This document shows, in pieces, positions 1-34,381 of a DNA stretch of 34,381 nucleotides. Under the pieces are notes generated by a model. That model was not told the origin of the DNA and did no database searches. It saw nothing but the letters and a program-made list of their open reading frames with translations. Every line of letters begins with the position of its first letter. Positions within the stretch are counted from its first letter, which is position 1. The position numbers and the translations under genes are program-made. This DNA is from an uncultured Nitratifractor sp. (GTDB lineage: Bacteria > Campylobacterota > Campylobacteria > Campylobacterales > Sulfurovaceae): contig CAMZLH010000041.1 of the NCBI GenBank assembly GCA_947311565.1, forward strand, positions 1 to 34,381, in the 5' to 3' direction.

Positions 1-181
1 CGCTCTTAGAGCATTTACAAACTACGAAGAGGTAAAAGCAGAGACAATAAAAAGAAGTGCTTTAGATAGAATGGGAACACCAGATGACCTAGCAGGATCA
101 ATCTACTTCTTATGCACAGATGATGCAAGCTGGATTACAGGGCAAACAATAGTAGTAGATGGTGGAACTACTTTTAGATAA
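1..181 (+). CDS. SDR-family oxidoreductase, C-terminal part
   Basis: The reading frame is open from base 2 and ends with TAA at 179-181; the 5' part lies outside the window. The last 59 residues include RMGTPDDLAGSIYFLCTDDA followed by WITGQTIVVDGG, the typical C-terminal end of classical short-chain dehydrogenases/reductases such as 3-oxoacyl-ACP reductase (FabG-like). The catalytic Ser-Tyr-Lys and the Rossmann glycine motif are not visible, so the substrate cannot be named. The stop overlaps the pgsA start by one base (TAATG), which implies translational coupling. In related genomes, as I recall, an SDR gene also precedes pgsA. Confidence 0.85.
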   Translation, partial: ALRAFTNYEEVKAETIKRSALDRMGTPDDLAGSIYFLCTDDASWITGQTIVVDGGTTFR

Positions 182-729
182 TGTTAAAAGATGCACTTAA
201 TATACCAAATATTTTAGCCTTTATAAGGCTACTTTTAGCACCACTGATGTTTATTCTTTTGGTAAATAGAGATTTGCCAATCTTTGAAGGCATACACTAC
301 TCGTGGCTTGACTTTGCTGCAGGTTTTATCTTTGTAATGGCAAGTGCAACAGATTTTTTTGATGGTTACATTGCAAGAGAGTTCAACCAAATAACAACGC
401 TTGGGAGCATACTAGACCCTTTGGCAGATAAAATGCTAACACTAGCTGCATTTTTAGGATTAATGATGCTAGATCGTGCATCACCTTGGACTATATATCT
501 AATTTTAACAAGAGAGCTATTTATCACTGGCTTAAGAGTAAATGCTGTTGCAAATGGCATTGATATTAGTGCAAGTTGGATGGGTAAAGTAAAGACAGTA
601 TCTCAAATGTTTGCAATAGGCTTTTTGTTAATGGAGTGGAGTGGTGGAGAAGTGCTTCTTTGGGTTGCAGTATTTTTAACACTATACTCAGGATATGAGT
701 ATATTCGTGATTTTTTTAAAAATTCTTAA
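181..729 (+). CDS. pgsA: CDP-diacylglycerol--glycerol-3-phosphate 3-phosphatidyltransferase
   Basis: This inner-membrane enzyme makes phosphatidylglycerol phosphate from CDP-diacylglycerol and glycerol-3-phosphate, the committed step to phosphatidylglycerol and cardiolipin. The full CDP-alcohol phosphotransferase motif is present: D58, D61, G62, A65, R66, G75, D79 and D83 with exact spacing. Several hydrophobic segments surround it, and 182 residues is the normal family length. The ATG overlaps the stop of the upstream SDR gene, so the two are probably one operon. In many Campylobacterota rseP follows pgsA; here a secreted protein with its own promoter follows instead. Confidence 0.95.
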   Translation: MLKDALNIPNILAFIRLLLAPLMFILLVNRDLPIFEGIHYSWLDFAAGFIFVMASATDFFDGYIAREFNQITTLGSILDPLADKMLTLAAFLGLMMLDRASPWTIYLILTRELFITGLRVNAVANGIDISASWMGKVKTVSQMFAIGFLLMEWSGGEVLLWVAVFLTLYSGYEYIRDFFKNS

Positions 730-779
730 TAAAAATTATAGTAGTATATATATCACTTATAAATCACACTTTTTTTTGC

Positions 780-785
780 TATAAT
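780..785 (+). promoter_or_regulatory. -10 box of the secreted protein gene
   Basis: TATAAT follows a run of seven T and GC (771-779). This T-rich plus extended -10 arrangement is the usual housekeeping promoter form in Campylobacterota, which lack a conserved -35. Transcription would start near 792, leaving a leader of about 30 bases with the ribosome site GAAGG before the ATG at 822. Confidence 0.75.
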
Positions 786-821
786 ATAGTTTGAAAAAAT
801 CTATATAACTGAAGGTAATAT

Positions 822-2009
822 ATGAAGAGATTTATACATTTTTTACTCTTGACTGTTTTAGCATCTATAGTTTTAAGTGCAGCCGATAACTATAGACTAT
901 ATAAATTTAAATCTGGTGTTGTATTGTATGATGTAAAAACATCTAGCTTTGATGATACTTTAAACTCTCATGTTCAAGGAATTGCTAGGTTAGTATTTAG
1001 TGAATGGGGTTTAAATGAACTAAAAGAAGAGGATGTTAGTGAAGTTCAATCAGGAGATTTTAACGATACAAAAAGTAGGCATACACTTACACTAGTAAAT
1101 AATGGAACAATTAATAGTGTAGATTTTGAAGAAAAAACAATATATAAAACTAGAGATAGAGATTTAGATTTAGCTATTACTAAAAAGTTAGACTTATCTA
1201 ATGAGAGTGTAAAATCTTTAGAGAAGTTAGGTGCTATAAAAGAGGGAAATGAGACGGTAGCAGGTTATGTATGTGATATATGGAAATATAATCACCAAGA
1301 GGTGTGTATGTATAAAGGAATCCCATTAAAAATTGTAATTCAAAATGCAGGTTTTTATAGTGAAAAAAAGGCTGTTAAAGTTCTTTTTGATGCAAATATA
1401 CCAGAGAGTGAGTTTACTCTACCTGATTATAAAAAAGTAGTTGATGATGCGTATAGCACTAATAGATCTTCTGTTACTAGAACAGAAGATTATATATCAT
1501 CTATTATAGATTTAAAGAGTGAAATGAAAAAAAAGGGTATAAACTTAGAAGATAAAAATATCTCTATTACAGAAGCTGTAGAGAAAGATATTATAAATGC
1601 ACTTGGAAAAAGGTATTTAACTAAACAGAAAAAATATTTACCATCTTTAATAGATGCTATGAAAACTGCTAAAAAATGTATTTCAAACTCTAAAAATAGA
1701 GAAGAAGCTAAAAAATGTTTAATACCAGTTACAAATATAAATAATAAATTAGGTGACAAAGCGCCATCTTTTGATTTTGAAAATTTTAACAGCGAAAAAG
1801 AGAGGGCAGTAAAAGTTTTAGATAAAGAGATTAAAAATACAGAAGTTACAGTTAATTGTGTAGATAAGTTCTCAAAAACAACAGATGTTATAGTATGTAC
1901 CGAGGGTAAACTATTACCACAAGAGAGTAGCTCTAGTACTGTAATTACTACAGATACAAATGAGAGCAGTAGTACTATTATTGTAGATCAAAATAGCACT
2001 AATAATTAA
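822..2009 (+). CDS. Secreted DUF4412-like protein of unknown function
   Basis: The function is not known. The protein has 395 residues and begins with a classic Sec signal peptide (KR, a hydrophobic stretch, then LSAA near residue 20), so it should be periplasmic or outer-membrane associated. A segment around residues 147-168 (GYVCDIWKY, EVCMYKGIPLKI) resembles the DUF4412 pattern, in which a modified or cysteine-bearing cofactor-like site is followed by a beta strand; this is recognition by eye only. Six cysteines occur in three close pairs, which suggests disulfides. The middle is helical and lysine-rich, and the last 30 residues are a Ser/Thr-rich tail. It has its own promoter and no obvious operon partner. 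Confidence 0.8.
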   Translation: MKRFIHFLLLTVLASIVLSAADNYRLYKFKSGVVLYDVKTSSFDDTLNSHVQGIARLVFSEWGLNELKEEDVSEVQSGDFNDTKSRHTLTLVNNGTINSVDFEEKTIYKTRDRDLDLAITKKLDLSNESVKSLEKLGAIKEGNETVAGYVCDIWKYNHQEVCMYKGIPLKIVIQNAGFYSEKKAVKVLFDANIPESEFTLPDYKKVVDDAYSTNRSSVTRTEDYISSIIDLKSEMKKKGINLEDKNISITEAVEKDIINALGKRYLTKQKKYLPSLIDAMKTAKKCISNSKNREEAKKCLIPVTNINNKLGDKAPSFDFENFNSEKERAVKVLDKEIKNTEVTVNCVDKFSKTTDVIVCTEGKLLPQESSSSTVITTDTNESSSTIIVDQNSTNN

Positions 2010-2040
2010 GATAATTATATATAAGCCGAGTCAGTTGAGC

Positions 2041-2709
2041 TCAGGCTATATAGGCTATCGGATCTTTTTTACCTGCTTCTTTAAAGCCTTTTAATCTTAA
2101 TCTGCAACTATCACATAAACCACAAGCACTCTCTTCATTTTTATAGCAACTCCATGTATGCTCTAATTTTACACCATATTGTAAAGACTTTCTAACGATA
2201 TCAGCTTTACTTAAGTGGATTAATGGGGTTTTAATCTCCAAATCATTATCATTAAGACCTAAATTTATTGCACTATTTATAGAATCAATAAAGCCTTTTG
2301 TACAATCAGGATACCCACTACTATCTTCTTCTACTACACCAATATATATTGCTTTTGCACTATACTTTTGCGCTAATGCAGCTGCTATAGATAAAAAAAT
2401 GCCATTTCTATATGGTACATATGTTATAGGGACACCTGGGTTTATACCAGTTATAGGAACGTCAATAGAGTCATCTGTTAATGCATTAACACCAATTTGT
2501 TTAAAAAAATCTAAATCTACAACATGAGTTATTTTTGCATCTAAATCTTTAGATATCTTTTTAAAAGAGTCGAGCTCTCTATTTTCTGTTCTTTGCCCAT
2601 AGTTAAAGTGTACAGCAACAATATCATATCCATCATTTTTTGCCATTTTTGCTGCTAATGCACTATCCATTCCACCTGAAATAACACATAATGCTCTACT
2701 TTTATTCAT
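2041..2709 (-). CDS. queC: 7-cyano-7-deazaguanine synthase
   Basis: QueC converts 7-carboxy-7-deazaguanine to preQ0 using ATP and ammonia, in queuosine biosynthesis for tRNA. The PP-loop SGGMDS (residues 11-16) binds ATP. Four cysteines near the C-terminus (C188, C196, C199, C202, in SCYK...CGLCDSC) form the family zinc site. The length of 222 residues is typical. It converges with the secreted protein gene, with only 31 bases between the stops, and is divergent from ybeY. The 50-base gap to ybeY must carry both promoters. Other queuosine genes are not in the window. Confidence 0.96.
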   Translation of the reverse strand: MNKSRALCVISGGMDSALAAKMAKNDGYDIVAVHFNYGQRTENRELDSFKKISKDLDAKITHVVDLDFFKQIGVNALTDDSIDVPITGINPGVPITYVPYRNGIFLSIAAALAQKYSAKAIYIGVVEEDSSGYPDCTKGFIDSINSAINLGLNDNDLEIKTPLIHLSKADIVRKSLQYGVKLEHTWSCYKNEESACGLCDSCRLRLKGFKEAGKKDPIAYIA

Positions 2710-2747
2710 AAAGTACCTTTTTTTACTCTATTTTACTAAATTTTTGA

Positions 2748-2753
2748 TAAAAT
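2748..2753 (+). promoter_or_regulatory. -10 box of ybeY, probably giving a leaderless mRNA
   Basis: The sequence TTTTTGATAAAAT (2741-2753) places a TAAAAT hexamer only six bases before the ybeY ATG at 2760. A transcript starting 6-8 bases after the hexamer would begin at or beside the ATG. No Shine-Dalgarno sequence is present in TAGCCA before the start. Confidence 0.5.
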
Positions 2754-2759
2754 TAGCCA

Positions 2760-3188
2760 ATGATTGATTTAGATAACCAAACAAACTATCAAATAGATAT
2801 TGATTCACTAAATAGTATCTCTAGCTACTTAGATATATCATCTGAAGTTGAATTACTAATTGTAGATGATAGAGCTATGCAAACTATAAATAAAGAGCAT
2901 AGAGGAGTAGACAAGAGTACCGATGTACTTAGTTTTCCATTGGGAAATATTGAGCATATGCCTCTTGGTTCTATAGTTATATCTATTGATAAGGCAAAAA
3001 AGCTTGCACAAAGTTTGAAGCATACTATAGATGATGAAATTTGTCTACTATTTACACATGGGCTTTTACATATTTTAGGATATAATCATGAGAGTGATAG
3101 TGGTGAAATGAGGACTAAAGAAGAGGATATAATTCAATATTTTTCACTTCCTAAAAGCTTAATAGTAAGAACATACGAGGAGACCTAA
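2760..3188 (+). CDS. ybeY: rRNA maturation endoribonuclease YbeY
   Basis: YbeY is a zinc-dependent RNase involved in 16S rRNA 3'-end maturation and 70S quality control. The metal-binding signature HGLLHILGYNH is intact, with H100, H104 and H110. R48 lies in the conserved HRG segment. The length of 142 residues is normal. No ribosome site precedes the ATG and a -10-like box ends six bases upstream, so the mRNA is probably leaderless. An internal GAGGAGA near the 3' end serves the next gene, whose TTG start is one base beyond this stop. Confidence 0.93.
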   Translation: MIDLDNQTNYQIDIDSLNSISSYLDISSEVELLIVDDRAMQTINKEHRGVDKSTDVLSFPLGNIEHMPLGSIVISIDKAKKLAQSLKHTIDDEICLLFTHGLLHILGYNHESDSGEMRTKEEDIIQYFSLPKSLIVRTYEET

Positions 3189-3189
3189 T

Positions 3190-4149
3190 TTGTTAGTTTA
3201 TTTAATTTTTATTGTATCGTTGGCAGTACTTATTTATGGTGCAGATTTAATAGTTGAACAGAGTGAAAAGATAGCTTTAAAATTTGGAATATCTGAATAT
3301 GTAATTGGAGCAACTTTAGTAGCTCTAGGAACTTCTTTACCTGAAATGGCTGCTTCTATTAATGCTAGTATTAGCAATAAACCTGAGCTATCTATCTCTA
3401 ATATCATTGGTAGTAATATTATAAATATCTCTTTAGTACTCGGCATTGTTCTTATATTAGCTAGAGGTCAAATTAAAGCTTCTAAATTTTTGCAAAAAGA
3501 TAGTGCTTGGGCACTATTTCCTGTTTTAATGTTTATAATGATTATTTTAAATGGAGAGATAAGTAGATTTAGTGGATTAATACTTATTGTCATTATGATT
3601 GCTTATGTTATTTTTCTATTAAGAAACAATAAAAGTGCTTTAGATATAGATTGTGATAGTGAAGATAAAGATGAAGATGAAGTTATTAGTAGTAACTTTA
3701 ATTGGATTAAGAGCTCAATACTTCTTACTATAGGATTTTTAATGGTAGTTTTTGGAGCAGATTATACAGTTGATAGTGCTTCACAAATAGCAAAGTCATT
3801 TGGTGTTAGCAATTGGATTATTGGTGTTGTATTAGTAGCACTTGGAACTTCCATGCCAGAACTTGTTGTATCAATTAGTGCAACATTAAAAGGTAAAGCA
3901 GATATGGCTATTGGTAATATAATAGGCTCAAATGTATCTAATATATCTATAGCACTTGGTGCAGCAGCCGTTGCTAATCCTATTAATTTAAACTTTATTG
4001 ACTACATATTCGATATAGTGACAATGCTTGTAGTAACGCTTATTTTAGTATTTATAAATAGTAATAAAATGTATTCAAGAGCTGTAGGTATAATATTTTT
4101 ATTAATATTTGTACTATTTATAGAGCATAGTTCTCATGCAATTTTATAG
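3190..4149 (+). CDS. CaCA-family Na+/Ca2+ exchanger (YrbG-like)
   Basis: This inner-membrane antiporter belongs to the calcium/cation exchanger family and probably exports Ca2+ in exchange for Na+ (or K+/H+). Two inverted alpha repeats are clear: GTSLPE at 47-52 followed by NIIGSN near 71-76, and GTSMPE at 219-224 followed by NIIGSN near 243-248. About ten hydrophobic segments flank an acidic cytoplasmic loop (residues 152-164, DIDCDSEDKDEDE) that could bind cation. The start is TTG at 3190, chosen because GAGGAGA sits 7 bases upstream and the gene begins immediately after ybeY. The ion specificity cannot be read from sequence. Confidence 0.9.
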   Translation: MLVYLIFIVSLAVLIYGADLIVEQSEKIALKFGISEYVIGATLVALGTSLPEMAASINASISNKPELSISNIIGSNIINISLVLGIVLILARGQIKASKFLQKDSAWALFPVLMFIMIILNGEISRFSGLILIVIMIAYVIFLLRNNKSALDIDCDSEDKDEDEVISSNFNWIKSSILLTIGFLMVVFGADYTVDSASQIAKSFGVSNWIIGVVLVALGTSMPELVVSISATLKGKADMAIGNIIGSNVSNISIALGAAAVANPINLNFIDYIFDIVTMLVVTLILVFINSNKMYSRAVGIIFLLIFVLFIEHSSHAIL

Positions 4150-4185
4150 ATTATAGAAAATAATAAGAATTTGTTTTAACTTTTA

Positions 4186-4220
4186 CTAAAAGCTTTAAAC
4201 CTTATGCTTAAAGCTTTTAG
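4186..4220. terminator. Bidirectional hairpin between exchanger and peroxiredoxin
   Basis: Perfect 12-bp arms (CTAAAAGCTTTA at 4186-4197 and its complement at 4209-4220) enclose an 11-base loop. It lies between two convergent genes. T-tracts on either side are weak, so efficiency as an intrinsic terminator is uncertain. Confidence 0.65.
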
Positions 4221-4229
4221 CTTTAGATA

Positions 4230-4826
4230 TTAAAGCTCTTCAGCGTGTTTTGCAAGGTAATCAGCAACACCATCAGCGTCTGCTTTCATTCCCTCTTCAC
4301 CTTTTACCCAACCAGCTGGACAAACTTCTCCATGCTCATTAGTAAATAACATTGCATCTACCATTCTAATCATCTCATCAACATTTCTACCAAGTGGTAA
4401 ATCGTTAACTACTGCATGTCTTACTGTTCCATCTTTATCTATTAAGAATGAACCTCTAAGAGCTACTGAATCATCTAATAATACATCGTAATCTCTTGCA
4501 ATTTGCTTTGTTAAGTCTGCTACTAGTGGAAAGTTAATTCTACCAATACCACCCTTTTCTACTGGAGTCTCTCTCCAAGCAAAGTGACTAAATTGAGAAT
4601 CTACTGAACAACCAATTACATTAATACCTCTATCTGTAAACTCTTTAGCTCTGTGTGAAAATGCAATAATCTCACTTGGGCATACAAATGTGAAATCTAA
4701 TGGATAGAAAAATAGAACTGCTCCATTCTCTCCGATATTTTTATATAAGTTGAAATCTTCTACAATTTGTCCATCTGCTAAAACAGCTGTTGCTGTAAAG
4801 TCTGGTGCTTTATTTGTTACTAACAT
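4230..4826 (-). CDS. Typical 2-Cys peroxiredoxin (AhpC/TSA family)
   Basis: The enzyme reduces hydrogen peroxide and alkyl peroxides in the cytoplasm. The peroxidatic site PLDFTFVCP places C49 in the PxxxTxxC motif, and the resolving cysteine C169 lies in EVCPAGW, as in typical dimeric/decameric 2-Cys enzymes. The C-terminal helix (ADYLAKHAEEL) completes the family pattern. The length of 198 residues is standard. It matches the AhpC/TsaA protein of Helicobacter and Campylobacter, where thioredoxin is the reductant; no AhpF-like gene is nearby. The ribosome site TAGGAGA precedes the ATG and a TATAAT lies at 4859-4864 (minus), so it is probably transcribed alone. Confidence 0.95.
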   Translation of the reverse strand: MLVTNKAPDFTATAVLADGQIVEDFNLYKNIGENGAVLFFYPLDFTFVCPSEIIAFSHRAKEFTDRGINVIGCSVDSQFSHFAWRETPVEKGGIGRINFPLVADLTKQIARDYDVLLDDSVALRGSFLIDKDGTVRHAVVNDLPLGRNVDEMIRMVDAMLFTNEHGEVCPAGWVKGEEGMKADADGVADYLAKHAEEL

Positions 4827-4858
4827 TTTATCTCCTAAATATTTTTTAATGAAATTTG

Positions 4859-4864
4859 ATTATA
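4859..4864 (-). promoter_or_regulatory. -10 box of the peroxiredoxin gene
   Basis: TATAAT on the minus strand, 32 bases before the peroxiredoxin ATG. An 8-bp inverted repeat (4880-4902) lies at the -35 distance and may instead be the mnmA terminator. No PerR box (TTATAATnATTATAA) is recognisable. Confidence 0.55.
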
Positions 4865-4879
4865 TATTTTTACACTTAA

Positions 4880-4902
4880 AACTGCTTTAAAGAGAAGCAG
4901 TT
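4880..4902 (-). terminator. Probable terminator of the aroQ-mnmA operon
   Basis: Arms AACTGCTT (4880-4887) and AAGCAGTT (4895-4902) flank a 7-base loop. Read on the minus strand, the stem runs into TTTT, which fits an intrinsic terminator about 90 bases beyond mnmA. It could alternatively act as an operator at the -35 position of the peroxiredoxin promoter. Confidence 0.5.
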
Positions 4903-4992
4903 ATATATAAAAAATTAACTATACCAACTTGTTTAATATTTAAATCTTATATCTACTATATTAAAATATATTTGTTACAAATAAGAGCATAA

Positions 4993-6012
4993 CTATACTA
5001 TTTCTGCACCACCTAATAGAGTATCATTGCTATAAAATACTGCAAACTGACCTTTTGCCACTCCATATACTGGCTCTTTTAGATATACCACACCACTCTT
5101 GTTAAATATTTTTACAGTTGCTTTTACACCTTCTGTTCTATACCTTACTTTAACCTCACAATCAAACTCTGTAGAATCTATAAATAAATTAATATTTGTT
5201 ATATTTATTTCATTCTCTTCTAAGTCATCCCTTTTCCCAACAATAAGAGTATTATTTTTCGAGTTAATATCTACTACGAAATGTGGTTCATGTGCTCCTT
5301 TTACAAAAAATCCTCTTCTCTTACCTACTGTATAGTGCATATATCCTTTATGATGTCCAATCTCTTTACCACTTAAATCAACTACTTTACCACTAATATC
5401 TATATTAGTATGCTCTTTTAATATATCTACATAGCTATCTGGTACAAAACATATTTCACTACTCTCACTCTGTGTTGCAAACTCTTTAAGTAGCTCAATT
5501 TTAGATGCAAACTTTTTTACATCATCTTTTATCCACTCTCCTAAAGGAAATAGCATTCTACCAACTGCCTCTTTTTTTACTTTAGCTAGAAAATAGCTTT
5601 GATCTTTACTTGCATCTTTCCCTTTTTTAATAACTCCATCTTCTACCCTTACATAGTGTCCTGTTGCGATTTTATCTATTCCTAAAGAGTCTGCAAACTC
5701 TATCATCTTTCCAAATTTAATATTACGATTACAAATAACACAAGGATTAGGAGTTAAGCCATCTATATAGCTTTTTACAAAATAGTCATATACCTCTTTT
5801 TTAAAACTATCTTGAATATAGAATATATGAAGTTTTATATTTAAATAATCTGCAACTTTTTGTGCTTTTTTAATATTTAAACTATTATCATCATCTAAAT
5901 TGTGCATTACCATATATACACCATCTACTTCATAACCTTGCTCTTGAAGAAGCAGTGCAGTAACTGTAGAATCTACACCGCCACTCATTCCTAATAGTAC
6001 TCTCTCTCTCAT
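4993..6012 (-). CDS. mnmA: tRNA-uridine 2-sulfurtransferase MnmA
   Basis: MnmA thiolates U34 at the wobble position of tRNA-Lys, Glu and Gln. The PP-loop SGGVDS (residues 10-15) binds ATP. The catalytic cysteines are C91 in NPCVICN and C188 in SSEICFV, equivalent to the family's paired cysteines. The C-terminal beta-barrel segment (HYTVGKRRGF and later strands) is complete. The length of 339 residues is slightly short of the E. coli protein but usual for this phylum. The start overlaps the stop of the upstream unknown gene by four bases (ATGA), so the two are translationally coupled. Confidence 0.96.
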   Translation of the reverse strand: MRERVLLGMSGGVDSTVTALLLQEQGYEVDGVYMVMHNLDDDNSLNIKKAQKVADYLNIKLHIFYIQDSFKKEVYDYFVKSYIDGLTPNPCVICNRNIKFGKMIEFADSLGIDKIATGHYVRVEDGVIKKGKDASKDQSYFLAKVKKEAVGRMLFPLGEWIKDDVKKFASKIELLKEFATQSESSEICFVPDSYVDILKEHTNIDISGKVVDLSGKEIGHHKGYMHYTVGKRRGFFVKGAHEPHFVVDINSKNNTLIVGKRDDLEENEINITNINLFIDSTEFDCEVKVRYRTEGVKATVKIFNKSGVVYLKEPVYGVAKGQFAVFYSNDTLLGGAEIV

Positions 6013-6422
6013 AATAACTCTTTTATCTCTAAGTATATTTTATTAGCTACTGACATATATGCTGTAGCTAGTTTTCTATTTTTAAAAAAAATAGTAACAT
6101 AGATAGGGTTTTTAGAGATAATACTCTTATTAAGAGATATCTCTCTATCTACGTTTAACTTAATAACTAAACTATTTTTTTTCTCCTTGAACTCTCGTCT
6201 CTTAATATCACCACTTTTAAATGCAAAAATATAACTAGAGTCTGAGATAATTTTATATATATAGTTACTACTATCAATAAAGTATATATAGCTACTATTA
6301 ATCTCTAAAAAACTACTATCTTTGACTCTTACAATATCTTTTTTACTAAACTCTATAGGTATAGATTTAAGCTCAAAGCTATCAACTAACAAAAGAGAGT
6401 TAGCTTGTAGATTATTAAGCAT
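6009..6422 (-). CDS. Unrecognised protein between flhF and mnmA
   Basis: I do not recognise this 137-residue protein. It has no signal peptide, no membrane segment and no nucleotide-binding motif, so it is not FlhG. The composition is rich in Ser, Ile, Lys and Tyr, with alternating hydrophobic stretches (SSYIYFIDSSNYIYKI, IYVTIFF) that suggest a mostly beta fold such as a small barrel. It overlaps flhF by 8 bases at its start and mnmA by 4 at its end, so it is made as part of the operon; the ribosome site is a weak GAGG. In flagellated Campylobacterota flhG sits at this position. It could be a PilZ-like or chaperone-like partner of FlhF, but nothing in the sequence proves that. Confidence 0.75.
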   Translation of the reverse strand: MLNNLQANSLLLVDSFELKSIPIEFSKKDIVRVKDSSFLEINSSYIYFIDSSNYIYKIISDSSYIFAFKSGDIKRREFKEKKNSLVIKLNVDREISLNKSIISKNPIYVTIFFKNRKLATAYMSVANKIYLEIKELL

Positions 6423-7476
6423 TTACCTCGCCTATAAAGTGTTCTAGTATCGCCCTTTTAGTAGCTATATCTAAATCTTTTGGAACATTTTGCCCCTTGC
6501 TAATAAATGATACTGGTAATTTAGTATCTAGTAAAAATGCAATTAAATTTCCACTATTTCTTGTCTCGTCAACTTTAGTAACTATAAACTTATCAATATT
6601 TAAAAAAGAGAAGTGTTCATAAATATCTTTTAAATCTATATATTTAGATGCAGCAGATAGAACTAAATTAATTGAACTATCACCTAAATTTGTACTACTT
6701 TTATAAAATTTAACAGTATTTAAAAGCTTCTCAATATCGTATGGAGAGCTACCTGCACTATCAATAAGTATTAAATCTTTATTAGCTAACTTTTTCATAA
6801 CTACATTAAAGTCATTTAGACTATCAATACAGTAGTAATCTACTCCTAAATTTTTTGCATAAAACCCTAGCTGCTCATAAGCACCTACTCTAAAGTTATC
6901 TAAATTAATTATAGCTATAGAGCTTTTATCTACACCTTTTAAAATACTCCATGCAGTAATCTTTGCAATAGTTGTTGTCTTACCTACACCAGTTGGTCCA
7001 ACAAATATATTAACTCTTGCATCTATTGGGCGTTTAGATATTGATAAGGAATCCTCTATCTCTTCTAATACAAATGATAGCAAAAGTTCTCTATCTTCTG
7101 CTACTTGTGTACCGTTAAATGGATCTAACATTAACTCAATCCAGTTAATATTAAGCCCTTTTTGCTCAAGCATCTCTTTAACATCATTAATCACTAACTC
7201 TTTATTACTTTCAGGACTCAATGCATCCTTCATTTTACTCATTTTATTTTTTAAAATATTAATTTCTTCTAAAAGTATCTCTTCTTCATCTATACCTGCA
7301 TACTGTTTATATATATCCTCTTGAATCTCTATTGTAATCTCTGATACTAAATTGCTATTATTATCTCTATACTGAGCTGCTTTTACTACTTTAAAGTTAT
7401 CTATAGAGCCATACTTTTGTATCGCTAATTTATACGCTTCGCTAGGTGTTTGGGCTATAAAACTCTCGTTAAGCAT
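6415..7476 (-). CDS. flhF: FlhF-type SRP GTPase
   Basis: FlhF is the third SRP-family GTPase (with Ffh and FtsY) and normally sets the polar position of the flagellum. The G domain is intact: GPTGVGKTTT from 160, DNFRVGAYEQL at 193-203, DSAG at 239-242 (usually DTAG) and TKVDE at 300-304, followed by an NG-type C-terminal helix. Residues 1-60 fit the variable B domain and 65-150 the N domain. At 353 residues it is about 100 shorter than the Campylobacter and Helicobacter proteins, mainly in the B-domain region. The ATG lies inside folK, preceded by AAGGAG. The usual partner flhG does not follow. Ffh and FtsY are less likely because there is no M domain and the folK neighbourhood is typical of flhF. 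Confidence 0.88.
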   Translation of the reverse strand: MLNESFIAQTPSEAYKLAIQKYGSIDNFKVVKAAQYRDNNSNLVSEITIEIQEDIYKQYAGIDEEEILLEEINILKNKMSKMKDALSPESNKELVINDVKEMLEQKGLNINWIELMLDPFNGTQVAEDRELLLSFVLEEIEDSLSISKRPIDARVNIFVGPTGVGKTTTIAKITAWSILKGVDKSSIAIINLDNFRVGAYEQLGFYAKNLGVDYYCIDSLNDFNVVMKKLANKDLILIDSAGSSPYDIEKLLNTVKFYKSSTNLGDSSINLVLSAASKYIDLKDIYEHFSFLNIDKFIVTKVDETRNSGNLIAFLLDTKLPVSFISKGQNVPKDLDIATKRAILEHFIGEVNA

Positions 7477-7973
7477 TTTGCTCCTTTCATATATTTTAAT
7501 GGTACTAACACACTCTCTCTACTACTCCAATAGGGGTGTGGTATATTTAAATCTCTACCTATATCTATTTTTAACTTTTCATAAAAAATTATATCCAAAT
7601 CTAATGTTCTTGGTGCATCTTTAAATAATCTCTCTCTCTTAAAGTGTCTCTCAACACTCTGTAGATACCTAAGTAGTGCTAATGGTTTTAATTTACTCTC
7701 TATCAAAAAAAGTGTATTGTAAAAATAAGGCTGCTCTAAATATCCAAATGGAGGATTTTTATATATAATAGATGTCGATAGAACTTTCACTTTTTTACCT
7801 CTATTCAAATAGTAAAAAAGCTTTATAAACTCTCTCTTAACATCACCTAAATTACCACCTACTCCAATTAGAGATACATGGTTTTTTGGTTTATATTTAT
7901 TAGTATTAAATGGAAAAAGCCTAGACTTTATAACTGTACTATTTTTATATCTTCTATATAAAAAACCACTCAT
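7455..7973 (-). CDS. folK: HPPK, 6-hydroxymethyl-7,8-dihydropterin pyrophosphokinase
   Basis: HPPK transfers pyrophosphate from ATP to 6-hydroxymethyl-dihydropterin in folate synthesis. The family signature appears as APRTLDLDI at 120-128, with the metal-binding D125 and D127, and GGNLGD near 39-44. Residues 1-32 are a basic N-terminal extension compared with most homologues. The C-terminal 22 bases overlap flhF, and the start lies 5 bases beyond the pepQ stop. The order pepQ-folK-flhF is the usual one in Campylobacterota. Confidence 0.93.
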   Translation of the reverse strand: MSGFLYRRYKNSTVIKSRLFPFNTNKYKPKNHVSLIGVGGNLGDVKREFIKLFYYLNRGKKVKVLSTSIIYKNPPFGYLEQPYFYNTLFLIESKLKPLALLRYLQSVERHFKRERLFKDAPRTLDLDIIFYEKLKIDIGRDLNIPHPYWSSRESVLVPLKYMKGAKCLTRVL

Positions 7974-7978
7974 TTATA

Positions 7979-8992
7979 CTATAATACCTTAGCTCTACCA
8001 TTTTGCATAACTATCATATCTTCTACTCTAATGCCAAATTTTCCATCTACATAAATACCTGGTTCAACAGTAAATACCATTCCATCTTCTATAATACTAT
8101 TGTCTCGTTTAGATATATATGGCATTTCATGGATATCTAGCCCTACTCCATGACCAGTAGAGTGTACAAACTCTTTTTCATATCCACCTTTTACTATAAT
8201 ATCTCTTGCTATTTTATCTATCTCACTAGCTCTCATACCAACACGTGCTTTACTAATAGCTTTATCATGTGCCTTCAGTACTAAATCGTAAGCCTTTTGA
8301 ATCTTTTTAGATTTAAATTTTTGCTTATAACTAAAATGTAAATTATTATCAAAATATGCTGTTCTTGTTCTATCAGAGCAGTATCTTTTATACTTAACAC
8401 CAGCATCAAATAAAATTAAAGAGCCACTATTTAAAATCTTTTTAGTTGGTAAAGCGTGTGGTTTTGATGCACTTTCATCTATTGCTAATATTGGGTCAAA
8501 ACTCAACTCTCTATTTCCAAAATCTCTAAGTATACTCTCTGCTAAAAAATTCAACTCCTTTTCACTCATACCTGACTCTATTTTTTTTTCTAAACTCTTA
8601 AAAGCCTTTTTCCCAAGTTTAACTGCTCTTTGTAGATACTCTATCTCTCTTGAACTTTTTATAATTCTCTTTTTATGAGAAAAATTTATTAACATTTTAA
8701 ACTTTGTAGGTGTACTCTCTTTTAAAAGATTAAAAGCATGTAGTGTCCATTGGCTAGGGTCTATTGTGATTTTTTTAATTTTTGAACTTCTTAGTAACTT
8801 AGCTAAATCTTCTACTAAACTATTTGTAATAATAATTTTACTATCTTTAATACTCTCGTTTGCATCTATTTGATATCTTCCATCTGTTATAAAAAAACTC
8901 TCATTTCCAAGCTGTACAAATATACCATTGTCACAACTATAGCCACACTCATAATAGAGTGCGCTCTCATCTTTATAAATAATATAGTTCAT
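7979..8992 (-). CDS. pepQ: M24-family Xaa-Pro peptidase
   Basis: This cytoplasmic dinuclear metallopeptidase cleaves Xaa-Pro bonds (prolidase or aminopeptidase P type). All five metal ligands are visible: D196 and D207 (FDAGVKYKRYCSDRTRT), H281 (HSTGHGVGLDIHE), E310 (FTVEPGIY) and E324 (RVEDM). The N-terminal creatinase-like domain is short, giving 337 residues, normal for this phylum. The start codon overlaps the aroQ stop by one base (TAATG), which indicates coupling. The exact choice between dipeptidase and aminopeptidase activity cannot be made from sequence. Confidence 0.92.
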   Translation of the reverse strand: MNYIIYKDESALYYECGYSCDNGIFVQLGNESFFITDGRYQIDANESIKDSKIIITNSLVEDLAKLLRSSKIKKITIDPSQWTLHAFNLLKESTPTKFKMLINFSHKKRIIKSSREIEYLQRAVKLGKKAFKSLEKKIESGMSEKELNFLAESILRDFGNRELSFDPILAIDESASKPHALPTKKILNSGSLILFDAGVKYKRYCSDRTRTAYFDNNLHFSYKQKFKSKKIQKAYDLVLKAHDKAISKARVGMRASEIDKIARDIIVKGGYEKEFVHSTGHGVGLDIHEMPYISKRDNSIIEDGMVFTVEPGIYVDGKFGIRVEDMIVMQNGRAKVL

Positions 8993-9465
8993 TAAGCGTT
9001 TTGTTGCTCTTCTGCTTCTTTCATTGCATTAATTTCACCCATAATTTGTATGATACCAATCATAGCTAAATGGTAACCAAATGGTCCCATACCAGCAATT
9101 ACACCAGCTGTTACCTCTGCTGTTAAAGATTTTTTTCTAAAATCTTCTCTTGCATGAATATTACTTAAATGTACTTCTATTGCTGGAACTTCTACTGCTG
9201 ATAATGCATCTCTAATTGCAATAGATGTGTGTGAATATGCTGCTGGATTAATAATAATTCCATCTGCATCTCCCATACACTCTTGAATTTTGTCTACTAT
9301 TTCACCCTCAAGGTTACTTTGAAAAAACTCTACTTCTAAACCATTTTGCTCTGCAAAGCTCTTCATTTGTTGATGAATCTCTTCTAATTTCATTGGTCCA
9401 TAGATGTGTTGTTCTCTTACACCTAACATATTTAAATTTGGTCCTTGTATAACTACTATTTTCAT
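8992..9465 (-). CDS. aroQ: Type II 3-dehydroquinate dehydratase
   Basis: AroQ removes water from 3-dehydroquinate in the shikimate pathway. The type II enzyme is identified by GPNLNMLG at 8-15, the lid tyrosine Y22, [10 protein letters not shown] at 72-81 and [11 protein letters not shown] at 97-107, which together hold the catalytic Tyr and His and the substrate-binding Asn residues. The length of 157 residues is standard for the dodecameric enzyme. It is the first gene of a six-gene minus-strand operon ending with mnmA. A weak ribosome site (AAAGGT) precedes the ATG. Confidence 0.96.
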
Positions 9466-9489
9466 AAGTTTACCTTTGTTTTAATTTGT

Positions 9490-9495
9490 TATAAT
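9490..9495 (+). promoter_or_regulatory. -10 box of the futalosine-pathway deaminase gene
   Basis: TTTGTTATAAT on the plus strand, 44 bases before the GTG start at 9540, within the 74-base gap shared with the divergent aroQ operon. A second weaker TATAAG is at 9512-9517. Confidence 0.55.
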
Positions 9496-9539
9496 TCTAT
9501 TAAAAGTGTTGTTATAAGATGTTTAAAAAGGTATAAATA

Positions 9540-10751
9540 GTGAAAATAATAGAGTCTAAGTTTATATATAGTGATGGTGAGTTCCTAATAGATAGTGCTG
9601 TTGTATTTAATGATAAAATTATTAAAGTAGGTTTAGCTAAAGATATTAAAGATGAGTATAAAGATGCGGAGCTTATATCCATAGATGGTAATTGCATACT
9701 TTATCCAGGTTTTATTAATGCTCATACACACTTAGAGTTTAGTGCAAATAGATCTAAACTAAAACTTGGTAGCTTTATAGAGTGGCTATATAGTGTATTT
9801 GAGTATAGAGATGAGTTAGTAGAGAGCCTTAATTATGAGAGCTTAGAAGCTGCTGCAAAAGAGATGTTAAGTAGTGGTGTAACAACATTTGGTGCTATCT
9901 CTAGCTTTGGTGTAGATTTAGATATATGCGTTAAGACTCCACAAAGAGTTATCTATTTCAACGAAGTGATTGGCTCTTCCCCAGCTATGGTAGATACACT
10001 ATTTAATGACTTTAAAGCAAGACTAGAAGAGTCAATAGAGAGAAAAAGTAGTAACTTCTATCCTGCTATTGCAATACACTCACCATACTCTGTACATCCA
10101 ATACTAATTAGAGAAGTTATAAATATTGCAAAGAGTAAAGATATAGCAGTTAGTGCACACTTTTTAGAGTCTAAAAGTGAAAGAGAGTGGCTAGAGAGTA
10201 GCAGTGGTGAGTTTAAAGAACTATTCGAAAACTACTTTAAAACATCAACACCAGTAAATAGTATAGATGGATTCTTAGATGCTTTTAAAGGTATAAAAAC
10301 TCTTTTTACACATGTAACACTCGCTAAAGAGAGTGAGTTTAATAAAATTAATAGTGAAAATTCCTCTATAATTCACTGCCCACGCTCTAATATATTACTT
10401 GGTAATGGCAAACTAGATATTAAAAATGTAGATAATCTACTCTTAGGAACAGATGGTTTAAGCTCTAACTACTCTCTATCTATTTTAGATGAGCTAAAGT
10501 CAGCTCTTATGCTACATTGTGATATAGAAGCCAAAAAGCTAGCTACTATACTTATAAAAGCTGTTACAATTAATGCTGCTAAAGCTTTAGATTTAAATGT
10601 AGGAGATATTAAAAAGGGTAATTTTGCAGACTTTGCACTTTTTGAACTGACAAGTGATTTAAGTGATTTTAGCGATGGATCTTTGGCATTAAATACAATA
10701 CTACACTCTACAAAAGCAAAAGAGGTATATATTGGTGGAGTTAAATATTAA
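9540..10751 (+). CDS. mqnF: Aminofutalosine deaminase family amidohydrolase
   Basis: By family, this metal-dependent amidohydrolase deaminates 6-amino-6-deoxyfutalosine to futalosine in the futalosine route to menaquinone. The metal-binding HTH is at 62-64 (NAHTHLEFS), followed by IAIHSPYSVHP, VSAHFLES, FTHVTLA, IIHCPRSN and LLGTDGLSSN, which carry the remaining ligands. The 403 residues and the overall layout resemble the Helicobacter pylori HP0267 protein, shown to be such a deaminase (also called MqnX). The start is GTG with AAAGG 10 bases upstream. The last 11 bases overlap the end of recR on the other strand. A guanine or S-adenosylhomocysteine deaminase is the main alternative. Confidence 0.82.
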   Translation: MKIIESKFIYSDGEFLIDSAVVFNDKIIKVGLAKDIKDEYKDAELISIDGNCILYPGFINAHTHLEFSANRSKLKLGSFIEWLYSVFEYRDELVESLNYESLEAAAKEMLSSGVTTFGAISSFGVDLDICVKTPQRVIYFNEVIGSSPAMVDTLFNDFKARLEESIERKSSNFYPAIAIHSPYSVHPILIREVINIAKSKDIAVSAHFLESKSEREWLESSSGEFKELFENYFKTSTPVNSIDGFLDAFKGIKTLFTHVTLAKESEFNKINSENSSIIHCPRSNILLGNGKLDIKNVDNLLLGTDGLSSNYSLSILDELKSALMLHCDIEAKKLATILIKAVTINAAKALDLNVGDIKKGNFADFALFELTSDLSDFSDGSLALNTILHSTKAKEVYIGGVKY

Positions 10752-11304
10752 CTCTATCTTCAATTGCCCTAGCAAGAGATAGAGTATCTACACTATCTAA
10801 TGAAATACCCGTTGGCACACCTTGTGCAATTTTTGTAAATTTTAGATTTAAATCTTCTAATTGACTCTCTATATAGAGCATCATAGTATCGCTTGCAATT
10901 GATGGTGCAAATGCGAATATTATCTCTTTAATGCTAGCTAGTGCTCCTCTTAAATGAACTAAATCAAAACTATCTATATCACTTAAAACATAATATAGAC
11001 CATCATATTGTCCAAGTTTTTCTATAGTTATTACATCTTTAGCACTCTCAACTAAACAGATTTTATTTTTATCCCTAAATTCATCGCTACAGATATGGCA
11101 TAGTTCATCTTCACTTAAATTATTACATATACTACATCTACTAATAGCCTCTATAGCACTCTCTATTGCATGAGATAGTTTAATACCATCATAAGAACCA
11201 CTTGTAACAATATAATAAGCTAACTTAAGTGCACTCTTATCACCAATGCCAGGAAGTGCGCCAAATGCTTCTACTAAGTTTTTGAATGGTGTTAGTTTAT
11301 TCAT
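10741..11304 (-). CDS. recR: Recombination mediator protein RecR
   Basis: RecR works with RecO (and RecF where present) to load RecA on single-stranded DNA gaps. The helix-hairpin-helix LPGIGDKSALKLAY at 17-30, the zinc finger C57-C60-C69-C72 and a Toprim domain starting near 82 (ICLVESAKD) are in the correct order. The length of 187 residues is slightly shorter than the usual 195-200. The start overlaps the Dabb gene by 8 bases, so the two are cotranscribed. The 3' end overlaps the convergent deaminase gene by 11 bases, leaving no room for a terminator between them. Confidence 0.95.
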   Translation of the reverse strand: MNKLTPFKNLVEAFGALPGIGDKSALKLAYYIVTSGSYDGIKLSHAIESAIEAISRCSICNNLSEDELCHICSDEFRDKNKICLVESAKDVITIEKLGQYDGLYYVLSDIDSFDLVHLRGALASIKEIIFAFAPSIASDTMMLYIESQLEDLNLKFTKIAQGVPTGISLDSVDTLSLARAIEDRVNI

Positions 11305-11590
11305 TTATATAGTCAACAACCCTTGTATACTCAGCATACTCTTTTATTTTATCTTTTACAATTTGATGATTAGCATCATCTGCGTAAATAGTTAAATCTT
11401 CTTTAGTTTTAAATTTTGAAGTTAAAACCAAATCCATAGCTCTCTCACTTGATACAAAATTCAAACCAACTTCCATATAGCTAATCTCTTTAATAGTATT
11501 AGTTAACTCCTCTATAGATTTTTTTATATCTAAAATTATATCTGTAGAAGTACCAACTTTAAACTTAATCATTACAATATGAGTTATCAT
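11297..11590 (-). CDS. Dabb (stress-responsive A/B barrel) domain protein
   Basis: The 97 residues form one Dabb ferredoxin-like domain: ITHIVMIKFK at the N-terminus, a helix, the strand SYMEVGLNFV, DLVLTSKFKTKEDLTIYADDANHQIV and a final strand RVVDYI. Proteins of this family are small dimeric barrels, mostly without a known reaction. It precedes and overlaps recR by 8 bases, with AAAGGAAA before its ATG and TATAAT at 11628-11633 (minus). The link with recR looks like operon sharing rather than shared function. Confidence 0.88.
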   Translation of the reverse strand: MITHIVMIKFKVGTSTDIILDIKKSIEELTNTIKEISYMEVGLNFVSSERAMDLVLTSKFKTKEDLTIYADDANHQIVKDKIKEYAEYTRVVDYINE

Positions 11591-11627
11591 CTAATTTCCT
11601 TTGAAAATTTTACTAAAATTCTCACAG

Positions 11628-11633
11628 ATTATA
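11628..11633 (-). promoter_or_regulatory. -10 box of the Dabb-recR operon
   Basis: ATGTATAAT on the minus strand, 38 bases upstream of the Dabb ATG at 11590. Confidence 0.55.
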
Positions 11634-11748
11634 CATTAGAATTACTTGATATTCTATAAAATTATGATTTATAAATATTTGTAAAGTGCTATTACATCAT
11701 ATATTAATTCTCTACTAGAGATAATAGAATAGTTTAAATATAATCACA

Positions 11749-11781
11749 ATTATATAATCTATAAACCTTAGATTATATAAT
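11749..11781. repeat. 13-bp inverted repeat at the dnaJ promoter
   Basis: Perfect arms ATTATATAATCTA (11749-11761) and its complement (11769-11781) flank 7 bases. Each arm contains the palindrome ATTATATAAT, so there are also two direct copies 23 bp apart. The right arm contains TATAAT at 11776-11781, a candidate dnaJ -10 box; GATAAAAT at 11787-11794 is an alternative. A further palindrome, TCTCTA-C-TAGAGA, lies at 11709-11721. The repeat is unlike CIRCE (TTAGCACTC) or HspR sites. It could be an operator or, if transcribed, an RNA hairpin. Confidence 0.6.
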
Positions 11782-11825
11782 AATGTGATAAAATTATGCA
11801 CTAAAATTATAAAAAAGGTAGATAT

Positions 11826-12953
11826 ATGGAAGAACTTTGTTACTACGAAGTTTTAAGAGTTTCTAAAGACTCTTCAGTTACAGAGATTAAAAAAGCTTAT
11901 AGAAAATTAGCAATTAAATACCATCCAGACAAAAATCCTGGTAATAAAGAGGCGGAAGATAAATTTAAGGTAATTAACGAAGCTTACGCTGTACTTAGTG
12001 ATGAAGAGAAGAGAAGTGTTTACGATATGTATGGTAAAGATGCACTTAATGGAGGGGCTTCAAATCAGGGCTTTGGAAATATGGATGATATTATGGATGT
12101 TTTCAACTCAATGTTTGGAGATGCTTTTGGCTTTGGTTCAAATAGTCAATCTAGAGGTTCATCTATGCCATATCCTTTAGATATAGAGATTGAAACTACT
12201 TTAGAGTTTAATGAAGCAGTTTTTGGTTGTGAAAAAGAACTTGATATTACATATAAAGAGCCATGTTCTGATTGTAACGGTAGTGGTGCTAAAAATGGAG
12301 CATTTGCAACTTGCGACTACTGTAAAGGTCATGGACAAGTTATGATGAGACAAGGATTTATGACTTTTGCACAAGAGTGTCCTAAATGTAATGGCAAGGG
12401 TAAAAGTGCAAAAGAGATATGTAGTACATGCTCTGGAGTTGGAGGTGTTAATAAAGAAGAGACAATTACAGTTACTATTCCAGCAGGCGTAAATAGTGGC
12501 AATAGGCTTAGAGTTCCAACAAAAGGTAATATACCAAATAGTGGGCATAGAGGTGATCTGTATATTCATTTTGAAATAGAAGATGATGAACATTTTGTAA
12601 GAGATGGAGATGATATCTATATTGAAGTTCCAGTATTTTTTACTCAAATACTACTACAAGAGGAGATTAAAGTACCATCACTAGAAGGAGAACTAACTAT
12701 CAAACTAACATCTAAAACTAGAGATAAAGAACACTTTATATTTAAAAATAGTGGTGTTCCAAATGTAAATAGACCATCAATTAAGGGTAGATTTATAGCA
12801 CAAGTAAAAGTTGTATATCCTAAAAAATTAGATACTCTACAAAAAGATTTAGTAACTAGACTTCAAGATAGTTTTGGAATAGAGAGTAAACCACAAAAAA
12901 ACATATTTGAGAATACTTTTAGTAGAATCAAAAAATGGGTTAAGTCGAAATAG
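11826..12953 (+). CDS. dnaJ: Chaperone DnaJ (Hsp40)
   Basis: DnaJ delivers unfolded clients to DnaK and stimulates its ATPase. All domains of a type I Hsp40 are present: a J domain with HPD at 33-35, a Gly/Phe-rich stretch (residues 75-110), four CxxCxGxG zinc repeats at about 142-205 ([32 protein letters not shown]) and the C-terminal client-binding domain. The length of 375 residues is typical. The ribosome site AAAAAGG lies 8 bases before the ATG. The gene stands alone on the plus strand, with a 13-bp inverted repeat over its promoter. dnaK and grpE are not in the window. Confidence 0.97.
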
Positions 12954-12964
12954 AGAATATATTT

Positions 12965-12993
12965 GTTAAAAGCTACATAGTGTAGCTTTTAAC
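12965..12993. terminator. Bidirectional terminator between dnaJ and HU
   Basis: Perfect 13-bp arms (GTTAAAAGCTACA at 12965-12977 and its complement at 12981-12993) close a 3-base loop. The hairpin starts 12 bases after the dnaJ stop and touches the last base of the HU stop codon, with a T-run inside each descending arm. It probably serves both convergent genes. Confidence 0.85.
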
Positions 12994-13277
12994 TATTTAC
13001 CAGCTTCTACAGCCTCTTTTAAAGATTTACCTGCTTTAAACTTAGGTGCTTTATGAGCAGCCTTAGTATAAGTTTTATCACTACCTGGTATTTTACCACT
13101 CTTCTCTGGTACATCAACTGCACTAAAAGTACCAAAACCAACGAATGTTACGCTATCACCCTTTACTAATACGTCTTGAACTGTATCTAAAAATGCTTTT
13201 AGTGCATTTTCTGCTGCCGCTTTACTAGAAAACTCACCATTCTCTTTTAGTAACTCAACGAAATCTGCTTTTGTCAT
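12993..13277 (-). CDS. hup: Nucleoid protein HU
   Basis: HU is a small basic histone-like protein that bends DNA and organises the nucleoid. The 94-residue sequence has the HU/IHF fold: N-terminal helices (TKADFVELLKENGEF), the conserved VTFVGFGTFSAVD, the DNA-clamping arm around KIPGSDKTY and the C-terminal KFKAGKSLKEAV. IHF is less likely because the single gene resembles the HU homodimer of Campylobacterota. The ribosome site AAGGA precedes the ATG, and TATAAT is present at 13309-13314 (minus). Confidence 0.95.
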   Translation of the reverse strand: MTKADFVELLKENGEFSSKAAAENALKAFLDTVQDVLVKGDSVTFVGFGTFSAVDVPEKSGKIPGSDKTYTKAAHKAPKFKAGKSLKEAVEAGK

Positions 13278-13308
13278 GAAAATCCTTCATATGTAAATTT
13301 ATACACAA

Positions 13309-13314
13309 ATTATA
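13309..13314 (-). promoter_or_regulatory. -10 box of the HU gene
   Basis: CCATATAAT on the minus strand, 32 bases before the HU ATG. HU therefore seems to be transcribed separately from the tRNA upstream. Confidence 0.6.
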
Positions 13315-13403
13315 TGGAGCAAATCTTATATAAAGTTGAAAAAATGGATTAAGTTTAAAAAAAGATGTAAAAAAAGGGTTAAAAGTTCAATATAAAAACA
13401 AAA

Positions 13404-13488
13404 TGGTGCGATAGAGAGGATTTGAACCTCCACGAGCTATGCTCACTAGCCCCTCAAGCTAGCGTGTCTACCATTCCACCACTATCGC
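13404..13488 (-). tRNA. tRNA-Leu(GAG)
   Basis: Read on the minus strand, the 85 bases fold as a class II tRNA. The acceptor GCGATAG pairs with CTATCGC, followed by discriminator A and an encoded CCA. The anticodon stem CTAGC/GCTAG holds the loop TTGAGGG with anticodon GAG, a long variable arm (GAGC-ATA-GCTC) is typical of leucine tRNA, and the T arm is GGAGG-TTCAAAT-CCTCT with one G-U pair. A T-rich stretch directly follows the CCA. It lies downstream of atpE in the same direction and may be cotranscribed with it. Confidence 0.97.
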
Positions 13489-13492
13489 TTTT

Positions 13493-13529
13493 TTAAGCAG
13501 GAAAACCTGCTTAAGTTATTTAAACTTAA
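13493..13529 (-). other. Two overlapping hairpins between atpE and tRNA-Leu
   Basis: Hairpin A has 9-bp arms TTAAGCAGG (13493-13501) and CCTGCTTAA (13506-13514) around 4 bases. Hairpin B has 7-bp arms TTAAGTT (13511-13517) and AACTTAA (13523-13529). They share bases 13511-13514, so only one can form fully. On the minus strand A is followed by an A-run, not a U-run, so a standard intrinsic terminator is unlikely. An RNA-processing or attenuation role between atpE and the tRNA is possible. Confidence 0.5.
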
Positions 13530-13533
13530 CCTA

Positions 13534-13845
13534 CTATAGGAATGGGTTAGAGTAAAGTGCAATTAGTGCAATTACAAGCGTATAGATAACTTGTGCTTCG
13601 ATCATTGCTAGTGCAATAAACATTGTAGTCATTAATTTACTACCTAAACCTGGGTTTCTAGCAGTACCAGCAATTGTTGCAGCTGCAGTATGTCCCATAC
13701 CAATTGCACCACCAAGTGCAGCAAGACCAAGACCAACACCAGCAGCAACTACTGAGTATGCTTTAATCATATCTGCTCCAGCTCCAGCTTCACCAGCAAA
13801 TGCGAAAGCACCAAGTGCTAAGAAAAGTAAGAAAAACTTTTTCAT
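13534..13845 (-). CDS. atpE: F-type ATP synthase subunit c
   Basis: Subunit c forms the proton-carrying ring of the F0 motor in the inner membrane. From the ATG at 13845 the protein has 103 residues: an N-terminal hydrophobic leader ending near AFAGEAG, helix 1 (GVGLGLAALGGAIGMG), the polar loop RNPG at 63-66 and helix 2 with the ion-carrying E83 (MIEAQVIY). The Helicobacter protein has the same layout with a leader. An in-frame ATG at 13881 would add 12 residues; 13845 is preferred because TAAGGA lies just upstream. Consistent with Campylobacterota, it is separate from the other atp genes. Confidence 0.95.
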   Translation of the reverse strand: MKKFFLLFLALGAFAFAGEAGAGADMIKAYSVVAAGVGLGLAALGGAIGMGHTAAATIAGTARNPGLGSKLMTTMFIALAMIEAQVIYTLVIALIALYSNPFL

Positions 13846-13941
13846 TATAAAATCCTTAAAAAATATTTGTTTATAGTCCATTAGACTTTGCTTTAAGTCC
13901 GTTCGGCTTGCGTATCCCTACTTATCACCAAAAGCGATGAA

Positions 13942-13947
13942 ATTATA
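13942..13947 (-). promoter_or_regulatory. -10 box of atpE with a leader of about 90 bases
   Basis: TGTATAAT on the minus strand. The leader to 13846 contains small alternative stems (GACTT/AAGTC and AGTC/GACT around 13880-13905), of the kind that could tune atpE expression. Confidence 0.5.
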
Positions 13948-13991
13948 CATTATTTTTTGTTAAAAATATATAAACAGTAAGTTTTTTTTGC

Positions 13992-13997
13992 TACAAT
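13992..13997 (+). promoter_or_regulatory. -10 box of the L,D-transpeptidase gene
   Basis: Eight T, then GC and TACAAT on the plus strand (13982-13997), matching the T-run plus extended -10 form seen at 771-785. The start codon is 43 bases downstream of the box, preceded by AAAAGGA. Confidence 0.65.
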
Positions 13998-14039
13998 CTT
14001 ATAAATATATTACTATAACTACAAAAGGAACATACTAAA

Positions 14040-14600
14040 ATGAGAAGAGTATATAAATTGATAACTCTATTGATTACTTTAGTTTCAATATCTTTAGAAG
14101 CTAATGTTCTAGAACCTATCGGAAAGACAACATTTAGAGTTATGGATAGAGGTGGATCTATCATAAGAGATGTGAATTTAAGAGGAGAAGAGTTTGTTGT
14201 TGTATCAGTAAGAGAACCAGGAAGTGATGGCAGATTTTATGCTGTTGATAGAGATGGTATAGTTTGGTGGACTGGTATTATTACATCTGGTGCAGATGAC
14301 TATAAAACACCTAGTGGCATATATACAGTATTAAGAAAACAGAGAAGATATATGTCTAAAGCTTACCCAGATAGTGATGGTGTTAATAATATGGACTTTG
14401 CAATATTCTTTACGAATAAAGGACATGCGCTACATATGGGTAGTGTTAACTGGATGTCACATGGATGTATACACATTGCCCCAAAAGATATACCAGTTAT
14501 TTTTGATTGGGCTATGATTGGGAGAACAAAAGTAGTTATAACAAGAAAAACTTATATGCCATATGCTAAAGAGGATCTTATTAAATTTGGATTTAAATAA
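14040..14600 (+). CDS. Secreted L,D-transpeptidase (YkuD family)
   Basis: YkuD-domain enzymes act in the periplasm on peptidoglycan, forming 3-3 cross-links, attaching proteins or trimming peptides. The catalytic motif is complete: H132 (HALHMGS) and SHGCIH with C143 as nucleophile. Residues 1-21 form a Sec signal peptide. A short N-terminal beta region precedes the domain. At 186 residues it is a minimal enzyme with no added peptidoglycan-binding domain. In Helicobacter and Campylobacter a YkuD enzyme (Csd6/Pgp2) trims tetrapeptide and shapes the cell, but that protein is larger, so equivalence is not assumed. Confidence 0.92.
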   Translation: MRRVYKLITLLITLVSISLEANVLEPIGKTTFRVMDRGGSIIRDVNLRGEEFVVVSVREPGSDGRFYAVDRDGIVWWTGIITSGADDYKTPSGIYTVLRKQRRYMSKAYPDSDGVNNMDFAIFFTNKGHALHMGSVNWMSHGCIHIAPKDIPVIFDWAMIGRTKVVITRKTYMPYAKEDLIKFGFK

Positions 14601-14623
14601 TAGTATATATTATCTACAAAGAG

Positions 14624-16729
14624 TTACGCTAATACTAGCTCAACTCTTTTATCTTTCTGAGATGCAACCATTATTTCTATTACATCACCTTCATTGATAT
14701 CTTTTTTTAGATCATTAGGTACTTTAGAGTTATGTAAAAGAGCATCATAACCATCTGGCATCTCGACAAAGAAACCAAAATCTACACATCTTTTAACAGT
14801 CCCTTTGTATACTACATTTAACTCATATTTGGTTATCTCTTTACTCTCTTTAGATATTAAATTTAATATATAATCTTTAGCACTATCTAAATTATCAACA
14901 TCACTACCACTAACTTTTACTTCACCTAAATCTCTATTTAAATCTATAGATACATTAAATTTCTCTATAATCTCTCTTATTGTAGAGCCACCCTTACCAA
15001 TAATAATAGGTATAGAAGATGAATCAATATTAAATGTTACAACTATAGGCAATGCACCACTTGGAACAATCTTCTCTTTAGCCTCTTCCATAATAGATAA
15101 AATATGTTCTAATCCTTTTAAAGCTTGATTCAGTGCTTCATTTAATATATTTAAGTTTAATCCATCTAGTTTAATATCTAACTGTAGTGCTGTAATACCA
15201 TCTTTAGTAGCAGCAACTTTAAAATCCATATCTCCATAGTGATCTTCAGCGCCCATAATATCTGTTAATATAGAGTATTTTTCACTATTTTCAACTACAA
15301 CACCCATTGCAATACCCGCTGTTAATTTCTTAACATTAACATCTGAGCAATAAAGAGATAAAGATCCACCACATACAGTTGCCATAGATGATGATCCATT
15401 ACTCTCTAGAATTTCAGATACTAACCTAATTGTCTGATTGTTATCTAAAATAACTGTAGGTTCTAGTGCTCTTTTTGCTAGGTTACCATGCCCTAACTCT
15501 CTTCTACTTGGTGCACCAATAGGTCTTGCCTCTCCTACCGAGTATGGTGGAAAGTTATAGTGAACCATTAAGTGTTCATTTTTTGCACTGCTACTTGTAA
15601 GTAATTCATACATCTGAGAATCTTTACCATCACCCAAGGTTGCTGTAACTAAAGCTTGAGTCTGACCTCTTGTAAATAGAGTAGAGCCATGAACAGATGG
15701 AAGAATATTCGTCTCAATCGTGATCTCTCTTACTTCATCTAATTCTCTATTATCTAGCCTTTTACCATCTAAAAGCATCTCTCTAACTCTGCTCTTAACT
15801 GCTTTTGAAAAAGCATCTACAACATCTAAGCTATTAAAGTCTAAACTATCACTACTCTCAATATCATCTTTAATTTCAACCAATAATCTATCTAGGGCAT
15901 CTGAACGTTCACTCTTAGCAATATGCTCTATAGCAATATTTAACTTATCATGATATTGAGACTCTATAAGAGTTAAAACCTCTCTATTTATTTCATTATA
16001 TGTTACCTTAAATATATCAGTAGATTTTAAAGGTAAAAACTCTTTTTCATAGTTAGTAGATGCTTCACTAATATCTTTAGTTACCTTAGCTAGAATAGAG
16101 ATAAATTCATCTTTTTCAAGCTCATTTACTTGATGTTCACTACTGCTACTAGAAGATATAGCCCTCATCTCAATCATTGCTATATCTTCTCCACTCCCAA
16201 CTACTAGTAAGTCTAAAGTAGATTTTTGTTGTTCAATTAAATTTAAATTATGAAGAACTTTCCCATCAATTTTACCAACCCTAACAGCGGCAATTGATTT
16301 TTTTATAGGTAAAGATGAGACTAAAACTGCAGCATTAGCAGCATTTAAAGCAGCAATTTGTAGATCTACACTGCTATCACTACTTAAAACAGTAACATTA
16401 ATTACAACACCATTAGAAAAGTCTTTAGGGAAAAGTGGTCTTAAGGCTCTATCTATTATTCTTGCCGTAAGAGTCTCAAAGTCACTTGGCTTAGACTCTC
16501 TTTTTATAAATCCACCTGGTATTTTTGTAGCAGCATAAGCTTTTTCTATATATTGCACAGTAAGTGGCAGAAAATCTTCGCCACTGCTCTGTTTATCTAA
16601 TGTTACTGTTGCTAACAGTACTGCTTTTCCCTGCCTATAAAAAACTGCGCCATCTGCTTGTCTTGCAACCTTATTAAACTCATAACTCTCTTTTAAATTA
16701 TTAATATTTAAATCTACTATTTGACTCAA
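14624..16729 (-). CDS. pnp: Polyribonucleotide nucleotidyltransferase (PNPase)
   Basis: PNPase degrades RNA 3' to 5' with phosphate and can add tails in reverse. The two RNase PH-like cores (about 1-220 and 310-540) are joined by the helical domain, followed by a KH domain near 560-610 (IPIIIGKGGSTIREII) and an S1 domain at about 630-700 (GTVKRCVDFGFFVEMPDGYDALLH). Conserved FFRRE-like and substrate-site segments such as SRRELGHGNLAKRAL are present. The 701 residues match the family. The start is TTG at 16729, chosen because AAGGA lies 6 bases upstream and the following residues (VDLNINNLKESYEF) begin the first core domain. In the related order, purD and pnp are also close neighbours in Campylobacter. 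Confidence 0.96.
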   Translation of the reverse strand: MSQIVDLNINNLKESYEFNKVARQADGAVFYRQGKAVLLATVTLDKQSSGEDFLPLTVQYIEKAYAATKIPGGFIKRESKPSDFETLTARIIDRALRPLFPKDFSNGVVINVTVLSSDSSVDLQIAALNAANAAVLVSSLPIKKSIAAVRVGKIDGKVLHNLNLIEQQKSTLDLLVVGSGEDIAMIEMRAISSSSSSEHQVNELEKDEFISILAKVTKDISEASTNYEKEFLPLKSTDIFKVTYNEINREVLTLIESQYHDKLNIAIEHIAKSERSDALDRLLVEIKDDIESSDSLDFNSLDVVDAFSKAVKSRVREMLLDGKRLDNRELDEVREITIETNILPSVHGSTLFTRGQTQALVTATLGDGKDSQMYELLTSSSAKNEHLMVHYNFPPYSVGEARPIGAPSRRELGHGNLAKRALEPTVILDNNQTIRLVSEILESNGSSSMATVCGGSLSLYCSDVNVKKLTAGIAMGVVVENSEKYSILTDIMGAEDHYGDMDFKVAATKDGITALQLDIKLDGLNLNILNEALNQALKGLEHILSIMEEAKEKIVPSGALPIVVTFNIDSSSIPIIIGKGGSTIREIIEKFNVSIDLNRDLGEVKVSGSDVDNLDSAKDYILNLISKESKEITKYELNVVYKGTVKRCVDFGFFVEMPDGYDALLHNSKVPNDLKKDINEGDVIEIMVASQKDKRVELVLA

Positions 16730-16789
16730 AATTGATCCTTAAAGTATATATAGACCTCTGCTCTAATCTTTACTGCATTAAGCATATTA

Positions 16790-16795
16790 AGATAT
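16790..16795 (-). promoter_or_regulatory. Possible -10 box of pnp
   Basis: TTTTGCTATATC on the minus strand resembles the T-rich extended -10 form. It would give a leader of about 55 bases. Confidence 0.4.
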
Positions 16796-16852
16796 AGCAA
16801 AAGTTAAAGTAGATTCTATCTAATTTATGCTTATTTGTAGGGTTAATGTAGT

Positions 16853-17119
16853 TTAAAATCTAAACTTATTATTATGATTTAAATTTGGAAGTTGTTTATT
16901 TAGTTCATCTTCATCAAAAGAGTACCTAAAACTATCAATATACTCAAGTAAAAGGTTATAGGCCCAATTTATCTGCTCCATCTTATCACTATCTCCATTA
17001 ATATCGGGATGAAATCTTTTAGCAAGATAGATATATCTTATCTTTATATCCTCTTTAGTAATAAATGGTGGTAGCTCTAGTATATCTAAAGCATTCTGAA
17101 TACTATGAACCTCCTGCAT
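16853..17119 (-). CDS. Small J-domain protein behind lptD
   Basis: This is a minimal J-domain protein of up to 89 residues: the strand NALDILELPP, helix II KEDIKIRYIYLAKRF, the HPD motif (RFHPDINGD) that stimulates DnaK, and helix III EQINWAYNLLLEYI. There is no zinc or client-binding domain. The start is uncertain. ATG at 17119 overlaps the last 17 bases of lptD but lacks a ribosome site, and TTG at 17131 is worse. A strong AGGAGG at 17110-17115 instead points to an in-frame ATT at 17099-17101. It is the last gene of the purD-RDD-lptD group. The DnaK partner and its client are unknown; the lptD linkage hints at an envelope task. Confidence 0.85.
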   Translation of the reverse strand: MQEVHSIQNALDILELPPFITKEDIKIRYIYLAKRFHPDINGDSDKMEQINWAYNLLLEYIDSFRYSFDEDELNKQLPNLNHNNKFRF

Positions 17120-19184
17120 ATGACAAACCAAATGGTAGTAGTGTAAATTGCACCTTAAAATATTTATTACTTATAGAGTCTCTATTTCCTGCTTTATTAA
17201 TAATTGGCTTAATATTTTCCCCAAAAGAGAGATCAATACTCCAACATTTTTTATCTAAAAAGCTTCCGACTTGCCAATTCCTTAAACTTTTATTTCTAAA
17301 ATCATAAGCTGCACTCGCTCTAAATCTTAAGTTTTCATCATACTTATAATATGCACTAGCTGTTAAATCTTTTGAGGTTGTCTCTAATGTTTCATAATCT
17401 TTTTTCCAGTAAAACCCTAAAGATGCACCATACTTTTTATCTTTATATTTTATCTTATTATATATTCCTGTAGTTTTATTATATTTAAATGAGTAACCAA
17501 ATTCAGAATATAGACTCCATTTTTTATAACTTAAAGTAAACTCCTGTTTTAAGTCTCTTAACTTATTCTCTTTAAAATAGTAGTGTGCATCTAAAATATA
17601 TTTAAGACTTACCCCTTTTTTTAGACTTTTCCAGTATTGATGTGTTCTAAAAGTTAATTTTGAATCAAATGGTATTTCATCTATAAAATCGCTTTTTAAT
17701 GATTGTGGTATACTTCTATACTTCATCCAATCTTCACTTATAATTGTACTTTTAGTATAAATTAAACTAAACATAGCAGTATGAATAGCACTATCATACA
17801 CCTTAGTAAGATCAGTAGCTAACTCTATTTTATGATTAGCTACAATAGAACTATACTTTTTTTGCTCAATTGGAACATTATAAAAATCATATGCAGTTGC
17901 AACGATATCTTCACTAATATTTAAATTTAAATAGTGACTAAATAGAGAGTAGTGTAGTTCTAGAGGTACTTCAAACTTAACTTTAAAAGATTTATTTCCT
18001 AAGTCTCTTGTATAATTAGTTGCTGTTAAATCAGCACTATATGATAAGTTATTATATATTAAGTTATTATGGGGTAAATGCAGATGTAAATTAGGTAGTA
18101 GATGTAGAGTATCTTTATTGTTATCACCATTTAAATATTTAAAATATCTAAAATTTACACCACTATAAAAGTAGTTATTTTTTACAAAGTAATTTAATCT
18201 TGACTCTAAAAAACTACCTGTACTAAAATGTTTAAGATAATTCCTATTTTGAAGAGATATATAGTCTCTATCACTTAAATGCACACCATTAATATAGAGA
18301 GCATTTTGATAACCTTTTTTAGAGAGTGCATCTATAAGTGTATAGTTTTTATATAATAACTCAACTCCATAGTGTTTATTGTATCTAATATTGTACTTAT
18401 CTGTATAGCTTTTTTTATCATTAAAGAAACCTGCTTTTATAGTACCGTAAGCATCTTTGGCATGAAAAAATCTATATGTTGCATATAGGCCATATCCTCT
18501 TTTTGTCCTTATCTGTGGATCTATTTCTAAATCTTGGCTTTTACTTATCGCCCAAAAATATGGTAGTTCTAAAAGCGAACCTTCATCACTCATATTTGCA
18601 TATTTTGGTCTAAGAAACCCACTTCTTCTATCTTTAGATAAAGGTAGATATAGATATGGAAAGTAAAAAATAGGAATATCTTTAATGTAAACTTTTGCAT
18701 CACTTAATTTTAACTCTTTGGTTGTAGTGTCATAAATAGCTTTATCAAAACCTATCATCCAATCAGGGTTTTCTACAACACAGCTAGATACTAAAGCATT
18801 TTTAAATTTAACAATATTCTCCTCTTTTTTAGCTTCTATACCACTAATCCAGATATCCTCTTTATCTATTTGAAAAAAATCTTTAAAGAGGATATGATCA
18901 TTGTCTAAATTTATAACAAACTCTTTTGCATTTACTCTTTTACCACTTTTACTAATTAAAGTAGCTCCACCCTTGAGTGTTAAAGTAGAGTTATTTTTAT
19001 TATAAATACCGTTATTTGCTGTAATAATATCTCCATCATACTCTATTACAACACCACCATCTATATAAAATGTATTATTCTCTTCTTTAATATTGGTAGT
19101 AAAAACTTCTACATCTTTAGACTCTATTGCTTCAACAAATGTTGAGCCAAGTAGTAGTGTCGCTAAAATTAAACTATGCTTCAC
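17103..19184 (-). CDS. lptD: LPS-assembly outer-membrane protein LptD
   Basis: LptD is the barrel that inserts lipopolysaccharide into the outer leaflet, with LptE and the LptA bridge. A signal peptide (1-19) is followed by an OstA/LptA-like beta-jellyroll (about 25-140: VEVFTTNIKEENNTFYIDGG, IITANNGIYNKNN), then the barrel domain with PLYLPLSKDRRSGFLRP-type sequence near 175-195 and many amphipathic strands. The length of 693 residues is normal for this phylum. Only two cysteines exist, C135 and C647, which could form one interdomain disulfide. The start is GTG at 19184 with AAGGAG upstream. It encodes the AGGAGG used by the next gene within its last codons. Confidence 0.93.
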   Translation of the reverse strand: MKHSLILATLLLGSTFVEAIESKDVEVFTTNIKEENNTFYIDGGVVIEYDGDIITANNGIYNKNNSTLTLKGGATLISKSGKRVNAKEFVINLDNDHILFKDFFQIDKEDIWISGIEAKKEENIVKFKNALVSSCVVENPDWMIGFDKAIYDTTTKELKLSDAKVYIKDIPIFYFPYLYLPLSKDRRSGFLRPKYANMSDEGSLLELPYFWAISKSQDLEIDPQIRTKRGYGLYATYRFFHAKDAYGTIKAGFFNDKKSYTDKYNIRYNKHYGVELLYKNYTLIDALSKKGYQNALYINGVHLSDRDYISLQNRNYLKHFSTGSFLESRLNYFVKNNYFYSGVNFRYFKYLNGDNNKDTLHLLPNLHLHLPHNNLIYNNLSYSADLTATNYTRDLGNKSFKVKFEVPLELHYSLFSHYLNLNISEDIVATAYDFYNVPIEQKKYSSIVANHKIELATDLTKVYDSAIHTAMFSLIYTKSTIISEDWMKYRSIPQSLKSDFIDEIPFDSKLTFRTHQYWKSLKKGVSLKYILDAHYYFKENKLRDLKQEFTLSYKKWSLYSEFGYSFKYNKTTGIYNKIKYKDKKYGASLGFYWKKDYETLETTSKDLTASAYYKYDENLRFRASAAYDFRNKSLRNWQVGSFLDKKCWSIDLSFGENIKPIINKAGNRDSISNKYFKVQFTLLPFGLSYAGGS

Positions 19185-19225
19185 TTTGATTCTCCTTTTT
19201 ACTAAGTGTAAATTAGTGATACACC

Positions 19226-19239
19226 TTATCTTAAGATAA
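19226..19239. repeat. 14-bp palindrome in the lptD leader
   Basis: TTATCTTAAGATAA is a perfect palindrome. Next to it an imperfect stem (AAG-G-TGTA with TACACTT, 19203-19226) lies just before the lptD ribosome site. Either could affect lptD expression; this is a structural observation only. Confidence 0.5.
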
Positions 19240-19277
19240 TTTTAAAATAACTTCTTTCGCAATAGTCGATTTTATAT

Positions 19278-19283
19278 ATTATA
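19278..19283 (-). promoter_or_regulatory. -10 box of lptD
   Basis: GATATAAT on the minus strand in the 115-base gap between the RDD gene and lptD. It gives lptD its own promoter besides read-through from purD, with a leader of about 85 bases. Confidence 0.5.
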
Positions 19284-19299
19284 TCTTGAAGAGCTTATT

Positions 19300-19719
19300 T
19301 TATGCATCTATAACTACACATTTTGCTATTTTATCATGTAGAGTTTGTCTTCTTTTGTCTATAAATGCGAAAAGAAAAGTAAAGTAAAAGAGGCTCTCAC
19401 CCAATACTCTAACTAATGCTCTAATTAATGCACTACTCCAACTTAAATTTTCTCCACTCTCTTCATTTATAGCTCTTATTTTCATAAAATATTTACCAAT
19501 AGTGGCACCACTATATGCAATAAAAAAAGTATGGTATATAACTTTTAGTAAAAGAAGCACCCAACTATTTTCTAAAATAAAAGATACCATACTCTCTTGC
19601 GAATTTAATTCTACTATATTATTATAATATATAATAATAAACAAAAAAGAGACTAATAGATCATCTATAGTAAATGATATAGCTCTTTTTGTAATAGTAG
19701 CATATTCTCTACTATACAC
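19300..19719 (-). CDS. RDD-family membrane protein
   Basis: The family is named after conserved Arg and Asp residues, seen here as TKRAISFTIDDLL in the first helix. Of 139 residues, three hydrophobic segments (about 18-36, 50-75 and 112-130) span the inner membrane, and SGATIGKYFMKIRAIN is the typical second-helix motif. Function is generally unknown; some relatives are linked to salt tolerance or cation transport. The start is 9 bases beyond the purD stop, so it belongs to that operon, upstream of lptD. Confidence 0.88.
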   Translation of the reverse strand: MYSREYATITKRAISFTIDDLLVSFLFIIIYYNNIVELNSQESMVSFILENSWVLLLLKVIYHTFFIAYSGATIGKYFMKIRAINEESGENLSWSSALIRALVRVLGESLFYFTFLFAFIDKRRQTLHDKIAKCVVIDA

Positions 19720-19728
19720 AAAACTCCT

Positions 19729-21003
19729 TTAATCTTTTAGTGCCTGATAAGCAATATCCATTCTACACTTTTTACCGATAAAGTGTATCTGTCCAGTTAG
19801 CATATAGGCTCTATCTCTAGCCTCTTTTATACTATCACCTAAGCCAACACAAACAAGAACTCTGCCACCAGTTGCTAGTAGAACACCATCTGAATCACGA
19901 CTGACACCTGCATATGCAATGTATGAGTTCTCTTGTAGATCTTCATGATGAATCTCATCAATTATAATCTCAGCTGGTTCACTACTACTATATGGATAGT
20001 TTTTACTAGCAATTACAACTCCAACTGCATATTTATTACTAAATTTAATATTTAAATTTTTTAAATCACCCGTAGCTGCTTTAAAGAAAAGATCACTAAC
20101 AGGTGACTCTATTAATGCCATCAACTCTTCACACTCTGGATCACCAAATCTTACATTATACTCTAAAATTATTGGTTCACCATTTACCACCATTACCCCA
20201 ATAAACAATACACCAGTAAATGGCATTCCGTCACTATCTAAACCTTTAAGTGTTGGCTTAATTACTCTATCTTCAATCTTTGAATACAACTGCTCATCTA
20301 CAAGAGGTGTAGGTGCATAAGCACCCATACCACCAGTATTTGGACCCTCATCACCATCTAGTAATCTTTTATGATCTTGTGCTGCTGGTAACACTACATA
20401 ATCTTTGCCGTCACAAATAGCAAAAACAGACAACTCATAGCCATCTAAGAACTCCTCTACTATCACCTGTTTTCCAGCCTCACCAAAACTCTTACCACTT
20501 AGCATATCACTAACTGTCTCAATAGCCTCTTCTTTACTCTTTGCAATAATAACACCTTTACCTGCACAGAGTCCATCAGCTTTAACAACAATAGGTTCAT
20601 TAAGGGAGTTAATAAACTTTGTTGCTTCATCTAAAGAGTTTGTCTCAATATACTTAGCTGTTGGTACACCATACTTTTTAAGTGCATTCTTCATAAATAC
20701 TTTAGATCCTTCAAGCTGTGCAGCAGCTTTGCTTGGACCAAAAATAGTAAGATCATGCTCTTTAAAAATATCTACAATACCACCAACAAGTGGATCCTCA
20801 GGACCAACAATAGTTAAATCAATACTATTTTCTTTAGCAAATGTAGCTAACTCTTCATAATCTTTAATAGCAATATTCTCACCCAAGTCACTAGTTGCTC
20901 CATTACCAGGAGCAAAATATATCTTATCAACACTCTCATCAGACTTCAATGCATACCCAATAGAGTACTCTCTACCGCCACTTCCGATAACTAAAATATC
21001 CAT
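19729..21003 (-). CDS. purD: Phosphoribosylamine--glycine ligase
   Basis: PurD makes glycinamide ribonucleotide from phosphoribosylamine, glycine and ATP in purine synthesis. The N-domain [13 protein letters not shown] (7-19), the ATP-grasp core ([30 protein letters not shown]) and the metal/ATP residues in GVLFIGVMV and [15 protein letters not shown] are intact. The length of 424 residues is standard. It starts the minus-strand group purD-RDD-lptD-J protein; TATAAT is at 21032-21037. Confidence 0.97.
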
Positions 21004-21031
21004 TACAACTCCATACTATTAAATTAGAGTA

Positions 21032-21037
21032 ATTATA
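21032..21037 (-). promoter_or_regulatory. -10 box of purD
   Basis: TTTTTGGTATAAT on the minus strand, with the hexamer 29 bases before the purD ATG. The rest of the gap up to 21171 (about 130 bases) shows no gene. Confidence 0.65.
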
Positions 21038-21171
21038 CCAAAAATAGATAAGTCATAACTAAATCAAATATTGTAAAGTAAAAGTCGATAGTACAATATA
21101 ATAGCTATATTTAGAAGAGGCAAGGCTTATTATATTTGTAAAGAATTTTAAGATTAATTAGAACTAGAATT

Positions 21172-21321
21172 TTAAGATATATCTTTTTTATCTTTATCAA
21201 CTAAATCTAATCTCTCTCCATTATCATTAAATTTTCTTTGAAAGTTTCTTAAAACTATAATAAAAGTCATATAAGCAAAAAGAACAATAACAAAAATATA
21301 TAGATAATCAAAAAAGCTCAT
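21172..21321 (-). CDS. 49-residue single-span membrane protein
   Basis: This small gene is below the usual calling limit. It starts with ATG at 21319-21321, three bases past the trmL stop, with CAGGAG inside the end of trmL, and ends with TAA at 21172. The protein begins MSFFDYLYIF, has one hydrophobic span of about 20 residues (VIVLFAYMTFIIVL), then a basic RNFQRK and a charged tail ending DKDKKDIS. The layout suggests an inner-membrane protein with the tail in the cytoplasm. It is the last gene of leuD-leuB-purU-trmL. I recognise no family. Confidence 0.7.
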   Translation of the reverse strand: MSFFDYLYIFVIVLFAYMTFIIVLRNFQRKFNDNGERLDLVDKDKKDIS

Positions 21322-21324
21322 ATA

Positions 21325-21813
21325 TTACTCCTGAAATGGTATTAATATCTTATCAAAATCTATACTATCATAATTTTGTCTCAATGCTTCATATGTTACT
21401 ATACCTGTACTTGTAGCTAAGTTTAAGCTTCTACCTTTAGTTCCCATAGGTATAGTTATGCATCTATCTAAATTCTCTTTTAAGAGCCACTCTGGTACTC
21501 CTTTAGTCTCTGATCCAAAAACTATATAATCTCCAACTTTAAAATCACTATTCCAATATAGATTATTAGTTTTAGTTGTTGCAAAGTGCATCTTCTCGAT
21601 AGGGTTATTTAATAAAAATTCATCTAAGCTTTTCCAAATTTTTAAATCTAATTCACTCCAGTAATCAAGTCCAGCTCTTTTTACAGAGCCTTCACTAATA
21701 TCAAATCCTAATGGCTCTATCAGGTGTAATGTTGCATCCAAATTTACACACATTCTACCAATACTACCAGTATTTGGTGGAATTTGTGGCTCTACTAAAA
21801 CTATATTAAACAT
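21325..21813 (-). CDS. trmL: tRNA (cytidine(34)-2'-O)-methyltransferase TrmL
   Basis: TrmL is a SPOUT enzyme that methylates the wobble ribose of tRNA-Leu isoacceptors. The three knot motifs are clear: EPQIPPNTGSIGRMC at 8-22, VFGSETKGVP near 97-106 and IPMGTKGRSLNLATST near 120-135. A length of 162 residues is normal. The start overlaps the purU stop by one base. The window also encodes a tRNA-Leu, but its GAG anticodon is not one of the known E. coli TrmL substrates (CAA, UAA), so no direct link is claimed. Confidence 0.94.
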   Translation of the reverse strand: MFNIVLVEPQIPPNTGSIGRMCVNLDATLHLIEPLGFDISEGSVKRAGLDYWSELDLKIWKSLDEFLLNNPIEKMHFATTKTNNLYWNSDFKVGDYIVFGSETKGVPEWLLKENLDRCITIPMGTKGRSLNLATSTGIVTYEALRQNYDSIDFDKILIPFQE

Positions 21814-22649
21814 TAAAATACTACCGTCTTATTTCTATATACAAAAACTCTATCTTCTAATACTAATTTTAAAGCACGAGATAAAACAATTTTTTCTACA
21901 TCTCTACCTGCTTGTTGCATATCTCTCCATGTAAACCTATGGTTTACTGAAACTACATCTTGAGCAATAATTGGTCCTTCATCTAAATCATTAGTTACAA
22001 AATGAGCAGTTGCACCTATTATCTTTACACCTCTCTCGTAAGCTTGCTTATAAGGATTTGCACCAATAAATGCAGGTAAAAATGAGTGATGAATATTAAT
22101 AATTTTTCCATCATTTTTTGAGATAAAATTTGGGGTTAAAATTCTCATATATTTTGCTAAAACTATATAGTCAAAACTATATTTATATATCTCTTGTAAA
22201 ACTAGATTTTCATGCTCTTCTCTACTTAAGTTATCTGCAGATATATATATAAATGGTATATTAAACTGCTCCACTAAAGGTTTTAAATTATCTCTATTAG
22301 CAACTACTGCTAAAATATTTGCATCTAATTCACCTGCTTGGTGTCTAATTAAAATATCACCTAAAGCATGAGACTCTTTTGTAGCCATTAATATAATATT
22401 TTTTTTAGATGGTGGAAGAACTTTTACATCTACATCACTACCTAATATCTCTTTTAGAGACTCTTCTAATATTTGTGGATTAAAATTACCAGTTACTACA
22501 CTTCTCATAAAAAAGTGCATATCCTCTTTCTCAACAAACTCTTGGTTACTATCTATATTTAAATTAAGCTCATAAAAGAGTTTAGAGACTTTATAGACAA
22601 GTCCCTTGCTATCTTTACAATCAATTAAGACTCTAGCCCTATTTTGCAT
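21813..22649 (-). CDS. purU: Formyltetrahydrofolate deformylase
   Basis: PurU hydrolyses 10-formyl-tetrahydrofolate to formate and tetrahydrofolate, supplying formate for purine synthesis and balancing one-carbon pools. An N-terminal ACT domain (1-80, RVLIDCKDSKGLVYKVSKLF) regulates activity. The formyltransferase-fold core follows, with NIHHSFLPAF (catalytic His) and ATAHFVTNDLDEGPII (catalytic Asp). The length of 278 residues is typical. It starts three bases after the leuB stop and overlaps trmL by one base. Confidence 0.96.
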   Translation of the reverse strand: MQNRARVLIDCKDSKGLVYKVSKLFYELNLNIDSNQEFVEKEDMHFFMRSVVTGNFNPQILEESLKEILGSDVDVKVLPPSKKNIILMATKESHALGDILIRHQAGELDANILAVVANRDNLKPLVEQFNIPFIYISADNLSREEHENLVLQEIYKYSFDYIVLAKYMRILTPNFISKNDGKIINIHHSFLPAFIGANPYKQAYERGVKIIGATAHFVTNDLDEGPIIAQDVVSVNHRFTWRDMQQAGRDVEKIVLSRALKLVLEDRVFVYRNKTVVF

Positions 22650-22652
22650 CTA

Positions 22653-23726
22653 TTAGCTCTTTGAGATACTATTTGCGATAATACTACCCATCTCACTGCA
22701 AGATACAATCTCTTTTGCATCAAAAGCACCTATATCCCCTGTTCTATAGCCATCTGCTAGTACCCTTTTAATCGCATTCTCTATTGCATCTGCAGCCTCT
22801 AACTCTCCAAAAGCATACTTAAGCATCATAGCAGCACTAGATATTGTAGCAATTGGGTTTGCAATCCCTTGTCCTGCAATATCTGGTGCACTCCCATGAA
22901 TTGGCTCATAAAGCCCTACTTTACTACCTGTACTAGCACTTGGTAGTAAGCCAATAGAGCCAGTTAACATACTAGCAGCATCAGATAATATATCACCAAA
23001 AATATTACCTGTTACTATTACATCAAACTGCTTTGGCTCTTTAATTAGCTGCATTGCAGCATTATCTACGTACAAATGTGTAAGCTCTACTTCTGGATAA
23101 TCTTCTGCAATCTCTTCCATAACCTCACGCCAAAGTTGACTTACCTCTAGTACATTTGCTTTCTCGACAGAGCATACTCTTTTATCTCTTTTCATTGCTA
23201 TATCAAAAGCCACTTTACCTATTCTTACTATCTCTTCTCTTGTGTAAACCATTGTATTATAAGCTACATCTTTGCTATACTCTCTTGGCTCACCAAAATA
23301 AATGCCACCAGTAAGCTCTCTTACAACCATAATATCAACACCTTGTACAATATTTGGTTTAAGAGTAGAAGCATTTATTAATTCGTCATAAACAGTAGCT
23401 GGGCGCAAGTTTGCAAAAGTTCCCATCTCTTTTCTTAATCCTAAAAGTCCACTTTCGGGTCTTAAATGACGATCTAAATTGTCCCATTTTGGTCCACCAA
23501 TTGCACCAAACAAAACAGCATCTACTCTTTTTACACCAGAAATTGTCTCAGCTGGTAGAGGTACACCTGTTGCATCAATTGCAGAACCACCTAATAAAAA
23601 CTCTTCATAGTTTAAATCAAAACCAAATTTAGATGCAGTTGCATCTAAAATATTAATAGCTTCATCTATTATCTCTGGTCCAATACCATCACCCTTAATA
23701 ACACCAATTTTATAAACTTTACCCAT
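22653..23726 (-). CDS. leuB: 3-isopropylmalate dehydrogenase
   Basis: LeuB oxidatively decarboxylates 3-isopropylmalate using NAD in leucine synthesis. Key segments are KGDGIGPE at 11-18, the substrate-binding arginines in [36 protein letters not shown], the metal-binding aspartates in the [14 protein letters not shown] region, and the NAD loop [15 protein letters not shown]. The length of 357 residues matches the family. leuD lies 11 bases upstream; leuA and leuC are not in the window. Confidence 0.97.
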
Positions 23727-23737
23727 TTTCTATATCC

Positions 23738-24226
23738 TTAAACTTTAGCTATCTCTTTTTTTGCAAACTCAATTAGTCCACCACTATCTACTAGTTCTTG
23801 CATAAACTCTGGAATTGGAGTAAATTTATAACTCTTACCAGTAGTTTCATCTACTATCTCACCACTATCCATATCAACTTTAATAGTATCGCCTTCACTA
23901 ATTTCAGATACTTGCTCTAGTTCAAATATAGGAAGTCCCATATTAAAAGCATTTCTATAAAAAATTCTAGCAAACGATGGTGCAATAACTGCCGCAATAC
24001 CTGCCTCTTTTAAAGCAATTGGTGCATGTTCACGACTACTACCACAACCAAAATTATCATCTGCAACTATTATATCTCCAGCTTTCATCTTCTCATAAAA
24101 TTTTGGGTCAGCATCTTCCATAATATGCTTTGCTAACTCTTTAGGATCACTTGTATTTAAGTATCTTGCTGCAATGATAATATCAGTATCGACATTTTTT
24201 CCAAATTTCCAAACTTTGCCTCTCAC
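23738..24226 (-). CDS. leuD: 3-isopropylmalate dehydratase small subunit
   Basis: LeuD is the swivel subunit of isopropylmalate isomerase and works with the iron-sulfur subunit Leu[14 protein letters not shown] at 11-23 and [14 protein letters not shown] carry the substrate-binding residues. At 162 residues it is the short (archaeal/thermophile-like) LeuD form common in this phylum. The start is GTG, with AAGGATG upstream and TATAAT at 24257-24262 (minus). It opens the leuD-leuB-purU-trmL-small protein operon. The partner leuC must be elsewhere. Confidence 0.95.
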
Positions 24227-24256
24227 AAAACATCCTTACTATTTTACTTTTCCGTG

Positions 24257-24262
24257 ATTATA
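24257..24262 (-). promoter_or_regulatory. -10 box of the leuD operon
   Basis: TTGGGTATAAT on the minus strand, 30 bases before the leuD GTG. It lies in the 186-base gap shared with the divergent rpoD. No leucine-rich leader peptide or T-box was seen. Confidence 0.6.
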
Positions 24263-24355
24263 CCCAATTTTTTAAATTTATACTATATTTTGTAGAAATT
24301 ATAAAAAAATTATAAAAAAAATTATAAAAGTGCAACTAAATAGAAATTTTTTCGG

Positions 24356-24361
24356 TATAAT
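24356..24361 (+). promoter_or_regulatory. -10 box of rpoD
   Basis: ATTTTTTCGGTATAAT on the plus strand, followed by a leader of about 45 bases and CAGGAG 10 bases before the ATG at 24413. The A/T-rich tract at 24285-24330 may act as an UP-like element. Confidence 0.65.
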
Positions 24362-24412
24362 ATATATCTTAAAATATTAAGAGACTTAAATACTCACAGG
24401 AGTTACCCCAAT

Positions 24413-26299
24413 ATGGCTACAAAAAAGCAAAAAGACCCTATAGAAGTTATTGAAAAAGAGTTTACAAAACTTAAAAAAAATGGTTTTGCTACATATGAAA
24501 ATATAGCAAAACATTTTGAAAAAGCACCAACTGCGGCACAAGCAAAAAAGATTAAATCTTTAGCTAAAAAGAGCAAAATAGATATTATATCAGCATCAGA
24601 GTATGCTAAAAATTTAAATTACAAAAAAAATGAAGAGCTAAGAGTAGCAAGAGAAGCAGCTTATGATGCTGAAGTAGAAGATGAGTTTGATATTACAAAA
24701 GATAAAGAGCTTTTAGAGTGGAGTCGTAGTGATAGTCCTGTTAGAATGTATCTAAGAGAGATGGGTAAAATACCCCTACTAACAAAAGAAGAGGAGATTG
24801 AGCTTAGTCAGACAATAGAAGATGGAGAAGATATTATTATAGATGCAATCTGCTCTGTTCCATATCTTATTGATTATATTTTAAATTATAAAGAGCCTCT
24901 ACTTAATAGAGAAAGAAGAGTAAAAGAGCTATTTAAAAGTTTTGATGATGCTGATACAGAAGATGATTCATCAAGTAGTGATACAGAAGCAGATAGTTCA
25001 GATAATACTCAAAATGATATAATAAAAGAAAAAACCCCAAAACAGGATAATAGAAGTTTACAAGTAATAGATCGCTTTAAAGCTTTAGAAAAAGCTAAAA
25101 AAGAGTGGATTAAAGAGAAAGAGAAAATTGATAAACTATTTGAAGATGATAACTCAAAAGAGGAGTCTATATTTACTCAGCACTTAAAAGTTGCACATAA
25201 AAAATACTTACTTAAAGAGTCTCTTCTAAACCTAGGACCAACAAGTAAACTTATTAATGAGCTTGTTAAAGCTATTGAGACAGCATTAAAAACAGATGAC
25301 TCATTTGATAGAGAACTTAAAAAATTAGAGTATAAACTACAATTATTTAATGACCAACTCCGTACTGAGCATCAATCAATTTTAGATAATATTGTTAATA
25401 TGAATAAAGATGATATTATTAGTGCAGTTCCAGAAGCAACTATGGTTAGTACATATGTACAGATAAAAAAATTATTTGAAACAAAAGAGGCTAGTAAAAA
25501 TAGTTTTAACCTAGATCCAGAAAAACTACAAGAGATATTACAACAGATAAGAATTGGTAAAGGCAAAAGCGAGAAAGCAAAGTCAAGAATGGCTAAATCT
25601 AATCTAAGATTAGTAGTATCTATTGCAAAAAGATATACAAACCGAGGGCTTCCTTTCTTAGACTTAATTCAAGAAGGAAATATTGGTTTAATGAAAGCTG
25701 TAGATAAGTTCGAATATCAAAAAGGGTACAAATTCTCTACATATGCAACATGGTGGATACGACAAGCAATTAGCCGTGCTATTGCAGACCAAGCTAGAAC
25801 AATTAGAATACCTATACATATGATAGAGACAATAAATAGAATAAATAAAATTATTCGTAAATATCTTCAAGAGAGTGGTAAAGAACCAGATCTAGATACA
25901 ATCGCTGAAGAGGTAGGACTAAGTGTAGATAAGGTTAAAAATGTAATTAAAATTACTAAAGAGCCAGTATCACTTGAAGCGCCAGTTGGAGATGAAGATG
26001 ATGGTAGATTTGGAGACTTTATAGAAGATAAAAATGCTGTAAGCCCAACAGATGCCGTAATGAATGATGACTTAAATAATCAGATAGATGAAGTATTAGA
26101 ACAACTAAACGATAGAGAACAAGCTGTTGTAAGAATGAGATTTGGATTACTAATAGATAAAAGTGATAGAACACTTGAAGAGATTGGTAAAGAGTTAAAT
26201 GTAACAAGAGAGAGAGTACGTCAGATAGAGAGTAGTGCTATTAAAAAATTAAAACATCCTAAAGTTGGTAGAAAACTCAAAAGCTACATAGAAGAGTAG
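24413..26299 (+). CDS. rpoD: RNA polymerase sigma factor RpoD (sigma-70)
   Basis: This is the primary sigma factor. Region 1.1 is at 1-80, region 1.2 at about 105-140 ([16 protein letters not shown]) and a charged non-conserved region at about 140-385. Region 2 is at about 390-460 ([20 protein letters not shown], then [20 protein letters not shown] for -10 recognition), with regions 3 and 4 to the end ([19 protein letters not shown] for -35 contact). The 628 residues match Campylobacterota. In this phylum sigma-70 promoters depend mostly on the -10 box and a T-rich upstream, as seen in this window. It is followed after three bases by the CinA-like gene. Confidence 0.97.
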
Positions 26300-26302
26300 A
26301 GA

Positions 26303-27061
26303 TTGAAAAATCCAAACTTTTATGCACTTATAATTGGCTCAGAGATACTAAATGGACGAAGAGAAGATAGACATTTTAAATTTCTTCAAAATATATTAAA
26401 AGAGAGTAATTTAAAATTTAGTGGCTCTTTTATAATAGAAGACAAAATAGAACTAATTGCCTCTACTATTAAATATCTATCTATGCTACCAAATAGTGTC
26501 ATTTTTAGCTTTGGAGGTATTGGCTCTACCCCTGATGACTATACGAGAGAGGCTGCAAGTATAGCAATTAGAGATGGAAGGCTATATACAAACAAAGAGT
26601 TTAAATTAAAGATAGAGAAGAGAATTAAAGGTAGCTCTAATCGACATCCTTTAAATATGGCAAATCTTCCTCTCGATTCTAAGCTTTTACCAAATGAATT
26701 AAATGGAATGTACGGCTTCTCTTTAGAGGATAGATTTTTCTTTATGCCAGGCTTTCCAGAGATGAGTCACCAAATGGTAAAGTATGTTTTAAAAAAATAC
26801 TTTAGTAATAGTGGTAAGAGAGAGTATAGATATACACTTACTGCACTTTGCAAAGAGAGTGAATTTATTGAGCTTATGCAAGAGTCTCATGAAGAAGTTG
26901 ATGTATCATCTCTTCCTAAAATATATAAAGATAGCTCACAAACTACTATTTCTGTTCTATCTTTTAATGATAATTTAGCAAAAAATGAATTTAAAAAATA
27001 TATCGATTTTGTAAATAAATATAACATTAGATATACAATAGGTGAAGGATATACAAGATAG
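26303..27061 (+). CDS. CinA-like molybdopterin-binding domain protein
   Basis: The 252-residue protein has the MoCF/CinA N-terminal fold: YALIIGSEILNGRREDRH at 7-24, then VIFSFGGIGSTPDDYTREA near 65-83, and FFMPGFPEMS. It lacks the C-terminal nicotinamide-mononucleotide deamidase part of full CinA. Such stand-alone proteins are often annotated as competence/damage-inducible protein A, but the reaction is unknown. The start is TTG at 26303, three bases after the rpoD stop, with only a weak GAGTAGAGA upstream. Its last codons carry GAAGGA, which probably serves the next gene. Confidence 0.85.
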   Translation: MKNPNFYALIIGSEILNGRREDRHFKFLQNILKESNLKFSGSFIIEDKIELIASTIKYLSMLPNSVIFSFGGIGSTPDDYTREAASIAIRDGRLYTNKEFKLKIEKRIKGSSNRHPLNMANLPLDSKLLPNELNGMYGFSLEDRFFFMPGFPEMSHQMVKYVLKKYFSNSGKREYRYTLTALCKESEFIELMQESHEEVDVSSLPKIYKDSSQTTISVLSFNDNLAKNEFKKYIDFVNKYNIRYTIGEGYTR

Positions 27062-27765
27062 ATATTCATCTTAAAAATGTAACTTTAAAAATAATTATTA
27101 TTAAAAAAAAATCTATTAAAAAAAATATATATTTTCAAATAAAAGATATTAAAAACACTACTTATTTAGAAGTAAGAACCCCCTACTCTACATCCAATAA
27201 AGAGCTATCTAATATATTAGATAGCAATATTGATAAAATTGAAAAAATCTATAACAACTATCTAAAGTCTAAAGAAGCTAGATATTCTATAGAAAGAGAT
27301 AGTGAACTACTTCTATTTGGTAAGATAGTAAAGATAGAGATTATTAACTCTAAATATAATCTAATTAACTTTAGAAATAGTAGTATAGTTATAGAAACAC
27401 ATTTACCATTTACAAAAGAACTAAAAGAGCAAGTTAGAGAGAAGTTATATAAGAAACAAGCTAAAATAGTGATAACACCATTAGTAGTTAAGTGGCAAAA
27501 TATTATGCATTTATACAGTACAAATCTAAGATACCAAAAAACAAAAAGCCAATGGGGTAGTTGCTCTAGTAAAAATAGAATATCTCTAAATAGCTACCTC
27601 TGCTTACTACCAATTAAGTTAATAGAGTATGTTATAATTCATGAACTAGCTCATATAAAACACAAAAATCACTCTAAAGAGTTCTGGGATTTAGTTAGCT
27701 ACTACTTACCAAATTATAAAGAGTTAAGAGAAGAATTAAAAATATATGGTAAATTTATTAGATAA
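27058..27765 (+). CDS. YgjP/DUF45-type zinc metalloprotease
   Basis: The frame is open from 27046 to the TAA at 27763-27765, but no ATG, GTG, TTG or CTG occurs before GTG 27469, which would remove more than half of the protein. The missing part matches the family N-terminus (IKKNIYFQIKDIKNTTYLEV, then RTPYSTSNKEL), so the gene probably begins at ATA 27058 (8 bases after AAGGA) or ATT 27064. It would then have about 235 residues, the normal family length. The catalytic zinc site is HELAHIKHKNHSKEFW near 196-211, preceded by QWGSCSSKNRISLN, the other DUF45 hallmark. The ATA overlaps the stop of the CinA-like gene (ATAG). The substrate is unknown. A sequencing error that removed a normal start is possible. 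Confidence 0.8.
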   Translation: MDIHLKNVTLKIIIIKKKSIKKNIYFQIKDIKNTTYLEVRTPYSTSNKELSNILDSNIDKIEKIYNNYLKSKEARYSIERDSELLLFGKIVKIEIINSKYNLINFRNSSIVIETHLPFTKELKEQVREKLYKKQAKIVITPLVVKWQNIMHLYSTNLRYQKTKSQWGSCSSKNRISLNSYLCLLPIKLIEYVIIHELAHIKHKNHSKEFWDLVSYYLPNYKELREELKIYGKFIR

Positions 27766-27829
27766 AATCTAGATATACCTAGTAATTTAATACTACCCTA
27801 ATTTTTAAATAACTTTCTACACTCCTAAA

Positions 27830-28786
27830 TTATACGAGAAGTCTACTCTTAGAATATCTAAAAAAATTTTCTATTATATCTTTTGCTTCATTAACATCTT
27901 TAACTCTATTAATCAAATCTCTAAACTCGCTAGCCCCTTGATATCCATATTTAGAGTAAGTATGTAGATGCTTTCTAAATAGTACAACTCCATACTCTCC
28001 ATAGAAATTAATCATTTGATAAAAATGTTCCAAAACTACATCTGTAATCAAATCTTTAGATATATCAACATTATCTTTAATCTCTTTAAATATCCAAGGT
28101 CTTCCTACAGCACCTCTTCCAATCATTATACCATCACACTTAGTATAATCGAGTACCCAATTTGCTTTCTCTTTACTATCTATATCACCATTTGCTATAA
28201 CAGGAATATTAAGAGAACTTTTAATCTCTGCTATTGCATCATAATCAACAGAAGCTTTAAACTTACCTGATCTAGTTCTACCATGAACAGCAATAAAATC
28301 TGCACCACTATCTTCACAAATCTTTGCAATTTCAAGATGATTTTTTTCTGAAAAACCTAATCTAATTTTAACTGACGTGTACTCTTTATTTGAGTATTTT
28401 TTTATTGTTTTAATGGCATTAGACATTTTTTTTAAATCTGTAAGTAGTGCACTTCCTTGTAAATTATTAACAACTTTTGGTACCGGGCACCCACAATTTA
28501 AATCTATACAATCAATACCATCTAGTTTATTTATTACATCAATTGCACGTCTAATTATTTCTGGATCACTACCTGCAATTTGAATTGAATATGGATCTTC
28601 TAAAGAGGATTTTTCTAACATTTTATTAGTCTTTTTACTACCATAAGCTAAAGCATTAGAGCTTATCATCTCACTTACAGTAACATCTACACCAAATTTT
28701 TTAACAACACTTCTAAAGGGTAAGTCAGTTAGCCCAGCAAGAGGGGCTAAAAAGTAAAGGGGTTTATTGGTAAAGTCTATACTCAT
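27830..28786 (-). CDS. dusB: tRNA-dihydrouridine synthase (DusB-like)
   Basis: Dus enzymes reduce uridine to dihydrouridine in tRNA with FMN and NADPH. The TIM-barrel start LAPLAGLTDLPFRS (13-26), the catalytic C100 in LNCGCPVPKV, KIRLGF, AVHGRTRSGKF and NGDIDSKEKA plus MIGRGAVGRPWIF (phosphate binding) are all present. The length of 318 residues is standard. It is the last gene of the rpsB operon and overlaps the membrane-protein gene by four bases (ATGA), an order also found in Campylobacter jejuni. Confidence 0.95.
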   Translation of the reverse strand: MSIDFTNKPLYFLAPLAGLTDLPFRSVVKKFGVDVTVSEMISSNALAYGSKKTNKMLEKSSLEDPYSIQIAGSDPEIIRRAIDVINKLDGIDCIDLNCGCPVPKVVNNLQGSALLTDLKKMSNAIKTIKKYSNKEYTSVKIRLGFSEKNHLEIAKICEDSGADFIAVHGRTRSGKFKASVDYDAIAEIKSSLNIPVIANGDIDSKEKANWVLDYTKCDGIMIGRGAVGRPWIFKEIKDNVDISKDLITDVVLEHFYQMINFYGEYGVVLFRKHLHTYSKYGYQGASEFRDLINRVKDVNEAKDIIENFFRYSKSRLLV

Positions 28787-29820
28787 TTGCAGATACTATC
28801 GCTACCTAATATATCATCAATTTTATAGTTATACTTACTTTTCTTAAGAGAATAGAATGCCTTTAAAGCTTTATACTCATCATCACTACTATCATCTAAA
28901 ATATCTCTAACTTTATCTAACATTTCATACTTAAATAGTAGATATATATATGCTGGTATAGCTGCATCACTATCTTCTTGTAATGTTTTAAAATTAGCCA
29001 AATTGCTATCTGGTTCAAAACTACCTAGAGTTGCTTTTGCTAACTTATAGTAATCTTTACAATCGAAGCTATACTCTTTAATAAAGCTGCTTATCATTTC
29101 ACTACTAAAACCAATATCCTCACCACTCTCTGCTCTGTTTAATAATAGAAAAAATCTATCTTTACCTAAAACTTTTGCATATTTTTTTAAAGTGTACATA
29201 TCTTGTTCTTTTGCTACACTATCTAGTGCCACTTCAAGTAGTTCATTAGAGTATTTATCACTAAATTCAATTACTTTTAATGCAAAAGATGGGTCACTAT
29301 TTAATTTATTAAAATTATTCTTAATCTCTATAGGATTATTTTCACTCAAGTGTTTAGCGAATTTTTGTTTATTAAGTTCTACATACTCTCCGCTATTAAT
29401 CTTTGTAATAACTTTCGCAGCATCTTTTATTTTATCAGAAATACTAGAGCTATCTAGTGTATTTGGAGTTATATAAGATTCTGCTAAAATAGAAGCTGAT
29501 CTTTTCATTTCTTCACTTGAGTAAGTTACTGATGTTGGTTCTTGAATTAAAGACCAGTATACACCATCCTCTAATTTTTTAGCATCTGCTTTTAACTTTC
29601 TAATATTAAAAAAGTTTTTAGTACTATAAAACATCATATGTAAAATTGAAAATATAACTAAAATTGCAACAGGAAGCGCTATCCATACTGCTATTGGCAA
29701 TTTTGGCATATTAATTCCAAAAACTTCAAATGAAAATGTTCCAGGATTAACCATATAAGTTGCTACTGCAACACCTATAACAAACAGTAATGAAAATACT
29801 GTATATAAACCTACTCTCAT
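28783..29820 (-). CDS. Two-span membrane protein with a helical cytoplasmic part
   Basis: Function is unknown. From ATG 29820 (AGGAGG eight bases upstream) the protein has 345 residues. An in-frame ATG at 29856 would overlap the upstream gene and lacks a ribosome site. Helices at about 4-23 and 42-65 form a hairpin, followed by a basic FNIRKLKADAKKLED coiled-coil-like stretch. The rest is mostly alpha-helical and acidic and ends with DSICK, with repeats of about 30-40 residues that might be TPR-like. The N-terminal hairpin resembles LapA (DUF1049) and the rest loosely resembles LapB, so a fused LapA/LapB-like LPS regulator is one guess. In C. jejuni a membrane protein sits at the same place between dksA and dus. 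Confidence 0.85.
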   Translation of the reverse strand: MRVGLYTVFSLLFVIGVAVATYMVNPGTFSFEVFGINMPKLPIAVWIALPVAILVIFSILHMMFYSTKNFFNIRKLKADAKKLEDGVYWSLIQEPTSVTYSSEEMKRSASILAESYITPNTLDSSSISDKIKDAAKVITKINSGEYVELNKQKFAKHLSENNPIEIKNNFNKLNSDPSFALKVIEFSDKYSNELLEVALDSVAKEQDMYTLKKYAKVLGKDRFFLLLNRAESGEDIGFSSEMISSFIKEYSFDCKDYYKLAKATLGSFEPDSNLANFKTLQEDSDAAIPAYIYLLFKYEMLDKVRDILDDSSDDEYKALKAFYSLKKSKYNYKIDDILGSDSICK

Positions 29821-29830
29821 AATATTCCTC

Positions 29831-30193
29831 CTATTTATAGAGCAACTCCTGCTCATTTATCTCTCGACAGTATATACAATATTTAGCAAATGGCTTAACT
29901 TTTAATCTCTCGATATCTATAGACTCTTCGCACATTTCACAAATACCATAACCTATACTTGATATTTTATCTAAAGCTAGCTCAATTTCTTCTAATTTTT
30001 TATACTGTTTTGTAATTAAAACATCATCAATTAAAGTATCATTTATCAAAATAGCATAATCACCTTCATCATTTGGAGACTGCTGCCCCATTAGTTTAAT
30101 CTCTTCTTCTGCTTTTTTAATGTTATTTTTTATACTAACTGCCATAGATAACAACTCATCTTTTAGCTCTTTTAACTCTTCTAATCTTCCCAC
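29831..30193 (-). CDS. dksA: DksA/TraR-family zinc-finger protein
   Basis: DksA-family proteins enter the RNA polymerase secondary channel and act with ppGpp. The 120 residues form a coiled coil (about 1-80) and a C4 zinc finger, C85, C88, C106, C109 (GICEMCEESIDIERL, then FAKYCIYC). The coiled-coil tip DxxDxA is not obvious in NDEGDYA (41-47), although D42, D45 and A47 give D-x-x-D-x-A. The length is close to the Campylobacter DksA (119-120). It lies 18 bases after rlmH and 10 bases before the membrane-protein gene. Confidence 0.9.
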   Translation of the reverse strand: MGRLEELKELKDELLSMAVSIKNNIKKAEEEIKLMGQQSPNDEGDYAILINDTLIDDVLITKQYKKLEEIELALDKISSIGYGICEMCEESIDIERLKVKPFAKYCIYCREINEQELLYK

Positions 30194-30211
30194 TTTTTAC
30201 CCCTTTTATAT

Positions 30212-30670
30212 CTATTTATGGTATGGATGGTTATTATTAATTGTTAATCCTCTATAAATTTGCTCTAATAATAACACTTTGATCAGTTTATGTGATAATG
30301 TTATTTTACCAAAAGAAACTGATAAATTGGCACATTTAATGAAATTAGATTCAAATCCATACGCTCCACCAATAAAAAAAGTAATATTTGCATTTTTTTC
30401 CAATATTTTAGCAAACTCAAAACTATCTACCTCTTTAGCTGATGGGTCTAAAACAACACTATATCCATTTTTATAGTCATAAAAAGCTTTACTATACTCT
30501 GCTTGTGCTAATTTAGCAGAACTGTCTTGTGCTTTAGAAATTTGATTATTAAATATATCAATTAGCTCTATTTTAGCAAAAGGTTTTGCAATTTTTGTGT
30601 AGTGTTCAATTAGTGGTTCATATAACTTATTTTTGCCCTTTTTATCTATACTACATATTTTAATTCTCAT
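30212..30670 (-). CDS. rlmH: 23S rRNA (pseudouridine1915-N3)-methyltransferase
   Basis: RlmH is a small SPOUT enzyme that methylates pseudouridine 1915 in helix 69 of assembled 70S ribosomes. The knot loop FFIGGAYGFE at 98-107 and the C-terminal ITLSHKLIKVLLLEQIYRG ending HPYHK are diagnostic. The 152 residues match E. coli (155). The start overlaps the end of the helicase gene by 11 bases, so translation is coupled. Confidence 0.96.
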   Translation of the reverse strand: MRIKICSIDKKGKNKLYEPLIEHYTKIAKPFAKIELIDIFNNQISKAQDSSAKLAQAEYSKAFYDYKNGYSVVLDPSAKEVDSFEFAKILEKNANITFFIGGAYGFESNFIKCANLSVSFGKITLSHKLIKVLLLEQIYRGLTINNNHPYHK

Positions 30671-31940
30671 TTTTTAACCCTATATAAAAGTTATCGACAT
30701 CAAAATTTTTTACTACTACTCTATCTAAATAAGTACTAAAATTATATCGACTATAGTCAACTCTTAAAAGTTTTGGTTCTATAGCTCTTGATATTGCCAC
30801 ATAAAGCTGACTAGGAGCAAAAAGATAATCTAAATTACACACTAATGATCTAATACTCATACCTTGAGATTTATGTATAGTAATTGCATATGCAAGTTTT
30901 ATTGGATATTGTGATAGAGTAGCAACAGCAATTGTCTCTGCACTATTACTATCTAATTCTAGTAACTCAAAATCATGTTGATAGACATTAATCGCCTTGT
31001 CATCACATTTAATAACAATATACTCATCATGAAACTCTGATACAATCCCTTTTTGTCCATTAACAAATTTACCCCATTTATTAACTGTAAATATAACTGG
31101 AGCACCTATTTTTAGATGTAAAGCATCTATTATTGGTAAAGATTTTGTCCAACTCTCTATTTTTCTATCATCTATATCTTTTATCTTCTTTATATCCCAA
31201 AAGAATAGAGCTTCATCTCTATCAAGTAGTGATAACTTCTCTCTATTCATCTCTTCCACCTCTTTATTTCTTCCAAAAAGATAAGTAGGCTCTATATCAT
31301 GAGAAAATTTAGTCTCTTTTAAAGATATCAGATAATCTTTTACCTCTTTATTGCAAACTCCCTCTCTAATTAGTGAAAGAATATTAATAAATTCACTATC
31401 TGATGTTCTTTTAACATCGTCTAATATAATTGCTTTAAAATTAAACCTAATCCAAGAGCCACTTTCAAAAGCATATATCTCATCTTTAATTAAAGAGTTA
31501 ATACTCTCCTCTTTTATAATAGGAGGCAGTTGATAGAAATCACCTACTACCATTAATCTACCTTTATATCCAAGAGTATCTAGCCTATAATATATCATAT
31601 CTAACATTGATGCAGAGACCATACTTATCTCATCTATAATAATTAAATCTATCTCTTGTAAAACTTTTTTTAACTCTTGTACTCTTTTTTTATTTCTTCT
31701 ATCATTCTCTTTTAATTTTAATAAATTTGAGGCAATACCAAATATAAAAAAACTATGTATTGTAAAACCACCAATATTAACAGCACTAATTCCAGTACTA
31801 CCAAGTGGTATTACTTTTAAATTGTCATTTTTATATATCTGAATTATTTGAGAGGTTAAGTAGCTTTTACCAACACCGGCACCACCACTTAAAAAAACAT
31901 TTCTGCTTTGTAGTATATCATATAATCTATTTTCGTCCAT
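30660..31940 (-). CDS. Pif1/RecD-like superfamily 1B helicase
   Basis: This ATP-dependent 5'-3' DNA helicase of 426 residues has Walker A SGGAGVGKS at 18-26, motif Ia TGISAVNIGGFTIHSFF (49-65), Walker B IIIDEISM (100-107), motif III VVGDFYQLPPI, motif V YAITIHKSQGMSIRSLVCNL and motif VI LYVAISRA. The Pif1 signature resembles eukaryotic Pif1 without extensions. Pif1 proteins unwind G-quadruplexes and stalled forks, but no specific role can be set from sequence. It is embedded in a translation operon between tsf (14 bases) and rlmH (11-base overlap), and neighbours of this kind are usual in the phylum. Confidence 0.93.
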   Translation of the reverse strand: MDENRLYDILQSRNVFLSGGAGVGKSYLTSQIIQIYKNDNLKVIPLGSTGISAVNIGGFTIHSFFIFGIASNLLKLKENDRRNKKRVQELKKVLQEIDLIIIDEISMVSASMLDMIYYRLDTLGYKGRLMVVGDFYQLPPIIKEESINSLIKDEIYAFESGSWIRFNFKAIILDDVKRTSDSEFINILSLIREGVCNKEVKDYLISLKETKFSHDIEPTYLFGRNKEVEEMNREKLSLLDRDEALFFWDIKKIKDIDDRKIESWTKSLPIIDALHLKIGAPVIFTVNKWGKFVNGQKGIVSEFHDEYIVIKCDDKAINVYQHDFELLELDSNSAETIAVATLSQYPIKLAYAITIHKSQGMSIRSLVCNLDYLFAPSQLYVAISRAIEPKLLRVDYSRYNFSTYLDRVVVKNFDVDNFYIGLKNEN

Positions 31941-31954
31941 AACGCAGGAGATGG

Positions 31955-33007
31955 CTACGCCATCTGTTTAGCTACCTCTGCTGCGAAATCTTCTTCTTTT
32001 ACTTCTATACCTTCACCTACTTCTAATCTAGTAAATGTAGTTATTTTAGCTTTTCCTGCACTCTTCTCATTAAAGTACTCACCAACACTTTTGCTATCAT
32101 CCATAACAAATTTTTGATCTAATAAGCACTGCTCTTGATCTAGTGTAGTATTATCAGAGATAAATCTATCAAGTTTACCTGGCAAAATTCTATCCCAAAT
32201 TTTTTCCGGTTTACCTTCTGCTTTAAGTTCAGCTTCAATATCACTCTTAGCACTTGCTAATACTTCATCTGTAAGTTGCGCACGAGAAACATACAAAGGA
32301 ATATTTTTTAAAGGTTTACCAAGTCTCTCTAGCTCTTCATTCTCTTTTTTAATAGCTTCAATTCTACCTTTTGTCTCCTCTTCAACATAATTAGAATCTA
32401 AATCTTTATATGTTAAGCTTTTAGGAGCCATAGCAGCTGCATGCATAGCAATCTCTCTTAAAATAGGAGTAACTTTAGCTACAGTATCAGCATCTTCACA
32501 CTCAGCAGCAATAATAACACCATTTTTACCGTTAGAGTGAACATAACCACTTACTGCAGTTTTATCATCTCCATTAATCAATGCACTTCTTCTTACAACT
32601 AAGTTCTCACCAATAATTGCAATATGTCCTGCTAAATATTCATTAAATGGCTTACCACCAATCTCTGAAGCAGCAATTGCGTCTGCATCTACTAAAATAT
32701 TATTAAACGTATGATCTACAACTTCACTCATTAAGTCAATAAACTTCTCATTTTGTGCAACGAAATCTGTTTGAGAGTTAATCTCAACAATAACTGCTTT
32801 TGCACTATCTACTTTAATTCCAATAGCACCCTCAGCAGCAGTTTTACTAGCTTTCTTAGCAGCCGCACCAATACCTTGGTCTCTTAGCCACTCTACAGCC
32901 TTATCCATATCTCCATCATTTGCTGCTAATGCTTTTTTACAATCCATCATACCAGCATCTGTCAACTCACGAAGTTTTTTAATATCTTTTGGTCCAAAAT
33001 TTGCCAT
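31955..33007 (-). CDS. tsf: Elongation factor Ts
   Basis: EF-Ts exchanges GDP for GTP on EF-Tu. The N-terminal UBA-like domain (KDIKKLRELTDAGMMDCKKA, 8-27) and the conserved SQTDFVAQNEKF near 78-89 are intact, followed by two core domains and the C-terminal motif. At 350 residues it is longer than E. coli (283), as in other Campylobacterota, because of an extended core. It follows rpsB after 17 bases, the near-universal arrangement. Confidence 0.97.
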   Translation of the reverse strand: MANFGPKDIKKLRELTDAGMMDCKKALAANDGDMDKAVEWLRDQGIGAAAKKASKTAAEGAIGIKVDSAKAVIVEINSQTDFVAQNEKFIDLMSEVVDHTFNNILVDADAIAASEIGGKPFNEYLAGHIAIIGENLVVRRSALINGDDKTAVSGYVHSNGKNGVIIAAECEDADTVAKVTPILREIAMHAAAMAPKSLTYKDLDSNYVEEETKGRIEAIKKENEELERLGKPLKNIPLYVSRAQLTDEVLASAKSDIEAELKAEGKPEKIWDRILPGKLDRFISDNTTLDQEQCLLDQKFVMDDSKSVGEYFNEKSAGKAKITTFTRLEVGEGIEVKEEDFAAEVAKQMA

Positions 33008-33024
33008 CTACTAATCTCCTAAAA

Positions 33025-34020
33025 TTATGCTAACTCTTTAGCTTCTGCTATAGCTTCTTCTTTTACTTTATACTCTTTAGCTTCATCTTCACTAATACTT
33101 GCAATTTGAGCAAATGTAGTAATTCCAGCTGCATACAACTTATCTTTACCTACTTTTCCAATACCTGTAAGTTTAGTTAAATCATCACCTTTAACTTCCT
33201 CTTTAGCTTCTGGCTCTGCACTCTCTTTAGCAATCTCCTCTTTAACCTCTGCAACCTCTTCTTTAGTTACATTTGCGGCAGCTGCTGCATCCTCAGAAAT
33301 TCCTGCAGTCTCTAGTTCTCCTGCTTCACCTTCACTCTCTGCAGCTAAAGCACGACCTTCTATAATTGCATCTGCCATCTCTCTACAGAAAAGATTGATA
33401 GATCTAATTGCATCATCATTACCAGGAATTGGATAGTCAATAACATCAGGATCACAGTTTGTATCTAGTGGAGCAACAATTTTCATACCCATTCTTCTTG
33501 CTTCTTTGATTGCAATATGCTCTTTAACAGCATCTACAACAAATAGAATATCTGGAGTCTTTTTTAAATCTCTATAACCCTCTAGGTATTTTAATAGTTT
33601 CTCTTTTTTTCTTCTTAACATTAGAGCCTCTTTTTTAGTTAAAAGCTCAATTTGACCATTCTCTTCCATCTGCTCAATAACTTCTAATTTTCTGATAGAT
33701 TTTTTAATAGTTGGATAGTTTGTTAACATACCACCTAACCATCTTGTTGCAATAAATGGCATACCACATCTTTGAGCATGCTCTTTAATAGCATTTCTAG
33801 CTTGTTTTTTAGTACCAACAAATAGAACTGTTTTTCCCTCAGCTGCTGCATCTCTTACTACATTATATGTATATTTAAAGTATCTAAGAGTCTTTTGTAA
33901 ATCTATAATATAGATATTCTTTCTTTCGCCAAAAATAAATTTTTTCATTTTTGGATTCCATCTTCTTGTTTGATGTCCAAAGTGTACACCACACTCTAAT
34001 AAGTCTTTCATTGTTACCAT
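33025..34020 (-). CDS. rpsB: 30S ribosomal protein S2 with a C-terminal helix-hairpin-helix
   Basis: Residues 1-225 form the normal S2, which binds the 30S head/body junction and needs S1: [20 protein letters not shown] at 4-23, then [22 protein letters not shown] and [14 protein letters not shown]. Normal S2 is 220-260 residues, but this protein has 331. An Ala/Glu-rich linker of about 50 residues (226-277) is followed by [17 protein letters not shown] and [11 protein letters not shown] at about 279-307, a helix-hairpin-helix pattern like those fused to some ribosomal proteins in other bacteria. It could bind RNA or DNA or anchor a partner. The start has AAGGAG 8 bases upstream. rpsB heads a seven-gene operon. 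Confidence 0.95.
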
Positions 34021-34171
34021 AGGTAATCTCCTTGTTAATATTGTTTTAGGTTTAATCCTCTGCAGTCCTTAACGCTAATGCGCAACCTACTCAAGAATAA
34101 TACTGCATGTGTCTTTTCTGAATCCACAGATTTAGACCGACAGTATTCTATCTAAAAAAGATTAAAAAGAT
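34021..34171 (-). promoter_or_regulatory. Structured rpsB leader
   Basis: About 145 transcribed bases precede rpsB. One stem is AATACTG (34099-34105) with CAGTATT (34141-34147), closing an inner hairpin at 34117-34136 with a CACA loop and one mismatch. A second is TAGGTT (34047-34052) with AACCTA (34084-34089), closing an inner GCG/CGC hairpin at about 34070-34083. No reading frame of note is present. Leaders of ribosomal-protein operons often bind the encoded protein, so S2 autoregulation is a reasonable guess. Confidence 0.55.
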
Positions 34172-34177
34172 ATTATA
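34172..34177 (-). promoter_or_regulatory. -10 box of the rpsB operon
   Basis: TATAAT on the minus strand, about 150 bases before the rpsB ATG. No clear -35 was seen. Confidence 0.45.
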
Positions 34178-34208
34178 TAAATTGTTATTGAGAGTTTTTA
34201 TCTAAGTT

Positions 34209-34237
34209 TAGTTATTTACTACTATAGTAAATAACTA
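34209..34237. terminator. Strong hairpin upstream of the rpsB operon
   Basis: Perfect 13-bp arms TAGTTATTTACTA (34209-34221) and its complement (34225-34237) close a 3-base loop, with TTATTT after it on the plus strand. This is the shape of the dnaJ-HU terminator. It probably ended a gene now cut off from view by the insertion sequence, or insulates the rpsB promoter. Confidence 0.65.
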
Positions 34238-34272
34238 TTATTTGAAAGATTAGGAAAATTTTAATCTATAGA

Positions 34273-34328
34273 TGTTTAGTCCCAGATTCTCATGGAGTTA
34301 GCTATAATTTCATAAAAGGAGTAGATTT
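34273..34328 (+). mobile_element. Left end of an IS481-type insertion sequence
   Basis: TGTTTAGTCCCAGATTCTC begins here and resembles the TGT-initial terminal inverted repeats of IS481-type elements. The transposase ATG lies 56 bases further on. The right end and target duplication are outside the window, so the boundary is provisional. Confidence 0.5.
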
Positions 34329-34381
34329 ATGGGAAATATACAACACGCTAATGCCAAGACAACGCCAAGAATCAGAAAAGA
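34329..34381 (+). CDS. Transposase N-terminus (IS481-like), cut by the window end
   Basis: Only 17 codons are visible: MGNIQHANAKTTPRIRK. This opening resembles IS481-family transposases, which begin with a short basic segment and a helix-turn-helix before the DDE domain. AAGGAG lies seven bases before the ATG. The family call rests on these few residues and the terminal sequence upstream; the rest of the protein is outside the window, so integrity cannot be judged. Confidence 0.55.
   Translation, partial: MGNIQHANAKTTPRIRK

Follow-up and report, generated by a model that had tools for sequence, protein, structure and literature searches.

The window, that is the whole stretch of 34,381 nucleotides analysed here, belongs to the 99.99% complete genome of an uncultured Nitratifractor sp. 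and holds on its minus strand the overlapping genes folK (7455-7973), flhF (6415-7476), an open reading frame of 137 residues (6009-6422) and mnmA (4993-6012). Twenty-two bases are shared by folK and flhF, and the overlaps given in the preliminary description were confirmed, with eight bases common to flhF and the 137-residue ORF (6415-6422) and four common to this ORF and mnmA (6009-6012). Both folK upstream and mnmA downstream are conserved neighbours of the pair, and mnmA is also found behind the remnant cluster of an intermediate genome, G058. The arrangement is not due to chance, since the gene order recurs across the Sulfurovum/Nitratifractor family and both flhF and the gene in the slot behind it are under purifying selection in relatives, five pairs of relatives giving dN/dS values of 0.04-0.14 (flhF) and 0.10-0.36 (slot gene), the window's own copy lying outside these pairs; a sixth pair was saturated and was dropped, and one flhF row included its terminal stop codon.

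FlhF is an SRP-type GTPase of 353 residues in an organism without a flagellum, and the earlier view of a short protein with intact GTPase motifs holds, the GTPase (G) domain (6436-7014, minus strand) matching PF00448 at 1.8e-33. The score of 129.7 bits on TIGR03499 is below the curated cut-off of 174.15, which is an annotation threshold and not a biological feature. The FlhF proteins of six flagellated relatives measure 405-493 residues, and lengths near 353 are common in the flagellum-less family. With the window FlhF as query, the best match reaches 1e-29 to 6e-49 in 28 of the 29 FlhA-bearing genomes outside the family, and the FtsY/Ffh level is about 1e-9 to 1e-15 among the matches listed. 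Orthology is also indicated by position, the folK-flhF order being the same as in flagellated relatives, and the family forms a clade in a tree of FlhF only, from which FtsY and Ffh were left out. The N-terminal part of the B-domain (about residues 1-50, approximately 7327-7476), which belongs to the FliG-interaction domain (FID) defined in Shewanella in the excerpted text of PMC11236974, is conserved in 17 FlhF proteins of the family, with P11, A14, A18, K21, Y22, A33 and Q35 invariant (alignment A2). This part of FlhF stays conserved although FliG was not found in the genome.

Flagellar genes in the genome and its relatives

Profile and sequence searches of the window genome returned no match for FlhA, FliF, FliG_C or FliMN_C, and no true FlhG, so that the proposal of an FlhF kept without FlhG and without a flagellum was borne out genome-wide, and a full flagellar set elsewhere in the genome was rejected. 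A hidden FlhG was likewise rejected, because the closest match to the FlhG query (31%, from residue 25 on) is MinD (TIGR01968, 351 bits, cut-off 212.9), whose gene adjoins a MinC-like gene that matched MinC models with scores under their cut-offs. According to a published survey, the Sulfurovum/Nitratifractor group lost all flagellar genes. The injectisome test gave no FHIPEP or YscJ_FliF match, i.e., a type III secretion system was not found in the window genome. A chemosensory role for the FlhF pair is excluded, as a search of the window genome for MCP signalling domains gave none; the preliminary description thus stands for an FlhF kept without flagellum or FlhG and for a coupled gene that is very probably its partner, and fails for the chemosensory array. 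Among the relatives, at least one MCP match was seen in G010 (genome 63% complete) and at least one, below the cut-off, in G033.

Within the family, 40 of 48 FlhA-less genomes retain FlhF and 22 of 48 retain the slot gene, and FlhF is present without the slot partner in many relatives. A profile of the slot protein found matches in 22 of 49 family genomes, all 23 matches abutting flhF, and in 16 of the 397 genomes of a phylum sample, all of them from this family. The 22 genomes that retain the slot gene represent six genera, and the match in G004 crosses a stop near its end. Slot ORFs were present at 21 of 30 loci, with L019, near-identical to L018, left out of alignment A1 and the tree. The order stated earlier for flagellated Campylobacterota was confirmed, with flhG, fliA, fliM and fliY behind flhF in 6/6 flagellated loci, the identities being assigned by profile in one locus and by clustering with that locus in the others; the cluster is named flhFG-flgV-fliAMY in the excerpts of PMC9321776. 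The intermediate genome G058 displays the order folK-flhF-flhG-fliM-fliN-mnmA, which suggests a collapse into a single gene. FliG is present in G058 and no FlhA, FliF or MCP was found there, and this combination of FliG, FliM, FliN, FlhF and FlhG suggests that a switch complex can outlive its organelle.

The 137-residue protein and its family

The family of the window ORF, for which the name EH-SpoA is proposed here, is best read from its sequences as an FlhG-type enhancer helix followed by tandem SpoA (C-ring-type) domains, a composition missed by the preliminary description. The enhancer-helix segment MLNNLQANSLLLVDS comprises residues 1-15 (approximately 6378-6422, minus strand) and contains the QAxxL core MLNNLQANSLLLV. 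The QAxxL motif lies within the first 14 residues of 18 of 23 distinct slot proteins, compared with 35/35 FlhG proteins (first 24 residues) and 2/603 other ORFs; identical rows were taken out before these counts, L032 and L115 being one locus, and L108 was scored as lacking the motif only since an upstream start was chosen. The glutamine, Gln6 in the window, is invariant in 20/20 aligned slot proteins (alignment A1), the alanine is replaced in 4 of 23, and the D and R of FlhG's DQAxxLR are not retained. On a matrix of the full FlhG helix, the window N-terminus scores -4.9 and 120 of 604 background ORFs score equal or higher, so this score is not distinctive. An origin of the helix from the FliM N-terminus was not supported, since 0 of 22 slot proteins stand out on the FliM N-terminal (EIDAL-type) matrix, where the best of them (L007) outranks 596 of 619 other ORFs. 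The role of the FlhG enhancer helix is the activation of FlhF, as given in the excerpts of PMC12826062. The 137-residue gene is very probably the partner of FlhF, because it encodes the core of the motif by which FlhG binds FlhF, and because every profile match of its family abuts flhF.

The first SpoA-like domain (residues 18-77, approximately 6192-6371, limits taken from alignment) and the second (residues 78-137, approximately 6012-6191) were assigned at the level of the family, where hhalign placed the N-half and the C-half against the FliN SpoA domain at 91.7% and 95.9%, respectively, and none of 52 control comparisons exceeded 15.6%. The N-half fits FliN and not FliM (23%) or FliY (2.6%), so that a derivation of the first half from the SpoA domain of FliM is not supported. 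Of 20 family members, 14 match the SpoA model PF01052 with E <= 1, the best value being 5e-14, and at the slot in five FlhA-less family genomes the match is above the curated cut-off. Nine PDB profile matches were obtained at E <= 1, eight of which are FliN, FliY, FliM::FliN, HrcQ2 or SpaO chains and one a hydrogenase, the matches of the second domain including FliN 1yab/1o6a. The AF2 model of a relative, L117, has a pLDDT of 78.6 and consists of a helix (pLDDT under about 55) and a beta-rich body; in the PDB, the top three matches of this model all fall on 4yxb/4yxc, an engineered FliM(SPOA)::FliN fusion (E 4e-8 to 1e-7, 152-157 columns, full-length), the PDB superpositions having an rmsd of 4.8-6.7.

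The pair resembles the FlhF-FlhG switch of polar flagella in having an FlhF orthologue after folK, a partner that starts with the QAxxL core, and overlapping genes, and it differs in that no MinD-type ATPase domain was found in the partner (137 residues, no Pfam match), the helix is, by the family-level reading, joined to SpoA domains, and flagellum, FliG and FliF were not found. With FliM and FliN/FliY the slot-protein family shares two SpoA-like domains, but the slot protein is too short for the CheC-like middle domain of FliM and has no FliM-type N-terminus, and no export apparatus was found. Injectisome SctQ proteins (SpaO, HrcQ) likewise carry tandem SpoA domains in one chain, and HrcQ2 (0.015) and SpaO (0.38) were weak profile matches; unlike for SctQ, no member of the FlhA/SctV or FliF/SctJ families was found in the genome, and the slot protein has an FlhG-like N-terminal helix. 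For SpaO, the single-chain tandem is described in the excerpted PMC4443714.

Proposed role of the pair and rival readings

It is probable that flhF, together with one gene fusing the FlhG helix to tandem SpoA domains, was kept after flagellum loss, perhaps for a new, non-flagellar role. The ancestor of the family would have lost its flagellum, and the cluster flhF-flhG-flgV-fliA-fliM-fliN/Y would have shrunk to flhF and one small gene, in which the enhancer helix encoded at the beginning of flhG, with the glutamine that aids GTP hydrolysis by FlhF, appears to be joined directly to two C-ring-type SpoA domains. The fused helix may bind the FlhF-GTP dimer with Gln6 completing the active site, the SpoA scaffold itself would then trigger GTP hydrolysis and bypass the MinD-type ATPase cycle of FlhG, and the conserved FID of FlhF may bind, at the membrane or the pole, a client that is not flagellar. 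The leading guess for the task, by analogy, is spatial control within the cell, at the division site or the pole, as C-ring proteins and FlhG already serve it in Campylobacter jejuni. If real, such a natural fusion of FlhG helix and C-ring domain would independently support a functional link between FlhG and the C-ring, and the pair would offer a flagellum-free system for testing what FlhF itself does, with a surviving partner so divergent as to be easily missed.

That the window protein stems from a small gene of other origin that entered the operon, with motif and SpoA likeness by chance, is very unlikely, even if this copy is among the weakest and most divergent of the slot proteins, having on its own no Pfam match (the SpoA model included), a poor AF2 model (pLDDT 33) and a value of 0.0072 (best shuffle 0.19) with a profile of other genera alone, on which its genus mate L008 (0.16) is no better than a shuffle. 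A leave-one-out family profile reaches the window copy at 9.3e-11 (best of 500 shuffles 0.074) and a profile with five same-genus relatives at 1e-19, its own sequence directly reaches the equally placed slot genes in G006 (6.4e-12) and G010 (1.4e-11), and the SpoA and fold evidence stands at family level; the weak scores with other genera indicate that the copy is linked to the family via its same-genus relatives. An agmatinase match (16.1 bits, cut-off 174.3) was dismissed as weak. A decaying flagellar remnant, in which flhF and a fused fragment are carried in the folK/mnmA operon with no present function, would agree with a slot state that changes at least six times along the FlhF tree, the absence of FlhF from 8 of the 48 family genomes without FlhA (of these eight, two are under 90% complete), an FlhF without the N-terminal domain in L096/L097 and the very high evolutionary rate of the slot gene; the low dN/dS values of both genes, the GTPase motifs, the invariant glutamine and the retention across six genera argue against it and make it improbable.

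Other proposals concern the task of the pair. FlhF and EH-SpoA might form a division or pole regulator that stands in for Min-type control and descends from the FlhG/C-ring role in Campylobacter, a tentative and rather unlikely proposal that is compatible with the preferred explanation of a retained pair. C. jejuni is without Min, and minicells arise there in mutants of fliM, fliN, fliY and flhG (excerpts of PMC6946799), and MinD occurs in 5/6 family genomes without FlhF vs 10/31 with FlhF (Fisher p 0.03; post hoc, genomes not independent), where a match to the FlhG query below 1e-13 was counted as MinD, the MinD model itself confirming this in the window genome alone, and the table covers family genomes at least 90% complete, with G026, G036 and all others <90%, as well as the flagellated G017, left out. 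Against this proposal, slot presence shows no significant relation to MinD (5/18 with, 10/19 without, p 0.18), and the window genome carries MinC-MinD alongside the pair. Similarly doubtful is a switch rebuilt as a stand-alone non-flagellar regulator, with an SRP-type GTPase and its activator within a SpoA scaffold, controlling the pole or division site and sometimes replacing MinD. Positioning of type IV pili or a type II secretion system, as a further task, is less likely still; at least three secretion/pilus ATPase matches (PF00437) occur in the window genome, and the polar landmark HubP/FimV is a binding partner of FlhF in Shewanella (excerpts of PMC11236974), but PF00437 is found in 60/60 genomes, including those without FlhF, and hence does not discriminate a pilus link. 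The mean FlhF tip depth was 1.34 with the partner (n = 21) vs 1.72 without it (n = 17), values not corrected for relatedness, which is no more than suggestive of a faster evolution of FlhF after partner loss.

Loss of the flagellum and retention of flhF

In the window, folK (7455-7973), flhF (6415-7476), an ORF encoding 137 residues (6009-6422) and mnmA (4993-6012) all lie on the minus strand, and the ORF positions and the overlaps of 8 and 4 bases given in the preliminary description were confirmed on the sequence. The place between flhF and mnmA is called the slot here, and the 137-residue ORF and its counterparts in family f1 (the Sulfurovum/Nitratifractor group) the slot genes. The SRP54-type GTPase domain was recovered from the window FlhF by Pfam search (1.8e-33); the curated FlhF model TIGR03499 scored it at 129.7 bits, under the cut-off of 174.15. 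Among 29 genomes of other families that have FlhA, 28 (all but G071) gave a best match to the window FlhF of 1e-29 to 6e-49, and matches taken as FtsY/Ffh scored about 1e-9 to 1e-15 among the matches listed. The 137-residue protein matched nothing in Pfam.

The window, contig C41, comes from a draft genome of 1.69 Mb with a completeness of 99.99%. A complete flagellar set elsewhere in this genome was sought, and no FlhA was found in 48 of the 49 family genomes, all but G017, whereas 29 of 31 genomes from other families of the same order had it (80 sampled); in 60 genomes (37 family, 23 others), FliG and FliF each occurred in one family genome, G017 in both cases. Within the family true FlhG (E < 1e-45) was likewise confined to G017, in keeping with the earlier reading of an FlhF without FlhG. 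The suggested chemosensory array was not supported, as no MCP signalling domain was found in the window genome; family members with such domains, among the matches listed, were G017, G010 (once) and G033 (once, below cut-off). The family includes Sulfurovum, as judged from named contigs, and S. lithotrophicum 42BKT (PMC5588614) and Nitratifractor salsuginis (PMC3156401) are described as non-motile. The best FlhG match of the window genome was MinD (TIGR01968, 351 bits, cut-off 212.9), adjoining a MinC-like gene that MinC models match below their cut-offs (L161:2589-3949, contig C44). G017 was the sole sampled family member with a full flagellar locus (L107:3455-8728; flhF, flhG, fliA, fliM and fliY), and showed at least 24 chemoreceptor matches.

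FlhF (E < 1e-20) was detected in 40 of the 48 FlhA-less family genomes, including G038, where the gene lies in two pieces on two contigs, and was missing from G015, G018, G026 (only 83% complete), G027, G030, G033, G036 (72%) and G043. Among 30 loci fetched with about 1.5 kb either side of flhF, folK was adjacent in 29; 28 had mnmA on the downstream side and 26 had pepQ on the upstream side. Neighbours are missing at L007, L026 and L012 (upstream side) because the contig ends there, and the fetched stretch contained no pepQ at L020 and no mnmA at L012 and L033. At 21 of these loci flhF was followed by an overlapping ORF that, counted from the longest start, spans 137-177 codons, and no slot ORF was present at nine (L012-L017, L026, L029, L034). 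With a profile of 20 aligned slot proteins, 22 of the 49 family genomes proved to have the gene, and all 23 matches adjoined an FlhF match, which supports the coupling proposed earlier; flhF and the slot gene are both present in G032 and in G029. Outside the family this profile gave weak matches only, in 16 genomes; most fell on the SpoA portion of frames about the size of FliN/FliY, and a FliN-like gene of G058 scored best (2e-6). Of the 397 genomes in the phylum sample, 16 had a slot gene at 1e-6, every one in family f1.

Some loci carry flhF alone, reaching nearly into mnmA without a partner gene (L013-L017, L026, L029, L034, L098-L104). The N-terminal part of FlhF has diverged in L098-L104, as has the last GTPase motif in L100, L102, L103 and L104. 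An FlhF of 287-288 aa without the N-terminal B-domain adjoins folK at L097:5676-6542, where mnmA is also adjacent, and at L096:663-1526, on a contig that may be a contaminant in G003, whose full FlhF sits elsewhere.

SpoA and FlhG characters of the slot protein

FliMN_C profile matches fell at the slot in seven FlhA-less family genomes, over cut-off in five and as a tandem pair of matches in G025 and G042. The SpoA model matched 14 of 20 slot proteins in single-sequence scans (E <= 1; best 5.2e-14), and eight of nine PDB profile matches at E <= 1 were SpoA proteins (FliN at 9e-5, FliY, FliM::FliN, HrcQ2, SpaO), the ninth being a hydrogenase. In profile-profile comparison the N- and C-halves of the slot family matched the SpoA domain of FliN at 91.7% and 95.9% and each other at 94.5%; the C-half also matched FliY (94%) and FliM (83%), the N-half matched FliM (23%) and FliY (2.6%) poorly, and 52 controls reached at most 15.6%. 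For one relative, L117, AF2 (four sequences, pLDDT 78.6) modelled a low-confidence helix and two strand runs, and the three best PDB matches of this model (4.3e-8 to 1.2e-7; 152-157 columns, TM 0.62-0.65, rmsd 4.8-6.7) were structures of the engineered FliM(SPOA)::FliN fusion (PMC4443714).

The FlhG proteins of relatives start MKTQADKLKEL, MSQNQASKLEQM and METQANKLQEL (the last read from the second Met), slot proteins start MSNTQANGLRKT, MRGDTQATHLERM and MADTQANRLINL, and the window protein starts MLNNLQANSLLL; the glutamine is invariant in the slot alignment. Of 23 distinct slot proteins, 18 carry QAxxL no later than residue 14; the motif is present in 35/35 FlhG proteins (first 24 residues) and in 2/603 other ORFs. 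With the full FlhG-derived matrix, 8 of 22 slot N-termini outscored all 604 background ORFs, and the window N-terminus was not distinctive (484 of 604 scored lower). In FlhG this enhancer helix, which bears the motif DQAxxLR, is reported to stimulate FlhF via its glutamine (PMC12826062).

The window protein itself found the slot genes of G006 (6e-12) and G010 (1e-11) at 33-35% identity. A model from 22 other slot proteins found the window copy at 9.3e-11, where 500 shuffles gave 0.074 at best, and one from five same-genus relatives found it at 1e-19. With a model from other genera alone the window copy scored only 0.0072 against a best shuffle of 0.19; the same model picked up three genus mates (3e-10 to 1e-6) and missed L008 (0.16). 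Membership of the window copy is therefore transitive, through its genus. Folded alone, the window protein gave a poor AF2 model (pLDDT 33). The slot protein is probably an FlhG helix plus SpoA module working with FlhF, derived from collapse of a flagellar cluster; the window copy's weak link to other genera lowers this confidence slightly.

Probable origin from the flagellar cluster

As the preliminary description had it, flhF of flagellated relatives is followed by flhG and other flagellar genes, here flhG, fliA, fliM and fliY in six loci; in L105 the flhG-type ATPase, FliA, FliM and FliMN_C were confirmed by profile, and in L107 two of these products, the ATPase and the sigma factor. A gene of 112-122 aa follows flhG in five of the six and is gone from that place in L107; profile search gave it no name, and flgV is the name taken from PMC9321776. 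G058 belongs to another family of the same order and had no FlhA, FliF or MCP match. Its flhF locus reads folK-flhF-flhG-fliM-fliN-mnmA; elsewhere it has a second fliN-like gene and a fliG (all three domains over cut-off) adjoining an ORF read as dxs (L094:2451-5500; L095:6169-6423; L160:2756-3946). G058 seemingly retains a flagellar switch complex (FlhF, FlhG, FliM, two FliN-like proteins, FliG) without its organelle. Placement of mnmA beside the flagellar remnant is common to G058 and family f1. A tree of 45 FlhF rows placed all family members but G017 in one clade neighbouring G058 (long branch), and slot presence needs at least six changes on this tree. On the simplest reading, a deletion would have fused the beginning of flhG with coding sequence of the C-ring type; we infer this step, and likewise which C-ring genes might have given the two domains.

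Possible task and other observations

In five pairs of relatives, the window copy not among them, dN/dS ranged from 0.10 to 0.36 in the slot gene and from 0.04 to 0.14 in flhF, so in relatives both genes are kept as proteins. In Shewanella, the N-terminal FliG-interaction domain of FlhF binds FliG, and FlhG is proposed to let FliM/FliN join (PMC11236974). In the slot protein, FlhG helix and SpoA module would be joined in a single molecule, and FlhF could then be switched off by the SpoA scaffold itself. The FliG-interaction domain is still conserved in slot-bearing lineages though no FliG was found, and another client of FlhF is therefore expected. C-ring and FlhG mutants of C. jejuni misplace division (PMC6946799). 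Among family genomes at least 90% complete, G017 excluded, MinD was present in 5 of 6 without FlhF versus 10 of 31 with it (Fisher p 0.03, uncorrected for kinship), a post hoc lead; the slot gene showed no significant link to MinD in the same genomes (p 0.18). The distribution of MinD across the family is patchy, and it is commoner where FlhF is missing.

The genome papers of S. lithotrophicum 42BKT (PMC5588614) and N. salsuginis (PMC3156401) assign 6 and 15 genes to 'cell motility', and databases may therefore already list FlhF by name. Literature on FlhF in Sulfurovum, Nitratifractor or non-flagellated bacteria, SpoA and FlhG/C-ring gave no description of the slot protein in titles and abstract openings, few subscription papers being covered. 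Elsewhere in the window, a 357-aa ORF (28783-29856) had no Pfam match at 1e-4, and a 395-aa ORF (822-2009) had a weak WD40-like match only. A 693-aa ORF (17103-19184) beside polynucleotide phosphorylase, also without a Pfam match at 1e-4, is possibly, from gene order, an outer-membrane protein such as LptD.
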